Shown: piece after piece, positions 1-64,000 of the stretch | Layout of the letters: each line of letters opens with the position of its first letter | Numbering within the stretch: the stretch's first letter is position 1 | Origin: Fibrobacter sp. UWR3 | GTDB taxonomy: Bacteria > Fibrobacterota > Fibrobacteria > Fibrobacterales > Fibrobacteraceae | DNA: 64,000 nt | Reading direction: 5' to 3' | Assembly (NCBI RefSeq): GCF_900143055.1 | Contig: NZ_FRCW01000005.1 | Coordinates: forward strand, 62,001 to 126,000 | Made by a program: the position numbers and the translations under genes | The notes under the pieces: model-generated | What the model saw: only the letters and a program-made list of their open reading frames with translations | Database searches by the model: none | Told to the model about the DNA's origin: nothing

Positions 1-875
1 ATTGCTGCAGACCACGTGTAGAGGCGCCCGAACTTCTTGCAGTTTTCTTCCTTTCCCCCATAACAGAAGCTTCCCGGCACATCTACGTCCAGGTTCTTCG
101 CCATCCATACCTGGTCGCCCACGTGAATGGTGAGGATTTCCTTGTTCTGCACCGTCACCACCTCGACCTTCACGAAGTTGGGCGGCGGAGGCGGTTCGAC
201 CGGCTTGTAGTACTTCTCCTCGACGCAACGCACCGACACGGCGTTATCCTTCGCGTCGTAGACCTTCTCGAACGTTCTCGAATCGTATGTAATGCGCCAG
301 AAGTACGCGCCGTACGCATCGTACTCGTTCGACGCCCAAAACTGCGTGGAGGCGCCCTTGTCCATAAATTCACCCACGTAGTGGAACTCACCCGCAGGCA
401 AGGCGTTGAACCCGAACTCGTCGGAACCAGCAGGCAAGCGAAGTTCGCGATCCCAGCCCTCCTTCGATTTGAGGCTTATCCCCGCACCGTCGCTTATCCC
501 CATCTTGGTTACGTAATAGTTGAGCTTCTTCCAGTCCTTGTTCGTCGGCACGCGCCAGCCTTTGGGACACACGTCGTGCACCTTCTTTACGGCATCCTTC
601 GCGACGGTATGGTTGAAATAGTCCACAAGCCTCATGGAGGCCGCCCACGTATAAAGCCTTCCGTACTCGTTGCAGTACGAATCGTTCTTGTTGTAGCAGA
701 ACGTACCCTTCAACTTGAACCGCAGGTTTTCGGCCATCCAGCGCTGGTCGCCAATCTGTACCGTCTTATAGACCTGCTTGTCGCGCGGGTCCACCAGGTT
801 CGGCATCGGGACAATCATGCCCGCGAACGCCGTAGAGACTGCCATCATCAGAAAAAGAGTCAAGTAACGCATCAT
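1..875 (-). CDS. Secreted tandem FISUMP-domain protein (3' end outside window)
   Basis: Reading leftward from ATG 875 (a second ATG follows at 872) the frame stays open to the window edge, so at least 291 residues are present and the C-terminus is missing. The N-terminus MMRYLTLFLMMAVSTAFAG is a typical signal peptide. The first FISUMP domain follows (DKQVYKTVQIGDQRWMAENL, GRLYTWAAS, CPKGWRVP, GFNALPAG, VRCVEE). A Pro-rich linker (KPVEPPPPPNF) leads into a second copy (ILTIHVGDQVWMAKNL, GRLYTWSAA) that runs off the window. FISUMP is a Fibrobacter paralogous surface domain of unknown function. No Shine-Dalgarno site is obvious. Function inferred only as exported or surface-located. Confidence 0.85.
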   Translation of the reverse strand, partial: MMRYLTLFLMMAVSTAFAGMIVPMPNLVDPRDKQVYKTVQIGDQRWMAENLRFKLKGTFCYNKNDSYCNEYGRLYTWAASMRLVDYFNHTVAKDAVKKVHDVCPKGWRVPTNKDWKKLNYYVTKMGISDGAGISLKSKEGWDRELRLPAGSDEFGFNALPAGEFHYVGEFMDKGASTQFWASNEYDAYGAYFWRITYDSRTFEKVYDAKDNAVSVRCVEEKYYKPVEPPPPPNFVKVEVVTVQNKEILTIHVGDQVWMAKNLDVDVPGSFCYGGKEENCKKFGRLYTWSAA

Positions 876-1031
876 ACAAATAAAATAAATCCATTTTTCC
901 TAAAACGTACAAACCCTACCCCAAAAAAGCACCCAAAAGCGCATAAAAAGCGTCCTAACAAAAGCAGCATACCTTTCATAACCCCGCAGCCATACTTGTA
1001 TTGTCATGGTTGATAAAACCCGTTTTATCAC

Positions 1032-1067
1032 AAAAAAAAGAAACCCACCTTCCGGTGAGTTTCTTTT
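1032..1067 (-). terminator. Rho-independent terminator of tRNA-Glu
   Basis: Arms at 1036-1049 and 1054-1067 pair over 14 bp with one mismatch around a TTCC loop. On the minus strand the stem is followed by an uninterrupted T run. It lies directly 3' of the tRNA. Confidence 0.85.
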
Positions 1068-1069
1068 CG

Positions 1070-1142
1070 TACCCCCAAGCGGACTCGAACCGCTGTTGCG
1101 GGAATGAGAATCCCGAGTCCTGGGCCACTAGACGATGGGGGC
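1070..1142 (-). tRNA. tRNA-Glu (anticodon CTC)
   Basis: The minus strand gives a 73-nt cloverleaf. Acceptor GCCCCCA pairs with TGGGGGT (one G-T pair), followed by discriminator A. The anticodon stem CGGGA/TCCCG closes loop TTCTCAT, anticodon CTC. The T arm carries GGTTCGAGTCC. The 5' part CCATCGTCTAG is typical of tRNA-Glu. CCA is not encoded. A promoter lies upstream and a terminator downstream, so it is a single-gene unit. Confidence 0.95.
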
Positions 1143-1159
1143 ATCAGTTAAGCGGCACA

Positions 1160-1188
1160 AATATAACAAAAGAAGGTGAAACCGTCAA
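1160..1188 (-). promoter_or_regulatory. Sigma-70-type promoter of tRNA-Glu
   Basis: On the minus strand, -35 TTGACG (1183-1188) and -10 TATATT (1160-1165) are separated by exactly 17 bp. The -10 box ends 17 nt before the tRNA 5' end. Confidence 0.75.
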
Positions 1189-1215
1189 CGGGAAAATCCC
1201 GTCAACGAAATTCAG

Positions 1216-3165
1216 CTATTCCTTGTAGAACAGGTCGAGGTTGCTTTCGACCGGAGTGCCCTTTTCCATATTGCTGACAAATTCATTGAACAGCGTCATG
1301 GAGGTAAAGCGGGAGGCATTTTCGACTTCCTGCTTCACGGCGCTCGTCACGGCAGAATCTTCGGGAGCGGTCTTGCCGTTCACACGGACCATCACGGCAC
1401 CGAGCTCAGTTTCGATGACCGGGCCCCATTCACCCTGCTTCTGGCCGTTCAGCACCTTGTAGAGGGCAGCATTGCCGTAGCCGAAGCCCGGGATGTAGCC
1501 TTCTGCAGAAGCCTTGTAGTTCTGGACATTCACCTTCTCGATGGCACTTGCTGCAGCGGCGGCGGAATCAGCCGGGTCGGCTGCCTTCCATTCCTTCACC
1601 TTCGCGGCGACAGAGTTCAGGTAAGCGCCGGCAGCGTTCTCGGACTTGCGGGCCTTGAGGCTATTCTTGATGGCATCGAAGTGCAGGTCGATGCTGCGTT
1701 CACCGGCCTTGAGTTCCTTGTCCTTCTTGAAGATGGCGACAAACTTGTTGTTGCGGAGCACCTGCGACACGATACCTTCCTCTTCGGGGAGGTGTTCATT
1801 GGGCCATGCAAACGTAGTAACGCCCTTCAAGTAACCTAGGTCGTCCACGTTCTCGTTCCTGCCCACCCAGCCGGAGTGCTTGACTTCGAGACCGCGTTCC
1901 TTGACGGCGGCGGCAAAGTCCTTGGTACCGGCGTTCACTTCGTTCCTCACGCCCGTAAGAATCTTCTCGAGGCTGTCGATGGTTTCAGAAGATGCGTTCA
2001 CGACAAGCAGGATATGGCCGACGTTGGCGGTAACCTTGCCGGTGGAATCGGTGGACTTGCCGAAGCTCTTGATGATGTGGTAGCCGAACTGGGTCTTGAC
2101 CGGTTCTGAGACGGCGCCGGAATCAAGCGCGAGGGCGGCCTTCTCGAATTCAGGAACATATACGCCAAGGCCAGCAGGCTGGTCAAGCATGCCACCCTTC
2201 TCGGCACTGCCCTGGTCTTCGGAAGAAATACGGGCCATTTCCTCGAACGAAGCGGTAGAAGACGTATCGGCGAGCTGGAAGTAAATCGTCATCGCGTATT
2301 CACGCACACGCTCGTCGTCAGCGGCAGTGGCTGCGACCGGGATAGTCACGTAATCAAACTTCACGGCATCCTTTTCCACGAAGAAGCTGTCCTGGTGGGC
2401 ATTGAAGTAACCCTTCACCATCGCCGTATCGACCGCGTCGTCGGCAACGGCGAAATCGCTTGCAGAAGCGAACGCGACATCGATATCGAAATCAGTCATG
2501 CGGCGTTCAACAGCCCACTTGGCCTCGAGCGACGTCGGGTGGATTCCAGCGCTGACCAGCGTTTGAAGTTGGCGCACAGGAATGTTCGTGTTCTTCATTT
2601 CTTCTTCGAGCTGGAGCATGGAGTTCCACTTGAAGGCCTCCGGAGTCTCGAGCCAGGCCTCGTAGTCTGCGGCACTTGCGGTAGAATCGGTCAGGAACTT
2701 CGGGAGCGAAGCGATGTAAGCCTGACTGCGCTGCATCAGGTCTTCCTGAGAGGTTGCCTGCTGCTGAATCGCAAAGAGACGATACTGAGCTTCCTGCACC
2801 AGGCGCTGGCGAACGGCATTAGAATTGGTCTTGAATTCAGACTTGAGTTCGGCGACCGAGGCTGCCAGTCCGGCCTTCTCGAACTGCCCGTCCAGGAGAA
2901 TCTGGCGAACGAAGGAGCGGAACACGTCGCTACGGAGCTGCGCGTACTGCTCGTCCTCGAGGTGCTGGTTCTGGAACTGGTTCTGCTGCAGCATCTTGAT
3001 GCGGGCATCAAATTCGGCATAGCTGATCTTGTGGTCGTTCACCACTCCGACAGGGTAGCTCTGTGCACTATTCGGAACACGGTCCATAGCCAACAGGCCC
3101 ACGACAATACCTGCCGCGAAAATGACGATAACCCACTTGGCCTTTTCATTAATCCACGTTAACAT
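1216..3165 (-). CDS. PpiD/SurA-like peptidyl-prolyl isomerase (periplasmic foldase)
   Basis: 649 residues from ATG 3165, preceded by GGAG about 10 nt upstream; an upstream in-frame start exists but has no such site. The N-terminus [20 protein letters not shown] is a short cytoplasmic stretch plus one membrane anchor, as in E. coli PpiD, whose length (about 620) is similar. A SurA_N-type chaperone region follows. A parvulin (PpiC) domain is seen around residues 270-380 ([29 protein letters not shown]), with a second chaperone lobe to the C-terminus. Expected role: folding of exported proteins at the periplasmic face of the inner membrane. The gene is monocistronic between tRNA-Glu and the FISUMP lipoprotein locus. 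A TATATT -10-like box lies at 3198-3203 without a convincing -35. Confidence 0.88.
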
Positions 3166-3290
3166 AGAGTAGACTCCATTAAAATTTGTCGGGGCAAAAT
3201 ATAACAAAAGAAAACGACGCTTTCGTATAAAAAAAGGGAATTAGGCACAAATTAGCCCAAATCCCTGTATCATACGGATAATACCGCCAA

Positions 3291-3386
3291 TCAGCCAAAG
3301 TTCCACTCTATTGCAAAGTAACCCGCCAGTAAAGTGGCATAATCGGTTCCAGAATAATCATCAACGTAATATGTTCCGTAACTCAT
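3291..3386 (-). CDS. Possible 31-residue ORF downstream of the broken FISUMP gene
   Basis: ATG 3386 is preceded by GGAG at a good distance and starts one base after the stop codon of the upstream FISUMP remainder, which suggests translational coupling. The peptide begins MSYGTYYVDDYSGTDYATLL and ends EWNFG. It matches no family I recognise. It may be a real small protein, or a decayed remnant of a former gene end. Confidence is low because the ORF is short. Confidence 0.3.
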   Translation of the reverse strand: MSYGTYYVDDYSGTDYATLLAGYFAIEWNFG

Positions 3387-3387
3387 T

Positions 3388-3753
3388 TTATTCTCCTATA
3401 TTGGTTGATTGTTCAAGTAAGTTATAATCCTTCACGCAACGGAGCAATCCTTTCGTATACCGCGAAACGCTCTTTTCTTTCTGCACCATACTTGTAATTA
3501 CCGCTTCGGTATTTTCAAAAGAAGTCCCATAACCATAAGTAAATCTATCCCCACCCATAAAATGAGTACCCACATCGTAATTTGCAGCAAAAAAATCTGC
3601 ATACGGGAGCCAAATGCTATTAATCGTAACAAGGCCATGATTTACATAAGAGTCAAAAGGCACAACAGAAAAACCACTTTTATTTGACCCATCACGCCAT
3701 TTCACTGAAGATTTTAGATCTGCAAGCGAATATTCATTTAGCAAGGCTCTCCA
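3388..3753 (-). pseudogene. C-terminal half of a FISUMP domain cut off by an in-frame stop
   Basis: This segment continues in the same reading frame as the lipoprotein gene above it, immediately after TAA 3756-3754. It starts WRALLNEYS and finishes with the family hallmark GLLRCVKD, so it completes the FISUMP domain that breaks off after GWHVPDTT. Family members usually have Glu then Trp at this point (for example DAEWKEL in the paralogue at 20667), so a GAA to TAA change would explain the stop. A TTG at 3744 could in principle restart translation, giving about 118 residues. Confidence 0.7.
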
Positions 3754-5307
3754 TTAAGTAGTATCAGGAACGTGCCAGCCTTCCATGCATATTCCGCGTG
3801 TATTTTCTACAACAGAATCATTTTTTGCAACATTCATTACCATATACCATTCATAAACACAACCTATGGAAAGCGAATCCTTACAATCAGCACCATTTGT
3901 TGCATAAGTAAGATTCTCAGCCATCCACGTCATCCCCGCAATGTTGACCGTACGGTAGGTTCGGCCATCGCGCTCATCCGTCACGGAACCATATTCAACA
4001 TCAGGGTTAAAGAACGCATCCTTAGTGTAATCAAAAATTGTTGCCGCAACCCAAGTAGGTTGATGTCCCAGATTGCATATAAAACTTTGACTATCAGGCA
4101 TAACATACGAACCATCCGACCTGAACCCATTGACAGCCTCAATACAGTAAGTCCAGTTGCACTTACTGCCATCGCCATCTTTCTGTACGAGTGTACCATC
4201 AAGTGACTTGACGCAACCCATCCCAACAAAAATTTCGCTTGCATTCGCTTCACGCCACTTACCATTATCATACACATACGCCACAGTCGAATCCGTTTCA
4301 GACATTACCAGATGACCGTCTTCAACCGGCTCCAGCCCAAACGTATTCTGTTCCACGCCACTCGCACTTAACCACAGATACACACCAGATTCCGGTTCAA
4401 ATTCCTTGCATATCAGAACCTTGCCCGCATTCTCCGACTTTTCTGCACGAACGGTATCCAGCACGCCAGATTTGTCCCTGTTGCACTCGCCCAATCCGTA
4501 AACCTTTTGCCAGAACGCAATGATGTAGTGTTCAAAATACCCAATCGAGGCATCAGGGAAATGCTGCCCCATAAACCTGCGAGCATACGCATACTCGTTG
4601 TAGCGCAACGCAGCCTTGTCGGCAAGCTTGACAAGTAGGTCGTCGGTAAGGCCTGCCGTAAGGCTTGCAATCATTTCGGTCACATCGGGTTCTGGGCCAG
4701 TCAACAACATAATTACGGAAAGAGCAAGAAGTTTTTCATTGTCAATAATGCTCGCATTTTCGAATGCTTGCTCCGATTGATCACCGAAGAAGGCTTCCGC
4801 AACTTCCCTTTCTGCCTGCGATTTTGCCTTATCGAAATCCATACCATTTTCCACGAGCGAAAGAATTCGCTTGTGCGTAATGTGCGTACCCACATTGATA
4901 TTTATCTTGCCATCATTCCCGACTTTGGCGACAGCCTTTAACGAGAGCGGGTTTGTCGTCTTCAAGCCATAGAGTTCGTTCCAATAGTAACCATTCGCAT
5001 CTAGCAGAACATAGCGGGAATCCAGCTCTACCTTGCCCAGCGAGAACGAACCGTCGTCGCCGTCAACGGTACCCGTGAAAGACTTGCCCGTCTGCGCAAA
5101 AGTTTGGGAATTCAGTTCGTACAAGGTAACAGTCGTACCTTTCACGAACGGCCCCTTCTCAACAACGCCCTCGATGCTTGCTGTAATCTGGTTCGGGTCG
5201 TCCGATGTTCCTGCCACAGATCTTGAATCATTGCAAGACGAAAGCCATGTGGAGGCAAGGCCCAGCGCAGCAATAGAAATTACAAATCTCAGGTTAGTCG
5301 TTTTCAT
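3754..5307 (-). CDS. FISUMP lipoprotein with shared N-terminal module, interrupted by a stop
   Basis: 517 residues from ATG 5307, with GGAGG 6 nt upstream. Signal peptide with lipobox LSSC (Cys about 25), so a lipoprotein. Residues about 45-300 form a module also found in the GH5 lipoprotein at 60556: GVVEKGPFVKGT, a beta-rich region, THITHKRI, ENGMDFDKAKSQAE, then a helical part ending FWQKVYGLGEC. Cys-containing short repeats follow and then the FISUMP domain (DGRTYRTVNIAGMTWMAENL), which stops at TAA 3754-3756 before its last third. The first 14 nt overlap the TIGR02147 gene upstream, so the two are co-transcribed and coupled. Probably surface-exposed; the truncated product may be non-functional. 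Confidence 0.75.
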   Translation of the reverse strand: MKTTNLRFVISIAALGLASTWLSSCNDSRSVAGTSDDPNQITASIEGVVEKGPFVKGTTVTLYELNSQTFAQTGKSFTGTVDGDDGSFSLGKVELDSRYVLLDANGYYWNELYGLKTTNPLSLKAVAKVGNDGKININVGTHITHKRILSLVENGMDFDKAKSQAEREVAEAFFGDQSEQAFENASIIDNEKLLALSVIMLLTGPEPDVTEMIASLTAGLTDDLLVKLADKAALRYNEYAYARRFMGQHFPDASIGYFEHYIIAFWQKVYGLGECNRDKSGVLDTVRAEKSENAGKVLICKEFEPESGVYLWLSASGVEQNTFGLEPVEDGHLVMSETDSTVAYVYDNGKWREANASEIFVGMGCVKSLDGTLVQKDGDGSKCNWTYCIEAVNGFRSDGSYVMPDSQSFICNLGHQPTWVAATIFDYTKDAFFNPDVEYGSVTDERDGRTYRTVNIAGMTWMAENLTYATNGADCKDSLSIGCVYEWYMVMNVAKNDSVVENTRGICMEGWHVPDTT

Positions 5308-6130
5308 GGGGAACCTCCTTCACCTTTCGGGTCAGCGGGAAAAACTGCAGGTTGAGTCTGTAGACCTGGTTAATATTCTTGTCTGCAACGGCAATGGATA
5401 TAATCTTCTGGCGGAACGTCTCAAGTTCATGAACAATCCTGTCGTAGGTTTCATCAGAAATGCCCATAGTGACACCGGTGATGTTGCGCTCCGTCGTAGG
5501 CAGGTCAAGGGAATTCGCCGCGAGTTGCGACATCTGGCGGTGCGCCGTCCGGATTGCAAGGCGAGTCGCCTCGCTCGACCCCGTAATGGAACTTTCTGAT
5601 TGAGAATACGTTCCATCCTTGGCCTTGAGCAACAGTCCAGAATCGGTAAGGAACTTTAAGGTTTCCTGAACCTCCCAAGCCGTTACTGGCGGGTAACACT
5701 TCTTCGCTAGTTCACCGGGAGTCGCCCCCGGCATCAACGGCGCAAGTTCACGCAAGGTCGGGTTCTTCCACGACTCGTAGTAATCAAAAAGCCTTTCTTC
5801 GAGAACACGTACCTTGTGGTTCTTCGCGATGGCACACATCCGCTCGAACGCCTCTTTCTTCTTTGCGTCCGATCTAGACTGGCAAAAGGTAACCATCGCA
5901 CGGAAATACTCTACATCAAAACCCACGAGCCCCATCGCCTGTGCAGTACGTTCCACGCCCTGCTTACTCAGCTTGCTCTTACCGTCACAAACGACCTTCA
6001 TGTACGAACAGGAAGAAAATCCTGCAAGGTTAGAAAACTCGCGCCACGAGAAAACGGAATGTGCCTTTCTGTCTTCGTAATAATCCAGCATGAACTTGCG
6101 GTAGTCTGTGTATTCGGTAATCGGCTTCAT
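5294..6130 (-). CDS. TIGR02147-family protein (probable regulator)
   Basis: 278 residues from ATG 6130; an upstream TTG frame start adds 12 unlikely residues. It begins MKPITEYTDYRKFMLDYYED and contains FSWREFSNLAGFSS, SKLSKQGVERTAQAMGL and a long helical C-terminal half. This matches the TIGR02147/DUF4423 family, abundant as paralogues in Fibrobacter. The first part resembles a helix-turn-helix layout, so a regulatory role is inferred, not shown. Its end overlaps the start of the FISUMP lipoprotein by 14 nt. Regulator and lipoprotein therefore form an operon, and the regulator may act on it. An 11-bp-arm inverted repeat lies about 110 bp upstream in the divergent region shared with nadB. Confidence 0.85.
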   Translation of the reverse strand: MKPITEYTDYRKFMLDYYEDRKAHSVFSWREFSNLAGFSSCSYMKVVCDGKSKLSKQGVERTAQAMGLVGFDVEYFRAMVTFCQSRSDAKKKEAFERMCAIAKNHKVRVLEERLFDYYESWKNPTLRELAPLMPGATPGELAKKCYPPVTAWEVQETLKFLTDSGLLLKAKDGTYSQSESSITGSSEATRLAIRTAHRQMSQLAANSLDLPTTERNITGVTMGISDETYDRIVHELETFRQKIISIAVADKNINQVYRLNLQFFPLTRKVKEVPHEND

Positions 6131-6241
6131 ACCAAGAAATATACAATCGCGATTTTTAGAAAACAAGCATTTTAGTCAACAAAATTAAAGAAATTTTAAA
6201 AATTTTCGCATTTTTATAGTAAATTTTCTATTACATTTGCG

Positions 6242-6266
6242 TATATGCAATGAAACATTGCATATA
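6242..6266. promoter_or_regulatory. Perfect inverted repeat between TIGR02147 gene and nadB (candidate operator)
   Basis: Arms TATATGCAATG (6242-6252) and CATTGCATATA (6256-6266) are perfect complements of 11 bp around AAA. It sits in the divergent AT-rich intergenic region between the TIGR02147 regulator and nadB. No T tract follows, so operator is more likely than terminator. Confidence 0.45.
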
Positions 6267-6366
6267 GGATTTTTTCCAGGAACTCAAGTCACGACAGAAA
6301 GCAATAATCACGAATGCAAGTAAATTTCTATCTATGGAGCATAAAACTTACCAACGGAGTTTGGTC

Positions 6367-7953
6367 ATGTACGATATTCTAGTCCTGGGAGCAGGTATTT
6401 CCGGCCTCTCCGCTGCCCTGCATGCGGCAGAAAAGGGCCTTTCGGTCGTTATCCTCACGAAAGGCGCAAAACCGGACGGTTCTTCCAACTACGCGCAGGG
6501 CGGCATCGCGACCGTCACCGAGAAGACGGACAAGTTCAAGTTCCACATCGACGACACGCTCGAGGCGGGGGCTGGCCTCTGCAAGAAGGAACCCGTGAAC
6601 ATCCTCACCAAGAGCGGGCCCGCGACCATCAAGCAGCTTGTGAAGTGGGGCGTGCAGTTCACCCCCTCGCCCGCAGACAAGACGCAGTTCGACCTGCACC
6701 TGGAAGGCGGCCACAGCCATCACCGCATCTTGCACGCGGCGGACCTCACCGGCAAGGAAATCATGCGCGCGCTCCTGTGCGAACGCCACAAGCACAAGAA
6801 CATCCACTACATCGAGAACTGCTACATCAAGGACCTCATCTGCAAGGGCGAAGGCAAGAACAAGCGTTGCGTGGGAGCAAAGATTATCCACCAGAAGACA
6901 GGCATTGTCGAAGACCTCTACGCAAAGGCCTCCATCCTTTCTACCGGCGGTGCTGGCCGTATCTGGCAATACACCGTTTGCCCGCCCGACAGCTGTGGCG
7001 ACGGCATGGCGATTGCGGCCCGTGCAGGCGCCGCCCTGCAGGATATCGAGTTCATGCAGTTCCACCCGACAAGCCTCTACGCCCCGCAGCTCAAGAAGCC
7101 CTTCCTGATTTCGGAAGCGGTGCGCGGGTTCGGCGGCATTCTGAAAAACTACAAGGGCGAAGAATTCATGAACCAGGTTCACCCGCTCCATTCGCTCGCG
7201 CCCCGCGACATCGTGGCGCGCGCCATACACAGCGAAATGCAGCGTCTGGGCAAGCCCAACATGTTTATCGACCTCTCGGGCCGCACCCCGAAGGACATCA
7301 AGAGCCACTTCCCGAACATCTACGCGAAGTGCCTCGACGCAGGCATCGACATCACGAAGGAATGGATTCCCGTGGTGCCCGCCGCACACTACATGTGCGG
7401 AGGCGTACTGGTCGACACGTGGTCACGTACCGAAATCAAGGGCCTGTACGCCTGCGGCGAAGTCGCCGCGACGGGCGTCCACGGAGCGAACCGCCTGGCA
7501 TCGAACTCCCTGCTGGAGAGCATCGTCTTTGCAATCCGCGCGGTGGACAATATCTGCGATAGCGGGCTCCTGAAGGCGAAACTCGACGTGAAGAAATCGA
7601 CCAAGAAAGAAAAGGTCTCGTTCACGAAGGCCGCCTACTGGCGCAAGCGCAAAAAGGCCCTGCAGGACACGATGTGGGCCTACTGCGGCATCGTGCGCAC
7701 GACCGCGGGCCTGAACCAGGGCCTCAAGGAAATCGCCACCCTCGAGGCCGACGTGGATGCTGCCATCAAGAACAAGGAAACCGAGAACATCCACTTCCTC
7801 GAGTTCCTGAACGCCCTGCAGGTTTCCAAGATGATTCTCACCGCGGCGCTCCACCGCAAGGAATCGCGCGGGCTACACTACATTCTCGACTACCCGAATC
7901 TGGACCCCAAGACCAAGCACCACACGATATATCTGGAAAAGGGTTCCAAGTAA
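6367..7953 (+). CDS. nadB: L-aspartate oxidase
   Basis: 528 residues from ATG 6367, preceded by CGGAG 6 nt upstream; an in-frame ATG at 6334 lacks a ribosome site. It oxidises L-aspartate to iminoaspartate, the first step of de novo NAD synthesis, in the cytoplasm. Seen: FAD-binding GAGISGLSAALHAAEKG at the N-terminus, the family signature GSSNYAQGGIA, the substrate region FHPTSLY and SEAVRGFGG, LAPRDIVARAI, PAAHYMCGG, and the C-terminal FAD segment ACGEVAATGVHGANRLASNS. The length is normal for NadB. nadA and nadC are not nearby. A dispersed repeat follows the stop codon. Confidence 0.97.
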   Translation: MYDILVLGAGISGLSAALHAAEKGLSVVILTKGAKPDGSSNYAQGGIATVTEKTDKFKFHIDDTLEAGAGLCKKEPVNILTKSGPATIKQLVKWGVQFTPSPADKTQFDLHLEGGHSHHRILHAADLTGKEIMRALLCERHKHKNIHYIENCYIKDLICKGEGKNKRCVGAKIIHQKTGIVEDLYAKASILSTGGAGRIWQYTVCPPDSCGDGMAIAARAGAALQDIEFMQFHPTSLYAPQLKKPFLISEAVRGFGGILKNYKGEEFMNQVHPLHSLAPRDIVARAIHSEMQRLGKPNMFIDLSGRTPKDIKSHFPNIYAKCLDAGIDITKEWIPVVPAAHYMCGGVLVDTWSRTEIKGLYACGEVAATGVHGANRLASNSLLESIVFAIRAVDNICDSGLLKAKLDVKKSTKKEKVSFTKAAYWRKRKKALQDTMWAYCGIVRTTAGLNQGLKEIATLEADVDAAIKNKETENIHFLEFLNALQVSKMILTAALHRKESRGLHYILDYPNLDPKTKHHTIYLEKGSK

Positions 7954-7966
7954 CAGAGGAGAAGCA

Positions 7967-8004
7967 CTGGATCCTATCGGCCTTCGGCCTCCAGGATGAC
8001 AGCA
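7967..8004. repeat. Dispersed repeat, family A (GGATCC...AGGATGACA)
   Basis: A 38-bp copy of an element also seen near 13786, 28934, 48819 and 63004. It has a central GGCC-TTC-GGCC hairpin and ends AGGATGACA. It lies between nadB and the kinase, and one possible kinase ATG (7996) is inside it. Confidence 0.75.
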
Positions 8005-8016
8005 GGAACGAAAAGA

Positions 8017-9045
8017 ATGACTGTAGCGAAGAAGACAAAGGAAGCCTTGCCGAAGAAAATCGGCGGTTACAAGCCGACGCAGATGCTCGGGCACGGAGCC
8101 ATGGGCAACGTGTGGCTGTGCCATGACGAGTCGCTCGACCGCATGGTCATCGTGAAGCAGATGGTCCCGAAGCTTTTGGACCAGGACTCCTTTATCCTCC
8201 GGTTCCAGCAGGAGGCGACAATCCTCGCCCACCTGAACCACCCGGCAATCGTCGTGCCCTACGCCCTCTGGAAGGAGCCCGACGGCCAGCTTTCGCTCTC
8301 GATGGAATTCGTGATGGGCAAGAACCTCCGCGAAATTCTGGACACCTGCAAGCAGCCTCCCGTATGGGTCGTGATGGCTATCCTCCACGAGATGTTCCTT
8401 GCATTGAGCGTCGTGCACCGCGCGGGCATCGTGCACCGCGACTTGAAACCCGCGAACATGATGGTCGACAAGGACGGGCGAATCCGCCTGCTCGATTTCG
8501 GTGTTGCCCACGTGGACAGGCGTAACGGCGACGACATGACGCTCACCATGGCGGGTTCGCAAATCGGTACCGGCGCGTACATGAGCCCCGAACAGACCAT
8601 GGGCAACGAAGCCACCCCGGCATCGGACCTGTTCAGCATGGGCATTATCGCAAGCGAGATGCTCCTTGGCGAAAACGTGTTCCGCGGGGAATCGCTGAAC
8701 CAGACGTTCCAGAACATCCGCCGCCTGAAAATCGGCAAAAAGGCCTTCCCCGCCGGCACTCCGAAGGGGCTTATAAAACTCGTGATGAAGCTTCTCGAAA
8801 AGAAGCCCTCCAAGCGCCCGCTTTCCGCCGCAGATGTCGCCGACGAACTCAGCCGGCTGATGCGCGCCTACCCGCGCGACCTCACGCCCTACCTCGCCGA
8901 ATGGGTGAGCGCCACAATGAGGGGCGAAAAGACCGCCATTGAACCCAAGACCTACCCGAGCAGGAACAAAATGACAATCGCACTTACGGTTATATTCACT
9001 GTAGCCGCAACAACCGGCGTATACATGCTCTTATCGAATTTCTAA
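8017..9045 (+). CDS. Membrane-anchored serine/threonine protein kinase
   Basis: 342 residues from ATG 8017 (AGGA 10 nt upstream). An in-frame ATG at 7996 sits inside a dispersed repeat and is less likely. It is a Hanks-type kinase: Gly-rich loop GHGAMGNV, catalytic Lys in VIVKQM (about residue 47), HRDLKPAN (about 139-146), DFG in LLDFGVAH, then GTGAYMSPEQ in the activation region. After the kinase domain a basic stretch leads to one C-terminal membrane segment (ALTVIFTVAATTGVYMLL) with almost nothing beyond it. The kinase thus faces the cytoplasm with no external sensor domain. The CvpA gene starts 9 nt after the stop, so they are probably co-transcribed. Substrate unknown. Confidence 0.92.
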   Translation: MTVAKKTKEALPKKIGGYKPTQMLGHGAMGNVWLCHDESLDRMVIVKQMVPKLLDQDSFILRFQQEATILAHLNHPAIVVPYALWKEPDGQLSLSMEFVMGKNLREILDTCKQPPVWVVMAILHEMFLALSVVHRAGIVHRDLKPANMMVDKDGRIRLLDFGVAHVDRRNGDDMTLTMAGSQIGTGAYMSPEQTMGNEATPASDLFSMGIIASEMLLGENVFRGESLNQTFQNIRRLKIGKKAFPAGTPKGLIKLVMKLLEKKPSKRPLSAADVADELSRLMRAYPRDLTPYLAEWVSATMRGEKTAIEPKTYPSRNKMTIALTVIFTVAATTGVYMLLSNF

Positions 9046-9054
9046 AGGGAACCA

Positions 9055-9813
9055 ATGAACTGGATAGACATATTCTGCCTTGTCTGCGTACTTATCCTCA
9101 CGCTCATCGGTGTGTGGCGCGGGTTCCTGAAGGACCTGTTCCGGCTTGTCGCCTGGGCCGCAGCGCTCGCGGGCGCATACTTTGCAACCGACCTCCTCGC
9201 CGACACGCTCGCGACAAACCTCGAGATAACCGGGTTTACCGTAAAGCTTCTGTGTATCTGCATCGGGTTCCTCGTGCCGTTCATTACGTTGTTCATGATT
9301 GGGCACTTTGTGCAGAAGGCTGTTGCCGATACCCCCGTAGGCAAGGTCAACAGGATTCTCGGCGGGATTCTCGGTGCATGCAAGGGCTGGATAATCTGCT
9401 TCATTTTCCTCTCCATCCTGCACATCATCCCGGTATCCGGCGGGCTCAAGGACACGCGTAACGACGCTACCGCATACAGCTTCTACAAGTTCAACCTGGA
9501 ACTGCTCGGGTTCTCTTCCGAAGAGCCCGATCTGATTGGCATAGCCGAAAAGAAGGCTACAGAACTCAGCAAGGAAATTACGGACAAGGCCGTCGAGAAG
9601 GTCAAGGAGACGACGACGCAGGCCGCCGAGCAGGCCAAGGACGCCGCCGTGAAGGCAGCAACAGATGCGAAGGATTCGCTAGTCAAGAAAGTCGACGCGA
9701 AGACTGACTCAGCCGTTTCGGCCGTCAAGGAAAAGGTCAAGGAAAAAGCCGGAACGACTTACAAGGTAAGCAACGAGAAGGCCCCGAACACCTACTCCGT
9801 GGAAAAGAAGTAG
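9055..9813 (+). CDS. CvpA-family membrane protein with amphipathic C-terminal tail
   Basis: 252 residues, ATG 9055 preceded by AAGGGAA. The first 140 residues carry four hydrophobic segments in the CvpA (colicin V production) pattern, starting MNWIDIFCLVCVLILTLIG and containing GRILGGILGACKGW-like text (VNRILGGILGACKGW). Residues about 165-240 are an Ala/Lys/Glu repeat (KVKETTTQAAEQAKDAAVKA) of the amphipathic apolipoprotein or LEA-like kind, longer than in typical CvpA proteins of about 160-180 residues. Found 9 nt behind the kinase gene. The exact role of CvpA is unsettled; a cell-envelope role is likely. Confidence 0.85.
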   Translation: MNWIDIFCLVCVLILTLIGVWRGFLKDLFRLVAWAAALAGAYFATDLLADTLATNLEITGFTVKLLCICIGFLVPFITLFMIGHFVQKAVADTPVGKVNRILGGILGACKGWIICFIFLSILHIIPVSGGLKDTRNDATAYSFYKFNLELLGFSSEEPDLIGIAEKKATELSKEITDKAVEKVKETTTQAAEQAKDAAVKAATDAKDSLVKKVDAKTDSAVSAVKEKVKEKAGTTYKVSNEKAPNTYSVEKK

Positions 9814-9844
9814 AACTCAATCGACAAAGCTTAGCTTACCGAAC

Positions 9845-11110
9845 TTAAACGGCCGCAAGCCTTTTTGCGCAGGTTTCGGCATTGCGGACAATTTCTTCTT
9901 CGCCATCCACGTGGCGGCCACGCATTACGAACTTTCCGTTACAGATAACCGAATCGATGCAACTGCTGTCGGCAGCGTACACCCAGTTACTTACCAGGTT
10001 GTGGCCGGGCACCATGCGTTCGTTCTTCAGGTCGACCAGCAGGCAATCCGCGAGGTAGCCTTCCTTGATTTCGCCGGCATCCATTAGCCCGTAGGCACGC
10101 GCCACATGGACAGTCGCCATCTTCAGCGCTTCGTGCGCAGGCAACGTCTCCGCACCGCCCTGCACCTTCGCAAGCAAAGCCGCAAGCTTCATCTCCTCGT
10201 GCATGTCAAGGTTGTTGTTCGAGGAATCGCCATCCGTACCGAGGGCAACATTTGCACCGGAACGCAACAGGCGGTCAATCGGCGGGATACCGCTAGCGAG
10301 TTTCAAGTTCGAATTCGGGTTCAATACCGCCGTCGCGCCCAAATCCACGAATGCCTTCATGTCATCATCCGAGAGATGAACGCAATGCGCCGCAGCGAGG
10401 TTCGAACCGAGCATTCCCGCACGTTCCAGCAGGCGGACCGGACTGCACCCGTACTGCCTTTCGCAATCTTCCAGTTCCTTTTTCGTTTCGGAGAGGTGCG
10501 TATGGACCATGAAATTTTCGGAGCGGGCAAAGTCGGCACAGCGCTTCAGCAGCGCCTCGCCCACTGTGTATACGGAATGCGGGGCAACCGCAAGGCGCAC
10601 GCGTTCCGATTCACCGGTATGCGCGGCAAGGAACTTGAAATTGCCCTCAATCGCTTCTGGCGACATGAGAGATTCCGCAAACGTCACGCCCACTGCAGCA
10701 CGTATGCCCATCTCCCCGACAACCTTGATGGTACGTTCGCGATGCCAGTACATGTCGGCAAAGAAAACCGTACCCGACTTAATCATCTCGAGAAGGGCAA
10801 GTCGACAAGCCACGTCGATATCGTCACCCGTAAGTTTGGCCTCGAACGGCCAGATGTATTCCTGCAGCCACTTCTGGAGCGGCATATCGTCGGCATACCC
10901 GCGCAAGAGCGTCATCGCCGCATGCGTATGCCCGTTGTAGAACGCCGGGAAAATGGCGAAGCGCGAGCAGTCCACGACCTCAGCGCCAAGCGACTCCTCG
11001 GGGGGAACCACCCCTATGCGTGCAAAGCGATTCCCCGCGATAAGCACGTCCACAACCCTGTCGCCGCCCTGACCGGGCAACACCACCGACTTCAGTAAAA
11101 TCTTGTGCAT
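9845..11110 (-). CDS. Amidohydrolase, MTA/SAH deaminase type
   Basis: 421 residues, ATG 11110. Member of the metal-dependent amidohydrolase superfamily. Seen: metal site NGHTHAAM (H-x-H), VHTHLSE, AHCVHLSDDD, and ALGTDGDSSNNNLDMHEEMK with the catalytic Asp. These match the 5-methylthioadenosine/S-adenosylhomocysteine deaminase (MtaD) group, and the length fits. Reaction inferred: hydrolytic deamination of MTA or SAH, or of a related guanine- or cytosine-like base. It is transcribed divergently from the diguanylate cyclase and convergently with the CvpA gene. No other methionine-salvage gene is adjacent, so substrate remains open. Confidence 0.85.
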   Translation of the reverse strand: MHKILLKSVVLPGQGGDRVVDVLIAGNRFARIGVVPPEESLGAEVVDCSRFAIFPAFYNGHTHAAMTLLRGYADDMPLQKWLQEYIWPFEAKLTGDDIDVACRLALLEMIKSGTVFFADMYWHRERTIKVVGEMGIRAAVGVTFAESLMSPEAIEGNFKFLAAHTGESERVRLAVAPHSVYTVGEALLKRCADFARSENFMVHTHLSETKKELEDCERQYGCSPVRLLERAGMLGSNLAAAHCVHLSDDDMKAFVDLGATAVLNPNSNLKLASGIPPIDRLLRSGANVALGTDGDSSNNNLDMHEEMKLAALLAKVQGGAETLPAHEALKMATVHVARAYGLMDAGEIKEGYLADCLLVDLKNERMVPGHNLVSNWVYAADSSCIDSVICNGKFVMRGRHVDGEEEIVRNAETCAKRLAAV

Positions 11111-11242
11111 AACGATACCCTTACCCCTTGCAAGATAGCATTTTTCAGTTTTGGAGGGCTAAAATATGATAAAAAATTCTTATTTCTGAAAAAAAAGGCA
11201 CACAAGGTAACCCGAGCGCACCGAAAATTATATAATAGAATT

Positions 11243-12250
11243 ATGAACTACGACGAAAAAGAGACTCTCCCGATATCCAGGAACGAATTCGCCGAACTGG
11301 AAATTTTCAAGAATATCCAATTCGAAAAATTGGCGGGATTCCTGCTACCCTGCAAGACAAAAGAGGTCGAACAGGGTACAACGCTCATTAGCCCCGACAA
11401 TCCGAACATTGACCTGGTCATCGTGTTGCGCGGCAGCCTCGAAGTGAAGCTCGAATCCGAGGGAGGAACGTTTACAAGCACCATCGAACAAGGGCACTGC
11501 GCCGGAGAGATGTCGATATTCGACAGCATTCCCCCAAGCGCGACGGTATCTGCAAAGGAAAACAGCAAGGTGCTGCTTATCCCCTCCGATATCGCACGGG
11601 CGATGATTTCCGCTTCGCACGAACTGAGCCTGAACTTCCTGCTCATCCTGAGCCAGCGCATCCGCAACAACAACAAGATTGTGTGCGAGGAGCAGTACCA
11701 TATCCGCCGCATGGAAGAATACGCGAAGGTGGACGCGATGACAGGGCTCCACAACCGCCGCTGGCTCGAAGAAATGTACACGCGCGAGATGGCCCGGAGC
11801 AACAAGGGAAACATTATGCTCACGGCATTCATGCTCGACATCGACCACTTCAAGAACGTGAACGACACCTACGGCCACCTCGCAGGTGACCAGGTGCTTA
11901 TTTCCGTGGCGCAGACGCTTACACGCAGCCTAAGGCCTTCTGACATGCCGGTGCGTTACGGCGGCGAGGAGTTCACGGTGTTCCTGCCCGGGACTTCGAC
12001 CAAGAACGCAAAGATTATTGCAGAACGCATCCGCCGCGACATGGAGAACATGAGCATTTCGCTCCCGGACGGCAACATCATCCAGGTTACCGTGAGCATC
12101 GGGTTTGCGGAACGTGTCGACAACGATACTGTCGCATCGCTCATCGACCGCGCAGACAAGGCTCTCTACCACGCCAAGCAGAACGGGAGAAACCGTGTCT
12201 GCCAGAACCTGGGCGACGGCAAAATGCAGTTGCTAAAAACCGGCACGTAG
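11243..12250 (+). CDS. Diguanylate cyclase with N-terminal cyclic-nucleotide-binding domain
   Basis: 335 residues from ATG 11243; the longer frame from 11105 would overlap the divergent gene and is rejected. Residues about 15-140 form a cNMP-binding beta-barrel (IVLRGSLEVKLE, GHCAGEMSIFDSIPPSATV). Residues about 165-330 are a GGDEF domain (DAMTGLHNRR, DIDHFKNVNDTYGHLAGD, active motif RYGGEEF). The inhibitory I-site RPSD stands five residues before GGEEF, so product inhibition by c-di-GMP is expected. It should make c-di-GMP in the cytoplasm under control of an unknown small ligand. No good ribosome site is visible. A possible c-di-GMP client, the PilZ-bearing synthase at 15179, lies 3 kb downstream. 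Confidence 0.9.
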   Translation: MNYDEKETLPISRNEFAELEIFKNIQFEKLAGFLLPCKTKEVEQGTTLISPDNPNIDLVIVLRGSLEVKLESEGGTFTSTIEQGHCAGEMSIFDSIPPSATVSAKENSKVLLIPSDIARAMISASHELSLNFLLILSQRIRNNNKIVCEEQYHIRRMEEYAKVDAMTGLHNRRWLEEMYTREMARSNKGNIMLTAFMLDIDHFKNVNDTYGHLAGDQVLISVAQTLTRSLRPSDMPVRYGGEEFTVFLPGTSTKNAKIIAERIRRDMENMSISLPDGNIIQVTVSIGFAERVDNDTVASLIDRADKALYHAKQNGRNRVCQNLGDGKMQLLKTGT

Positions 12251-12263
12251 TAAAGCGACCGCT

Positions 12264-13691
12264 CTACTTCGCCTCCAGAAGGCTTTTCACTGAACGTGCA
12301 AAGCCTTCCAAACTCGGGTCTCGCGCGCCCATCAGCAAGATGGTATCGCCGGGCTGGGCGCATTCCACCATCTTTTTCGCGCACTCGTCGCGGTTCTCGA
12401 TGTAGATGGCCTCGCAGCCCTTCAGCAGGAGGTCGTCGGCAAGGTCGCCCGCACTTATATCGCGCGTGACGGTACCGCCCGCATAGTAGATTTCGCTGAA
12501 GAACATCATGTCGTTGTCGCGATCGTCGTCGAAGTCCTTCGGGCGGAGCGTCTTCGCGATGAATTCCACGAGGTCATGCCGCAAAAAACGCGTGGGCCCA
12601 AAGCCATGCGGTTGGAACCAGGCAATCACGCGGCCCTCGGTAAAGTCCTGCACACTCCTGATGCTTGCCGCAATCTTTGCCGGGTTATGCGCAAAATCGT
12701 CCACGAGGGTGACGCCATTGAACGTTCCCAAAATCTGATGGCGGCGGAACACGCCCGGGAAAGTTGCCAGCGCGTCGGCACACGTATGGAGCGAAACGCC
12801 CGCAAAGAGCGCCGCCGCAGTCGCCGCAAGCGCATTTTCCATGTTGTGCTTGCCCGGGAGCGGCACCTCGAAATTCACGAGTTCCGCCTTATGGCGCACG
12901 CGGAACTTGATATGCGTACCCGCGGTCTTGAAGTCCGTACCCTGCACGCCCACGTAGTTCTCGAACCCGAAATCGAATTCGCGGCCCGCGCTGAACTTCT
13001 TTGCCAGCGGGTGCGCATCGTTCACGATGAGGATCTTGCCGTTGTCCAAAATGTTGTGACTGAACTTGAGGAAGATTTCCTGCAGTTCGTCCATCTCCTT
13101 GTGGTCCTTGTCCACATTGAGGATGAGCCCAATTTCCGGTTCGTAGCGCACGAGGGTTCCATCGCTCTCGTCGGCTTCGACAACGAGCCATTCGCCCTTA
13201 CCGCTCACCGCGTTACCAATCTTACCCTGCTTCTGCAGGTTCACGAGGCCGGCCCCCGTCATCACGGAGGGCTGGAGTCCGGCGTATTCCAGGATGTGGT
13301 AAATCATCGCGGTCACGGTGCTTTTGCCGCTTGTACCGCTCACCGCAATCGTGCGGGCTTCCTTCGAAATCTTCGCGAGCATTTCACTACGGTGCATCAC
13401 GGGAACGCCGAGTTCCTTCGCGCGCTTCAAATCGGGGTTCGTATCCTCGATGGCGGTACTCACCACCACGGCAGAGAGGCCCGCGACAATGCCCGAGCCA
13501 TCCTGCGCAAAGCACTTGATTCCGCAATCTTCGAGCTGGCCCATCACGAGCGGCTTTTCGCACTTGCCCGCAAGGAATTCACCGAACTGACGGTCGGACC
13601 CGCTCACCGCGACGCCCTTGCCCGCCAGGTACTGGGCGATAGCACTCATGCCCACGCCCGCAACACCGATAAAGAAGTAAGATTCAGTCAT
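12264..13691 (-). CDS. Mur ligase family protein (MurC/Mpl-like)
   Basis: 475 residues, ATG 13691. N-terminal nucleotide-binding IGVAGVGMSAIAQYL, P-loop SGTSGKSTVTAM (about residues 118-129), central VEADESDGTLVRYEP, LNVDKDHKEMDEL, and the C-terminal ligase region VDDFAHNPAKI and WFQPHGFGPTRFL. This is the UDP-muramate:amino acid (or tripeptide) ligase fold. The P-loop GTSGKST differs from the usual MurC GTHGKTT, so a recycling-type or divergent ligase is possible. It acts in the cytoplasm on peptidoglycan precursors. Its start codon lies at the end of an AT-rich dispersed repeat (ATGACT is itself the repeat unit) with no ribosome site. Confidence 0.85.
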   Translation of the reverse strand: MTESYFFIGVAGVGMSAIAQYLAGKGVAVSGSDRQFGEFLAGKCEKPLVMGQLEDCGIKCFAQDGSGIVAGLSAVVVSTAIEDTNPDLKRAKELGVPVMHRSEMLAKISKEARTIAVSGTSGKSTVTAMIYHILEYAGLQPSVMTGAGLVNLQKQGKIGNAVSGKGEWLVVEADESDGTLVRYEPEIGLILNVDKDHKEMDELQEIFLKFSHNILDNGKILIVNDAHPLAKKFSAGREFDFGFENYVGVQGTDFKTAGTHIKFRVRHKAELVNFEVPLPGKHNMENALAATAAALFAGVSLHTCADALATFPGVFRRHQILGTFNGVTLVDDFAHNPAKIAASIRSVQDFTEGRVIAWFQPHGFGPTRFLRHDLVEFIAKTLRPKDFDDDRDNDMMFFSEIYYAGGTVTRDISAGDLADDLLLKGCEAIYIENRDECAKKMVECAQPGDTILLMGARDPSLEGFARSVKSLLEAK

Positions 13692-13726
13692 TGGTCATTA
13701 GTTATTAGTCAATAGTTATTGGTCAT
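13692..13726. repeat. Dispersed repeat, family B (TAGTTATTAGTCA type)
   Basis: Degenerate tandem of TAGTCA/TAGTTATT units directly abutting the start codon of the Mur ligase. Similar blocks lie at 30090, 34849 and 40245. Confidence 0.7.
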
Positions 13727-13785
13727 ACATCAGGAACTGTCACTCTGGAGCATCGAAGATGCGATAGAGTCCATGCAATTTTTTA

Positions 13786-13825
13786 TGGATCCTATCGGTC
13801 GCCTTTGGCTCCCTCCAGGATGACA
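13786..13825. repeat. Dispersed repeat, family A
   Basis: Copy of the GGATCCTATCGG...CCTCCAGGATGACA element, located just 3' of the RluD-type gene and upstream of the Mur ligase. Confidence 0.75.
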
Positions 13826-13829
13826 TTTT

Positions 13830-15110
13830 CTAATCTAGCAAATCTGGATCGATAGTCGGTTCGTAACCGGGTTCCACGAAGTCCTCGGTCGCGACACCCT
13901 TCTTGCGCGCCGCCTTCATCTGCTTGATAAGCTTGCGTTCGGCCGCTTTCGCCTTGCGGTGCGCAGCCGTAGCCGCCTTCTCGGCATGGCGCTGGGCACG
14001 GGTCTTACGCTCCTTCAGTTCCGGGAACACGCATTCCTGCTCTTCTTCGGGCATATCGCCTTCGAAGTCCTCGTCGAAGCCTTCGTCAAAACGAATGTCG
14101 GCATCAAAGTCGCGGAAGCCTTCTTCCTCGTCGAACACCGGGGCGTCTGCCGGGCATTCCTTCTTCAGGAGTTTCAGCACCTTCGCGAACGGTTCTTCCA
14201 GCGGGACCTTGAACTTCATCTTCTTGCCCGTGCGCGGGTGGATGAGTTCAATCTTCACCGCCTGCAAAAGTTGCGCCGGGGCAATCTCGAGCACCTTCTC
14301 CGCAATCTCCTTCATCAGAGGCGGCACGCGGTTCAAGCTCTCTTCGCGGCCATCGTACAGCGGGTCGCCCACCACCGGGTGGCCCGTATAGCGGGTATGT
14401 ACGCGAATCTGGTGCGTACGGCCCGATTCCAGTTGCAGTTCGAGCAAGGTCGCAATCGCGAAGAATTCCTTCGCCACAAAGTGCGTGCGGCTTTCCTTCC
14501 CGCCCTTCACCACCGCCATCTTTAGGCGGTTCTTGGGGTTACGGCCGATGGGGGCATCGATGCAGCCCTCCAAATCGCGCGGGCAGCCCCACACGAGCGC
14601 ATTGTAGGTGCGGTGCAATGTGCGGGTTTCCAGCTGGTGCGCCAAATGCCTGTGCGCCGCATCGTTTTTCGCCACCACCATGAGACCCGGCGTATCCTTG
14701 TCCAGGCGGTGCACGATACCCGGGCGAAGCGGACCATTTACAGTTGAGAGATTTTCCTTGAAATGGTGCAGCAGGCCTGCCGCCAGCGTTCCGTTCTGCA
14801 CGCCGTTACCCGGATGCACCACCAGGTTGCGCGGCTTGTTCAATACGACAATGTCATCGTCCTCGTACACGATGTCGAGCGGGATTTCCTCGGGTTCAAG
14901 CGTACTCGCCTGCTTCTCGGGGACCTTCTCCACCACCACGACCATACCGCTCTCCACGCGAAAATTCTTGGAAACGGCAACACCGCCCACCTTCACTTCG
15001 CCTGCAACTATAAGTTTCTGTACGTCAGTGCGGGACACGTTCTCCATCGCGCCGACAAGGAACTTGTCGATGCGTTCACCGGAGTGTTCATCTTTTACAG
15101 GAAAATTCAT
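13830..15110 (-). CDS. RluA/RluD-family 23S rRNA pseudouridine synthase with C-terminal extension
   Basis: 426 residues, ATG 15110. N-terminal S4 RNA-binding domain (ERIDKFLVGAMENVSRTDVQ, VKVGGVAVSKNF), then the synthase domain with catalytic HRLDKDTPGLMVVAKND (Asp near residue 137) and GRTHQIRVH. This best fits the RluD branch that modifies helix 69 of 23S rRNA. Typical RluD is about 320 residues. Here roughly 100 extra residues follow: an acidic part (FDEGFDEDFEGDMPEEEQE) and an Ala/Lys/Arg-rich helix (RHAEKAATAAHRKAKAAERK) suited to nucleic-acid binding. The Mur ligase lies 139 bp downstream on the same strand behind two repeats. Confidence 0.9.
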   Translation of the reverse strand: MNFPVKDEHSGERIDKFLVGAMENVSRTDVQKLIVAGEVKVGGVAVSKNFRVESGMVVVVEKVPEKQASTLEPEEIPLDIVYEDDDIVVLNKPRNLVVHPGNGVQNGTLAAGLLHHFKENLSTVNGPLRPGIVHRLDKDTPGLMVVAKNDAAHRHLAHQLETRTLHRTYNALVWGCPRDLEGCIDAPIGRNPKNRLKMAVVKGGKESRTHFVAKEFFAIATLLELQLESGRTHQIRVHTRYTGHPVVGDPLYDGREESLNRVPPLMKEIAEKVLEIAPAQLLQAVKIELIHPRTGKKMKFKVPLEEPFAKVLKLLKKECPADAPVFDEEEGFRDFDADIRFDEGFDEDFEGDMPEEEQECVFPELKERKTRAQRHAEKAATAAHRKAKAAERKLIKQMKAARKKGVATEDFVEPGYEPTIDPDLLD

Positions 15111-15178
15111 GTTGCCAAACTTACAAAAAAAAAGTATGCCCGCGTGGACTGCCCTTCTTTTTTTCGTATCTTTCTAGC

Positions 15179-18100
15179 ATGACTTCATTCCAGAGAATTA
15201 TTCGCATATTCGCCATCTGCACGCTGTTCCTTGCCGCAATGGCCAGCGCCGACACAACCAGCGTCATAAATGCCCGCCCCTCCATAAACGGGAAGCTCCA
15301 TGTAGAAGGCACGAACCTCTTCGACGAACATGGCAACCAGGTTGTCATCAAGGGCGCGAGTACCCACGGGCTCACCTGGTTCCCGCAATACGTAAACACC
15401 AACCTTTTCCGCCAACTCAGCAGGGAATGGAACACAAACCTGATTCGCCTAGCCATGTATTCGTACGACTACGTGCACGGCGACCGCGAAAAGAACCTCG
15501 AGATTCTGCGGAAGGGCGTGCAGTACGCCATCGAGAACGACATGTACGTGATGGTGGACTGGCATATTCTCATCGACAACAACCCGAACGAGAACCTTGC
15601 CGAAGCCATCAATTTCTTCAACATGATGGCAAAGGAATACGCGAACGTCCCAAACGTGATTTTCGAAATCTGCAACGAACCCAACGGAGACTGCACCTGG
15701 GAAGACATCAAGGAATACGCGAACATCATCATTCCCGTTATCCGCAGGCACAAGCCCGACGCCCTGATTCTCATCGGCACCCCGAATTACGACCGCGAAA
15801 TCCAGGAGCCGGCAAAGGACCCGGTGGCCTTCGACAACGTGATGTATTCGTTTCACTTCTACGCCACTTCCCACAAGGGCGAATCGCTTGCACTCCTCAA
15901 GGAAGTCGTAGGCGGCGGCACCCCCATCTTCATTACCGAAAGCGGACTCTGCGAAGCGAGCGGCGACGGAAAGATTGATCTGGAAAGCGTCAAGCAGTGG
16001 TACGCCACCCTAGATTCCCTGCACCTGAGCTACACCATCTGGAGCATGTCCAACAAGGAAGAGGAATCCGCCATGGTGCGTGCCGATTCACGTGCAGTGG
16101 ATTCCCTTGCCGAAAGCGACCTGAGCCTTTCGGGCCTCTATGCGCGGGCTCTTTTCCAGGGCAAGGACCTGAACAAGATTCCGCTCATCTATGAGCCCGT
16201 ATCGAGTTTCAAGATTCTCGCCCGCACGAAGCCCTATATTGTGTGGGGGATTTTCGCCATTCCCGTCTTTATCGTAATCCTTGTCGCTTTCCTTATCCAG
16301 AAAATCAGGAAGCGTTTCCGCTACAGCAAGGTTCGCACGTACGACGACCTGCTTAAATTCAGCAAGAACGAAAGCGCGAAAAAATTCAACTCCAGGCCAG
16401 CAAAGCAATTACTCGGCGACCTGTTTCTCTTCCTGAGCACTTTCTTCACGTTAATTTATCTATGCTGGCGTTTTACATGTTCCATTCCGTATGCCTACGG
16501 CTGGATTGCCATCATCGGAAGCTGCATCCTGCTCGCCATAGAAGTCCTCGGCTTTATCGAATCGCTCATACACTACGGCGGAATGCTCAAGCTACGGGAA
16601 CATCCCCTGCCCGAAATTGCCGACGCGGATTACCCCGACGTGGATGTTTTCATTTCGACTTATAACGAACCGCCCGAACTTTTGCGCAAGACGATTATCG
16701 GCTGCAAGCACATGGATTACCCCGACAGGTCGAAGGTGCATATCTACCTGTGCGACGACAACCGCCGTAGCGAAATGCGCAAACTCGCCGAGGAACTGGA
16801 GATAAACTACTTCGACCGCCCGAATAACGAGGGCGCGAAGGCGGGTAACCTGAACGCGGCACTCGCCCGCACGAGTTCGCCCTACGTGGTGACTTTTGAC
16901 GCGGACATGATTCCGCAGAGGAAGTTCCTGCTCAAGACTATCCCCTATTTTGTAGACGCCGAACGCATCAACGAAAGCCTCCCCGAAGAAACGCGCCGCC
17001 CGCTCGGGTTTATCCAGACACCGCAAAGTTTCTACACGCCCGACGTGTTCCAGCACAACCTCTACGCCGAAACGAAGGTCCCTAATGAGCAGGACTACTT
17101 CTACTGCGTCATCGAGGCGGCAAAGACATCAACAAACAGCGTGATTTACGGCGGGTCGAACACGATTATTTCGCGCAAGGCACTTGACGCCATCGGCGGA
17201 TTCTACACGAAATCCATCACGGAAGACTTTGCGACAGGCATGCTGATCGAATCGGCAGGCTTTGTGAGCCTCGGTCTTTCGCAACCGCTCGCATCGGGCA
17301 TTGCGCCCTCGACATTCAAGGAACACATCCAGCAGCGCACCCGCTGGGGACGCGGCGTCATTGCGACCACAAAGCAGCTCAAGTTTATGTTCAACCGCAA
17401 GTTGAACATCTCGCAAAAACTGAGTTACCTGAGTTCCGTACTTTACTGGTTCTCCCCTGTCAAGAACCTGATCTACCTGCTTTCGCCCCTGATGTTCGCC
17501 GTATTCTGCATCCCGATTTTCAAGTGTACACTTATCGACCTCGCCCTCTTCTGGCTCCCGATGCACCTGATGTCGATGTGGGCCCTCCGCTTCACAAGCC
17601 ACGGGAAGATCAGCGCCCGCTGGAGCGGCATCTACGAGACATCCGTCATGCCGTTCCTGCTTTTGCCCATCGTCAAAGAGACTCTGGGTATGACGCTTTC
17701 CAAGTTCAAGGTGACCCAGAAAGACAAGCGCGCAGTCCGACCGCAGGCCGACGGGAAGACTATCGCCCCGTTTGCCGTATTGCTCGTACTCACTCTCGCG
17801 GGTATCGTCCACATGGGCTACATGATTATCGCACTCGGATACATCGAAATTCTCGCCGTTCTCTTCTGGCTTTTCCGCAACGCCTACTACCTCACCATGT
17901 GCTTATTCCTCGGGATGGGCCGCGACTCCGACAGCGAACCCGTGAAGGTCCTTGCCGCCGAGAACGTGATGGTGAAAAAGCAGGACGGACACGAAATCGA
18001 GGGCATTACCACGAAGTTGACGGAACACGGAGTGGACATCTTTACCGACGAACTGAACATCCTGAACCTAGGCGAGCCCATCAGCCTCACCATATCGAAG

Positions 18101-18331
18101 AAGATGTACACCTTGCAGGTTACGGGAACTGTCGTTGCCATCCGCAATACACGAAGCCCGCGCATCCCAAGCGTCTATACCGTCGAGATTCTTGATTTTG
18201 GCGGGCAGAAGGACGAATACATCCAGATGCTCTACGACCGCACGCCAACGCTCCCGCAACGCTTGCGGCTCGGCGAAGGCCACATCGACAACCTGTGGAA
18301 CAACATCGCCCACCGCATTGTGACCCGATAA
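15179..18331 (+). CDS. GH5 endoglucanase - GT2 cellulose synthase (BcsA-like) - PilZ fusion
   Basis: 1050 residues, ATG 15179. Signal sequence (MTSFQRIIRIFAICTLFLAA), then a GH5 subfamily-2-like domain at about 35-320 with acid/base Glu in ICNEPNG (about 167) and nucleophile Glu in FITESG (about 254), plus DWHILIDNNP and FHFYATSHK. A membrane segment at about 346-372 and two more at 410-465 lead to a GT2 domain with all processive-synthase residues: CDDN (about 525), FDADM (573), ITED (680), QQRTRW (717-722). More membrane segments follow, then a PilZ-like domain at about 920-1040. Topology is coherent: cellulase outside, synthase and PilZ inside. Role inferred: synthesis and trimming of a beta-glucan in one chain. 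PilZ motifs look degenerate. No bcsB-like gene is near. Confidence 0.9.
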   Translation: MTSFQRIIRIFAICTLFLAAMASADTTSVINARPSINGKLHVEGTNLFDEHGNQVVIKGASTHGLTWFPQYVNTNLFRQLSREWNTNLIRLAMYSYDYVHGDREKNLEILRKGVQYAIENDMYVMVDWHILIDNNPNENLAEAINFFNMMAKEYANVPNVIFEICNEPNGDCTWEDIKEYANIIIPVIRRHKPDALILIGTPNYDREIQEPAKDPVAFDNVMYSFHFYATSHKGESLALLKEVVGGGTPIFITESGLCEASGDGKIDLESVKQWYATLDSLHLSYTIWSMSNKEEESAMVRADSRAVDSLAESDLSLSGLYARALFQGKDLNKIPLIYEPVSSFKILARTKPYIVWGIFAIPVFIVILVAFLIQKIRKRFRYSKVRTYDDLLKFSKNESAKKFNSRPAKQLLGDLFLFLSTFFTLIYLCWRFTCSIPYAYGWIAIIGSCILLAIEVLGFIESLIHYGGMLKLREHPLPEIADADYPDVDVFISTYNEPPELLRKTIIGCKHMDYPDRSKVHIYLCDDNRRSEMRKLAEELEINYFDRPNNEGAKAGNLNAALARTSSPYVVTFDADMIPQRKFLLKTIPYFVDAERINESLPEETRRPLGFIQTPQSFYTPDVFQHNLYAETKVPNEQDYFYCVIEAAKTSTNSVIYGGSNTIISRKALDAIGGFYTKSITEDFATGMLIESAGFVSLGLSQPLASGIAPSTFKEHIQQRTRWGRGVIATTKQLKFMFNRKLNISQKLSYLSSVLYWFSPVKNLIYLLSPLMFAVFCIPIFKCTLIDLALFWLPMHLMSMWALRFTSHGKISARWSGIYETSVMPFLLLPIVKETLGMTLSKFKVTQKDKRAVRPQADGKTIAPFAVLLVLTLAGIVHMGYMIIALGYIEILAVLFWLFRNAYYLTMCLFLGMGRDSDSEPVKVLAAENVMVKKQDGHEIEGITTKLTEHGVDIFTDELNILNLGEPISLTISKKMYTLQVTGTVVAIRNTRSPRIPSVYTVEILDFGGQKDEYIQMLYDRTPTLPQRLRLGEGHIDNLWNNIAHRIVTR

Positions 18332-18378
18332 TTTTCTATCTTTACGCCCGAAAATTCAACCTATAACCCAAAGAGACT

Positions 18379-20652
18379 ATGCTTTTCAATTTCGACATGA
18401 TCCAGGGCGTGTATGCCCGCATTCCCGCCCGCGTTGAAGCTGCCCGCAAGCAGTTGGGCCGTCCGCTCACCCTCGCCGAAAAGATTATCTACAGCCACCT
18501 GATCGATGGCGCCGAGAACAGGACTTACGAGCGCGGCAAGGATTTTGCCGAATTCCACCCCGACCGCGTGGCCATGCAGGATGCAACCGCCCAGATGGCC
18601 CTTTTGCAGTTCACCACCGCCGGCAAGGCCCGCGTGGCAGTGCCGAGCTCCGTGCACTGCGACCACCTGATTATCGCCCGCGAAGGTGTCGAAAAGGACC
18701 TCCCCCGCGCGAAGGAAGAAAGCAAGGAAGTTTACGATTTTCTCCAGTCCGTGTCTGCCAAGTACGGCATTGACTGCTGGCTCCCGGGTGCAGGCATCAT
18801 CCACCAGGTGGTGCTCGAAAACTACGCCTTCCCGGGTGGAATGATGATCGGTACCGACTCCCACACCGTGAACGCTGGCGGCCTCGGCATGCTCGCCATT
18901 GGCGTGGGCGGTGCAGACGCCGTGGATGCCATGGTGGGCCTCCCGTGGGAACTCAAGTACCCGAAGATGATTGGCGTGAAGCTCACCGGCAAACTCCAGG
19001 GCTTCGCAACCGCCAAAGACATCATCCTGAAGCTCGCTGGCATCCTGACCGTGAAGGGCGGCACCAACGCCATTATCGAATACTTCGGCGAAGGCGCTCG
19101 TAGCCTCTCCGCCACAGGCAAGGCAACGATTGCGAACATGGGTGCCGAAGTGGGCGCTACCTGCTCCACCTTCAGCTACGACGACTCCATGAGCCGCTAC
19201 CTCCGCGCTACAGGCCGTGCCGACGTTGCCGCCGCCGCCGACAAGATTGCAGAACACCTCAAGGCCGACCCCGAAGTCGAAGCAAATCCAGAAAAGTACT
19301 TTGACCGCGTCGTCGAAATCGACTTGAACACGCTCGTGCCGCACTTCAACGGCCCGTTCAGCCCGGACCGCGCCTACGCCGTGACCGACATGGCAGAAAG
19401 CCTCAAGGCCACCGAAACCAAGCCGGAATCTACGCCGGTCGTAAGCGCCGCACTCATCGGCAGCTGCACGAACTCCAGCTACGAAGATTTGTTCATGGCA
19501 GCGAACATGATCAAGCAGGCCCTCGCGAAGGGTCTCAGCCCGAAGTGCCCGCTCCTCATCAACCCGGGTTCCGAACAGGTGCGCTACACCGCCGAACGCG
19601 ACGGTCTCATCGACCTGTTCAAGCAGTTCGGCGCCACAATCATGACGAACGCCTGCGGTCCTTGCATTGGCCGCTGGGACCGCGCCGGTGCCGACAAGAA
19701 GGAACTCAACACCATCGTCCACAGTTTCAACCGCAACTTCGCGAAACGCGCCGACGGCAACCCGAACACGCACGCCTTCGTCGCCTCCCCGCTCATGGCC
19801 GTGATTGCAGCCCTCAGCGGCGACATCCGCTTCAACCCGATGACCGACACCCTCGTGAACAACGAAGGCAAGGCCGTGAAGCTCGACCCGCCAGAGCAGT
19901 GCGAACTCCCGCCGAAGGGCTTCGAAGTCAAGGACGCCGGCTACCAGGCTCCTGCCGAAGACGGTTCCATGATTACCGTTTCCATCAACCCCGAAAGCAA
20001 GCGCCTCCAGGCCCTCGCCCCGTTCGCCGCCTGGGACGGCAAGGACATCGCCGGTGCCCCGCTCCTCATCAAGGCCAAGGGCAAGTGCACCACCGACCAC
20101 ATCTCCATGGCCGGTCCGTGGCTCAACTACCGCGGTCACCTCGAAAACATTTCGAACAACATGCTCATCGGCGCCGTGAACGCCTTCAACGGCGAAACGA
20201 ACAAGGTCCTCTGCCAGTGCGGGCAGTACAAGGAAGTCCCCGAACTCGCCAAGATTTACAAGGCCAAGGGCACGGGCTCCATCGTCATCGGTGACGAAAA
20301 CTACGGCGAAGGCTCCAGCCGCGAACACGCCGCCATGGAACCGCGCTTCCTCGGCGTGAAGGCCGTAATCGTGAAGAGCTTCGCCCGCATCCACGAGACG
20401 AACCTCAAGAAGCAGGGCATGCTCGCCCTCACCTTCAAGAACGCCGCCGACTACGACAAGATCCAGGAACAAGACGTGTTTGACATCGTGGGCCTCACCA
20501 AGTTCGCCCCGGGTTCCGAGTTCACCCTCGTCGCCCACCACAAGGATGGCTCCGTCGATAACATCGCCCTCAGCCACACCTACAACGAACAGCAGTGGGC
20601 ATGGTTCAAGGCAGGTTCGGCCCTCAACCTGATCCGCGCGAACAACAAGTAA
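18379..20652 (+). CDS. acn: Aconitate hydratase (mitochondrial-type)
   Basis: 757 residues, ATG 18379 with AAAGAGA upstream. It interconverts citrate and isocitrate in the TCA cycle via a 4Fe-4S cluster. Cluster cysteines are seen in [12 protein letters not shown] and [12 protein letters not shown]. Other family motifs: [25 protein letters not shown], and the C-terminal swivel-domain segment [16 protein letters not shown]-terminus and length (about 755) match the mitochondrial/AcnM-like branch rather than bacterial AcnA (about 890) or AcnB. It is followed 14 nt later by a FISUMP gene, probably co-transcribed but functionally unrelated. Confidence 0.95.
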
Positions 20653-20666
20653 GCAAGGGCACGCCT

Positions 20667-21287
20667 ATGGAGCCGGAATTCAGCACCTTTACAGACCCCA
20701 GGGACGGCCGCACGTACCGTACTGTAAAGATTGGCAACCAGGAATGGTTCGCCGAGAACTTCGACTATGACTGCCCGGGCAGTGTCGTTTACGAGAACAA
20801 GACCGAAAACGAGACTCGGTACGGCAGGCTATACACCTGGGCGGAACTGATGGGGTTCGACGGCAAGATGAACGACAATGTCGCTTTCACAACCGACGAG
20901 GAACGCAATGCCACCTACAGGGGCATCGCACCCGAGGGCTGGCACATTCCGAGCGATGCCGAATGGAAGGAACTCAAGGCGTATGTCGATAGCATCGCCG
21001 ATACCGAATTCGGGACCGCGCTCAAGTCCAGGAAGGGCTGGAAAAAGGACCCGGACGGCTGCCCCGCAGGTGCCGACGAGGTCGGGTTCAACGCCCTCCC
21101 GTCGGGCCGCCACATGCCCAACGGGGAATACCTCTACGGCGGCAAGGGCGCGCACTTCTGGACATCTACCGAAGTCGACAAGGTTTACGCCATCCGCTGG
21201 GGCGGCACGTATGCAGGCGAAGACTTCACCGGTTTCAGGACGTACAAGGCGCAGGCCCTCGCGCTCCGTCTGGTAAAGGACCGCTAA
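20667..21287 (+). CDS. Stand-alone FISUMP-domain protein
   Basis: 206 residues from ATG 20667 (AAGGG 8 nt upstream). The track-length frame from 20595 would overlap aconitase and is rejected. A single complete FISUMP domain: DGRTYRTVKIGNQEWFAENF, GRLYTWAELMG, PEGWHIPSDAEWKELK, DEVGFNALPSGRH, HFWTSTE, ending ALRLVKDR. It has no signal peptide or lipobox, unlike the other two FISUMP genes here, so this copy appears cytoplasmic or uses another export route. Function unknown. Confidence 0.85.
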   Translation: MEPEFSTFTDPRDGRTYRTVKIGNQEWFAENFDYDCPGSVVYENKTENETRYGRLYTWAELMGFDGKMNDNVAFTTDEERNATYRGIAPEGWHIPSDAEWKELKAYVDSIADTEFGTALKSRKGWKKDPDGCPAGADEVGFNALPSGRHMPNGEYLYGGKGAHFWTSTEVDKVYAIRWGGTYAGEDFTGFRTYKAQALALRLVKDR

Positions 21288-21376
21288 GCGCGCTCAGATA
21301 AAATAACTTGCAACGCAGTTGCAACTCCGTGACAAATAATTAAATTTGTCTTGATTACTAAACGGAGTGTATCGCA

Positions 21377-23071
21377 ATGCAAGGCAATCGTGAAAACTGG
21401 GGTTCCAAGCTGGGCGTAATCCTCGCTGTCGCAGGTTCCGCCGTCGGGCTTGGCAACTTCTTGCGCTTCCCGGTGCAGGCGGCCACCAACGGTGGCGGCG
21501 CCTTTATCATCCCCTACCTCATCGCTTTCGTGTTTCTCGGGATTCCCCTCGCGTGGATGGAATGGAGCCTCGGGCGCTATGCGGGCAGCCACAACTACGG
21601 CACCGCCCCGAGCACGTTCCACATCATTTTCCACAAGAAGAAGGGTTGGGCCAAGCATCTCGGGTCCATCGGGCTTTTGCCGCCCATCTTCATCGTGTTC
21701 TACTACGTGTTCATCCAGTCGTGGATTCTCGCGTTCGCATTCTATTCGCTCAACGGCACCCTCATGGAGAAGGTCGCCCTCGGGCCCGAGGCGGTCACCC
21801 AGTTCTTCAGCGACTTCATCATGCTCAAGACCTGCGTGGGCCCCGTTCCCGTAGCCCTCATATTCTTCCTCATCACGTTCGCCTGCAACATGGGAGTGCT
21901 CTCGTTCGGCGTGCGCAAGGGCATCGAGCGCGCGAACAAGATATGCATGCCGATCCTCCTTATCATGGGCCTTATTCTCGTAGCACGTGTGCTCACACTC
22001 GACGGTATCGGCAAGGGTCTCGCCTTCATGTGGAACCCGAACCTTTCCGAACTCGCCAGCCCCAAGGTGTGGATGGCGGCAGCAGGCCAGGTGTTCTTCA
22101 CCATGAGCCTCGGCATGGGCATCATCTTCTGCTACGCAAGCTACCTCAAGCCCAAGGAAGACCTCACGCTTTCTTCGCTTACCGCTAGCGCCACGAACGG
22201 TTTTGCCGAAATCATCATCGGCGGTACGGTCGTCATCCCGATAGCCGTGCTTATCGCGGGCGCGAACATCGAGCAGTGCGCAAAGCTCGGCACCTTCGGC
22301 CTCGGCTTCCAGACCATGCCCTACGTGTTCGGCACGCTCCCGCTCGGGGGCCTGTTGCAGACCATCTGGTTCGCGATGCTATTCTTTGCGGGCATCACGA
22401 GTGCGATTTCAATCATCCAGCCGCTCATCAGCTTCTGCGAAGACGACCTCAAGTTCTCCCGCAAAAAGTCCGTGGCGACCATCAGCACCATCACGTTTAT
22501 CGGTAGCCTCACCGCCATCTTCGGGCTTGCCGCAGGTACGGTCGACGAACTCGACTTCTGGGGCGGCACCTTCCTGCTCGTGGTGTTCGGGGCCATCCAG
22601 GCCATCATGTTCAGTTTCGTGCTCGGGCGCCGCAAGGCGGTCATCTCGAACGAATCGTTCTACCAGGGCGAAGACACCATCGGCGACCCGAACGAGAACG
22701 TCGCCTTCGGTCTCATGAACGTGGGTGCAAAGCTAAAGCTCCCCCGCTTCTTCAGGCCCATCATCCAGTACGTTTGCCCGGCATACCTCATCATCCTGCT
22801 CATCTCGTTCACGTTTACAGACGGCCTCCCGATTATCACGCTCAGCAACATCGCCGACACGGCGAAGGTCACCTTCCTCGGTATGGAATTCCCGCAGAAG
22901 GGCTTCACCTGGGCGTTCCGCGGGTTCCTGCTGCTCGTCATCGTGCTCCTGAACGTCGCCATCGCATACGCATGGCGCAAGGGCGGCACCGCAGAACAGG
23001 GCCGTAACGCGGACATACAGAAGATGCCCATGGGCAATTCCGACGAAACCGAAACACAGAAGGAGGCATAA
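21377..23071 (+). CDS. Sodium-dependent transporter, NSS/SNF family
   Basis: 564 residues, ATG 21377 with GGAG 10 nt upstream. The neurotransmitter:sodium symporter signature is clear in the first segment: WGSKLGVILAVAGSAVGLGN then FLRFPVQAATNGGGAF. About twelve hydrophobic segments follow, with the sodium-site-like GITSAISIIQPL near residue 345. It should import an amino acid with Na+ across the inner membrane. The 35-residue gene one base downstream resembles the MetS small subunit of MetP-type methionine/alanine importers, which favours that substrate class. The C-terminal tail is hydrophilic. Confidence 0.93.
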   Translation: MQGNRENWGSKLGVILAVAGSAVGLGNFLRFPVQAATNGGGAFIIPYLIAFVFLGIPLAWMEWSLGRYAGSHNYGTAPSTFHIIFHKKKGWAKHLGSIGLLPPIFIVFYYVFIQSWILAFAFYSLNGTLMEKVALGPEAVTQFFSDFIMLKTCVGPVPVALIFFLITFACNMGVLSFGVRKGIERANKICMPILLIMGLILVARVLTLDGIGKGLAFMWNPNLSELASPKVWMAAAGQVFFTMSLGMGIIFCYASYLKPKEDLTLSSLTASATNGFAEIIIGGTVVIPIAVLIAGANIEQCAKLGTFGLGFQTMPYVFGTLPLGGLLQTIWFAMLFFAGITSAISIIQPLISFCEDDLKFSRKKSVATISTITFIGSLTAIFGLAAGTVDELDFWGGTFLLVVFGAIQAIMFSFVLGRRKAVISNESFYQGEDTIGDPNENVAFGLMNVGAKLKLPRFFRPIIQYVCPAYLIILLISFTFTDGLPIITLSNIADTAKVTFLGMEFPQKGFTWAFRGFLLLVIVLLNVAIAYAWRKGGTAEQGRNADIQKMPMGNSDETETQKEA

Positions 23072-23072
23072 C

Positions 23073-23180
23073 ATGGATGCAGAATTCACCACCAGCGGAC
23101 TCGTTTTTATGCTCTCGTCCTGGGCGGCAATTATCGGACTATGCGTATTCTGCTTTGTCAAGGTGTTCAAGAACAAGTAG
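23073..23180 (+). CDS. Small membrane subunit of NSS transporter (MetS-like)
   Basis: 35 residues, ATG 23073, one base after the transporter stop and with AGGAGG 7 nt upstream. It is too short for most gene finders. Sequence: a short polar start (MDAEFTTSG), one hydrophobic span (LVFMLSSWAAIIGLCVFCFV) and a basic end (KVFKNK). This matches the methionine/alanine-importer small subunit pattern in which a tiny single-span protein is encoded directly behind an NSS transporter. Coupled translation makes a partner role likely. Confidence 0.8.
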   Translation: MDAEFTTSGLVFMLSSWAAIIGLCVFCFVKVFKNK

Positions 23181-23224
23181 GCAATATTTTTTGTTATCTT
23201 GTACACGAATAACAGGAGAACTTT

Positions 23225-23725
23225 ATGGATATCAAGAAGAAAGTCGAAGAACTGGCGCTCACCCTACCCGAATGCCCCGCACCGCTTGCCGCATACGTAC
23301 CCGCGACGCGCTTCGGCAACGTGATTGCAGTATCGGGCCAGCTCCCTTCCGTGAAGGGGGATTTTTCTGCCTATTGCGGCACAGTCCCGAACGAACTTTC
23401 CATTGAAAAGGCTACCGAAGCCGCCCGCATCTGCCTCCTGAACAACATCGCCGCCGCCATGACAAAACTCGAACACGGCGAAACCCTCAAGCTCGTGCAG
23501 ATGCAGGGCTTTGTGCAGTCCGCCGCGGACTTCCACGAGCAGCCCGCTATCCTCAACGGCGCAAGCGAACTCGCAGTCCAGATTCTCGGTGAAAACGGGA
23601 AGCACGCCCGTACCGCCGTCGGCGTGAGCGCACTCCCGAAAAACGCCGCTGTCGAAATCAGCTGCACATTCGAGGTCGTCCCCGAAGAGGTTCGCTTTAC
23701 CGGGCGCATGAACTGGATTGGCTAG
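23225..23725 (+). CDS. RidA/YjgF-family protein
   Basis: 166 residues, ATG 23225 with AGGAG upstream. RidA-like fold: AYVPATRFGNVIAVSGQLP near the N-terminus, GASELAVQILGENGKHARTA and VEISCTFEVV at the C-terminus. Proteins of this group deaminate reactive enamine/imine intermediates. It is longer than canonical RidA (about 130) and belongs to the YjgF-like longer group, so the exact substrate is unclear. Convergent with the small lipoprotein gene. Confidence 0.88.
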   Translation: MDIKKKVEELALTLPECPAPLAAYVPATRFGNVIAVSGQLPSVKGDFSAYCGTVPNELSIEKATEAARICLLNNIAAAMTKLEHGETLKLVQMQGFVQSAADFHEQPAILNGASELAVQILGENGKHARTAVGVSALPKNAAVEISCTFEVVPEEVRFTGRMNWIG

Positions 23726-23744
23726 GCTTGCCCGCTATCCGCGC

Positions 23745-23957
23745 CTAGTTCATGTCGAGCGCGGATAGCTTATCCTGCATTTTCTTGTTTTCTTTCTGGA
23801 GAGAATCGACCTGGACCTGCAGAGCCTGTATCTGGCCCTCAAGTTCTACTTTCTTCGATTCGAGCAGGCGGATTTCGTTCTCCACTTCGGGATTAGAGCA
23901 GGCGAAACACAAAAAGGTCGCGATAATTGCCAATAAAATAACATTTAACCTTGTCAT
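23745..23957 (-). CDS. Small coiled-coil lipoprotein
   Basis: 70 residues from ATG 23957; a TTG two codons earlier is possible. Signal peptide MTRLNVILLAIIATFLCFAC ends in a lipobox with Cys about 20. The rest is a continuous heptad-type coiled coil (VENEIRLLESKKVELEGQIQ). It resembles Lpp-like or SlyB-size outer-membrane lipoproteins in layout only. Divergent from the next gene. Confidence 0.7.
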   Translation of the reverse strand: MTRLNVILLAIIATFLCFACSNPEVENEIRLLESKKVELEGQIQALQVQVDSLQKENKKMQDKLSALDMN

Positions 23958-24014
23958 GTCCAAAATTTAATTATAAATATGGGACAAGAAGAACAATCTG
24001 CGGAAAAAGGTATT

Positions 24015-24413
24015 ATGATTAACAAGGTCTGGGAATGGTTTAACGCTCAAGGCTACAAGGGCTCCATATCGGTTTGCGATCCGAAGGCGCTCAGGCTTTC
24101 GACTGAACCCGCATTTACCTGCAAGGCGAACACTCCCGACGACGACACCTTTATCTACGAGCAAATCTTCGAAATCGACCCCGACTACCGGGTTGCAGCC
24201 ATCATCAAGGAAGCAGCCGGAATCCCCGCCCGCGAGTGGCTGCCCGACGGCGCACAGGAACCCGCAGAAATTTCCTTCGAAGGCTCACCCGACCAGATAC
24301 AGGGGCGCATCGACGACGCCATTCTCGAAGGCCTCGCCCACAAAAAAAATCTCCGGATCAGGGAATCCGGAGCAATCGTGAAATTCGGGTATAAGATCGA
24401 AGATCTGCTATGA
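24015..24413 (+). CDS. Hypothetical protein
   Basis: 132 residues if started at ATG 24015, which has AAAGG 5 nt upstream. ATG 23979 adds 12 residues but lies on a TATAAA-like box and has no ribosome site. Starts MINKVWEWFNAQGYKGSISV. No membrane segment or signal. I recognise no family. Its stop overlaps the start of the flavin-reductase-like gene by 4 nt (ATGA), so the two are an operon. Confidence 0.65.
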   Translation: MINKVWEWFNAQGYKGSISVCDPKALRLSTEPAFTCKANTPDDDTFIYEQIFEIDPDYRVAAIIKEAAGIPAREWLPDGAQEPAEISFEGSPDQIQGRIDDAILEGLAHKKNLRIRESGAIVKFGYKIEDLL

Positions 24414-24931
24414 AAAAAGAAATCAACGTTCTCGAGTACACAAACGAAATTATCAACGCCGTTAAGAGTGGAGTACTATTGACGGCATCCGCCGACGGTA
24501 AAGCAAACACGATGAGCATCTCGTGGGGCTCGGTCGGCATCGAATGGAACCGAGTCCTCTTTACAACATTCGTGCGAACGAGCCGTTATACTTTTGAATT
24601 CCTCGAAAAAAACGGTGAATTTACCATAAGTATTCCGCGAGAAAGCTCCCCAAAAAAACTCATCGCCCAGTGCGGGTCCAACAGCGGTCGCGACATAGAC
24701 AAGGCAAAGGAGTTCGGTTTCAGCTATGTAGACGGAGAAACAGTGAGCGTTCCTGCCGTCAAGGAATATCCGCTCGTACTTGAATGCAAGGTGGTCTACA
24801 AACAGTTACAGGACGAAAAGGCAATCTTTCCCGATGATCTTGAGAAATTCTACCCGAAGAGTAGCAATGGTAAACGAGACATCCACATGGCATATACCGC
24901 AGAAATCACAAAAGCATATATTCTGGAATAG
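24410..24931 (+). CDS. Flavin reductase-like domain protein
   Basis: 173 residues, ATG 24410 overlapping the previous stop. FMN-binding split-barrel type: GVLLTASADGKANTMSISWG, FTTFVRTSRYTFEFLEKNGEF, TISIP, and a hydrophobic strand near KEYPLVLECKVVY. Such proteins bind FMN and reduce flavins or act on small substrates; the substrate is not evident. It is the last gene before a sharp drop in GC content. Confidence 0.85.
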   Translation: MKKEINVLEYTNEIINAVKSGVLLTASADGKANTMSISWGSVGIEWNRVLFTTFVRTSRYTFEFLEKNGEFTISIPRESSPKKLIAQCGSNSGRDIDKAKEFGFSYVDGETVSVPAVKEYPLVLECKVVYKQLQDEKAIFPDDLEKFYPKSSNGKRDIHMAYTAEITKAYILE

Positions 24932-25049
24932 ATTCTCTGCAAGCCACCAAGCGAAAGAATTCTTAGTGATATATAGTTATTTGATGTGCGTAATCACTTT
25001 TTTCCATTTTTGACATTTTCTGCCATTTTATTTTACTATTTTCCCAAAT

Positions 25050-25961
25050 ATGAAGCAAGATGCCAAACCTTTTATTAAGTGGGTGGGCGGGAAAACTCAA
25101 CTTTTGGAGGAAATCCGCAAATATTACCCATCGCATATAGAAAAATACTGTGAACCATTCGTGGGTGGTGGTGCAGTTCTTTTCGACGTACTATCTAAGG
25201 CTCTTCCGAATGAAGTGTTAATTAATGACATTAATGCAGAACTCATTAACACATACAAGCAGATAAAAGAAAATTGTTCAGGGATGATTGATGAACTAGC
25301 AAAAATGCAAGAGAAATATTGGAGTTCCTCCCCTGAAGACAATAAATCCCTTTATTTCGAGAAGAGAGACCGCTTTAACACACTAAAAGTTAATGGAAAT
25401 AAAAAAGAGAATCTTGAAAAAGCAGTACTTTTTATATTTCTTAACAAAACATGCTTCAACGGTTTATTCCGCGTTAATTCAAAAGGATTATTCAACGTTC
25501 CGTTCAATAATGCGAAGAGACCTCTTCTTTGTGATGAAGAAAACCTGAAGGCCTGTTCAACACTTCTAAAAAATGTTAAAATGACTGTTGGCAGTTATAG
25601 TCAATGCAACGATTTTATAGATAATAAAACATTCGTATATTTAGATCCTCCATATAGGCCTTTAACACAAACTGCGGCATTTACATCATACAATGAAAAC
25701 GCTTTTGGTGATAAAGAACAAATCAAACTAGCCAAATTCATTGAAGAGATTTCGAATAGAAAAGCTATCGTTGTTACAAGTAATTCCGACCCAAAAAACA
25801 TTTGTGAAGAAGATACATTTTTTGACAACCTCTATAAAAAATTCACAATCAAGCGAGTTTCAGCATCTAGAATGATTAATTCTAACGCAAAAAAACGTGG
25901 AGCAATAAACGAGCTACTAATTAGTAATGTAGCAGAATGTTCTAGGAGTGTCTATGGTTAA
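25050..25961 (+). CDS. dpnM: DpnM-type DNA adenine methyltransferase (GATC)
   Basis: 303 residues, ATG 25050. Alpha-type N6-adenine methyltransferase of the Dam/DpnM group: N-terminal FIKWVGGKTQLLEEI, SAM motif CEPFVGGGAVLFD, ND(I/N)NAELINTY, NGLFRVNSKGLFNVP and catalytic DPPY in VYLDPPYRPL. These lines agree closely with M.DpnII as I remember it. It methylates GATC to protect against the endonuclease encoded next, whose ATG lies 8 nt before this stop. The gene is much more AT-rich than its flanks. Confidence 0.93.
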   Translation: MKQDAKPFIKWVGGKTQLLEEIRKYYPSHIEKYCEPFVGGGAVLFDVLSKALPNEVLINDINAELINTYKQIKENCSGMIDELAKMQEKYWSSSPEDNKSLYFEKRDRFNTLKVNGNKKENLEKAVLFIFLNKTCFNGLFRVNSKGLFNVPFNNAKRPLLCDEENLKACSTLLKNVKMTVGSYSQCNDFIDNKTFVYLDPPYRPLTQTAAFTSYNENAFGDKEQIKLAKFIEEISNRKAIVVTSNSDPKNICEEDTFFDNLYKKFTIKRVSASRMINSNAKKRGAINELLISNVAECSRSVYG

Positions 25962-26817
25962 ACGAAATTTCACTAAATGGTTGGAGACTTTTCGTGAAAG
26001 TATTGCAACTTATTCATACTATGTTGATTTCAACAAAGTATTCCGAAATGTAGACTCAATAAAAATTGAGCTAAACATTTTGAATTCATTAATTGGCTCA
26101 AAAAACATCAAGCAGGATTTTGAGTCGATTCTTGCTAAATATCCAGAAGTAATTAAATGCATTCCCATTCTTTTGGCAGTCCGTAGTACAGAAATCCCTA
26201 TAAGCGATGAAAACGGAATGTTTGTTTATGAATTTGGCGGCATGATATATGACATTGCTGCTTATTCAGAATTTATGGAAAAATCCGGATTATTCGATTT
26301 AATGCAAAATCATTTGATTGGCAATCTAGTTGATTATGTAACAGGAGTTGAAACTGGTTTAGATTCTAATGGTCGCAAAAATCGTGGCGGTCATTTAATG
26401 GAGGACCTTGTAGAAGTATTCATTAGGAGAGCGGGATTTATAAAGGATAAGAACTATTTTAAAGAGATGTATATTTCAGACATTTCGAAGAAATGGAATA
26501 TAAATTTATCCGCCATATCAAACCAAGGAAAAATGGAAAAGCGGTTCGATTTCGTAGTAAAGACAGGGGAAAAGATTTACGCCATTGAAACAAATTTCTA
26601 TGGCAGCAGTGGTTCTAAATTAAATGAGACCGCAAGAAGCTATAAGACGATTGCGAACGAAGCCAAGACGATTCCAAATTTTGAATTTGTTTGGTTTACA
26701 GACGGTCTAGGCTGGGGTTCCGCAAAAAATAATTTGGAAGAAACTTTTGATGTACTGGAGCATATCTACTGCATTCATGATATAGAAAATGGAATAATGA
26801 AGGAGATTTTTAGATGA
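25954..26817 (+). CDS. dpnB: DpnII-type restriction endonuclease (GATC)
   Basis: 287 residues from ATG 25954 (AGGAG 6 nt upstream); a GTG two codons earlier is less likely. Strong DpnII features: NILNSLIGSKNIKQDF, MEKSGLFDLMQNHLIGNLVD, YVTGVETGLDSNGRKNRGG and the C-terminal NFYGSSGSKLNETARSYKTI followed by FEFVWFTDGLGW. The catalytic region includes KRFDFVVK...YAIETNFY. It cuts unmethylated GATC. It overlaps dpnM upstream and the unknown gene downstream by 4 nt, giving one operon. Confidence 0.93.
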   Translation: MVKRNFTKWLETFRESIATYSYYVDFNKVFRNVDSIKIELNILNSLIGSKNIKQDFESILAKYPEVIKCIPILLAVRSTEIPISDENGMFVYEFGGMIYDIAAYSEFMEKSGLFDLMQNHLIGNLVDYVTGVETGLDSNGRKNRGGHLMEDLVEVFIRRAGFIKDKNYFKEMYISDISKKWNINLSAISNQGKMEKRFDFVVKTGEKIYAIETNFYGSSGSKLNETARSYKTIANEAKTIPNFEFVWFTDGLGWGSAKNNLEETFDVLEHIYCIHDIENGIMKEIFR

Positions 26818-27395
26818 CAACCTCAACTATGGACAATGCTTATAATACAAATTATTATCATGACGGATCTCTCTTTCAGTTAAGACCAGCAAAAAAAGCT
26901 ATAAAGACATTTGTTTTGTCTAATGGCATAATTGTAGCAATGTTTCAAGGAAATCGTGGCGCGCATCCTGAATTAGATTTTGTCGTAAAAATACTTCGCA
27001 AAGGCAAAGATCAAAGACCGGAACCACCAATTCACACATATTGGGTAGTTGATTTAATGATTAAATCGCACATTTACCCAAATGAAATTAAAGAGGTTCT
27101 TAACTATTATATTGATTTTTATGACAAATGCAGACCTTTTGATACAGTTGAAGAACGAAATGCATATGAACCGCAATCGTTATCTTATATAATGGAAAAA
27201 TTTGGTAATTTGAATGCTTTTCACACTTTGCCGATGGATTATATCGCGCTTGTTATTGAATTATTCTGTTTATGCGAGAAGCGAAACGAAGGTGCATATA
27301 TGTTTAGAAATATTTTGCATATACTAAAAGATTATGTTGACGGAACTGCGGATTATATGAACGTGATAAAAGCTTCAATGCCATTAAATCGGTAA
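26814..27395 (+). CDS. Unrecognised protein inside the DpnII operon
   Basis: 193 residues, ATG 26814, overlapping the endonuclease stop (ATGA). No signal peptide, no clear membrane segment. Notable stretches: LFQLRPAKKAIKTFVLSNGI, FQGNRGAHPELDFVVKILRK and a helical second half (YIALVIELFCLCEKRNEGAY). It shares the low GC of the neighbours and sits between endonuclease and second methyltransferase, where the classical system has nothing. It could assist or regulate the restriction system or be a defence gene of its own. I recognise no family. Confidence 0.75.
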   Translation: MTTSTMDNAYNTNYYHDGSLFQLRPAKKAIKTFVLSNGIIVAMFQGNRGAHPELDFVVKILRKGKDQRPEPPIHTYWVVDLMIKSHIYPNEIKEVLNYYIDFYDKCRPFDTVEERNAYEPQSLSYIMEKFGNLNAFHTLPMDYIALVIELFCLCEKRNEGAYMFRNILHILKDYVDGTADYMNVIKASMPLNR

Positions 27396-27416
27396 GTAAT
27401 AAATTTGTTCGTAACA

Positions 27417-28298
27417 ATGCTTAAGGCCTTCTATAAATCAAAAAAGCATGATTTCAATCTTGTTAAGGGGGATTGCATCAAGGTTCTTTCTGAACTTGAT
27501 TTCCAATTTGATATGATTTTTGCAGATCCACCTTATTTTCTATCTAATGGAGGAATCTCTGTTCAAAGTGGAAAGCAAGTCAGTGTGAATAAAGGGGATT
27601 GGGATAAATCACAAGGATTTGAAAAAGATAACGAATTTAATCGCCGGTGGCTATCAGCATGCCGAGAACATTTAAAAGAAAACGGAACAATCTGGATCTC
27701 CGGCACATATCATAATATTTTCTCTGTCGCCCAGATGTTAAATGAATTAAATTTTAGAATTCTCAACTGCATCACTTGGGCAAAGACTAATCCGCCACCT
27801 AATCTAAGTTGCAAGTTCTTCACTCATTCTACCGAATTCATTCTGTGGGCAAGAAAAAACAAGAAGACTCCGCACTACTATAATTACGAGTTAATGAAGC
27901 AAATTAATGGCGGGACGCAAATGCGCGATGTATGGCAGATGCCAGCCATTGGACGCTGGGAAAAAACTTGTGGTAAACACCCTACGCAAAAGCCTTTGCC
28001 GCTTTTGGCCCGCATAATACAAGCATCTACAAAAGAAAATGCGTGGATTCTTGACCCGTTCTGCGGAAGCTCTACTACAGGAATTGCAGCAAATCTTTTA
28101 AATAGACGTTTTCTAGGTATAGACCAAGAATTACAATTCCTTAATATGTCAAAAAAACGCCGCAAAGAGATAGACAACGCCGTTATTCGTACAAACTTTC
28201 GCGAACGCATTTGTAAAGCAGCAAATGCAGAGCTACAACAAATTTTAGAACTGCACGAAAATACGCTCTATTACGGGGTCGATTTGCCCTTAAAATAA
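27417..28298 (+). CDS. dpnA: DpnA-like beta-class DNA methyltransferase
   Basis: 293 residues from ATG 27417; a TTG at 27405 is possible, and no good ribosome site is seen for either. Catalytic DPPY comes first (MIFADPPYFLSNGG) and the SAM motif last (DPFCGSSTTGIAA), the beta order of N6/N4 methyltransferases. NPPPNLSCKFFTHSTEFILW and GKHPTQKPLPLL are typical. DpnA is the second GATC methyltransferase of DpnII systems, able to act on single-stranded DNA. Last gene of the AT-rich island. Confidence 0.9.
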   Translation: MLKAFYKSKKHDFNLVKGDCIKVLSELDFQFDMIFADPPYFLSNGGISVQSGKQVSVNKGDWDKSQGFEKDNEFNRRWLSACREHLKENGTIWISGTYHNIFSVAQMLNELNFRILNCITWAKTNPPPNLSCKFFTHSTEFILWARKNKKTPHYYNYELMKQINGGTQMRDVWQMPAIGRWEKTCGKHPTQKPLPLLARIIQASTKENAWILDPFCGSSTTGIAANLLNRRFLGIDQELQFLNMSKKRRKEIDNAVIRTNFRERICKAANAELQQILELHENTLYYGVDLPLK

Positions 28299-28321
28299 CA
28301 CAAAAGAAATGAAAATAAGCG

Positions 28322-28903
28322 CTATCCCTCCTGCTCTCCGGAGGTTTTTTCCTTAGCCTGTTCCTTTTCTTCCTTAATTTGTTTGTGAATCTCTTTCAGG
28401 ATAAACGGTGAAAGAATCACGATGGCGACACCTACCGTGACGAAGGAATCCGCGACGTTGAACGTCGGGAAGCGCGTCATGATAAAGTCGGGCAAGTCGC
28501 AGTCGATAAAGTCCACGACCATCTGGAGGCGCATGCGGTCAATGAAGTTGCCAATCGCACCGCCGAGAATCATCACCACGCCAAGGCGGCTCATCCAGTC
28601 GCGCTTGTCGATATTTTTGTAGAACCAGCCCATCACTACGACGGCGACAAGCGATATCAATATAAAGAATACGGTCGGCGAAAGGAACGGCATCAGGTCT
28701 TGCGGGCGGCTGCTGAACGCGGCACCCTTGTTGAACACCAGCTGAAAGCGCAGGAATTCGCCGAGGATGTTTATCACGTCATGGTTCGGCGCGCCGGTCT
28801 CGTTCGTGAACCGGGCAAGCGCCCACAGTTTCGTGAGCTGGTCTGCCACAATGCTAAAAACGATTACGGCAATATGGAACGGCCATTTGTTGTAGAACTT
28901 CAT
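28322..28903 (-). CDS. lspA: Prolipoprotein signal peptidase (signal peptidase II)
   Basis: 193 residues, ATG 28903 with AAGG upstream. It cleaves signal peptides before the lipidated Cys of lipoproteins in the inner membrane. Four hydrophobic segments, FNKGAAFS, and the catalytic aspartates in GNFIDRMR and FNVADSFVTVG. A hydrophilic tail of about 25 residues (KQIKEEKEQAKEKTSGEQEG) extends past the usual end. The gene marks the return to GC-rich sequence after the restriction island. It would serve the lipoproteins encoded elsewhere in the window. Confidence 0.95.
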   Translation of the reverse strand: MKFYNKWPFHIAVIVFSIVADQLTKLWALARFTNETGAPNHDVINILGEFLRFQLVFNKGAAFSSRPQDLMPFLSPTVFFILISLVAVVVMGWFYKNIDKRDWMSRLGVVMILGGAIGNFIDRMRLQMVVDFIDCDLPDFIMTRFPTFNVADSFVTVGVAIVILSPFILKEIHKQIKEEKEQAKEKTSGEQEG

Positions 28904-28933
28904 ACGTTGCCTTATACTCTTAATTTCACAGGG

Positions 28934-28975
28934 AGATCCTTCGACTTCGTGCTACGCACTCCGCTCAGGATGACA
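28934..28975. repeat. Dispersed repeat, family A variant
   Basis: GATCCTTCGAC...CGCTCAGGATGACA, 42 bp. On the minus strand it reads TGTCATCCTGA..., and the TGA at 28965-28967 is the stop codon of the squalene synthase gene. Confidence 0.75.
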
Positions 28976-30089
28976 TCACCCCTTTTTTCAATTGCAAATA
29001 GGTTTTCTCAATCCAGCGGTCGGAATAGAAATGCATCGACGTGGACTTCACGATGCGCTTCACCGTATCGCGGGTAATCTTCATCTTCTTGTCGGCGGCA
29101 AACAGGCCCGAGCCGTCGCCGATAAGCTTCATGTTCTCTGCTGCCATAAAGAGCGGCCACAGGCAGAAGAGTCGGGTACGCATCTTCACGTTCGGCACGA
29201 GCTTCGTGTACGCGATGGCATCGTCCAGGTGCCCCCACGCCTTCTTCACGAGTTCTTCCATCACGGCGGCACGGCGTGCCTCGAAATCGGCCCGCACCTC
29301 GTCCGCTACCCCTACCGGCAGGTTGAACATGTCGTAGGAATGCTCGAAGCCGTGGCGGCGGCAGATTTCCTCGGGCACAAAGCACACCCTGCGGGTCGAA
29401 TCCTCCATGCAGTCCTTCACGATGTTCGCCACCTGGAGCGCAAGCCCGAAACTCACGTCAAGTTTTTGCATCTCGGCCTTGCGCGCATCGCCAATCAGGC
29501 AGGTATCGGCCGCAAACAGATTCGTGAGCAGCTTCCCGACAATGCCCGCAACGTAATAGCAGTACTCGTCCAGGTCGGCGATACTCTCGAGCGTAAACCA
29601 GCCGGAAGAGAGCGCGGCCTCCTGCCTAAGCGCAAACTTCGCCATGCCATGGCACATCTCGATAGTCACGGCGCGCACCGGGGCGGCATAGACCTCGGGC
29701 AGTTCCTTCAGGAGCGGCACTACCACGTGCGTATGCAGGCACAGGTTCATGTACGGGTGATCGGACTTGCGCCAGTTTTCGGGCAGGGCATCCTCGAACG
29801 CGGCAATCGCCCCATCGGGCAAATCGGCGGTCCTAAAAATGTCGGCGAATTTCCCGAGCAGCACCTCCTTCTCGGAGGCCTTCATGTCGGGGTCGTCTTC
29901 CACCGTATCGGCTATGCGCAGGTACAGGTACGCAAGCAGGATGCTCCTGTGGAGCCGTCCCTTGAGCACATTGATATTGAGCGCGAACGTACGCGAAACG
30001 TGCAGCAGGATTTCCTCGGCGTAAAGCCACGCCTTCTTGCCTTCGAGCACATCCTCGCCCATTCCAAGTGAATCAAGTATATTCGCCAT
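28965..30089 (-). CDS. Squalene/phytoene synthase family, eukaryote-like squalene synthase
   Basis: 374 residues, ATG 30089. Condenses two farnesyl diphosphates to squalene. Seen: first Asp motif DTVEDD (about 61-66), EYCYYVAGIVGKLLT, and second Asp motif NIVKDCMED (about 217-225), with VPEEICRRHG after it. The wording YC.YVAG.VG and NI.KD..ED is closer to eukaryotic-type squalene synthase than to bacterial HpnC/HpnD. The last codons and stop (MSS then TGA) come from a dispersed repeat, and another repeat abuts the start codon, so no ribosome site is visible. No hopanoid cyclase gene is nearby. Confidence 0.88.
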   Translation of the reverse strand: MANILDSLGMGEDVLEGKKAWLYAEEILLHVSRTFALNINVLKGRLHRSILLAYLYLRIADTVEDDPDMKASEKEVLLGKFADIFRTADLPDGAIAAFEDALPENWRKSDHPYMNLCLHTHVVVPLLKELPEVYAAPVRAVTIEMCHGMAKFALRQEAALSSGWFTLESIADLDEYCYYVAGIVGKLLTNLFAADTCLIGDARKAEMQKLDVSFGLALQVANIVKDCMEDSTRRVCFVPEEICRRHGFEHSYDMFNLPVGVADEVRADFEARRAAVMEELVKKAWGHLDDAIAYTKLVPNVKMRTRLFCLWPLFMAAENMKLIGDGSGLFAADKKMKITRDTVKRIVKSTSMHFYSDRWIEKTYLQLKKGVMSS

Positions 30090-30186
30090 TTTCTAGTTAC
30101 TAGTTATTAGTTGTTAGTCATTAGTTATTAGTTGAAGTCAGGCGGCATTACCGCAAAAAAAAACTAATGACCATTGACTAATGACC
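30090..30186. repeat. Dispersed palindromic repeat, family B
   Basis: A left arm of TAGTTATTAG/TAGTCA units (30090-30135) and an inverted right arm (30160-30186) flank a short centre with a run of A. It starts one base upstream of the squalene synthase start codon. Confidence 0.65.
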
Positions 30187-30252
30187 TTGTACATAAAGTT
30201 ATAAAATCCTAATCACCCTTTTGTCCGTCACCCTTCGACATTCGCGCCAAAA

Positions 30253-30831
30253 CTAGTACATCGTCTCGGCGTAGACATCGGGCGGAATCTTCTTCGTCTT
30301 CGCCATCGCCCTCACGTACTTCCAAAAACGCCTGTGTTCCTGCGCGTGGCGGAGCTTCTTGTTGTAACTCCAGATAGTACGGTTGTGGATATCGGGCTCG
30401 CTCATGAACGTGCCCTTGCTTTCCGTCTCGTAGCGCACCTTGCGGTATTCCAAGAAATATGCGGAGGTGAACATCGCGGCAATCCTGCCCATCGCAATAC
30501 TGTAGAGCACTGCGGCCAGAATCATCGCCGGGGCAATCGCCACAAGGCCGTAGACCGGCTCGCAAATGCCGAACCTGCGGAACAGCCAGCATACGCTCAC
30601 CGAGAGCGCGACCGAGGCAACGAGCGAGAACACGAAATTCAGCAGGCGAAGTTTCGCCTTACGGGAATGGATTTCGGCGGACGAGCCCGAGACATACGCC
30701 CATCTTTGCCCCTTCTTGACCATCTTATGCATAAAAAGCGGGTACGAGAAACGCCAGAACCAAAAATAGAGAGCCACCCACAGCAAAAGGGGCAGCCATA
30801 TCACGTAATCAAGTTTATCAAGGTATTCCAT
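30253..30831 (-). CDS. Hypothetical membrane protein
   Basis: 192 residues, ATG 30831. One hydrophobic segment near the N-terminus (VIWLPLLLWVALYFWFW) and two in the middle (FVFSLVASVALSVSV; VYGLVAIAPAMILAAVLYSI), then a basic, Tyr/Arg-rich cytoplasmic tail (KKLRHAQEHRRFWKYVRAMA). I recognise no family. It precedes the squalene synthase gene on the same strand but is separated from it by a repeat element of about 160 bp. It is divergent from dnaA. Confidence 0.7.
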   Translation of the reverse strand: MEYLDKLDYVIWLPLLLWVALYFWFWRFSYPLFMHKMVKKGQRWAYVSGSSAEIHSRKAKLRLLNFVFSLVASVALSVSVCWLFRRFGICEPVYGLVAIAPAMILAAVLYSIAMGRIAAMFTSAYFLEYRKVRYETESKGTFMSEPDIHNRTIWSYNKKLRHAQEHRRFWKYVRAMAKTKKIPPDVYAETMY

Positions 30832-31182
30832 ACGGGCTCAAATATAGAAATTTCGGCAAAAAACAAGGCCCAAAACAGGCTGGCAGAGAACCGGGCCAAA
30901 ACCGCCGGCGCGTGCCAAAGCAGCCTGTTAGTTTGTACAAAATACCGTCTTTCGGGGAGCTTCCAGGCCCGGAAGGTGGGTTGAGCAGCCCACCGCACGC
31001 CGGAATTCATAACTTACGGTGTATCAAGGACTTACGGTGCCGGTTCGACCTCGAAAAAGGCCTTTTTCAGGGTCACCTCGCTAGACTTATCAACATCAAA
31101 GCATATTTTTTATAAATTTAGAGTCCAACTGTTGATAGATTTTCGTGTCCCGGAAACTGCCGGACAAGGGATAGAACGCGTT
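30832..31182. other. Intergenic region upstream of dnaA (candidate regulatory or origin DNA)
   Basis: 351 bp without a gene. It holds a hairpin with arms GGTGGG/CCCACC (about 30975-30994), a direct repeat ACTTACGGTG at 31012-31021 and 31030-31039 (period 18), a 16-bp perfect palindrome GAAAAAGGCCTTTTTC at 31053-31068, and two inverted TATCAACA octamers at 31088-31095 and 31130-31137 resembling DnaA boxes. An origin is possible but there is no cluster of consensus boxes. Confidence 0.45.
31087..31116 (+). promoter_or_regulatory. Possible dnaA promoter flanked by DnaA-box-like sites
   Basis: TATAAA at 31111-31116 lies 18 bp after TTATCA (31087-31092). The latter is part of TTATCAACA, one mismatch from a DnaA box; an inverted CTATCAACA lies at 31130-31138 just downstream. 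Confidence 0.4.
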
Positions 31183-32508
31183 ATGCAAGTCGAATGGGAA
31201 AGATGTCTGAACTACCTGCGCGGAATGCTCTCCGATTCCGTCTATAAGACTTATTTCGCCCAGACCAAGATGGTAAACCAGACCACCGGTCACGCCGTCA
31301 TTTCGGTGCAGCCCGGACTGGATACTAAGGTCTATGCCGCCTACAAGGAACTCATCAAGCTCGGCTGGAAAGAGGCCACGCACAGCGAGACCCCCATGGA
31401 ATTCGAGTTCCAGCCGCAGGAAGTTGCCCCGAAGGCAAATACCGAGACCGACAACAGCTTCAGGGATTTCCTCAAGCCGAGCGTGCCTCTCTCCCCCAGT
31501 TTCCGCTTCGAGAATTTTGTGCCCGGCGACAAGGCGCAGCTCGCGTTCAATGCGGCAATCGCTGTCGCAAAGAATCCCGACGGCACGCAGTACAACCCGC
31601 TGTTCATCTACGGTTCCTCGGGCCTCGGCAAGACTCACCTGCTGCAGGCCATCGGCAACTACGTGCTCGAAGAAGACCCGAACAAGCGTGTGTGCTACCT
31701 TACCAGCGAAGACTTTTCGCAGCAGTACATGAAGTGCCTGCGCGACGGTCGCGTGACCGAGATGAGCGACTTCTACCGTAACGAAGTCGACATCCTCCTC
31801 ATCGACGATATCCAGAACTGGACCGGCAAATACGAGACGCAGAACGAGTTCTTCCTCATATTCAACGCGCTGCACCAGGCCGGCAAGCAGATCGTGCTTA
31901 CCTCCGATGCGCCCGCGGGCGAAGTGAAGAACCTCTCCGACCGCCTCGTGAGCCGCTTCTCCTGGGGCCTTACTGTGGACATCCAGCCGCCCGACGTGGA
32001 AACCCGCGAAGCCATTCTCCACAAGAAGGCCGAAGAACGCCACCTCGAGATTAGCGACGAGGTGCTGCACTTCCTCGCCGAAAAGATTGCAAGCAACGTG
32101 CGCTGCCTCGAAAGCGCCATCATCAAGCTCACGCTGCAGTCGAGCCTGATGAACCACGATATCGACATGAGCATCGCGCAGAAGGTCGCAGCAGAAATCG
32201 CCCCGACTCTCCGCCGCCGCGTAAGCCTCGATGCCGTTCTCCACACGGTATCGCAGCACTACGAGGTTCCCGAGGCCAAACTCACAGAACCCGGCCGCGG
32301 CACCAAGGAAATTTCCAAGGCCCGCCAAGTCGCGATGTACCTCATGCGCGAATGTTCCTCCATCAGCCTGCAGAGCATCGGCTCTCGCTTCGGCGGCAAG
32401 GACCACTCCACCGTGGTTCACGCCATCAAGAGCGTCAAGAAGGAAATGGAGACGGACGCCGCATTCGCACGCCTTATCGAAGGCCTCAAGAACGCCATCC
32501 ACGACTAA
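31183..32508 (+). CDS. dnaA: Chromosomal replication initiator protein DnaA
   Basis: 441 residues from ATG 31183; the frame is open back to a TTG at 31132, but the ATG gives the normal start MQVEWERCLNYLRG. Domain I at about 1-80, a short linker, then the AAA+ domain with FVPGDKAQLAFNAA, Walker A GSSGLGKTH (about 143-151), Walker B LLIDDIQNW and sensor region LTSDAPAGEVKNLSDRLVSR. Domain IV ends with the DNA-binding signature GGKDHSTVVHAIKSV. It opens the origin at DnaA boxes. dnaN and recF do not follow; a C39-like gene starts 105 bp downstream. Confidence 0.97.
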   Translation: MQVEWERCLNYLRGMLSDSVYKTYFAQTKMVNQTTGHAVISVQPGLDTKVYAAYKELIKLGWKEATHSETPMEFEFQPQEVAPKANTETDNSFRDFLKPSVPLSPSFRFENFVPGDKAQLAFNAAIAVAKNPDGTQYNPLFIYGSSGLGKTHLLQAIGNYVLEEDPNKRVCYLTSEDFSQQYMKCLRDGRVTEMSDFYRNEVDILLIDDIQNWTGKYETQNEFFLIFNALHQAGKQIVLTSDAPAGEVKNLSDRLVSRFSWGLTVDIQPPDVETREAILHKKAEERHLEISDEVLHFLAEKIASNVRCLESAIIKLTLQSSLMNHDIDMSIAQKVAAEIAPTLRRRVSLDAVLHTVSQHYEVPEAKLTEPGRGTKEISKARQVAMYLMRECSSISLQSIGSRFGGKDHSTVVHAIKSVKKEMETDAAFARLIEGLKNAIHD

Positions 32509-32612
32509 TTTTTATATTTGACATACCCATTGACGACCCGGGAAAACATCCCGACAGCCGCTAGACGAGAACGGATAAACCTCCGGCTTAAAAGGCATAA
32601 AAAGGCAATACG

Positions 32613-33311
32613 ATGGACATCAAGATTCTGCAGCAGCCCGACGATGTGACATGCGGGCCAACAAGCCTCCAGGCGGTCTACAACCACCTCGGCTACAAGA
32701 TTTCTTTAAAGCAGCTCATTTCTGAAATTGAATTTTTGGAAGACGGCGGAACGCTCGGCGTGTTCCTCGGCATCGATGCCCTGAAGCGCGGGTTCAAGGT
32801 CACGCTACATTCGTACAACCTCACGCTCCTGGACCCCACGTGGAGCACTCTCAGCATGCCGGAACTGAAGGCGAAGCTGGAACTTTTGCACAAGGCAAAA
32901 CACGCTCCCAAGCTCCGCAAGGCCATCGAGGCGTACATCCGCTTTATCGATTTGGGCGGAACCGTTGCTTTTTCCGACCTGCGCGTCGCCATGTTCGAAA
33001 AATACTTCAAGAAGGGCGTACCCGTGCTCTGCGGGCTTTCGGCCACCTACCTGTACCGCAGCATGCGCGAGTTCACCGGCAAAGACGACAAGTCCGTATT
33101 CGACGACATTCACGGCGAGCCCATGGGGCATTTCGTCGTGGTGTACGGCATCGACGAAAAGAAACAGTTCATGGTGGCCGACCCCGACGGCACCAATCCG
33201 TTGCACAAGACGCCTTACTACAAGGTGGACAAGTTCCGCCTGCTCCACAGCATACTGCTCGGCGTCATGACCTACGACGGCAACGTGCTTGTTATAGAGA
33301 ATAAGAAATAG
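32613..33311 (+). CDS. C39-like papain-fold peptidase of the amidoligase operon
   Basis: 232 residues, ATG 32613 with AAGG upstream. N-terminal ILQQPDDVTCGPTSLQAVYN carries the nucleophile Cys (about 14) in the CGP(T/A)S context of C39 and related cysteine peptidases. The matching His is in GEPMGHFVVVYGID and an Asp in VADPDGTNP. It is not fused to an ABC transporter and has no signal peptide, so it acts in the cytoplasm. First of four genes (4 nt to the RimK-like gene). In similar clusters a papain-like enzyme is paired with ATP-grasp and GCS2 ligases, so processing or transfer on the peptide product is inferred. Confidence 0.85.
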   Translation: MDIKILQQPDDVTCGPTSLQAVYNHLGYKISLKQLISEIEFLEDGGTLGVFLGIDALKRGFKVTLHSYNLTLLDPTWSTLSMPELKAKLELLHKAKHAPKLRKAIEAYIRFIDLGGTVAFSDLRVAMFEKYFKKGVPVLCGLSATYLYRSMREFTGKDDKSVFDDIHGEPMGHFVVVYGIDEKKQFMVADPDGTNPLHKTPYYKVDKFRLLHSILLGVMTYDGNVLVIENKK

Positions 33312-33315
33312 GATC

Positions 33316-34821
33316 ATGAAAAAGTTAATCGTTGTAAACAATCCCAAGCACTGGAAGTTACACGTTCCGGGCATAGACATCATCTCGGCGCAGGACTACC
33401 TGATTTCGAGCAAGTACACGAACGAGCGCAACCTGCGCGTATTCAACCTCTGCCGCGATTACAGTTACCAGAGCAAGGGCTACTACGTGTCGCTTTTGGC
33501 CGAGGCCCGCGGGCACAAGGTTATCCCGGGCGTCAAGAACATGCGCGACTTCAAGGCCCCGGCCGTAATCAAGCACATCTCCGACGAAATCGATAACCTG
33601 ATTCAGAAGAGCCTGCACAAGCTTACCGGCACAGAATTCGTGCTCTCGATTTACTTTGGGCAGAACGTGAGCCCGCAATACCTGGAACTTTCGCAGGAAC
33701 TCTACCGCCTGTTCCAGGCGCCGCTGCTTCGCGCGAAATTCGTGTTCAAGCAGAAGTGGTTCATCCAGAGCATCCGCCCGATTTGCGTGGACGAGATTCC
33801 CGAATCGCACATGGAATTCGTGGACAAGTTTGCGCAGGAATACTTCGAAAAAACCCGCTATGCCTCCAGCAAGGAAGAGGATTACCTGTACGACCTCGCC
33901 ATCCTCACGAACCCGGATGAAGTGGAGCCGCCGAGCAACGCGGAAGCCATACAGCACTTTGTGAAGGCGGCGGAAGATACGGGATTCCGCGTGGAGATGA
34001 TTACCCGCAAGGATTACCCGCGAGTGGGCGAATTCGACGCGCTGTTTATCCGCGAGACGACAAACGTGAACCACTACACCTACAGTTTTGCACGCCGTGC
34101 ACAGTCGCTGGGCATCGCCGTCATCGACGACCCGGACAGCATATTGCGCTGCTCCAACAAGGTGTACCTGCAAGAACTGATGCAGGCGGCAAAAATACAC
34201 TCACCCAAGACGATTATCGCGCACGCCGAAAACCGCCACACGCTCGCCAAGGAAATCGGGTTCCCGATGGTCATCAAGTCGCCGGATTCGAGTTTTTCGA
34301 TGGGCGTGAAGAAGGCGACCAACAAGGAAGAACTCGAGCAGATTCTCGACGAGATGTTCGAGCACAGCGACCTGCTTATTGCGCAGGAGTTCACCCCGAC
34401 GGAATTCGACTGGCGCGTGGGAGTGCTCGACGGCAAGCCGCTTTACGCCTGCAAGTACCACATGGCGAAGGGCCACTGGCAAATCTACAACTGGGAAAGC
34501 AATGACAAGCAAAGCGAAGAATTTTCGGGTAAGTGCGAAAGCATCCCTATAGAGATGGTGCCGCACGGAATCGTGAAGACCGCCCTCAAGATTTGCAGCC
34601 TGATTGGCAACGGGCTCTATGGTGTCGACCTGAAGGAATGGCACGGCCACCCGATTGTGATTGAAGTGAACGACAACCCGAGTATCGACGCGGGCATCGA
34701 AGATGGCGTAGGCAAGAGCAAAGTTTACCTTGCCGTCATGAGGTCGCTGCGTCACCGCATCGAGGAACGCATGAACGCCGCACAACACAAACTGCAAATG
34801 CACGAGAAGGAATGGTTCTAA
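33316..34821 (+). CDS. RimK-like ATP-grasp ligase with RLAN-type N-terminal domain
   Basis: 501 residues, ATG 33316 with AGGA upstream, 4 nt after the peptidase. Residues about 1-190 match the RimK-like N-terminal (RLAN) domain: VVNNPKHWKLHVPGIDIISA, NLCRDYSYQSKGYYVSLLAE, VFKQKWFIQSIRPI. Residues about 205-480 are an ATP-grasp domain (FIRETTNVNHYTYSFARRA, FPMVIKSPDSSFSMGVKKA, LIAQEFTPTEFDWRVGVLDG, IEVNDNPSIDAGIED with Mg-binding Glu/Asn). It should join an amino acid or amine to a carboxylate with ATP. Substrate unknown; S6 modification as by E. coli RimK (300 residues) is unlikely given its size and context. Confidence 0.9.
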   Translation: MKKLIVVNNPKHWKLHVPGIDIISAQDYLISSKYTNERNLRVFNLCRDYSYQSKGYYVSLLAEARGHKVIPGVKNMRDFKAPAVIKHISDEIDNLIQKSLHKLTGTEFVLSIYFGQNVSPQYLELSQELYRLFQAPLLRAKFVFKQKWFIQSIRPICVDEIPESHMEFVDKFAQEYFEKTRYASSKEEDYLYDLAILTNPDEVEPPSNAEAIQHFVKAAEDTGFRVEMITRKDYPRVGEFDALFIRETTNVNHYTYSFARRAQSLGIAVIDDPDSILRCSNKVYLQELMQAAKIHSPKTIIAHAENRHTLAKEIGFPMVIKSPDSSFSMGVKKATNKEELEQILDEMFEHSDLLIAQEFTPTEFDWRVGVLDGKPLYACKYHMAKGHWQIYNWESNDKQSEEFSGKCESIPIEMVPHGIVKTALKICSLIGNGLYGVDLKEWHGHPIVIEVNDNPSIDAGIEDGVGKSKVYLAVMRSLRHRIEERMNAAQHKLQMHEKEWF

Positions 34822-34848
34822 AATTCCGGATAAAAAAATCATATAAAA

Positions 34849-34937
34849 GGTCAATAGTCATTAGTCAATGGTCATTGGCTTTTTATAATCGCGGCTTCGC
34901 CGCCTAACTTTAACTAACAACTAATGACTAATGACTA
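34849..34937. repeat. Dispersed palindromic repeat, family B, supplying a start codon
   Basis: Left arm TAGTCA-type units (34849-34878), central hairpin GCGGC-TTC-GCCGC (34891-34903), and right arm of inverted TGACTAA units (34914-34937). The GCS2 gene starts at ATG 34931 inside the right arm. Confidence 0.7.
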
Positions 34938-36163
34938 ATTACAAACTTTGGCAACGTTACGGCATCGAGATGGAGTACATGATCGTGGACAGAAACACGC
35001 TCGACGTGCTCCCGCGTGCCGACGTGGCCCTCGGAAAAGACAAGAACGGCGAGCAGCTCTCTGACGTGGAACACGGCCCCATCGGGCTTTCAAACGAACT
35101 CGTGAGCCACGTGCTGGAATTCAAGTGCGCAGAACCTGTCGACAGCCTCAAGCATTTGGGCAAGACCTTCCATCACGAAATCGTGAAGGCGAACGAAACG
35201 CTCAAGAGCATCAACGCGATGCTTTTGCCCACGGCAGCGCACCCCTTCATGGACCCCGCCGTAATGCAGCTCTGGCCCTACGACTGCCTCGACATCTACC
35301 AGGCATACGACCGCATTTTCAACTGCAAGGGGCACGGCTGGGCGAACCTGCAATCCACCCACATCAACCTCTCTTTCCACGGCGATGAGGAATTCGGCAA
35401 ATTGCACGCAGCCATCCGCGCATTGCTCCCGCTGATTCCCGCCGTAGCGGCCTCTAGCCCGTTTTTGGACAGCAAATACTGCGGTTACCTGGACGGGAGA
35501 ATCGAGACCTACCGCCACAACCAGGAGAAAATCCCGAGCATCACGGGCAAAGTGATTCCCGAAGCGGTCTTTACCTACAAGGATTACGAGGAACAGATTT
35601 TTAACAAAGTAAAGGCGGATATCGCACCGTACGATCCCGACCACCTGCTGAACCACTTCTTCTTGAATAGCCGCGGAGCCATCGCGCGCTTTGACCGCGG
35701 GGCCATAGAAATCCGCCTGGTCGACATCCAGGAATGCCCCGATGCAGACATCGCGATTGCCGAATGGGAAGTCGCCGTATTGAAAGGTCTTGTGGAAGGC
35801 AAATTTGCGAATGAGTCGCAAATCCGCGCACTCGATACGGACGCCCTCGCGAAAATTCTGCTCGCCACCACGCGTTTTGCCGAAAAGACGGTAATAAACG
35901 ACCGTGATTTCCTGAATGTCTGGAACATTGACGCGAGCGAAATCACCGCAGGCGAACTCGTACAACGCATCACGGAGAAAGTCCGCAGCAAGATTTCCGA
36001 CCACTCGCAGGCACTGCTCGCCAGCATGCTCAAACGCGGAACGCTCGCCAGCGCCCTCGTGAAGAACGTCGGTGCAGACCCCGACCGGGACGACTTCGTG
36101 TACGAATACGGCCGCCTCGCCCACTGCCTTGCGGAGAACAGACTGTACGGAGTGGAAGAGTGA
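34931..36163 (+). CDS. GCS2-family (glutamate-cysteine ligase-like) carboxylate-amine ligase
   Basis: 410 residues, ATG 34931. The N-terminus YGIEMEYMIVD matches the Gly-x-Glu-x-Glu ATP/Mg site of GCS2 ligases and fixes the start close to this codon, although the ATG is inside a repeat and lacks a ribosome site. Other features: STHINLSFHG, SSPFLDSKYCGY and GAIEIRLVDIQECPDAD. The enzyme should form an amide between a carboxylate such as the Glu side chain and an amine, using ATP. Its neighbours (RimK-like ligase before, N-formylglutamate amidohydrolase family after, overlapping by 4 nt) indicate a small peptide-like product, not glutathione alone. Confidence 0.88.
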   Translation: MTNYKLWQRYGIEMEYMIVDRNTLDVLPRADVALGKDKNGEQLSDVEHGPIGLSNELVSHVLEFKCAEPVDSLKHLGKTFHHEIVKANETLKSINAMLLPTAAHPFMDPAVMQLWPYDCLDIYQAYDRIFNCKGHGWANLQSTHINLSFHGDEEFGKLHAAIRALLPLIPAVAASSPFLDSKYCGYLDGRIETYRHNQEKIPSITGKVIPEAVFTYKDYEEQIFNKVKADIAPYDPDHLLNHFFLNSRGAIARFDRGAIEIRLVDIQECPDADIAIAEWEVAVLKGLVEGKFANESQIRALDTDALAKILLATTRFAEKTVINDRDFLNVWNIDASEITAGELVQRITEKVRSKISDHSQALLASMLKRGTLASALVKNVGADPDRDDFVYEYGRLAHCLAENRLYGVEE

Positions 36164-36870
36164 TTAGACGAAAGACGAAAGACGAAAGACGAAAGAAAAT
36201 CGCGTCCAAGTCCGTTCTGATCCTCACTTGCGAGCATGCCAGCAACAAGTTGCCCGCAGCGTTCAAGAAAGCTGTTCCCGCAAAAGTCCTGGAAACGCAC
36301 CGCGCCTACGACATCGGAGCGTGCGCAGTATTCAGCAAGCTGGTGAAGTTCGCAAAGCCCGAATTCCACTGCGAAGGGAAATTTTCGCGTCTGTTCGTCG
36401 ACCTGAACCGCACCATCACGAACAAGAGCGCATTCAGCGATTACTATAAACAACTCGAAAAACGCGACCCCGCGACCGCCGCAAAAATGAAGGCCCAAGC
36501 CACCGCCTACTGGACGGAATACCGCGAGAACATCGAAAAGTTTGTCTCTAAAAACATAGGGTCGCTTCGACAGGCTCAGCGACCTGAAGCGGCCATCGTT
36601 CACCTCGGCATCCACAGCTTTACGCCCGTACTGAACGGCAAGACCCGCAATGCCGATATCGGAATCCTGTACGACCCGAGCCGCCCCGCAGAATGCAAGC
36701 TCGCGCGAATCATCAAGGACGAAATCAAGCGACTTTACCCGCAGATGAAGGTGCGTTTCAACTACCCGTACAAGGGCACCTCCGACGGGCTCACCACCAC
36801 GCTGCGCAAAAAATTCGGCCCGCAATACGCAGGCCTTGAAATTGAAATCAACCAGAAGTTTTTCCTGTAA
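36160..36870 (+). CDS. N-formylglutamate amidohydrolase family protein
   Basis: 236 residues from GTG 36160, overlapping the GCS2 stop by 4 nt; no later ATG precedes the conserved core. The core is SVLILTCEHASNKLP (metal Glu/His), THRAYDIGA, FSRLFVDLNR, HLGIHSFTP, NADIGILYDPS. Zn-dependent amidohydrolase fold, cytoplasmic. Two oddities: codons 3-12 are made from four tandem GACGAAA units (7 bp), and around residue 133 a piece of a dispersed repeat encodes SLRQAQRP. Role inferred: hydrolysis or trimming of a Glu- or Asp-containing product of the operon. Confidence 0.85.
   Translation: MIRRKTKDERRKKIASKSVLILTCEHASNKLPAAFKKAVPAKVLETHRAYDIGACAVFSKLVKFAKPEFHCEGKFSRLFVDLNRTITNKSAFSDYYKQLEKRDPATAAKMKAQATAYWTEYRENIEKFVSKNIGSLRQAQRPEAAIVHLGIHSFTPVLNGKTRNADIGILYDPSRPAECKLARIIKDEIKRLYPQMKVRFNYPYKGTSDGLTTTLRKKFGPQYAGLEIEINQKFFL
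36167..36194 (+). repeat. Tandem 7-bp repeat (GACGAAA)x4 at a gene start
   Basis: Four perfect units directly after the GTG start of the amidohydrolase. A change of one unit would shift the reading frame, since 7 is not a multiple of 3. Confidence 0.85.
36558..36587. repeat. Dispersed repeat inside a coding sequence (SLRQAQRP)
   Basis: GGGTCGCTTCGACAGGCTCA followed by GCGACCT: GGTCGCT and AGCGACC are inverted arms. It is read in frame as GSLRQAQRP within the amidohydrolase, between two conserved segments. Confidence 0.65.
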
Positions 36871-36872
36871 TC

Positions 36873-39116
36873 CTACCGCTTGCTGCCGCTCACGCGGTAG
36901 CGGTATTCGCGTCCGTTTTTCTTGACGCGGACAAACAGGGACTGTTCCTTCGAATCGAAGTAGAGTCGCGGTTTCTGCGAATCCACAGCACGCTTGCCCG
37001 TAAGAACCGGGTTAACCGTCGTCGAATCGTCCCCGGGGCCTACCGACGTAGAATCGTCGGCTACGGTGTACCACTGCGCATTCTCGATACTTGCGGTCGC
37101 GTCGGTCGGGGGCGTCGTGAGGTTCGCGCCGTAGTTCGCATTGTTCAGCATGCCGTCGTCGACCATGCCGTAGAACACGCCCTTCGTAAGTTCTTTCGTG
37201 AAGTTGTTCTCGAGGTCGCCGCGCAGCTGTGCCGTGCCGGAAAGTTTCTTGCCGTTTACCGCCCACATCACGCCATAGACCTGCGCGTAGTCCGTCACGG
37301 TGGTGTTCACGATAATCGAAATCGCCCCCACCTTTGCGTGCCCGCTGATGGTACCGCTCACGAGCCAGGCATCTTCTTCGAGCACGGCATCGTCGGAAAT
37401 TGTACCTGCGGTTACGAGCGCACGCCCGCGGACAGTCGCATTCCCGCTAATTGTCCCGCCGTTAACGACCGCGAAATCCTCGATTCGCGCGTTTCCACTA
37501 ATCGTCCCGCCGTTAACGACCGCGTCGGGGCCCACGTACACGCTCGCATCGACCTTCGCCTTGCTGCTCACGAGGCCGCCGCCGTTACTATGCTGCTTGT
37601 AGCCGTTCGCATTCGAAGGCTTCCAGAAATCCTTGTTGTAACCCTCGGGAGCGCCGTTTACGACTTCGATCATGTACGGGTAGCGGTAAATACTGTAGTA
37701 GAACTGGTCCCAGAGAATCGTCTGCATCTCGGTCGGCGTTGCAGTTACGGCCAGCCATAAGGCCTTGTCGTTTGCCTTCGTCTCGATTTCCAGATTGAAT
37801 CCCGTGCCATGCTTCATCTCGCTATAGCGCGGCGTGCCATCGCTGCCTTCCGCCACAAGGCCTACCGTCCAGCCCGAAGCCGGATCCGGCAGCTTATCCG
37901 GCGCGTAGTTGCACCACCTGTACGTCTTGCCCATGTAGTAATCCGTATTGTCGCCAAAACAGGTGTAACCGTTCACGGTCGGCTTGTCCTGCACGATTCC
38001 GCGGAACTTGACCGTCACCTTTCCCGCCTTTTCGGGGTAGATGCGCACCAGGTTGTAGCCCCAACGCTGCGGAGCCCAATAGCTTGGCGAAATGTAACGG
38101 TCCGCGCACGCCTCGCCAGCATTCCCGCCAGCAGCCTCGCCCGCCGCACATTCCATCTTGTTCAGCATGGTCACGCGCGGGTGCCTGCGGTAATTGTCGC
38201 CCCAGCCCGAAGCCTCGCGCCTCGTCGCAAATTCGTAATCGCCCCAGGACTTCTTGTACAACGCCTTTTTCGCGGGCGCATATTCGAGCGTCGCGTTCTT
38301 CATCGCGAACTTGCCGAACTGCTGGTTCAAACTATCGAGCGACCAGCCGTAAACCTTCATCATGGCCGTAAACGGAGTCTGTTCCATGCGGCCGGTTTCC
38401 CCATCGCGGATGGATTCCATCCATATACGGTTCACCTCGTGCGCGCCCTTATTGCCGCCGCCGAATTCCTCCTTGAGGTGTTCGAAGAACTGCCAGTTGC
38501 AGTAACGGTCACGCGTAGAGCCGTAGTAGAGGAACGGGTAGTTGATAAGGTATTCCGCGCAGTGGGCGTCATTCGGGTTGTACTGGTGCGCCATCCAGTT
38601 CGCATGGCATTCCGCAAACCAGCCCGAATGGCTGTTGTTGCCCATCCAGCCCGCCACTCCCTGCAGGCCGTGCGCAAACTCGTGCGATGTACCCCAGTAA
38701 TCCTTGAGGGATCCCACGCCAATCCACATACCGGGCCCGTATTCGCCATTCAGGCCCTTCACGTAGTCCTGCCCGCCGTAGAGCGCCGCCATCACGGAGT
38801 TGTCGAATACGTAGATGTTGCTCTTGAGCTTCCTATCGGGGCTACTCGGGAACGGGAGCATCCATCCGAGCGAATCGATGTAGAACGAGAAAACCTTCTC
38901 GAGCGACTGAAGCACGCCCTGCGCATCCGCCGTAGGGATAGACACGTTGTTCGCCTGCCCGTCATCCGTCTTGGGCTTCTTGCAGACCTCAAAATGCTCC
39001 GATTCGGCAATCAACGTAAAGCCGTTGCTTGCGCACTGGTTTACCCACTCGATGGCCGCGGCGTTCGAAACCAACCCTGCCACGGCAAACCCAACCAACA
39101 TCCTGTTCAATTTCAT
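36873..39116 (-). CDS. Secreted HEXXH metallopeptidase-like protein with repeat region and basic tail
   Basis: 747 residues from ATG 39116 (GGAG 8 nt upstream; TTG four codons earlier rejected). Signal peptide MKLNRMLVGFAVAGLVSNAA. Residues about 30-300 contain SHEFAHGLQGVAG, an HEXXH zinc motif (about 142), and Glu in GWFAECHANW about 24 residues later, a gluzincin-like layout as in DUF6055-type proteins. A beta-sandwich-like middle follows. Residues about 520-620 hold repeats of the form VVNGGTISGNA, suggesting a short beta-helix. The last 40 residues are basic (KKNGREYRYRVSGSKR), recalling basic terminal domains of Fibrobacter secreted enzymes. Expected outside the cell; substrate unknown. 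It converges with the amidoligase operon. Confidence 0.75.
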   Translation of the reverse strand: MKLNRMLVGFAVAGLVSNAAAIEWVNQCASNGFTLIAESEHFEVCKKPKTDDGQANNVSIPTADAQGVLQSLEKVFSFYIDSLGWMLPFPSSPDRKLKSNIYVFDNSVMAALYGGQDYVKGLNGEYGPGMWIGVGSLKDYWGTSHEFAHGLQGVAGWMGNNSHSGWFAECHANWMAHQYNPNDAHCAEYLINYPFLYYGSTRDRYCNWQFFEHLKEEFGGGNKGAHEVNRIWMESIRDGETGRMEQTPFTAMMKVYGWSLDSLNQQFGKFAMKNATLEYAPAKKALYKKSWGDYEFATRREASGWGDNYRRHPRVTMLNKMECAAGEAAGGNAGEACADRYISPSYWAPQRWGYNLVRIYPEKAGKVTVKFRGIVQDKPTVNGYTCFGDNTDYYMGKTYRWCNYAPDKLPDPASGWTVGLVAEGSDGTPRYSEMKHGTGFNLEIETKANDKALWLAVTATPTEMQTILWDQFYYSIYRYPYMIEVVNGAPEGYNKDFWKPSNANGYKQHSNGGGLVSSKAKVDASVYVGPDAVVNGGTISGNARIEDFAVVNGGTISGNATVRGRALVTAGTISDDAVLEEDAWLVSGTISGHAKVGAISIIVNTTVTDYAQVYGVMWAVNGKKLSGTAQLRGDLENNFTKELTKGVFYGMVDDGMLNNANYGANLTTPPTDATASIENAQWYTVADDSTSVGPGDDSTTVNPVLTGKRAVDSQKPRLYFDSKEQSLFVRVKKNGREYRYRVSGSKR

Positions 39117-39191
39117 TGCGTACTCCAATTAATACCGCACAAAAATTCCGACACACCCGCGCCGGTTAATACTGAATTTATCCTTTTTTGC

Positions 39192-39226
39192 GCAAAAAAA
39201 GAAGGGCTCCGGAATATTCCGGGCCC
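39192..39226 (-). terminator. Rho-independent terminator
   Basis: On the minus strand a stem GGGCCCGGAAT/ATTCCGGAGCCC (one mismatch, 39204-39226) is followed by TTCTTTTTTT. It ends transcription of the 39253-40143 gene. Confidence 0.8.
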
Positions 39227-39252
39227 AAAAGCGTGTAAAATCCGTGCAGAAA

Positions 39253-40143
39253 CTACTGGTTGCGCCCCAGTTTCTTGAAGTCGGGCGTGAGTTTCGCGCA
39301 GGCGCTGTCCTTCGGGGCGCTGCGGTACAGCACGAGTTCCTTCTCGAAGAACCCCTTCGTAGAGGCGCTCACGCTCCACTTGCTCCCCGCGGGGCAATTT
39401 TCCAGCAGGACCTTCGAAACCGCAGTAAAGCGACCGCCCGTTACCTTGTAGTCAAATGCGCTTGTCGATAGCGAGTCGGGAATCTGCAGGGCCGCCGCAT
39501 TGCCAACCGCCTTGCTCTTCGCGTAAAACGCCTTCTGGGCTTCCATGTACTCGACAGCCTTCTGCTGCATTTCCGCGATAGAATCGGAAACCGACGCGGC
39601 CTTCACCGTCTCGTGGCAACTACGCACTGCAAAAAAGGCAACCACAACCGCCACCACGACAGCAACCGGCAGGGCAATCTTCTTGAGCGGGACATTCCCC
39701 ACCTTCGCAATGACTTCGCGCAGGGATTCGCCCGACTCTTCCGGGGCGGCCTCGCCCGTTTCCCACTTGAGCAGCCTGAGCGCCACAAGGACATGCACGA
39801 ACTGCTTGGGCAGGGCAAGCCCCAGCGCCGCGATTACAAGCAGGACAATCGCTATCACCATGAATACGGCCAGGGCGCTTTCGGCATTCGGCAGAAGGTC
39901 CTGGACCTCCTTGAGGAGCTTGAGCAACTGGCGATCTTCCGCAAAGTTCTGCGAGGCGAACCGGCCCGTAAAATTGTTGTAGCGGGCAAGTCCCAGTTTC
40001 ACTCCGTCAGAAGCCATCACGAGGACTGCCGAAAGCAGGCGTTCCAAAAAGAGGAACACCATGCCCACAAGCGCAATCACGCAGGCAATAAGCCGCGCCG
40101 TCCGTACCGGAGTCAAACCCGTATTTTTCTGTCCTTCAGTCAT
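39253..40143 (-). CDS. Hypothetical membrane protein with C-terminal extracytoplasmic domain
   Basis: 296 residues, ATG 40143. Three hydrophobic segments: LIACVIALVGMVFLFLERLL near the N-terminus, ALAVFMVIAIVLLVIAALGL at about 92-112 and IALPVAVVVAVVVAFFAV at about 155-172. The last 120 residues look like a folded domain with two Cys (ENCPAGSKW; DSACAKLTPDFKKLGR), which could form a disulphide outside. This end slightly resembles pilin-like C-terminal domains, but I recognise no family. A 7-bp minisatellite array ends 14 bp upstream of its start codon. Confidence 0.65.
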   Translation of the reverse strand: MTEGQKNTGLTPVRTARLIACVIALVGMVFLFLERLLSAVLVMASDGVKLGLARYNNFTGRFASQNFAEDRQLLKLLKEVQDLLPNAESALAVFMVIAIVLLVIAALGLALPKQFVHVLVALRLLKWETGEAAPEESGESLREVIAKVGNVPLKKIALPVAVVVAVVVAFFAVRSCHETVKAASVSDSIAEMQQKAVEYMEAQKAFYAKSKAVGNAAALQIPDSLSTSAFDYKVTGGRFTAVSKVLLENCPAGSKWSVSASTKGFFEKELVLYRSAPKDSACAKLTPDFKKLGRNQ

Positions 40144-40156
40144 AGGCTATTACTTG

Positions 40157-40240
40157 TGTGAGGTGTGAGGTGTGAGGTGTGAGGTGTGAGGTGTGAGGTG
40201 TGAGGTGTGGAGTGTGGAGTGTGGAGTGTGGAGTGTGAGG
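40157..40240. repeat. Minisatellite of 7-bp units (TGTGAGG/TGTGGAG, 12 copies)
   Basis: Seven TGTGAGG, four TGTGGAG and one TGTGAGG unit in an uninterrupted 84-bp block, between the Aas-type gene and the start of the membrane protein. Confidence 0.9.
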
Positions 40241-40244
40241 TGTG

Positions 40245-40270
40245 TAATTAGTAATTAGTCATTCCTCATT
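40245..40270. repeat. Dispersed repeat fragment, family B
   Basis: TAATTAGTAATTAGTCATT followed by CCTCATT, continuing the minisatellite. Related to the blocks at 13692, 30090 and 34849. Confidence 0.5.
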
Positions 40271-40286
40271 ACACACTACACATTGG

Positions 40287-43200
40287 TCACTTTGCTCCCG
40301 CCAGTTCTTTCGCGAGTTTCTTAGCTGTGGTAAAGTCAGCCTTTCCGGTACCGAGCTTCGGAACCTTCTCCACCGCATACGCCACCGCAGGCAGCATAAT
40401 CGGGGGGAATCCGCTTGCGCGCAGTTCCGAAAGCACGTCCTTCGGGTCCTTATCACCCTGGTAAAGGAGCACAATCTTCTCGCCCTTCGCGGAATCCGGA
40501 ATGGAGGTCACCACGTAGTCGCACCCCTCGAGCACCGGCGTATCCTGGATTTTCTTTTCCACTGCACCGAGGCTCACCATCTCGCCACCGAGCTTGGCAA
40601 ATCGGCTGTAGCGGTCCACAATCGTGAGGAAGCCATCTTCGTCGAGGTAGCCCTTGTCGCCCGTACGGTAGTAGCGCTTGCCGTTAATCATCGTAATCAC
40701 GCTCTTGGTGCGTTCCTCGTCCTTGAGGTAGCCCACCATCACCTGGCAGCCACCGATAAGGATCATACCCGCCTCGCCCGTAGGCAAGGGCTCGTTCGTA
40801 TCGGGGTCCACAATCAGGAACTGCGAGCCCGGGAGCGCCATGCCCACCGTACCGGGCTTGTTGTTCACCTGCATGGTCATGTAGTCGCTATGCAGGTTGT
40901 TCTCGGTATTGATACTTGCCACCGGGGCGGTCTCGGTACAGCCGTAGCCCTCGTAGATTTCCTTACCGAACTTGAGGCGGAACGCGGTCGCAAGTTCGGG
41001 GCGCAGGGCTTCGGCACCCGCGATAATCAGGCGCACGTACTTGAGCGCCATCGGGTGCACGTAGCGGCTAATCGTAAATGCACGCAAGAACGTCGGGGTT
41101 GCAACAAACGCAGTCACGCGGAATTCCGCACAAACTCGCGCCATCGTCTTCACGTCGGTCGGGTCGGCCACGGTTACAATCGGGCAGCCTTCCGTGAGGT
41201 TCAAGAGCGTTGTCACCGTAAGGCCAAAGCTATGGAACAGCGGGAGTTCCGAAAGCATCACGTCGGCGCGGGTCACATTGAAAATGCACGCAAGTTGCTG
41301 GATGTTACCCATGAGGTTCCTGTGGCTCAGCATCACTCCCTTCGGGGTTCCCTCGGAACCCGAGCTGAACATGATAGCGGCGATATCGTCGAGCTTCATG
41401 CGCTTGCGGAAGCAGAACTTGATAAGCCAGCACGGTGCAATAATGCAGAAGACCAGGTAGAACGCAATCTTCGCCTTCGGGATAACCTTCATGAAGTCTT
41501 CCGCATAGAAAATGCGGAGCTTGTCGCTTGCAATCTGCGAGTAGTCGTTACCGCGCATCTTGAGCTTTTCCACGAACTGCCTGCTCGTAATCACCGTCTT
41601 CACGTCGGCGCGGGCGGCGCAGAACTTTACGTTGTCCACAGAGGAGGTGTAGTTCAGGTTCACGTTCGTCTTGCCCAGGAGCCAGAGAGCGAGGTTCACG
41701 ATGACGCCTGCCGGAGAAGGCGGCAACATGATGCCCACGTTCTTCTCGTCGGGGCCAAGAATCTTCTTCAGGTGCCTGCTGAACGCGATAACCGCGCCCA
41801 TCAGCTTGAAGCCGGAGAAGTGCCCTCCATCGGGATTGTATATGGCAGGGCCGTGCTTCACGTACTTCTTGTAGGTGCGAATCCAGCTGTCGCCGATAGG
41901 CTTCACGAACGAGACCGCATAGTTCCAGGCGCTTATGGAAATGTTGCGGATGATGGTGCGGACCTCGTTTGCCGGTGTAGTTGCGGGAATGGACTCGCCA
42001 AATGCGACGGTCACGGTACGTTCCGCAGAAGCGCCGTACATGTCGGAACCGCTATAACTGTAGTTGGAGCCCCACAGGCCCTGGATGTAGAACGGCACGA
42101 CCTGAGCGTCGGTGCCCTCTACCGCCTTCGAGTAGTCGATGCTGAACGGTTCAACGTGCGGGGAACGGGCCACCTCGCCCGTCGGGAAAATCACCACCGC
42201 GTGGCCCGCCATGAGCTTCTCGTGAATCTTCTTCATGGCGTCTTCGGGGTGGCGGTTATCGATACGGATGCTCCCCAAGCGCTTGAGCATGGAGCGCAGG
42301 TACCACTTCTCGAAATGGTCCTTGTTGCTAGCGATGCACAGCGGGCGCGGGCAGGCCATCTGCACCATAGCCCAGTCAATAAAGCTGTGGTGGTTACCGA
42401 CCAGGAGCACCGGACCGTCGTTCGGGATATTGCCCACGTTGAGCACGCGAATCTTGTAACGGCTAAACACCAGGCGCAACAGCGAGCGGACAAGCGCCTG
42501 CGGAAGGTTCAGAATGGACCAGTAGAACACGCCCACCGAAATGAGCGCGAGGCCGATAAAGTAATACGGCGGTTCAAGAGACGTGTAGCGGACCAGCGAG
42601 GAATAGATGAACAGGAACACCACGAGCACAAGGGCCTGTATCATGTTCGCGAGCGCAATGACCCAGCCCGAATTGTTGGGGCGGGTGTTGTACTGCAAGA
42701 GCGCATTCACCGGAACGAGGAACATGCCGCCGAAGATACCGATTGCCGTGTAGAGGATAGAGAGCGCCACCGGATGCACGAAGAACGGGATAAGGAACAT
42801 ACAGAGCGATGCGCCAATCATGCCGAGCGGCACAAAGCCCGTCTCGATAAAATCCTTCGAGTTATGCGCCGCAATGATGGACCCCACCACGAGGCCCACG
42901 ACGGCAAACGCGAGGTAGTTCTGCATGGTGTTGACCGTCTGCGAACCCGAAACATCCTGGAACACAAGCAGGAACACCTGGGCAAGAGCCCAGAACATCG
43001 AGAGAGCGATAATGGAGGCACGGAGCGTGCGGTGACGCCAGCCAAAGCTCAGGCGGCGGCGGGCAACGGAGAACTTGATGTTCTTGTCGTTGTACTTGAC
43101 CTTCGGGATAAGGAAACTAGCGACCGTACCGAGCACGCTCACCGTAACGAGAATCCAGGGAATCACGACAGACTTCGAAATAATGACCCCGACAGCCTCG

Positions 43201-43715
43201 TAGCGCACAAGCGCCTGAAGGTCGATAAGGTTCACGCCAACGATGGCAAGCCAGCTCGAGGCGATTATGCCAATCAGGGAGAAAATCTGCAGGAAAGCGT
43301 TCGCGTAACTCAGGTTATGGACGCCGAACATCTCGCGGATAATGGCGTACTTAGCGGCACTGTGGACGGCAAAACCCGAAGACAGGCCAATGGCAAGCCA
43401 GAAGGCGACACGCGGGCAGTCGCAGGTCACAAGCACCGCCTGCGCCGTCACAAACAGGGTCATAAGGAGCGATGACCACGCAAGCACCTTGTTCTTGGAG
43501 AACCGGCTCGTGAAGAACCCCGCCGGCCAGATCATCAGCACGAAGGGCGCAACGAAGAATATCTGGAGCATGAACGTCTGCCAGGTCTGGCCGCTCTCCA
43601 CATTGGAAAATGAACCCGAGAGGATTTTCTGGGCATAGATGAACACGCCCATCTGCACAAACGCCGTTGCTAGAATTGATAAAAAATAACGGACGGAGCC
43701 TTTAGCTTTCCACAT
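40287..43715 (-). CDS. aas: LplT-PlsC-Aas triple fusion: lysophospholipid transporter / acyltransferase / acyl-ACP synthetase
   Basis: 1142 residues, ATG 43715. Residues about 1-410 are a 12-segment MFS transporter of LplT type (SGSFSNVESGQTWQTFMLQI onward). PlsC acyltransferase around 420-620 with catalytic NHHSFID (about 440) and FPTGEVARSP. AMP-binding acyl-ligase domain from about 640 to the end with SSGSEGTPKGVMLSHRN (about 783), GYGCTETAP, YRTGDKGYLDEDG and a C-terminal Lys in GTGKADF. Role: flip lysophospholipid inward, activate a fatty acid and re-acylate the lysolipid. E. coli uses two proteins (LplT and Aas); fusions of all three domains are known in other bacteria. The xaa-pro peptidase gene lies 91 bp upstream. 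Confidence 0.92.
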   Translation of the reverse strand: MWKAKGSVRYFLSILATAFVQMGVFIYAQKILSGSFSNVESGQTWQTFMLQIFFVAPFVLMIWPAGFFTSRFSKNKVLAWSSLLMTLFVTAQAVLVTCDCPRVAFWLAIGLSSGFAVHSAAKYAIIREMFGVHNLSYANAFLQIFSLIGIIASSWLAIVGVNLIDLQALVRYEAVGVIISKSVVIPWILVTVSVLGTVASFLIPKVKYNDKNIKFSVARRRLSFGWRHRTLRASIIALSMFWALAQVFLLVFQDVSGSQTVNTMQNYLAFAVVGLVVGSIIAAHNSKDFIETGFVPLGMIGASLCMFLIPFFVHPVALSILYTAIGIFGGMFLVPVNALLQYNTRPNNSGWVIALANMIQALVLVVFLFIYSSLVRYTSLEPPYYFIGLALISVGVFYWSILNLPQALVRSLLRLVFSRYKIRVLNVGNIPNDGPVLLVGNHHSFIDWAMVQMACPRPLCIASNKDHFEKWYLRSMLKRLGSIRIDNRHPEDAMKKIHEKLMAGHAVVIFPTGEVARSPHVEPFSIDYSKAVEGTDAQVVPFYIQGLWGSNYSYSGSDMYGASAERTVTVAFGESIPATTPANEVRTIIRNISISAWNYAVSFVKPIGDSWIRTYKKYVKHGPAIYNPDGGHFSGFKLMGAVIAFSRHLKKILGPDEKNVGIMLPPSPAGVIVNLALWLLGKTNVNLNYTSSVDNVKFCAARADVKTVITSRQFVEKLKMRGNDYSQIASDKLRIFYAEDFMKVIPKAKIAFYLVFCIIAPCWLIKFCFRKRMKLDDIAAIMFSSGSEGTPKGVMLSHRNLMGNIQQLACIFNVTRADVMLSELPLFHSFGLTVTTLLNLTEGCPIVTVADPTDVKTMARVCAEFRVTAFVATPTFLRAFTISRYVHPMALKYVRLIIAGAEALRPELATAFRLKFGKEIYEGYGCTETAPVASINTENNLHSDYMTMQVNNKPGTVGMALPGSQFLIVDPDTNEPLPTGEAGMILIGGCQVMVGYLKDEERTKSVITMINGKRYYRTGDKGYLDEDGFLTIVDRYSRFAKLGGEMVSLGAVEKKIQDTPVLEGCDYVVTSIPDSAKGEKIVLLYQGDKDPKDVLSELRASGFPPIMLPAVAYAVEKVPKLGTGKADFTTAKKLAKELAGAK

Positions 43716-43806
43716 TTTTAATTCCCTGTATGTCAGCCTTATTAATTAAGACTGCCCCAAATCTAGAAAAATGGGGTACCGACATCGCGGGAAAGCCCCC
43801 CCCTGC

Positions 43807-45171
43807 TCACTTCATCAAACGTTCAATTTCCTTGATTTCCCTGGGAATCGCGGTAGAGATGTTCTCGAAGCCGTTCTTCGTGATGAGCAGGTCGTCCTCG
43901 ATGCGGATGCCAATCTTCTCGCGATAGCGCTTCCCGCCTATCGTAGCCTCGAATTCGCCATAAAGCCCCGGCTCGCACGAAATGAGCATGCCCGGCTCGA
44001 GGACGCTATCCAGCGAACGCGACCCCGGAGCCCCCTCGTGAATCTGCTCGCCAATAAAGTGGCTCACTCCATGCGGGCGCTTGTCGTAGAGCAGCTTGAA
44101 CTTGCCCCTGGCTCCCTTCACCAGGCGGGTATCAAGTTCGCGCATAATGTATTCCCACGGGATTCCGCCGATTTCCCGCAGGCTTACGCCGGGCCGTACC
44201 GCCTTCTGGTACTCGCGGGCGGAATCGAGCACAATCTGGTAGAGCATCGCCTGCAGCGGGTCAAACCTGCCCGATGCAGGAATCGTGCGGGATATATCGC
44301 TATGGAGGGTACCGTACCGCACGCCGAAATCCAGGAGAATCAGGTCGTTCCTGTTAATTTGTTCGTCGTTCTTCACGTAATGCAAGCAACAGGCGTTCGC
44401 GCCACCCGCACATATCGTCGGGAAGGCAAGGTCACCGTCACCGCGCATCTGCATCTCGTAGTTGAGCGTCAGGTACAGTTCCCGTTCGTTCTGCATGCGT
44501 TTTACCTTCGGGAGTACCGCCCGGAAGGCAGCATCCGTCGCCACCTGCGCCACGCGGGCATCCGCGATGCGTTCCGGCCCGAGCACGAGCCTGTCTTTCC
44601 AGTGCAGTTCGGCAACGGACCGCAACTTCATCGAAAACCTCGACATGAAACGCCTGTACTTGCGGTAGAACCTGTCATTATGGTCGCCCTGGAGCGTATC
44701 GAAATAGAGCGCGTAGGCAAAGCCCGTCTTCGCATACTTCTTGCACAGTTTCTCGAGTACGGCATCGAATTCCTCGACCGGCCGCACGTCCCTGATTCCC
44801 GTCAACCTCGCGACATCGCTGTCCTTTTCCAAGTATCCGAGGCGCTTGCCCACCCAGAATTCCTTGAACGGGTCCTTGCGCGGCACAAACAGGGTTTCCG
44901 ACTTGCTTTTCGGGTCCAGCACCAGGTAACAGCCCGCCTGGTTTATACCCGTAAGGTAGAGGAACGAAGGTTCCTGCACAAAGCGGGTCCATGTCTCGGT
45001 AAAAGCCTCCTCGCTCCCCGGATCGCGGGGCATACCCGCAAAAATGCAGAAGGAATCGAGATTTTTGAGCATAAACTGCCGCCTGCGGGCATAAACGGCC
45101 CTGGAATCATAGTCCGGCGACGAAATAAACACCTGGGAATAAGTTTTTTTGAGGTTTTTGAGCGTTTGCAT
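43807..45171 (-). CDS. pepP: Xaa-Pro aminopeptidase (M24B)
   Basis: 454 residues, ATG 45171. N-terminal domain to about residue 170 (RRRQFMLKNLDSFCIFAG, FLYLTGINQAGCYLVLD), then the pita-bread catalytic domain. The five metal ligands are visible: Asp in LLDFGVRYG, Asp in HSDISRT, His in GVSHFIGEQIH, Glu in ISCEPGLYG and Glu in IRIEDDLLIT. It removes N-terminal residues preceding proline in the cytoplasm. Length matches E. coli PepP (441). Divergent from the lipoprotein gene at 45256. Confidence 0.94.
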   Translation of the reverse strand: MQTLKNLKKTYSQVFISSPDYDSRAVYARRRQFMLKNLDSFCIFAGMPRDPGSEEAFTETWTRFVQEPSFLYLTGINQAGCYLVLDPKSKSETLFVPRKDPFKEFWVGKRLGYLEKDSDVARLTGIRDVRPVEEFDAVLEKLCKKYAKTGFAYALYFDTLQGDHNDRFYRKYRRFMSRFSMKLRSVAELHWKDRLVLGPERIADARVAQVATDAAFRAVLPKVKRMQNERELYLTLNYEMQMRGDGDLAFPTICAGGANACCLHYVKNDEQINRNDLILLDFGVRYGTLHSDISRTIPASGRFDPLQAMLYQIVLDSAREYQKAVRPGVSLREIGGIPWEYIMRELDTRLVKGARGKFKLLYDKRPHGVSHFIGEQIHEGAPGSRSLDSVLEPGMLISCEPGLYGEFEATIGGKRYREKIGIRIEDDLLITKNGFENISTAIPREIKEIERLMK

Positions 45172-45188
45172 GTATAAAATTTACCTTT

Positions 45189-45217
45189 TTTACACTTTTT
45201 TCTCCATAAATTATATA
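45189..45217 (+). promoter_or_regulatory. Sigma-70-type promoter for the 45256 lipoprotein / phoH operon
   Basis: -35 TTTACA (45189-45194), 17-bp spacer, -10 TATATA (45212-45217). The start codon follows 38 bp after the -10 box. Confidence 0.65.
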
Positions 45218-45255
45218 CATTTTAGGCATCACAGACTAGAATGGAGCCTGAACAA

Positions 45256-45564
45256 ATGTCTCTTACAAAAAAATGGAAACTTATCCTTGCCTCTCTTTCT
45301 TTTGCACTCTTGACCGCCTGTGCCGGTTCTTCCGGTGGTAGCGACGATAGCAGCTACGATGACGGTGACGATGCCGCCGCAGTCGAAGGCGGCAGCAGCA
45401 GCAAGAAGGCTGCAGCCCCCAAGGAAGTCATTGACGAAAACAAGCTGAAGAAGACCGAAGACGAAGCCATGGCCGCTACCGAAGAAAACCATAAGCTCCG
45501 CAAGGAAATCTTCGACGCCAAGAACAAGCTCGGTATTCCTGTGGAACGTCCCGACGCCGAGTAG
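45256..45564 (+). CDS. Small acidic lipoprotein
   Basis: 102 residues from ATG 45256, with GGAG 9 nt upstream (an ATG at 45241 overlaps that site). Signal peptide with lipobox LLTAC (Cys about 22). After it a Ser/Gly/Asp-rich linker (GSSGGSDDSSYDDGDDAAA), then a charged helix (LKKTEDEAMAATEENHKLRK). Likely outer-membrane anchored; function unknown. phoH starts 5 nt after the stop, so the three genes 45256-48802 form one operon behind a good promoter. Confidence 0.8.
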   Translation: MSLTKKWKLILASLSFALLTACAGSSGGSDDSSYDDGDDAAAVEGGSSSKKAAAPKEVIDENKLKKTEDEAMAATEENHKLRKEIFDAKNKLGIPVERPDAE

Positions 45565-45569
45565 GCAAC

Positions 45570-46520
45570 TTGGAACATTATTCCATATCAGATAACCTGA
45601 AGCGAATGATTTCAGGTGAAAACGAAGCGGTTTTCCGGTTACTGGAGAGCCGTTTTTGCGTTGAAATACAGAGCAGGCTTCCCGGACTCACCGTTGTCGG
45701 GGGCAAGGATGCCGATATCCAGGGCCTATTTGCCGTTCTCGACCAGCTCAAGGTGAGCGCACGCAACGGAGATATCCATACCGCAGCCGAGGTGGAGCGC
45801 CTCTTAGGCGGCCCCCAGCCCCAGAACGTGCACGAACTGGACGGCATCCCGACCGAACCCATCATCCGCAACCGGTTCGGTGTCGCGATTGCGCCCAAGA
45901 CCCGCTCGCAGGTCGAACTGGTGAAGGCGGTCGCGAAAAACGACGTCATCTTCGCGAAGGGGCCCGCCGGTACCGGCAAGACGTTCCTTGCGGTGGCGCT
46001 CGCTGTCGCAAGCCTCGAGAACCGCGAAGCCGAACGCATCTGCCTGGTCCGCCCGGCAGTCGAGGCGGGCGAGACTCTCGGGTTCCTGCCCGGCGACCTC
46101 AAGGAAAAGATTGCCCCCTACCTCCGCCCCATCCAGGACAGCCTCTCCGAACTCCTGCCGGCAGAAAAACTCCGCCGCTACGAGGAATCTGGCGCAATTG
46201 AAGTGGCCCCGCTCGCCTACATGCGCGGGCGCACGCTCAAGCGGGCATTCATCATCCTCGACGAGGCGCAGAACACGACCGTCGCGCAGATGAAGATGTT
46301 CCTCACACGCCTCGGGCCGCACAGCAAGGCAATCATAACGGGCGACACCTCGCAGGTCGACCTCGCGAAGGGCGAAGAATCCGGCCTCAAGCACGCCATG
46401 CGCATACTTTCGGGCATACACGGAATCGCGCAGATTACCTTTGGCGCGACCGACGTGCTGCGCCACCCGCTCGTGAAAGACATTCTCCTCGCCTACGAAC
46501 AAAAGGAAAAGAGAAAATGA
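45570..46520 (+). CDS. phoH: PhoH-family ATPase
   Basis: 316 residues from TTG 45570; an ATG at 45606 would remove conserved residues. KH-like N-terminal part, then the PhoH P-loop domain: Walker [10 protein letters not shown] (about 131), [20 protein letters not shown], Walker [12 protein letters not shown], and [18 protein letters not shown]. Typical of the YbeZ/PhoH branch linked to RNA metabolism and ribosome maturation. Its ATGA overlap with the HD-domain gene is the usual phoH-pgpH order. Confidence 0.93.
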
Positions 46521-48802
46521 AAAAGAAGCAGAAAAGGTTACACCTCGTTATCGGGTGGGTGCTCATAACGGCGCTCGCCATCTTCCTTTTCCCCGACAAG
46601 AACATCGCCCTGCAGGCAGAACACCCGCACCTCGGCCAGCTGAGCACGCGCACCATCGTCTCGACGCTCAAGTTCGACATTCCCAAGTCCAAGCAGGAAA
46701 TCGAAGCCGAGCGCCAGCGCGCCGAAGAGAAGGTGAGCGCCATCTTCGGGTACAACACCGACGAGACGAACCGCATCAGCGAAGACCTCAAGCAGTACCT
46801 GCAGAAGCTCGCCCAGTACGGCAACCTGCAGGCCCAGATTAGCGCGAACGGCGCAAACAGCGAGAACGGAGACTCCCTGCAGAGGAAGGTGCAGCAGGCT
46901 AGCCGCATCTACGAAACCCTCAAGCAGCGCGTGTCCGTCACCGCGATCCGCCCGCTCAGCCAGAACGCGAAGGCGCGCGACTCGCTCCTCGCCATTTTCA
47001 ACCGCATGCTCGAAAAGGGCGTTTCCAACACGCTCATCGCAAAGACCGAAACCGAAGTCCAGCTTTTCAGCAACAACTACAACCTGCAGAACACCAAGGC
47101 GCTCATCTACAACAAGCCCACGGTATCGCTCATCAAGGACAGCGAAGAGAACACGCTCGAAGTGAGCGAAATCCAGCCCATCCAGCGCCGCATCGAAGAG
47201 GCGTTCAGCCAGCTGCAACGCGCCTTCCCCACCGAACAGGGCCTGCAGAGCGCATTCTACGAAGTCTTGTACGTGTTTACGCTCCCCAACGTGTTCTACC
47301 TCGAAAAGGAGACGCTCGCCCGCAAACAGGAGGCCCGCAACAAGGTCACGCTCATCAAGGGCATGGTCCCGCGCGGAGTTGAAATCGTCACGCAGGGTAC
47401 CCCCGTCACCAAGGAAGTCCTCGAAAAGCTCGAGGCGTTCCAGCAGGCCCAGCAGAAAGAAGAAAACGCACGCACGCTTACGGCCCCCTATGGCCAGATG
47501 CTCGTATTCTTCATCATCATTACCGTGCTGTTCTGCTTCTTCGCGTTCTCCACGGCCACCAAGTCGCTGCGCACCCCGCGCCAACTCTGGAGCCTTATGG
47601 CGCTCATCGCCCTCCAGCTCGCCGTCTACTGGCTCATGCACAACTTCTCGGGCAACCTCAACAAGCTCGAAATGATGCCGCTCCCCGAGGGCATTGACTT
47701 CATGTGGATGTACCCGTTCGCCCTCACGCCCGTTATAGCGATGGTGCTTTACGAACAGCGCGTGGGTATCGCCTTCAGTGCTTTCTCGTCCATCATCTTC
47801 GGCATCCTGAACGGCTACGACCTCGCCGCGACGGTCGCCGTGTTCTGCGTGCTTTCCATCCTCACCGCCCCGCTCATACGCATCCGTTACCGCATCCAGT
47901 TCATCTGGTCCATCATCGCGGGTATCGTGGGGCTTGCAGGCGCAATATGCGTCATGTTCCTGCTGCGTAACCGCATGGGTCTCATCCCCTTCTACCAGAC
48001 GCTTATCGCGGGCTCCGTGAACATCATGATTTGCACGGCAATCGCCTCGGTGTTCTTTATCCACCTCATCGAGCGCATCTTCGGCATCACCACCGTCCTC
48101 ACGCTCATGGAAATGTCCGACTTCAACAGGCCTGCGCTCAAGCGCATCTCCGAACTTGCGCCGGGCACGTTCCACCACAGCATCCAGGTTTCTAACCTCG
48201 CCGAGAAGGTTGCCGAAAGCATCGGCGCCGACGCGCTCCTAGTGCGCGTCATGGCGCTCTACCACGATATAGGCAAGACGACGCGCCCCGAGTACTTTAC
48301 CGAAAACCAGAAGCAGGGAATCAACCCGCACGACGACAACAGGCCGGAATACTCAGCCTCCATCATCGTCGGGCACGTGGAGAACGGCGCGATGCTCGCG
48401 AAGGAATACAAACTGCCCGATATCGTTACCGCGGGCATCCGCGAACACCACGGTACAACGCTCATACAGTACTTCTACTACAAGGCTGTCGAACAGGCCA
48501 AGGCCGAAGGCAAGACCGTCGACGAATCCAAGTTCCGCTACAACGGGCCCAAGCCGCAGACCAAGGAAACGGCAATCCTCATGCTCGCCGACATCATCGA
48601 GGCGACAAGCCGCTCCATGACCGACCAGAGCCCCGAGGCCATTGCCGACATGATCCACAAGACCATCCACGGCAGGTTCGACGAGGGGCAGTTCAGCGAG
48701 TGCGACCTCTCCATCAGGGAACTCTTCAAGCTCGAAAAGGAATTCCTGCACAGCCTGGACGGCACGTTCCATACGCGTGTCAAGTACCCCGGCCAGAAGT
48801 GA
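46517..48802 (+). CDS. pgpH: PgpH-type 7TM HD phosphohydrolase (c-di-AMP phosphodiesterase family)
   Basis: 761 residues, ATG 46517. One N-terminal membrane segment, a large extracytoplasmic 7TMR-HDED domain (about 40-320), seven membrane segments (about 325-530) and a cytoplasmic HD domain with [26 protein letters not shown] (about 580-590), [14 protein letters not shown] and [11 protein letters not shown]. Homologues in Firmicutes hydrolyse c-di-AMP to pApA. In many genomes ybeY follows phoH-pgpH; here no ybeY is seen downstream and the operon ends in repeat-rich DNA. Confidence 0.92.
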
Positions 48803-48818
48803 CACAGTCGTTAGGCTG

Positions 48819-48867
48819 TGTCATCCTGAACCCTGGAGACCATTAGGACGACAGGGCGAAGGATCCA
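48819..48867. repeat. Dispersed repeat, family A variant
   Basis: TGTCATCCTGAACCCTGGAG ... GCGAAGGATCCA, the reverse orientation of the element at 7967 and 13786. Confidence 0.65.
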
Positions 48868-48896
48868 GACCAAAAAAAACAGAAATCAGTCCAAAA

Positions 48897-49154
48897 TGGG
48901 TACCAAATTACCTCTAATCGAACCATTTGGTACCCAAAATTTTAGTTTATACACAACCCGTCATACGATATTCAATTGCATTTGAGCATAATTCGACCGC
49001 AAGTGGGTACCAAAACAGACAAAAAACACATTTTAGTACCCATCCGGAGCCATTTTGCACACATTTTACCCTTCTCTGCGTTCCTAAACAATTACTTTGT
49101 TCTAAAAAATGGGTACCAAAACGAACAAAACACCCCCATTTGGTACCCATTTTT
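48897..49154. repeat. Array of three GGGTACCAAA inverted-repeat units
   Basis: Unit 1: TGGGTACCAAAT (48897-48908) with ATTTGGTACCCA (48925-48936). Unit 2: TGGGTACCAAAA (49004-49015) with TTTTAGTACCCA (49031-49042), one mismatch. Unit 3: arms of 16 bp at 49105-49120 and 49139-49154. Spacers are 15-18 bp and units are about 100 bp apart. Confidence 0.85.
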
Positions 49155-49265
49155 AAAGATTATTGCCAAAGCCCAGTATCGGCACGGGTTACGTACTATT
49201 TTGGATATCCCAATGGCACATTAGCCAAAATTCCATTTATTTTTTAGAAAAAGACAAAAATCCAC

Positions 49266-49294
49266 TTGACAAGAAGCAATATCATTTGTATATT
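49266..49294 (+). promoter_or_regulatory. Consensus sigma-70 promoter of tRNA-Asp
   Basis: TTGACA (49266-49271), 17-bp spacer, TATATT (49289-49294), ending 36 nt before the tRNA. Confidence 0.85.
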
Positions 49295-49330
49295 TGGCTC
49301 GTTGACTGATTTATCGGTCAAAACCACTCT

Positions 49331-49406
49331 GGGGTGGTAGCTCAATTTTGGTTAGAGCACCGGCCTGTCACGCCGGAGGTTGCGAGTTCAAGCCTCGTCT
49401 ATCCCG
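49331..49406 (+). tRNA. tRNA-Asp (anticodon GTC)
   Basis: 76 nt. Acceptor GGGGTGG pairs with CTATCCC (two G-T pairs), discriminator G. Anticodon stem CCGGC/GCCGG closes loop CTGTCAC, anticodon GTC. D arm GCTC...GAGC, T arm GCGAGTTCAAGCCTCGT-like. CCA is not encoded. Strong promoter upstream and terminator downstream. Confidence 0.95.
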
Positions 49407-49410
49407 CGAT

Positions 49411-49437
49411 AAAACCCTCTCGAAAGAGAGGGTTTTT
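49411..49437 (+). terminator. Rho-independent terminator of tRNA-Asp
   Basis: Perfect 11-bp stem AAAACCCTCTC/GAGAGGGTTTT around GAAA, ending in a T run. Confidence 0.93.
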
Positions 49438-49535
49438 CGTTTATTCCCCATTCCCGTCATCTCCCCCACACATAATCCTACGCTATACGATCCGTGCACG
49501 CTCTGCAAGCACTTCAGGAACGCTGGCAAAATACA

Positions 49536-49561
49536 GAAAAACCCGCGCTTATGGCGCGGGT
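49536..49561 (-). terminator. Rho-independent terminator of the giant repeat-protein gene
   Basis: On the minus strand ACCCGCGC/GCGCGGGT (49541-49561, loop of 5) followed by TTTTTC, 27 bp after the stop codon of the giant gene. Confidence 0.85.
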
Positions 49562-49587
49562 TTCAAATTTGAATTACTGCCTAGAGG

Positions 49588-52500
49588 CTACCTTTTTTTC
49601 TTTTTCTTCTTGCCCTTCTTGTCGGCCTTGGCGGGCTTTTCCTCTTCCTTCGGCTCTTCAACCTTCGGAGCCGGCTTCGGAGCATTTCCGCGCAGGTCCT
49701 TCATCTTGAAGGTCACGTTGATTTCGGCAGTTTCGACCTTCGAGTAGACTCCACCCGGGTCCTTCACCTTGAAGGTGAACTCGTCGAGGCCGGAGAATCC
49801 CTTGTTCGGCGTGTAGGTGAAGCTACCGTCACGTTCGTTCAGGTCAATCTTACCGTTGCGCGGGCGCTGCACCAGCTGGGCAGACACGGGCTTTTCGCCA
49901 TCCGGATCAAGCACACCGGCGAACAGGCCTTCAGAAGCAGGCACCTTGAGCACTTCGCCTTCCTGGGTCATGTACGTCTGGGACTTCGCAACCGGCGGGT
50001 CGTTCACGGCAATCACCGTGAAGGTGGCGGTCTTCGAGGCCTTCGCGCCTTCGGGGTCAGTGACCGTGAAGGTAATGCGTTCCGGCTTGCCGTTCCAGTT
50101 TTCGTGCGGCTGGGCAACCGTAATCGTCCTCTTGAACCTGTCGTGCTTCACGTCAAGGAACTTGTTGCCGGTCCAGCTCCACTTGAGTTCTTCAGGCCTG
50201 TGGTCCTTGTCGCGGGCATACTGATCGGTCTTGATAACCGCGAGCACGCCGTGGTTGTCGTCTTCCTTGATAGTGTAGTCGGGCATATCGCGCATCACCG
50301 GAGCGGCGTTCACGTGCTTCACCACGAACTTCACCACAGTCTTGTCCATGCCGCCGGCCGGGTCCTGAGCCATGAACACGAGCGTTTCTTCGCCGAACCA
50401 ATCCTGCTTCTTGGGCTTCACGACGGCTTCACGGCCACCGGAAATCATCACGTCGAGCATCTTGGCACCCGTCACCTTCCACTTGATTTCGTGCGGCTTG
50501 TGGTCGGGGTCAGTCACGTACTGGTCAAGCTTAATAGCCTTGAAGGACTTGCCTTCGAGCGTTTCCTGGTCGGGGATTTCCTTCACGACCGGCGGGTCGT
50601 TCACCGGCTTCACCGTGTACTTCACGTTCACGGAGGCCTTCTCGCCCGACGGGTCGAACACGTTCACCGTCACGGTTTCAGTACCGTACCAGTACTTGTT
50701 CGGGGTTTCGCAGGTCAACACGCCCTTGTCGCTGATGTTGAAGATGAGTTCATGCTTCACAGGAGCGGCCTCGGGTTCGGCATGCTTGCCCTTCTTGCCC
50801 TTCTTGGCAGGGGCTTCCTTTGCACCCGGCTTGTCGTTATCGAGCGTCCACTTGAGTTCGCTGAGCTTGTTATCCGGGTCGTTCACCACCTTGCTGAAGT
50901 CGAACGGCTGGAACTGCTTCTTTTCTTCGATGACGAACGGCTGCACCGGCTTGAGGGTCGGCGGGTCGTTGACCGGAGTCACCTCGAAGGTGGCGGTCTT
51001 GGAAGCGCTAGCACCAGACGGGTCCTTCACGGTGAACGTGAGGGTTTCCTTGCCGAACCAGTTCGGGTTCGGGGTCACCACCATGGCGCGGCTGCCCTTG
51101 ATATCAACCTTCAGGTCCTTGTTGCCCGAAACAGACCAGCGGAGTTCGGCAGGCTTGTTGTCCGGGTCGGTAGCGGCCTTCGAGAGGTCGACCGGATCGA
51201 ACTTTTCCTTTTCCTTGATTTTCTGGCTCGGGATGGCATGCACGACCGGCGGGTCGTTCACCGGAGTCACCTCGAAGGTAATCTGCACGGATGCCTTCGC
51301 GCCTTCCGGGTCAATCACATCGACCTTCACCTTCTCGGTACCGCTCCAGAACTTGTCCGGAGTCGTGACCACAAGTTCCTTCTTGCTGTTCACGGATGTC
51401 TTCAGCGAGCGGGTAGAACCCACCTCAAACTTGAGGGCGCCAAACGCATGGTCCGGGTCAGAAACATACTGCGAGAGTTCAATGGGCTTGAAGTGTTCCT
51501 TCTCCTGGATAGACTGGATAGGAATCGACTTGATGACCGGAGCGTCGTTCACGGATTCCACGAGGAAGTTCGCAGTCTTCGAGGCCTTAGCGCCTTCCGG
51601 GTCGGTGACCGTGAAGGTCACGTTGCGTTCACCATGCCAGTACTTGTCGGCAATCTTGATGTGGGCGATGTTCCTGTTGTCGATTTCTACCTGGAAGTCA
51701 TCAGCCGGGGCGGGTGCCGGAGCGGCTTCTTCTTCCTTCTCTTCCTTGGCGCCCTTCTTGCCCTTCTTCGCATGCTTCTTCTTCTCCTGCTTCTTCGGGG
51801 CCGGAGCAGCACCACCAACCTTCGCGACCGTAGCGGTCCAAGTAAGCTGTTCGGGCTTGTGGTCCGGGTCACGCACGAACTTGTTCAGGTCGATATCCTT
51901 GAACTGGCCCTTCTCCTTGATTTTCTGGTCCGGAATGTCCTTCATTTCGGGAGAGTCGTTCACGGAGGTAATCTCGAAGGTCACCGTCTGCGACGTTTCT
52001 GCGCCGTCCGGGTCCTTCACGATAAGCACCATCGTCTCGGGTGCGCACCAGAAGTACTTATCCGGAGCAGAAACGGTAAGGATGCGGCTCGGGGAAATTT
52101 CAGCCTTGAGCTGCTTGTTGCCCGTAACCTTCCACACGAGTTCGTTCGGCTTGTTGTCCGGGTCCTTCACGTATTCGTCGAGCTTGATCTGCTTGAACTG
52201 TTCCTTTTCCTTGATCTTCTGGTCAGGAATCTTCTTCGCGAGCGTCGGCGGGTCGTTCACGCGGGTCACCTCGAAGGTCATCTTGTGGTTGGCAGATGCA
52301 CCTTCCGGGTCGGTCACCGTGAAGGTGAGCATCTCGCGGCCAGACCACTGCGGGTCAGGCACGGACACAATCACGGTGTTATCCTTACGCATATCGACCT
52401 TCAGCTGCTTGTTGCCGGAAACAGTCCACTTGAGCTTGGATGCGGCGTGGTCCGGGTCATGAGCGAGGTTAGAAAGGTCGATGGTCTTGAAGCGGCCACC

Positions 52501-55500
52501 CTCGCGGATAGTTTCACCCTGCGGGGCCTTGTCCGAAATCTTCGGAGAGTCGTTGATAGAACGCACCTCGAAGCGGGCGGTCTTCGAAACCTTCGCACCT
52601 TCCGGGTCGGTAGCGGTGAACGTGATGTTTGCCGCACCGTTCCAGTACTTGTTCGGGATTTCGATGGTGGCCACCTGCTGGGCATCAATCTTCACCTTCA
52701 GCATATCGCCTGCAGGCACCTTTTCTTCTTCCTTCGCGCCCTTCTTGCCCTTCTTCGCGGGTTCAGCGGCGCCAGCCTTCGCAGGCTTCACGTCGAAGCT
52801 CCACTTGATTTCGGAAGCCTTGTGGTCCGGGTCCTTCACGAGGTCAGCCAGCTTGATGGGCTGGAACTGCTTCTTCTCGTCAATGGTCTGGTCCTTGAGT
52901 TCGCGCACAAATTCAGGAGCGTCGTTCACGGATTCCACGGTGAAGGTAACGGTACGGCTGTCGGTTGCGCCTTCCGGGTCAGTCACAGTGAACTTGACCT
53001 TCTCGGAACCGTGCCAGTTCGGGTTCGGCTGGGTGACGGTCACCTTGTGGCTGCCGTCCATCTGCACCTTGAGTTCCTTGGCGCCTTCGATCTTCCACTT
53101 GAGCTTGTTCTTCGGGTGGTCGAGGTCTTCCACAAAGTTGTCAAGTTCGATAGGCTTGAACTGGCCCTTTTCCTTGATGGTCTGGTCGGCGATATCCTTC
53201 ATCACCGGCACGTCGTTGATGGACTTCACGGTAAAGGCCACCTGAGTCTTGGCAGAAGCGCCTTCCGGGTCGGTCACGGCGAACGTCACCTTCTCGGTAC
53301 CGTTCCACATCTTGTTCGGGGTCTTGACGGTAGCCTTGCCATCCTTGCTGATATCAATCTTCAGTTCCTTGGTGCCGGTCACTTCAATCTTCAGCTTCTC
53401 GAACGGATGGTCCGGGTCCTTGATGATGGAAGCGAGGTCAATCGGAGCGAATTCCTGCTTTTCTTCGATGGTCTGGTCGTCAATCTTGCCGATGGTCGGG
53501 GCGTCGTTCACGGAGGTCACGGTAAAGAGGGCCGTGCAGGTAGCCTTGCCGCCTTCCGGATCTTCCACCTTGAACGTAATCTCTTCCGCACCGTTCCAGT
53601 TCTTGTCCGGAATCACGATGCGCGCCATGCGGTTCTCGACCTTCACGGAGAGCTTCGGGGTATAGCCCTTAGCAGCACCCTTTGCACCCTTCACGTCAAA
53701 GCTCCAGGTGAGCTGTTCGGGCTTGTGGTCCGGGTCGCTCACGATGTCCGCGAGGTTGATAATCGCAAACTCGCGCTTTTCGGGAATGGTCTGGTCCTTG
53801 ATGGGCTTCGCGAACACCGGCAGGTCGTTCACGGATTCCACGGTGAACTTCACGGAGCGGCTGTCAGCAGCGCCTTCCGGGTCGGTCACGGTGAACTTGA
53901 CCGTCTCTTCGCCATGCCAGAACTTGTTCGGGGCGGTAACGGTTACCACGCGCTTGCTATCCATCTGGACCTTCAAATCCTTGTTGCCGGAGAACGTCCA
54001 CTTGAGCTTGGAGTTGTCGTGGTCCTCGTCCTTCACGAAGTCGTCGAGGGCGATGGTCTTGAACTGTTCCTTCTCCTTGATCTTCTGGCTCGGGATATCC
54101 TTCATCACCGGCACGTCGTTGATGGACTTCACGGTGAACACGGCGTCGCTCTTGGCAGAAGCGCCTTCCGGGTCAGTCACGGTAAAGGTCACCTTCTCGG
54201 AGCCGTTCCACTTGGCATCCGGAGTCTTGATGGTCGCCGTACCGTTCTTGTCGATATCAATCTTCAACTGCTTGTTGCCAGCGACCGTCCACTTCAGGTC
54301 CTTGAAATCGTGGTCAGCGTCACTTACAAGTTCAGCAAGGTTCACGGAATTGAACTGCTGCTTTTCTTCAATCATCTGGTCCGGAATCTTCTTGAGAGTC
54401 GGCACGTCGTTCACGGAGGTCACGGTGAACACGGCCTTCGAAGAAGCCTTCGCGCCTTCCGGGTCAGACACGGTAAACGTGATTTCTTCGGCACCGTTCC
54501 AGTACTTGTCCGGGATAGAAATCTTCGCCACCATCTGGGCGTCAATTTCAACGTTCAGGCCAGTTTCCTTCTTCTTGGAACCGGCAGCGGGCTTGATTTC
54601 GAACGCCCAGGTAAGTTCAGAAGACTTGTTGTCGAGGTCTCGCACCATTTCGCCAAGCTTGATGGGCTGGAACTGTTCCTTTTCCTTGATGGTCTGCGGC
54701 TGCACCTGCTTTACAAATTCAGGAACGTCGTTCACGGATTCAACCGTGTAGGCGATGGAGCGCTCGTCGGTTGCGCCTTCCGGGTCAGTCACCTTGATGG
54801 TGAGCGTCTCGGAGCCGTTCCACTGCGGGCTCGGCGGCGTCACCTTCATCACGCGGTTGCCATCGACAGAAACCTTGAGTTCGCGGTTGCCCGTGATGGT
54901 CCACTTGAGTTTATCCTTACCGTGGTCGAGGTCATCGACATACTTGTCGAGTTCAACAGGCTTGAACTGCTGCTTTTCCTTCACGGTCTGTTCCGGGATA
55001 TCCTTCATGACCGGCGGGTCGTTGATGGACTTCACGGAAAGCTTCATCGAGGTCTTCGCGACTCCCCCATCCGGGTCGGTCGCCGTGAACGTCACGGTCT
55101 CGGAACCGTTCCAGAGTTCGTTCGGGGTCTTGAACGTGACCTCGCGGGTCTTCTGGTTGATGTTGACCTTGATATCCTTGTTGCCGGAAACCTCGACCTT
55201 CAGCTTCGAGATGTCGTGGTCCGGGTCAGAGAGGAACTCGTCAAGCACGATGGAAGAAAGTTCGGACTTCTCTTCGACTTCCTGGTCCGGAATCTTCGTG
55301 AACACCGGCTTGTCGTTTATAGAAGTAACAGTGAGGGTAACAGCCTGCTTGATAGAAGCGCCTTCCGGGTCGGTGCAGGTGAAGGTCGCGATTGCGGTAC
55401 CGTTCCAGTACTGGTCCGGAATCTCGATGGAGGCAACGCGGCTCTCGTCGATATTCACGTTGAGCGTGCCGGATTCCGGTTCCTTGCCCTGGTGCTTCAC

Positions 55501-56931
55501 GTCCACATCCCAGGAGAGTTCGGAATTCTTGTGGTCGGCATCCTTCACGAATTCGTCCAGCTTGATCTTCTGGAACTGCTTCTTCTCGTCAATAGTCTGG
55601 TTCGGAATCTGCTTTGCAAATTCAGGCTTGTCGTTCACGGAGTTCACCGTGAAGCTAGCCTCAGATTCGGCACAGGCATTCGCCGGGTCGCACACCTTGA
55701 ACTTGAGCGTCTCGGAACCGTTCCAGAACTTGTTCGGAATACTGATGGTTGCAACGCCACCGGCAATCTTCACCTTCAGGTCCTTGTTGCCGGAGACTTC
55801 CCACTTGAGCTGCTCCATCTTGTGGTCCGGGTCCTTCACGAGCTGCGAAAGTTCAACCGGCTTGAATTCCTGCTTTTCTTCAATCGTCTGTTCAGGCACG
55901 TCCTTCGTGAACTCCGGAGGGTCGTTGATGGACTTCACCGTGAAGGTGGCCTTCGTGCTAACGGCCGCACCAGCGGGGTCGGTCGCCGTGAAGGTCACTG
56001 TTTCGGAACCGTTCCAGAATTCGTTCGGAATCTTAATGTTCGCAGTACCGTACTTGTCGATATCGAACTTGAGGTCCTTGTTGCCTGCGATGGTCCACTT
56101 GAGTTTCGACACGTCATCATCGACATCGGAAACGAAATCGGTCAGGGAGATGGACTCAAACTCGTTCTTCTCGTCGATGGTCTGGTCAGGAATCTTCTGG
56201 ATTATCGGGGCGTCGTTGATGGCCTTCACCGTAAAGAGGGCCGTCTTCTTGTCGCTCGCATACTCGCCGTCAGTCGCCGTAAACGTAATCTTTGCAGCAC
56301 CGTACCAGTTGGTATCGGGGATAATGATGGTCGCCACGCGCTTCGGGTCAATTTCGACATTCAAGTCGCCGTCGGCTTGATCCTTACCTGCCGGTTGAAT
56401 GTCGAATTCCCAAAGAATCTGGTCCTTCGGGTGGTCGGGGTCGGTCACGAAGTCGTCGAGCTTAATCTTCGCGAACTGCTTGCCTTCGTCAATCGTCTGT
56501 TCCGGGATATCCTTCATCACCGGCGGATTGTTCACGGACTCGACAGAGAAATTCACCGTCTCGGAACCAACCGCACCCTTCGTGTCCTTCGCCTCGAAGG
56601 TGATGTCTTCGGAACCGTTCCAGTACTGGTCGGGCACCTGCAGGTTCGCCACGCGGTCGGCAGAAATAGTCACCTTGATGCTCTTGTTGCCCGAAACAGA
56701 CCACTTGAGCTGCGCGGGCTTATCCATATCGTCGGACACGTAGTTGTCGAGCTTGATCGGCGCAAACTTGCCACCCTCGTTAATCGATTCGCCAGGAATC
56801 CCGTTTACCGACGGGGCATTGTTTTCTACCGCCGGTGCACTATCAGAATTTTCCTGCGCGATAACGACAGAGGCTAACACTCCAGCCGATGCCAAAAGCG
56901 CAGTTACAGGCCAATTCATTCTTTTCTTCAT
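49588..56931 (-). CDS. Giant secreted protein of 23 Ig/cadherin-like tandem repeats
   Basis: 2447 residues, ATG 56931 with GGGAG upstream. Signal peptide (MKKRMNWPVTALLASAGVLA). From about residue 38 come 22 repeats of 93-135 residues with the frame PP(V)MKDIP-QTI-EK-QF--I-LD, V-DPDH, LKW-V-GNK-LKV, P--WNGSE-VTFTVTDPEGA and FTV-SVND, followed by a last, different cadherin/VCBS-like repeat (FTYTPNKGFSGLDEFTFKV). Repeats 2, 5, 8, 11, 14, 17 and 20 carry an insert after the LKW strand; in 14, 17 and 20 it is Lys/Ala/Glu-rich (KKGKKGAKEE). The C-terminus is a charged tail ending in seven basic residues. DPD-type turns suggest Ca binding. Probable cell-surface adhesin or stalk. Single gene with its own terminator. 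Confidence 0.9.
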   Translation of the reverse strand: MKKRMNWPVTALLASAGVLASVVIAQENSDSAPAVENNAPSVNGIPGESINEGGKFAPIKLDNYVSDDMDKPAQLKWSVSGNKSIKVTISADRVANLQVPDQYWNGSEDITFEAKDTKGAVGSETVNFSVESVNNPPVMKDIPEQTIDEGKQFAKIKLDDFVTDPDHPKDQILWEFDIQPAGKDQADGDLNVEIDPKRVATIIIPDTNWYGAAKITFTATDGEYASDKKTALFTVKAINDAPIIQKIPDQTIDEKNEFESISLTDFVSDVDDDVSKLKWTIAGNKDLKFDIDKYGTANIKIPNEFWNGSETVTFTATDPAGAAVSTKATFTVKSINDPPEFTKDVPEQTIEEKQEFKPVELSQLVKDPDHKMEQLKWEVSGNKDLKVKIAGGVATISIPNKFWNGSETLKFKVCDPANACAESEASFTVNSVNDKPEFAKQIPNQTIDEKKQFQKIKLDEFVKDADHKNSELSWDVDVKHQGKEPESGTLNVNIDESRVASIEIPDQYWNGTAIATFTCTDPEGASIKQAVTLTVTSINDKPVFTKIPDQEVEEKSELSSIVLDEFLSDPDHDISKLKVEVSGNKDIKVNINQKTREVTFKTPNELWNGSETVTFTATDPDGGVAKTSMKLSVKSINDPPVMKDIPEQTVKEKQQFKPVELDKYVDDLDHGKDKLKWTITGNRELKVSVDGNRVMKVTPPSPQWNGSETLTIKVTDPEGATDERSIAYTVESVNDVPEFVKQVQPQTIKEKEQFQPIKLGEMVRDLDNKSSELTWAFEIKPAAGSKKKETGLNVEIDAQMVAKISIPDKYWNGAEEITFTVSDPEGAKASSKAVFTVTSVNDVPTLKKIPDQMIEEKQQFNSVNLAELVSDADHDFKDLKWTVAGNKQLKIDIDKNGTATIKTPDAKWNGSEKVTFTVTDPEGASAKSDAVFTVKSINDVPVMKDIPSQKIKEKEQFKTIALDDFVKDEDHDNSKLKWTFSGNKDLKVQMDSKRVVTVTAPNKFWHGEETVKFTVTDPEGAADSRSVKFTVESVNDLPVFAKPIKDQTIPEKREFAIINLADIVSDPDHKPEQLTWSFDVKGAKGAAKGYTPKLSVKVENRMARIVIPDKNWNGAEEITFKVEDPEGGKATCTALFTVTSVNDAPTIGKIDDQTIEEKQEFAPIDLASIIKDPDHPFEKLKIEVTGTKELKIDISKDGKATVKTPNKMWNGTEKVTFAVTDPEGASAKTQVAFTVKSINDVPVMKDIADQTIKEKGQFKPIELDNFVEDLDHPKNKLKWKIEGAKELKVQMDGSHKVTVTQPNPNWHGSEKVKFTVTDPEGATDSRTVTFTVESVNDAPEFVRELKDQTIDEKKQFQPIKLADLVKDPDHKASEIKWSFDVKPAKAGAAEPAKKGKKGAKEEEKVPAGDMLKVKIDAQQVATIEIPNKYWNGAANITFTATDPEGAKVSKTARFEVRSINDSPKISDKAPQGETIREGGRFKTIDLSNLAHDPDHAASKLKWTVSGNKQLKVDMRKDNTVIVSVPDPQWSGREMLTFTVTDPEGASANHKMTFEVTRVNDPPTLAKKIPDQKIKEKEQFKQIKLDEYVKDPDNKPNELVWKVTGNKQLKAEISPSRILTVSAPDKYFWCAPETMVLIVKDPDGAETSQTVTFEITSVNDSPEMKDIPDQKIKEKGQFKDIDLNKFVRDPDHKPEQLTWTATVAKVGGAAPAPKKQEKKKHAKKGKKGAKEEKEEEAAPAPAPADDFQVEIDNRNIAHIKIADKYWHGERNVTFTVTDPEGAKASKTANFLVESVNDAPVIKSIPIQSIQEKEHFKPIELSQYVSDPDHAFGALKFEVGSTRSLKTSVNSKKELVVTTPDKFWSGTEKVKVDVIDPEGAKASVQITFEVTPVNDPPVVHAIPSQKIKEKEKFDPVDLSKAATDPDNKPAELRWSVSGNKDLKVDIKGSRAMVVTPNPNWFGKETLTFTVKDPSGASASKTATFEVTPVNDPPTLKPVQPFVIEEKKQFQPFDFSKVVNDPDNKLSELKWTLDNDKPGAKEAPAKKGKKGKHAEPEAAPVKHELIFNISDKGVLTCETPNKYWYGTETVTVNVFDPSGEKASVNVKYTVKPVNDPPVVKEIPDQETLEGKSFKAIKLDQYVTDPDHKPHEIKWKVTGAKMLDVMISGGREAVVKPKKQDWFGEETLVFMAQDPAGGMDKTVVKFVVKHVNAAPVMRDMPDYTIKEDDNHGVLAVIKTDQYARDKDHRPEELKWSWTGNKFLDVKHDRFKRTITVAQPHENWNGKPERITFTVTDPEGAKASKTATFTVIAVNDPPVAKSQTYMTQEGEVLKVPASEGLFAGVLDPDGEKPVSAQLVQRPRNGKIDLNERDGSFTYTPNKGFSGLDEFTFKVKDPGGVYSKVETAEINVTFKMKDLRGNAPKPAPKVEEPKEEEKPAKADKKGKKKKKKR

Positions 56932-57329
56932 TTACTATCTCCCATTAAACATACCACAAGCATCTCCAAATGACGCTTGTAAATCATAACATGATCTCGG
57001 TGTCCAAATATAATGTATTTATTTCACAAAAAAACGCCTTTTTTCGCAAAAAAACGGCAATTTCCAAAGGGTTTGCGGCTAAAATAACACGTAAGTCGTT
57101 GACTGTCAACGACTTAGCGCAAAAAACACATGGAATGTTCCAAGTTGGAATAAACGGCAAAACGCAGAAAAATGACAGAAAAACGCAAACTTCGTGTTTT
57201 TACAAAAAGTTTACACGGAAACGGAACAAAAAGTTCCGAAAATTCACAATTCGTGCCTTTTTGAACGTGACAGAAAAGGACCAAAAAATTATTTTTGTAA
57301 AAAACAAATAAATCAATCCAGGACAAACT
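56932..57329. other. 398-bp AT-rich divergent intergenic region
   Basis: No gene seen. It separates the giant gene (minus) from the 57330 gene (plus) and holds many A/T runs and one strong inverted repeat at 57092-57116. Both genes probably have their promoters here, but I cannot assign them with confidence. Confidence 0.6.
57092..57116. promoter_or_regulatory. Perfect inverted repeat (candidate operator)
   Basis: TAAGTCGTTGA (57092-57102), CTG, TCAACGACTTA (57106-57116): 11-bp perfect arms with a 3-nt centre, the same geometry as the site at 6242-6266. No T run follows. Confidence 0.45.
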
Positions 57330-57749
57330 ATGAAATTCGTATTCCTCTGCGACGCCAACTACCTCAAGGGCGACCTCGTCAACTTCGTCAACAACTTCCC
57401 GACGAACCACGAACTCGTCACCATGACCTCCGATGACCTGCTGCAGTCCAAGTCCGTCATGGAAGGCACCTTCGCCATCCTCGCCGAACGCGCCACCTGG
57501 CAGAAGAACTTCAGCCTTTTCCGCTACTTCGGCCTGCTCCCGATGCTCGAAGTGCTCCCGCTCGGCGTCGTTTCCCGCGGCCGTCGCGGCGAACCCCTCA
57601 AGGGCCGTAGCCAGAACAGGAACCAGGAAATCTACTTCAACCCCTCCGCAAGCCCCGAAGAACTCTACATGCAGGTAGACAAGTTCGTCCCCGCTCCCCC
57701 TTCCGGATTCTCTTACCCGAGGGGCCCGAGAGGAGCAGCCAAGGTCTAA
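57330..57749 (+). CDS. Hypothetical protein paired with M23 peptidase gene
   Basis: 139 residues, ATG 57330 with AGGA upstream. It starts MKFVFLCDANYLKGDLVNFV, has no signal peptide, and ends in a Pro/Gly/Arg-rich segment (APPSGFSYPRGPRGAAKV). I recognise no family. The M23 gene starts 6 nt after the stop, so a common transcript and linked role are likely. Confidence 0.7.
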   Translation: MKFVFLCDANYLKGDLVNFVNNFPTNHELVTMTSDDLLQSKSVMEGTFAILAERATWQKNFSLFRYFGLLPMLEVLPLGVVSRGRRGEPLKGRSQNRNQEIYFNPSASPEELYMQVDKFVPAPPSGFSYPRGPRGAAKV

Positions 57750-57755
57750 TCGCGC

Positions 57756-59267
57756 ATGCAGCGTCAGGTTCTTGACTACCTGTATGCTCAAGGCGAACTG
57801 GTGTTCGCGGTTTTCCCAGGAAGCCCGGCACCCTGCGAGGCCTTAGAAAAATTCGCGCTGGCACTTAACGCTGGCGCGTCTTTTGTAGTATTCGACTTCT
57901 CGCAAAAACGCGAGGGCAATACGGGAATCCCGCTGAAGGACCTCTTCACGCGAATTCTAAACAACGACGAGCTGCAATCGCTCGAAGGCGCAAAGCAGGC
58001 GGGGCTCGTGTTCGCGGGCTTCGGCACGCTCGACATAACCGAAGAACACTTCCGCACGTTCTACCACAACCTGCAGCTCATCAAGAAGATGGTGCCGCAC
58101 ACGGTCGGAATCCTCCCGGGCGACGACCCCACCGCCCTCGACGAAAAGATTCTCGACATCGCCAAAATAGTGCTCGTGGGCGGCAACAGTACCGACGAGG
58201 CGGCGGCGTTTATCGAGGACTGCGCGCCACTTCGCAAGATGAACATTCTGTGGCTCCTCGAAAAAATGCCCGAAAAGAAGCGCTTCCCCAAGTGCGTAAA
58301 GGCCATCAGGAAGGGATCGAGCAAGGATATCCGCAAGAAGGTCAAGGGCGGCATCGAAGGTGCGGCCGAAGCGCTCGCCGAATGCGTGCAGTGGATCTTG
58401 AAGGAAGAAATCCTCAAGAAGAACCCGATGGAAGGGCTCTCGAGGCTGTTCCGCAACCTCTTCCCGCTGTTCCTGCTGGTGGCGCTCCTCGTGCCGTTCA
58501 TCTACCCCACGAGCATCGAGACCACGCATTCCAACATGCGCGACCGCATTCCCGAAAGGAACAAGCTCTCGGTCGCCCCCTCGTTCGACTACACGTTCGA
58601 CGGCAAGGAAAACCTGAGGCGCATCGCACGCTACGCCATCGGGCGATTCAACGCAGTGATTTCGGACGACAAGATGATTCGCCAGTACCTGGAAGAAACG
58701 ATAAGCGAAAACGGCTACAAGGGCCAGGGCTGGGAATCTAACGCGCTCGCCGTGCCGCCGCAAGGGACGGTCATCAAGTTCTCGCGCCCCGACAACCTGG
58801 GCAAGACCGCAGCCGATTCCATAGGCGCCGCATGGAAATACTGGACCTCCATTCTCTCCGATAGCATCGCCTACATAACCGAGTTCTACAACGAGAGGGG
58901 AATCGGCGGGCGAAAGCACAACGGCATCGACCTCGCATCACGCAAGGGCGCACGCATTCTGGCCCCGTTCTCCGCGAAGGCATACACCAGCAGGGACGAG
59001 CGCGGCGGCGTAGTTATCGGGCTTGTACGCGAAAAGGACGTAATGCTCTTTATGCACTGCGACCAGTTACTTTATCTTGACGGGCAAGAGGTTATGCAGG
59101 GCGACCCGATTGCGACAGTCGGCATGACCGGACACACCACCGGGCCGCACGCACACGTGGTTACAGGCGTGATTGACAGGCGCGGGAACAACCGCATCGG
59201 CAACGTTAAGTACAAAGTAATCGACCCCATCGCGTGGTACTACAAGTTCAAGCCGAACAACCCCTAA
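57756..59267 (+). CDS. M23 peptidase with large cytoplasmic N-terminal domain
   Basis: 503 residues, ATG 57756. Residues 1-230 have no signal peptide and form an unrecognised, apparently cytoplasmic domain. A membrane segment follows at about 233-252 (LFPLFLLVALLVPFIYP). The periplasmic part ends in an M23 (LytM-like) domain with zinc-site residues in HNGIDLAS (about 387), HCDQLLYL and GPHAHV (about 462-467), so all metal ligands are present. Expected to cut peptidoglycan cross-links or peptides. The cytoplasmic-domain/TM/M23 layout is unusual; it could link an internal signal to wall cleavage. Confidence 0.85.
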   Translation: MQRQVLDYLYAQGELVFAVFPGSPAPCEALEKFALALNAGASFVVFDFSQKREGNTGIPLKDLFTRILNNDELQSLEGAKQAGLVFAGFGTLDITEEHFRTFYHNLQLIKKMVPHTVGILPGDDPTALDEKILDIAKIVLVGGNSTDEAAAFIEDCAPLRKMNILWLLEKMPEKKRFPKCVKAIRKGSSKDIRKKVKGGIEGAAEALAECVQWILKEEILKKNPMEGLSRLFRNLFPLFLLVALLVPFIYPTSIETTHSNMRDRIPERNKLSVAPSFDYTFDGKENLRRIARYAIGRFNAVISDDKMIRQYLEETISENGYKGQGWESNALAVPPQGTVIKFSRPDNLGKTAADSIGAAWKYWTSILSDSIAYITEFYNERGIGGRKHNGIDLASRKGARILAPFSAKAYTSRDERGGVVIGLVREKDVMLFMHCDQLLYLDGQEVMQGDPIATVGMTGHTTGPHAHVVTGVIDRRGNNRIGNVKYKVIDPIAWYYKFKPNNP

Positions 59268-59332
59268 AAGGCGTTTCAGCACCCCCAAAAAGCAATTTGT
59301 GCGCACCGTCACAAATCGTTCCGAAAATCGGA

Positions 59333-59346
59333 GTGACACGTGTCAC
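59333..59346. promoter_or_regulatory. 14-bp perfect palindrome GTGACACGTGTCAC
   Basis: Fully symmetric and without a spacer, in the 227-bp gap upstream of the 59495 lipoprotein gene. A candidate dimer-binding operator. Confidence 0.4.
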
Positions 59347-59494
59347 AACGAAACTTTTATTTTGCTGTTTTGGGGCGTTGGTAAGGAAATAATTACAAAT
59401 TCACTATCGCCAACTAATCAACAATTAAATAACTTTACCCATGGTTTAGGGAAATGGGAATGTACGTGAAAAACAACACGGAGAAACATTAAAA

Positions 59495-59929
59495 ATGAAG
59501 TATGGATATGTGGCCTCTCTCATTCTCGCAGCAGCACTGTTGGCCGGCTGCTCTGGCATCAAAACCCCTAAGGCAGATCTTGCAAGTCACGACGCACGTC
59601 ACGACATCCCTGCAATCGACCAGATGATTGTCGAAATGAAGCAGGATTACATCCAGGCCTGCTACATGCCCGTCATCAAGAGGGATCCTCCCATTAACGC
59701 CTGCCAGACGGAACTTTTCCAGATGCTGGAACGCCGCTACCACATGAACTACACACAGAACCATGTCGACATGGCAAGCAACGACCTGTTCTTCAAGGAC
59801 GTGAACACGAAAATCACCGAACTCTTGAGAAAGGACCGTGAAGTCGGCAATGCGGCCCGCAGGGCTTTCGGTAGCACCAACGAGATGATGGCATACTACC
59901 GCGAAGCGTATAAGTTCCAAACGAATTAG
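59495..59929 (+). CDS. Hypothetical lipoprotein
   Basis: 144 residues, ATG 59495 with CGGAG 11 nt upstream. Signal peptide and lipobox LLAGC (Cys about 19). The mature part is helical with two further Cys residues (IQACYMP; INACQTELF) and long charged helices. I recognise no family. A clear terminator follows 60 bp after the stop. Confidence 0.75.
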   Translation: MKYGYVASLILAAALLAGCSGIKTPKADLASHDARHDIPAIDQMIVEMKQDYIQACYMPVIKRDPPINACQTELFQMLERRYHMNYTQNHVDMASNDLFFKDVNTKITELLRKDREVGNAARRAFGSTNEMMAYYREAYKFQTN

Positions 59930-59989
59930 ATACCGCTCGTTCGACGTTTCGGGAGTCGAGACCTCCGGTTACTCACTCGCTCTCACTGC

Positions 59990-60014
59990 AAAGGCCCGTT
60001 GATACGGGCCTTTT
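59990..60014 (+). terminator. Rho-independent terminator
   Basis: AAAGGCCCGT, loop TGAT, ACGGGCCTTTT. Perfect 10-bp stem after the 59495 lipoprotein gene. Confidence 0.9.
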
Positions 60015-60306
60015 CCGTTCACATGAAGACCGCTCGCGCTACACCCGGGGTTTAAATTTCTCCGGTATGCACTCACTCCCACCTAAAGGTGGCCATGTAC
60101 ACTAAGCGCTTCCCCAAAGAGGATAACTCTACTAAGGTGCTAAAGCACCAAGTATCGTATAAAAGCGCAAGTGTCCAAAGGTCGCAACCGCTCCTGTTTA
60201 AGAACAGGGGCTTTGTTGCTCACGGTAGACCGAGCACTCACCCCACTGCAAGCCGCTCGCGGTTTAAGCACGCGCAAAAATGCGTTTTTAGGGGAAATTG
60301 GGGGTT

Positions 60307-60345
60307 AAAACGCAGGTTTCAATACCCCAGACGATGAGCGCGCGG
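60307..60345 (+). repeat. Direct repeat, copy 1 of 2 (39 bp)
   Basis: AAAACGCAGGTTTCAATACC continuing CCAGACGATGAGCG. It agrees with the copy at 60406 at all but about three positions; the offset is exactly 99 bp. Confidence 0.85.
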
Positions 60346-60405
60346 GCGTATCGTGAGACGTAGGTGGCTCGTATTGACGAGCCATCGGAGGCGAGAGCGC
60401 GTGAA

Positions 60406-60444
60406 AAAACGCAGGTTTAAATACCCCAGACGATGAACGTGCGG
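60406..60444 (+). repeat. Direct repeat, copy 2 of 2 (39 bp)
   Basis: AAAACGCAGGTTTAAATACC continuing CCAGACGATGAACG, partner of the copy at 60307. Confidence 0.85.
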
Positions 60445-60555
60445 TATTATGTGTGAGCCGCGACACATTGGTAACAGCAGTAAACGTTTTATCCCCTTAA
60501 AAATCACCTTTCGCACGGTTCTGAATCTATTTTTCTGAATGTAAGTGAGGTATCA

Positions 60556-62910
60556 ATGAATATTCGCAAATTTTCACTCCCCGCGGCAATCCTTTCTGCA
60601 GCACTGCTCCCGATGAGCGCGCTTGTTGCCTGTTCCGACGACTCCAGCAATTCGAGCGCCGTCAACGAACCCATCGGCGATATCCCCGGCAACCCCGACA
60701 TCGACGACGGCACCGTTATTCCCAGCAACCCCGATATTGGCGACGGCCAGATTATCGAAGTGCCCGAAGCCAAGGATACCACGTTCCTCGCTCCCGATGA
60801 ACCCGCCCCCGAAGGCGGCTACACGGGAACGCTCACGGGCGTTTGCGAAAAAGGGCCCCTCAAGGCGGGTTCCGACGTGAAACTCACCTTCCTTGACGAC
60901 GCTCTCTCCCCCACAGGCAAGAGCGTCTCCGCCAAGGTCGCAGACGATTACGGGAAATACACCTTGCAATACACCGGAATGACATCGTACGCCATGCTCG
61001 AGGCTACGGGCGCATTCCTCAACGACATCATGGGCGATGCAAGCGCATCGATTACACTCAAGTCCCTGATTCGCGCCATTGACGGCGAGACCGCCAACGT
61101 GAACGTGATGACCCACCTCGAGGCCCCGCGCATCGCCTACCTCATGAAGGAAAACGGCATGAGCTACGCCGAAGCACAGGGCAAGGCCGAAAGCGAAGTG
61201 CTGAAGGCCTTCCACATGAAGAACTTCACGGTCTCTGCACGTAACCTCTCCGTGCTCGGCGCCACCGAGGCAGACGGAAACCTACTCGCCATGTCTCTCC
61301 TGCTCCAGTCCGAGTACGCCTCCGCCGAAATGCAGACCGTTCTCGATTACGTCGCCGCCGACATCGAGAAGGACGGCTCCTGGGACGACGCCACCATCCG
61401 CGCGAAGATTGCCGACTGGGCCTACCTGCAGAAGATGGACGAACTCTCCTACTACCTCGAGAACATCTCCCCTGCCCTCCCGAGCTTCGACCAGAAATTC
61501 CGTACCTTCTGGTTCCAGGAATTCGGTCTGGGCGTTTGCGACTCCACCATCCAGGGGAAGCTTGTCGAGAACAGCAACCAGCTTAGCGCATACCACGGCA
61601 ATACATTTGTATGTGCCGACACCACCTGGCGCATAGCTTCCGCATCTGCCCTCCAGAACCGCGAAGGCACCGCACTCTTTGGCGAATGCACCGACGCACT
61701 CGAAGGTACCGTCAAGGAAGCGGACGGAAAGAAGTTTATCTGCAAGAAATCCAGCTGGAAATACGCAAGCGACGCGGAACTCCTGGACATCGCCGTTACA
61801 GCGGCGAACGGAGCGTGCACAAGCGCAAACAACGGAAGCATTGTCAAGCACGAATCCGGATATGCCCTATGCCAGAATTCCACTTGGAAAAAACTGAACG
61901 CCACTCCGGTTGACTACTCCAAGGGCCGCGCCATGAACAAGAAGCTCGGTGCAGGCATCAACCTCGGTAACGCCTGGGAATCCAAGGGCCAGAAGGGCTC
62001 TAGCGCCGACTGCGGCTGGGGCAACTGCATCAAGGACGAATATTTCAAGATTATCAAGGATGCCGGTTTCCAGTCTGTACGCCTCCCGGTGCGCTGGAAC
62101 TACGATGCCGAACAGAACTCACCCTACACGCTGGATAACGGGCGACTCTCTGGAGTGAAGGCCGATATCGACCTCGCTCTTGCCCAAGGCCTCGTCGTCA
62201 TCGTGAACTTCCACCATTACGAAGAACTGAACAACTACGCCGTCAACTACGACAGGAACCCGAGCGGCTACGAAAACGAGAAGAAGCGCTTCCTCGGCAT
62301 GTGGGAACAGGTGGCGAAGGCAATGAACGCCTATGCCGACGACCAGGTGGTTCTCGAAATCTTGAACGAACCGCACGACATGAAGAACAAGCAGGTTGAC
62401 GACCTGATGATGTCCGCCTACGAGGTCATCCGCAAGAACGCCCCGGGCAAGACCATTATGTTCGAAGGCAACGGATATTCCAAGTTCGCACAGATTTCCA
62501 ACGTGCAGCTCCCTGCCGACGGCAACATCATCTTCACGGGCCACTACTACGAACCGTTCTCCTTCACGCATCAGGGTCATGGTTACGACTGCGGAACGAG
62601 GCTGAAGGATAGCGACATTTCCAAGATGCCGAACCAGTTCAAGGCATACGTGGATTCCGCCCTCGTGCACTACCCCGACATTAACGGCGGGCACATCCCG
62701 ATGAACATGGGTGAATTCGGTGTATCGACATGCAGCGGCAACGGCCCCACGAGCGAAGAACGTGCAAAGTGGACCGACGCTGCCATCAAGGCAGCAGAAA
62801 GCTACGACATGTCCTGGCATTACTGGGGACTCACGGGCGTGGGCGGCTTCGAAGCCTACTCGGGAAGCTGGAACAGCAACCTCCTGAACGTGTTCAAGAA
62901 GTACCTCTAG
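60556..62910 (+). CDS. GH5-family cellulase lipoprotein with shared N-terminal module
   Basis: 784 residues, ATG 60556. Lipobox ALVAC (Cys about 26), then an acidic Pro/Asp linker with two similar IGDIPGNPDIDDGTVI-type units. Residues about 93-340 are the module shared with the FISUMP lipoprotein at 3754 (GVCEKGPLKAGS, MTHLEAPRI, ENGMSYAEAQGKAE, FWFQEFGLGVC). Three Cys/Trp short repeats follow (GECTDALEG...FICKKSSW, GACTSANNG...ALCQNSTW). The GH5 domain spans about 465-784, with acid/base Glu in ILNEPHD (about 605) and nucleophile in NMGEFGVS (about 720), plus GINLGNAWE and TGHYYEPFSFTHQG. It should hydrolyse beta-1,4-glucan or a related chain at the cell surface. Own terminator downstream. 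Confidence 0.93.
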   Translation: MNIRKFSLPAAILSAALLPMSALVACSDDSSNSSAVNEPIGDIPGNPDIDDGTVIPSNPDIGDGQIIEVPEAKDTTFLAPDEPAPEGGYTGTLTGVCEKGPLKAGSDVKLTFLDDALSPTGKSVSAKVADDYGKYTLQYTGMTSYAMLEATGAFLNDIMGDASASITLKSLIRAIDGETANVNVMTHLEAPRIAYLMKENGMSYAEAQGKAESEVLKAFHMKNFTVSARNLSVLGATEADGNLLAMSLLLQSEYASAEMQTVLDYVAADIEKDGSWDDATIRAKIADWAYLQKMDELSYYLENISPALPSFDQKFRTFWFQEFGLGVCDSTIQGKLVENSNQLSAYHGNTFVCADTTWRIASASALQNREGTALFGECTDALEGTVKEADGKKFICKKSSWKYASDAELLDIAVTAANGACTSANNGSIVKHESGYALCQNSTWKKLNATPVDYSKGRAMNKKLGAGINLGNAWESKGQKGSSADCGWGNCIKDEYFKIIKDAGFQSVRLPVRWNYDAEQNSPYTLDNGRLSGVKADIDLALAQGLVVIVNFHHYEELNNYAVNYDRNPSGYENEKKRFLGMWEQVAKAMNAYADDQVVLEILNEPHDMKNKQVDDLMMSAYEVIRKNAPGKTIMFEGNGYSKFAQISNVQLPADGNIIFTGHYYEPFSFTHQGHGYDCGTRLKDSDISKMPNQFKAYVDSALVHYPDINGGHIPMNMGEFGVSTCSGNGPTSEERAKWTDAAIKAAESYDMSWHYWGLTGVGGFEAYSGSWNSNLLNVFKKYL

Positions 62911-62930
62911 GATTTCTCCTTGGATTGACG

Positions 62931-62962
62931 GGGGCGGCGCAAGACAGCGCAGCCCCTTTTTT
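62931..62962 (+). terminator. Rho-independent terminator of the GH5 gene
   Basis: GGGGC-G-GCGC, loop AAGACA, GCGC-A-GCCCC then TTTTTT. One internal mismatch. Confidence 0.85.
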
Positions 62963-63003
62963 CTATATTTGTGCCCGCAATAAAACGCCAAAAACAATCC
63001 TGA

Positions 63004-63045
63004 TGGATTCTATCGGGCCTTCGGCCCTCCAGAATGACAGCGGGA
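63004..63045. repeat. Dispersed repeat, family A
   Basis: TGGATTCTATCGGGCCTTCG ... CTCCAGAATGACAGCGGGA, with a GGGCC-TTC-GGCCC hairpin. It ends 18 bp upstream of leuC. Confidence 0.75.
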
Positions 63046-63063
63046 ATAAAAAGAGACAAAATC

Positions 63064-64000
63064 ATGGGAAAATCACTCTATCAGAAGATTTTTGAAAGCC
63101 ACACGGTAGCTAAGCTCCCGAGCGGCCAGTGCCAGCTCTTTATCGGGCTCCACCTCTGCCACGAAGTCACGAGCCCGCAGGCTTTTGCGCAGCTCCGCGA
63201 AGAAGGCCAGAAGGTGCTATTCCCGGAACGCACTTTCGCCACGGTGGACCACATCATTCCGACCACGTTCCCGGAACGTAACCGCCCGCTCAAGGACGGC
63301 ATTTCCGAAGAGATGTTCTCCCATATCGAAAACAACACCAAGAACAACGGCATCAAGTTCTTTGGCCCCGCTACCGCCGAACAGGGCGTTATCCACATCG
63401 TGGGCCCCGAAGAAGGCGTGACCCAGCCGGGCATGACCGTTGCCTGCGGCGACTCTCACACGGCAACGCACGGTGCCTTCGGCGCTATCGCATTCGGTAT
63501 CGGCACGAGCCAGGTGGCAGACGTTCTCGCCACCCAGACGCTCGCCATGAGCCCGCTCAAGACTCGCCGCATCAAGTTCACCGGCAAGCTCAAGCCGGGT
63601 GTGACCGCCAAGGACGTGGCTCTTGCCTACATCGCGAAGCTCGGCGTGAACGGTGGCGTTGGCTACGCTTACGAATTTGCCGGTCCGGTCATCGAAGAAA
63701 TGGGCATGGAAGGCCGTATGACGGTCTGCAACATGGCTATCGAAGGCGGCGCCCGCGTCGGTTACTGCAACCCCGACGAAAAGACTTTCGAATACCTCAA
63801 GGGCCGTCCGTACGCCCCGAAGGCCGACAAGTGGGACGAAGCCGTCGCTTACTGGAAGTCCGTGGCTACCGACGCCGACGCTCAGTTTGACGACGAAGTC
63901 GAAATCAACTGCGACAACCTCGAACCGATGGTTACCTGGGGTATCACTCCGGCCCAGGCCATTCCGCTGAACGGCAACATGCCGAAGATCGACGAATTTA
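63064..64000 (+). CDS. leuC: 3-isopropylmalate dehydratase large subunit (3' end outside window)
   Basis: At least 312 residues from ATG 63064; open to the window edge. Starts MGKSLYQKIFESHTV. Seen: LFIGLHLCHEVTSPQAF, TVDHIIPT, GVIHIVGPEEGVTQPGMTVA, CGDSHTATHGAFGAIAFGIG and TVCNMAIEGGARVG. These are the LeuC/homoaconitase large-subunit motifs; the later Fe-S cysteines lie beyond the window. It isomerises 2-isopropylmalate to 3-isopropylmalate in leucine synthesis, with LeuD expected downstream. Distinct from the TCA aconitase at 18379. Confidence 0.93.
   Translation, partial: MGKSLYQKIFESHTVAKLPSGQCQLFIGLHLCHEVTSPQAFAQLREEGQKVLFPERTFATVDHIIPTTFPERNRPLKDGISEEMFSHIENNTKNNGIKFFGPATAEQGVIHIVGPEEGVTQPGMTVACGDSHTATHGAFGAIAFGIGTSQVADVLATQTLAMSPLKTRRIKFTGKLKPGVTAKDVALAYIAKLGVNGGVGYAYEFAGPVIEEMGMEGRMTVCNMAIEGGARVGYCNPDEKTFEYLKGRPYAPKADKWDEAVAYWKSVATDADAQFDDEVEINCDNLEPMVTWGITPAQAIPLNGNMPKIDEF

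Follow-up and report, generated by a model that had tools for sequence, protein, structure and literature searches.

A single-chain GH5-GT2 protein of Fibrobacter sp. UWR3, a putative BcsB-free beta-glucan synthase-hydrolase related to clostridial Ccs synthases

In this study, a gene joining a GH5 endoglucanase domain and a GT2 synthase in one chain was analyzed in Fibrobacter sp. UWR3, within a stretch of 64,000 nucleotides (the window; assembly GCF_900143055.1, contig NZ_FRCW01000005.1, positions 62,001 to 126,000 of the forward strand). We propose, with a probability of about 0.62, that its product is a single-chain beta-glucan synthase-hydrolase, in which a signal peptide and a GH5 domain precede a Ccs-type synthase subunit, and which works without BcsB, independently of c-di-GMP, and shortens its own glucan in the periplasm. 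We infer both the product, either cellulose-like or mixed-linkage, and its trimming.

The gene is a single uninterrupted open reading frame (ATG to stop, 1050 codons) encoding 1050 amino acids (Table 1), and the opposite strand of 15179-18331 holds overlapping frames only, with nothing gene-like among them. It is flanked on the 5' side by a divergent pseudouridine-synthase-like gene (13830-15110, minus strand) and on the 3' side by an aconitase-like gene (18379-20652, plus strand), both named from their translations, with intergenic gaps of 68 and 47 bp, and no polysaccharide-gene-like frame was seen among the flanking frames. The absence of an adjoining BcsB gene, remarked on in the initial annotation, was confirmed and extends to the whole genome (3.55 Mb in 20 contigs, rated 100% complete), where a profile search with PF03170 gave zero matches with positive controls; BcsC was not found genome-wide either, and a Bcs operon with missing or distant partners is thus rejected. 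Genes of the ccsB, ccsH or ccsI type (CBM-like, MBOAT, DHHW) are absent beside this gene and beside related fused loci. MBOAT genes are present elsewhere in the UWR3 genome.

Table 1. Position of the fusion gene and of its predicted features in the window.
Feature	Position	Strand	Basis
GH5-GT2 fusion gene	15179..18331	+	single open frame; full-length orthologues
Signal peptide, residues 1-24 (MTSFQRIIRIFAICTLFLAAMASA)	15179..15250	+	hydrophobic stretch, AxA-type site read from sequence; putative cleavage
GH5 (subfamily 2-like) endoglucanase domain, residues 36-330	15284..16168	+	PF00150, Cel5A-type relatives, structure match
Glu167, predicted acid/base (NEP motif)	15677..15679	+	unchanged in all fused (27), secreted (31) and operon (8) GH5 sequences
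Glu254, predicted nucleophile (TESG)	15938..15940	+	
Membrane helix 1 after GH5, residues 352-380, then basic cytoplasmic loop	16232..16318	+	
Membrane helices 2 and 3, residues 407-470	16397..16588	+	
GT2 catalytic core, residues 484-756	16628..17446	+	profiles, motifs, structure match
DAD motif, residues 574-576	16898..16906	+	motif alignment
TED motif, residues 681-683, predicted catalytic base	17219..17227	+	motif alignment
QRTRW motif, residues 719-723	17333..17347	+	motif alignment
Membrane helices 4 and 5, residues 759-806	17453..17596	+	
Gating-loop motif FKVTQK, residues 843-848	17705..17722	+	motif alignment
Membrane helices 6 and 7, residues 859-913	17753..17917	+	
PilZ-shaped beta domain, residues 915-1010, without RxxxR and D/NxSxxG	17921..18208	+	model fold; motif loss

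The processive-synthase motifs formerly read in the GT2 domain are all present (DDN, DADM, ITED, QQRTRW and FKVTQK), several Pfam GT2 families match residues 486-776, and the CelA/BcsA model TIGR03030 matches residues 415-954 (E 6e-109) with a score of 364.9 bits, below its curated cut-off of 699.1. Structure prediction of the full chain, suggested earlier as a check, gave an AlphaFold2 model with a mean pLDDT of 85.3, in which residues 32-330 match GH5 cellulases and residues ~344-1050 can be overlaid on the BcsA structures of E. coli and Cereibacter (Z 31-35, over about 620-640 residues for the best), so the synthase part has a BcsA fold with seven helices, without the first helix of BcsA. 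Because of the putatively cleaved signal peptide and the positive-inside loops, the GH5 domain is predicted on the periplasmic side, at the opening of the BcsA-type channel, in agreement with the earlier proposal that the cellulase is placed where the chain would exit the membrane.

The description of the C-terminal tail as PilZ-like stands for its fold, since the model shows a PilZ-shaped beta domain accompanied by a C-terminal helix, but not for its sequence, which lacks the c-di-GMP-binding motifs and gave no match to Pfam PilZ even at E<=1. The Butyrivibrio counterpart likewise gave no PilZ match, and the domain was detected in an unfused relative (E 2e-10). Not one of the 25 fused proteins has RxxxR or D/NxSxxG, and 31 of the 33 unfused relatives have both; the other two (L072 and L084) are basal, and their C-terminal part does not align with PilZ. 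Judged by these motifs, the c-di-GMP site of the tail is lost and the tail is not a c-di-GMP receptor. Because this is a single event on the tree, the loss is associated with the fusion in a descriptive and not a statistical sense. A c-di-GMP-controlled cellulose synthase is thus unsupported, both binding motifs being gone in every fused protein despite the 14 GGDEF matches in the genome. Compared with Bcs systems, the protein shares the fold, all GT2 motifs and the FxVTxK gating loop of BcsA; however, its GT2-membrane part is about 29% identical to E. coli BcsA, its hydrolase is GH5 instead of GH8, and its c-di-GMP site and the partners BcsB and BcsC are missing.

Based on the families involved, the cytoplasmic GT2 domain would use UDP-glucose to build a beta-1,4-rich chain, and the growing chain would be pushed through the synthase's own seven-helix membrane channel. 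The GH5 domain on the far side may cut the chain as it emerges, so that short or soluble glucans or cello-oligosaccharides may result and not long fibrils. Such an enzyme would need neither BcsB nor BcsC nor c-di-GMP, and its PilZ-shaped tail would be retained as a structural part. A tentative extension, which we hold to be possible but clearly less probable, is that short beta-glucans or cello-oligosaccharides are the intended product of this partner-free, c-di-GMP-independent, self-trimming synthase, so that in Fibrobacter it would be an oligosaccharide-making and not a fibril-making enzyme, one chain standing in for synthase, co-polymerase and hydrolase. The release of cellodextrins by Fibrobacter is known (Wells et al. 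1995, as cited in PMC3079729), and the UWR3 genome lacks the exporter BcsC.

A comparison with BcsA and the GH8 enzyme BcsZ, the yardstick of the initial annotation, is the wrong one, as the GT2 half groups with clostridial Ccs/RiGT2-type synthases, a grouping that rests on clostridial Ccs-operon synthases, with the published CcsA and RiGT2 sequences outside the tree; it is also unsuitable because Ccs/RiGT2-type operons already carry a GH5 hydrolase. The protein is no member of Bcs; its homology places it with the Ccs group, its operon content does not. Unfused synthases lie in operons with VTC-domain, DUF4956, CotH, MBOAT and DHHW genes and often a GH5 gene (CotH labelled by Pfam, VTC and DUF4956 by reading); in L047-L050 and L104 the operon GH5 is subfamily 2-like, and in L088, L090 and L095, which together are closest to the fusion, it is similar to GH5_4 enzymes. 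In the fused genomes the fusion gene stands apart from such synthase operons. Because its GT2 half nests among synthases that normally lie in operons with a GH5 gene, the fusion looks like a one-gene version of a Ccs-type synthase plus separate GH5 system. In ccsZABHI of Clostridioides difficile, which lacks BcsB, BcsC and BcsZ, CcsZ is a membrane-anchored GH5 endo-beta-1,4-glucanase that prefers cellulosic substrates (Scott et al. 2020, PMC7710045). The likeness to this system lies in a GT2-PilZ synthase of BcsA fold paired with a GH5 endoglucanase in the absence of BcsB and BcsC homologues (PMC7710045), whereas the UWR3 protein carries both enzymes in one chain that begins with the hydrolase, partners of the ccsB/H/I type do not adjoin the gene, and the c-di-GMP motif is lost.

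The other close parallel is RiGT2 of Romboutsia ilealis, which makes (1,3;1,4)-beta-glucan in yeast without BcsB or c-di-GMP and requires its PilZ domain (PMC10374906). Both are GT2-PilZ synthases with seven predicted helices, no BcsB and an FxVTxK gating loop, RiGT2 being stand-alone, and in both the counterpart of BcsA Glu371, the partner of the inhibitory salt link, is not Glu, being Thr in RiGT2 (PMC10374906) and Ser in the UWR3 protein (counted from the QxxRW motif). In contrast to the fusion, RiGT2 has no fused hydrolase and keeps RxxxR and NxSxxG, which are absent in all fused proteins. It is conceivable, at a probability we consider low but appreciable, that the same single-chain machine makes mixed-linkage (1,3;1,4)-beta-glucan as RiGT2 does, with the GH5 domain cutting its beta-1,4 stretches. 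The fused synthases fall within the same broad clostridial group as this BcsB-free relative, and according to the RiGT2 authors structure alone cannot tell mixed-linkage from cellulose synthesis (PMC10374906); however, most members of GH5 subfamily 2 are beta-1,4 endoglucanases (PMC3526467), and CcsZ, the nearest cognate hydrolase studied, has the cellulosic preference given above.

The GH5 domain of the proposed synthase-hydrolase matches Pfam PF00150 (Cellulase/GH5) over residues 49-293 (E 1.6e-56; 192 bits, cut-off 23.5), and over residues 32-330 its model matches the cellulase GsCelA (Z 45.6, 1.5 A over 297 residues) and, equally well, Bacillus Cel5A; its nearest solved relatives are Cel5A-type endoglucanases. 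A more distant solved GH5 structure, 6uje (E 1.3e-6), is presumably C. difficile CcsZ, and the published CcsZ would therefore be only a remote GH5 relative. Both catalytic Glu residues attributed earlier to a subfamily-2-like GH5 were found (Glu167 in NEP and Glu254 in TE), and they are invariant in 27 fused proteins along with Trp67, Arg90, His129, Asn166, His226, Tyr228, Trp288, Lys293 and Glu295. Glu254 is followed by Ser or Cys in every fused protein, but by an aromatic residue in all operon GH5 relatives and in nearly all of the secreted ones; specificity or rate may thus differ from those of secreted cellulases. This replacement, together with the retaining chemistry of GH5 enzymes, which makes transfer possible, and a family 5 cellulase with transglucosylase activity in cellulose biosynthesis cited in PMC5070118, speaks for a GH5 domain that acts as a transglycosylase or acceptor-attaching enzyme and joins or re-shapes the emerging glucan without shortening it. 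We regard such a role as improbable, given that every tested residue of the hydrolytic center is kept and that the closest solved structures are ordinary endoglucanases.

Among Fibrobacter orthologues, median dN/dS (a simple Nei-Gojobori estimate) was 0.078 for GH5, 0.089 for the GT2 core and membrane part, 0.163 for the linker and 0.142 for the PilZ-like tail. The GH5 and GT2 domains are both under purifying selection, and by their conserved motifs both machines look functional. It might be argued that the synthase part serves mostly as a membrane anchor or has little activity, and that the protein is a periplasmic cellulase acting on imported cello-oligosaccharides, as Fibrobacter is cellulolytic, the gene is solitary without operon partners, and the tail evolves faster than the two domains. 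Such a reduced role is slightly less probable still than transglycosylation: the GT2 core is constrained as strongly as the GH5 domain, and DAD, TED, QxRW and the FxVTxK gating loop are invariant or nearly so throughout the fused proteins.

In its phylum, no genus other than Fibrobacter was seen to carry the full fusion, which occurs in 23 of the 80 Fibrobacter genomes; some of these copies are cut by contig ends or frameshifts. Orthologues of full length in a single frame occur in other Fibrobacter genomes (68-97% identity) and in two Butyrivibrio records (about 51%). Together with the uninterrupted frame and the Pfam and TIGR03030 matches, they bear out the single GH5-GT2 chain of the initial annotation and rule out that the two parts belong to separate reading frames. 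The synthase occurs in 37 of 397 sampled Lachnospiraceae genomes, with the fusion in 4 of the 37, and no further fusion appeared in a wider sample of 391 Clostridia. That two genes have been read as one by an assembly or annotation error has next to no probability: the architecture is rare and one of the four fused Lachnospiraceae copies (L087) is broken by frameshifts, but full-length orthologues in single frames, from many independently assembled genomes of Fibrobacter and Butyrivibrio-type Lachnospiraceae in two phyla, refute an accident of assembly, and both halves are congruent, each forming a single clade.

In the GT2 tree all fused proteins form one clade (100/100), in which those of Fibrobacter and of Butyrivibrio-type Lachnospiraceae are sister groups. 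The nodes that nest this clade stepwise inside the solo synthases of Lachnospiraceae have starred support (100/95 and above), and both E. coli BcsA and the BcsA-like proteins of other Fibrobacterota are distant. The fused GH5 domains likewise form one clade (100/99), set by the trees nearer to secreted Lachnospiraceae GH5 enzymes than to operon GH5 genes; a common clade of fused and operon GH5 (CcsZ) was not rejected by AU tests (p-AU 0.596 and 0.203). The simplest and most likely reading of the GT2 tree is one fusion event in Lachnospiraceae and subsequent transfer to Fibrobacter. The hybrid is therefore not peculiar to a cellulose-degrading genus, since Butyrivibrio-type Lachnospiraceae carry the same fusion and Fibrobacter is most likely the recipient. 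Transfer is argued from the tree, because the gene has the same G+C content (54.2%) as the window on average and a recent transfer would be invisible in base composition.

Fusions within cellulose systems are already known from Zymomonas, where the neighboring subunits BcsAB and BcsZC are joined in one chain and neither couples a hydrolase to a synthase (PMC7112194), and from tunicates, whose CesA-GH6 is the only published fusion of a cellulose synthase GT2 and a cellulase domain that we found (PMC7464555). The latter is an animal protein whose GH6 domain has lost its catalytic Asp (PMC7464555), unlike the GH5 domain with both catalytic Glu kept here, and a fusion with both sites intact is for that reason an informative case. 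No report of a bacterial GH5-GT2 or other hydrolase-synthase fusion was found in the open-access literature, and the GH5 subfamily survey makes no mention of GT2 (PMC3526467). What is new in the UWR3 protein is a GT2 half outside Bcs, a tail with its c-di-GMP site lost, and a genome without BcsB or BcsC. Precedents in favor of trimming are the substrate specificity of CcsZ (PMC7710045) and, in Salmonella, the lowering of cellulose by the separate hydrolase BcsZ (PMC5070118).

The role of the cutting enzyme in bacterial cellulose-making systems (BcsZ, CcsZ) is still debated. Plant cellulose-making systems likewise carry a cellulose-cutting enzyme of debated role. Other bacteria split the building and the cutting of glucan between separate proteins, and the fusion seems to join both jobs; with cutter and builder in one chain and both sites intact, point mutants can therefore separate making from cutting. 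As a synthase that naturally lacks both BcsB and a c-di-GMP site, the fusion is also useful for reconstitution, and its presence in Fibrobacter raises the question of why bacteria that degrade cellulose in the rumen would make a cellulose-like glucan.

Within the Lachnospiraceae operons closest to the fusion (L088, L090 and L095), a hydrolase gene adjoins the solo synthase, the unfused GT2-PilZ relative, and encodes a GH5_4-like enzyme, whereas the GH5 of the operons L047-L050 is subfamily-2-like. This difference in hydrolase type suggests that the same synthase recruited GH5 enzymes of different types on more than one occasion. In most solo operons (L047-L050, L088-L095 and L104), VTC-domain, DUF4956 and CotH-kinase genes lie upstream of or alongside the synthase, and these genes fall outside the five named genes of the clostridial ccs system (PMC7710045).

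All fused GH5 domains carry Ser or Cys at the position following the predicted nucleophile, while secreted GH5 relatives mostly have Tyr or Phe and the operon GH5 has Trp, thus the fused domains possibly have an altered specificity.

Location of features discussed in the text
Feature	Location	Strand	Remark
Ser255, follows GH5 nucleophile	window 15941-15943		Ser or Cys here in orthologues too
Cyclic-nucleotide-binding and GGDEF protein	window 11105-12250	+	3 kb upstream of fusion gene
GAF-GGDEF gene	L113:10970-12343		related Fibrobacter genome, near fusion gene
GAF-GGDEF gene	L117:625-1998		related Fibrobacter genome, near fusion gene
GAF-GGDEF gene	L119:5212-6588		related Fibrobacter genome, near fusion gene
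Second synthase-half copy, truncated	L111:6388-7722	-	genome G060
Fusion gene, Butyrivibrio-type, frameshifted	L087:1240-4505	-	genome G503
Fusion-gene remnant, in-frame	L120:5399-5860	+	Fibrobacter genome other than the window's
Fusion-gene remnant, in-frame	L121:427-846	-	second such Fibrobacter genome

GAF-GGDEF genes stand close to the fusion gene, at about 90-220 bp in three related Fibrobacter genomes, despite the loss of c-di-GMP motifs from the fused tail. The GGDEF protein encoded in the window is the top GGDEF match in its genome.

The genome with the truncated synthase-half copy also retains a full fusion gene. In the frameshifted gene the reading frame is broken at two or more points, including one in the linker and another in GT2, which may reflect either sequence error or a pseudogene. 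In both remnants the start of GH5 is fused to the final portion of the tail at an identical junction, the short common sequence CTCACC, which the window gene has on both sides; the remnants look like gene loss through internal deletion.
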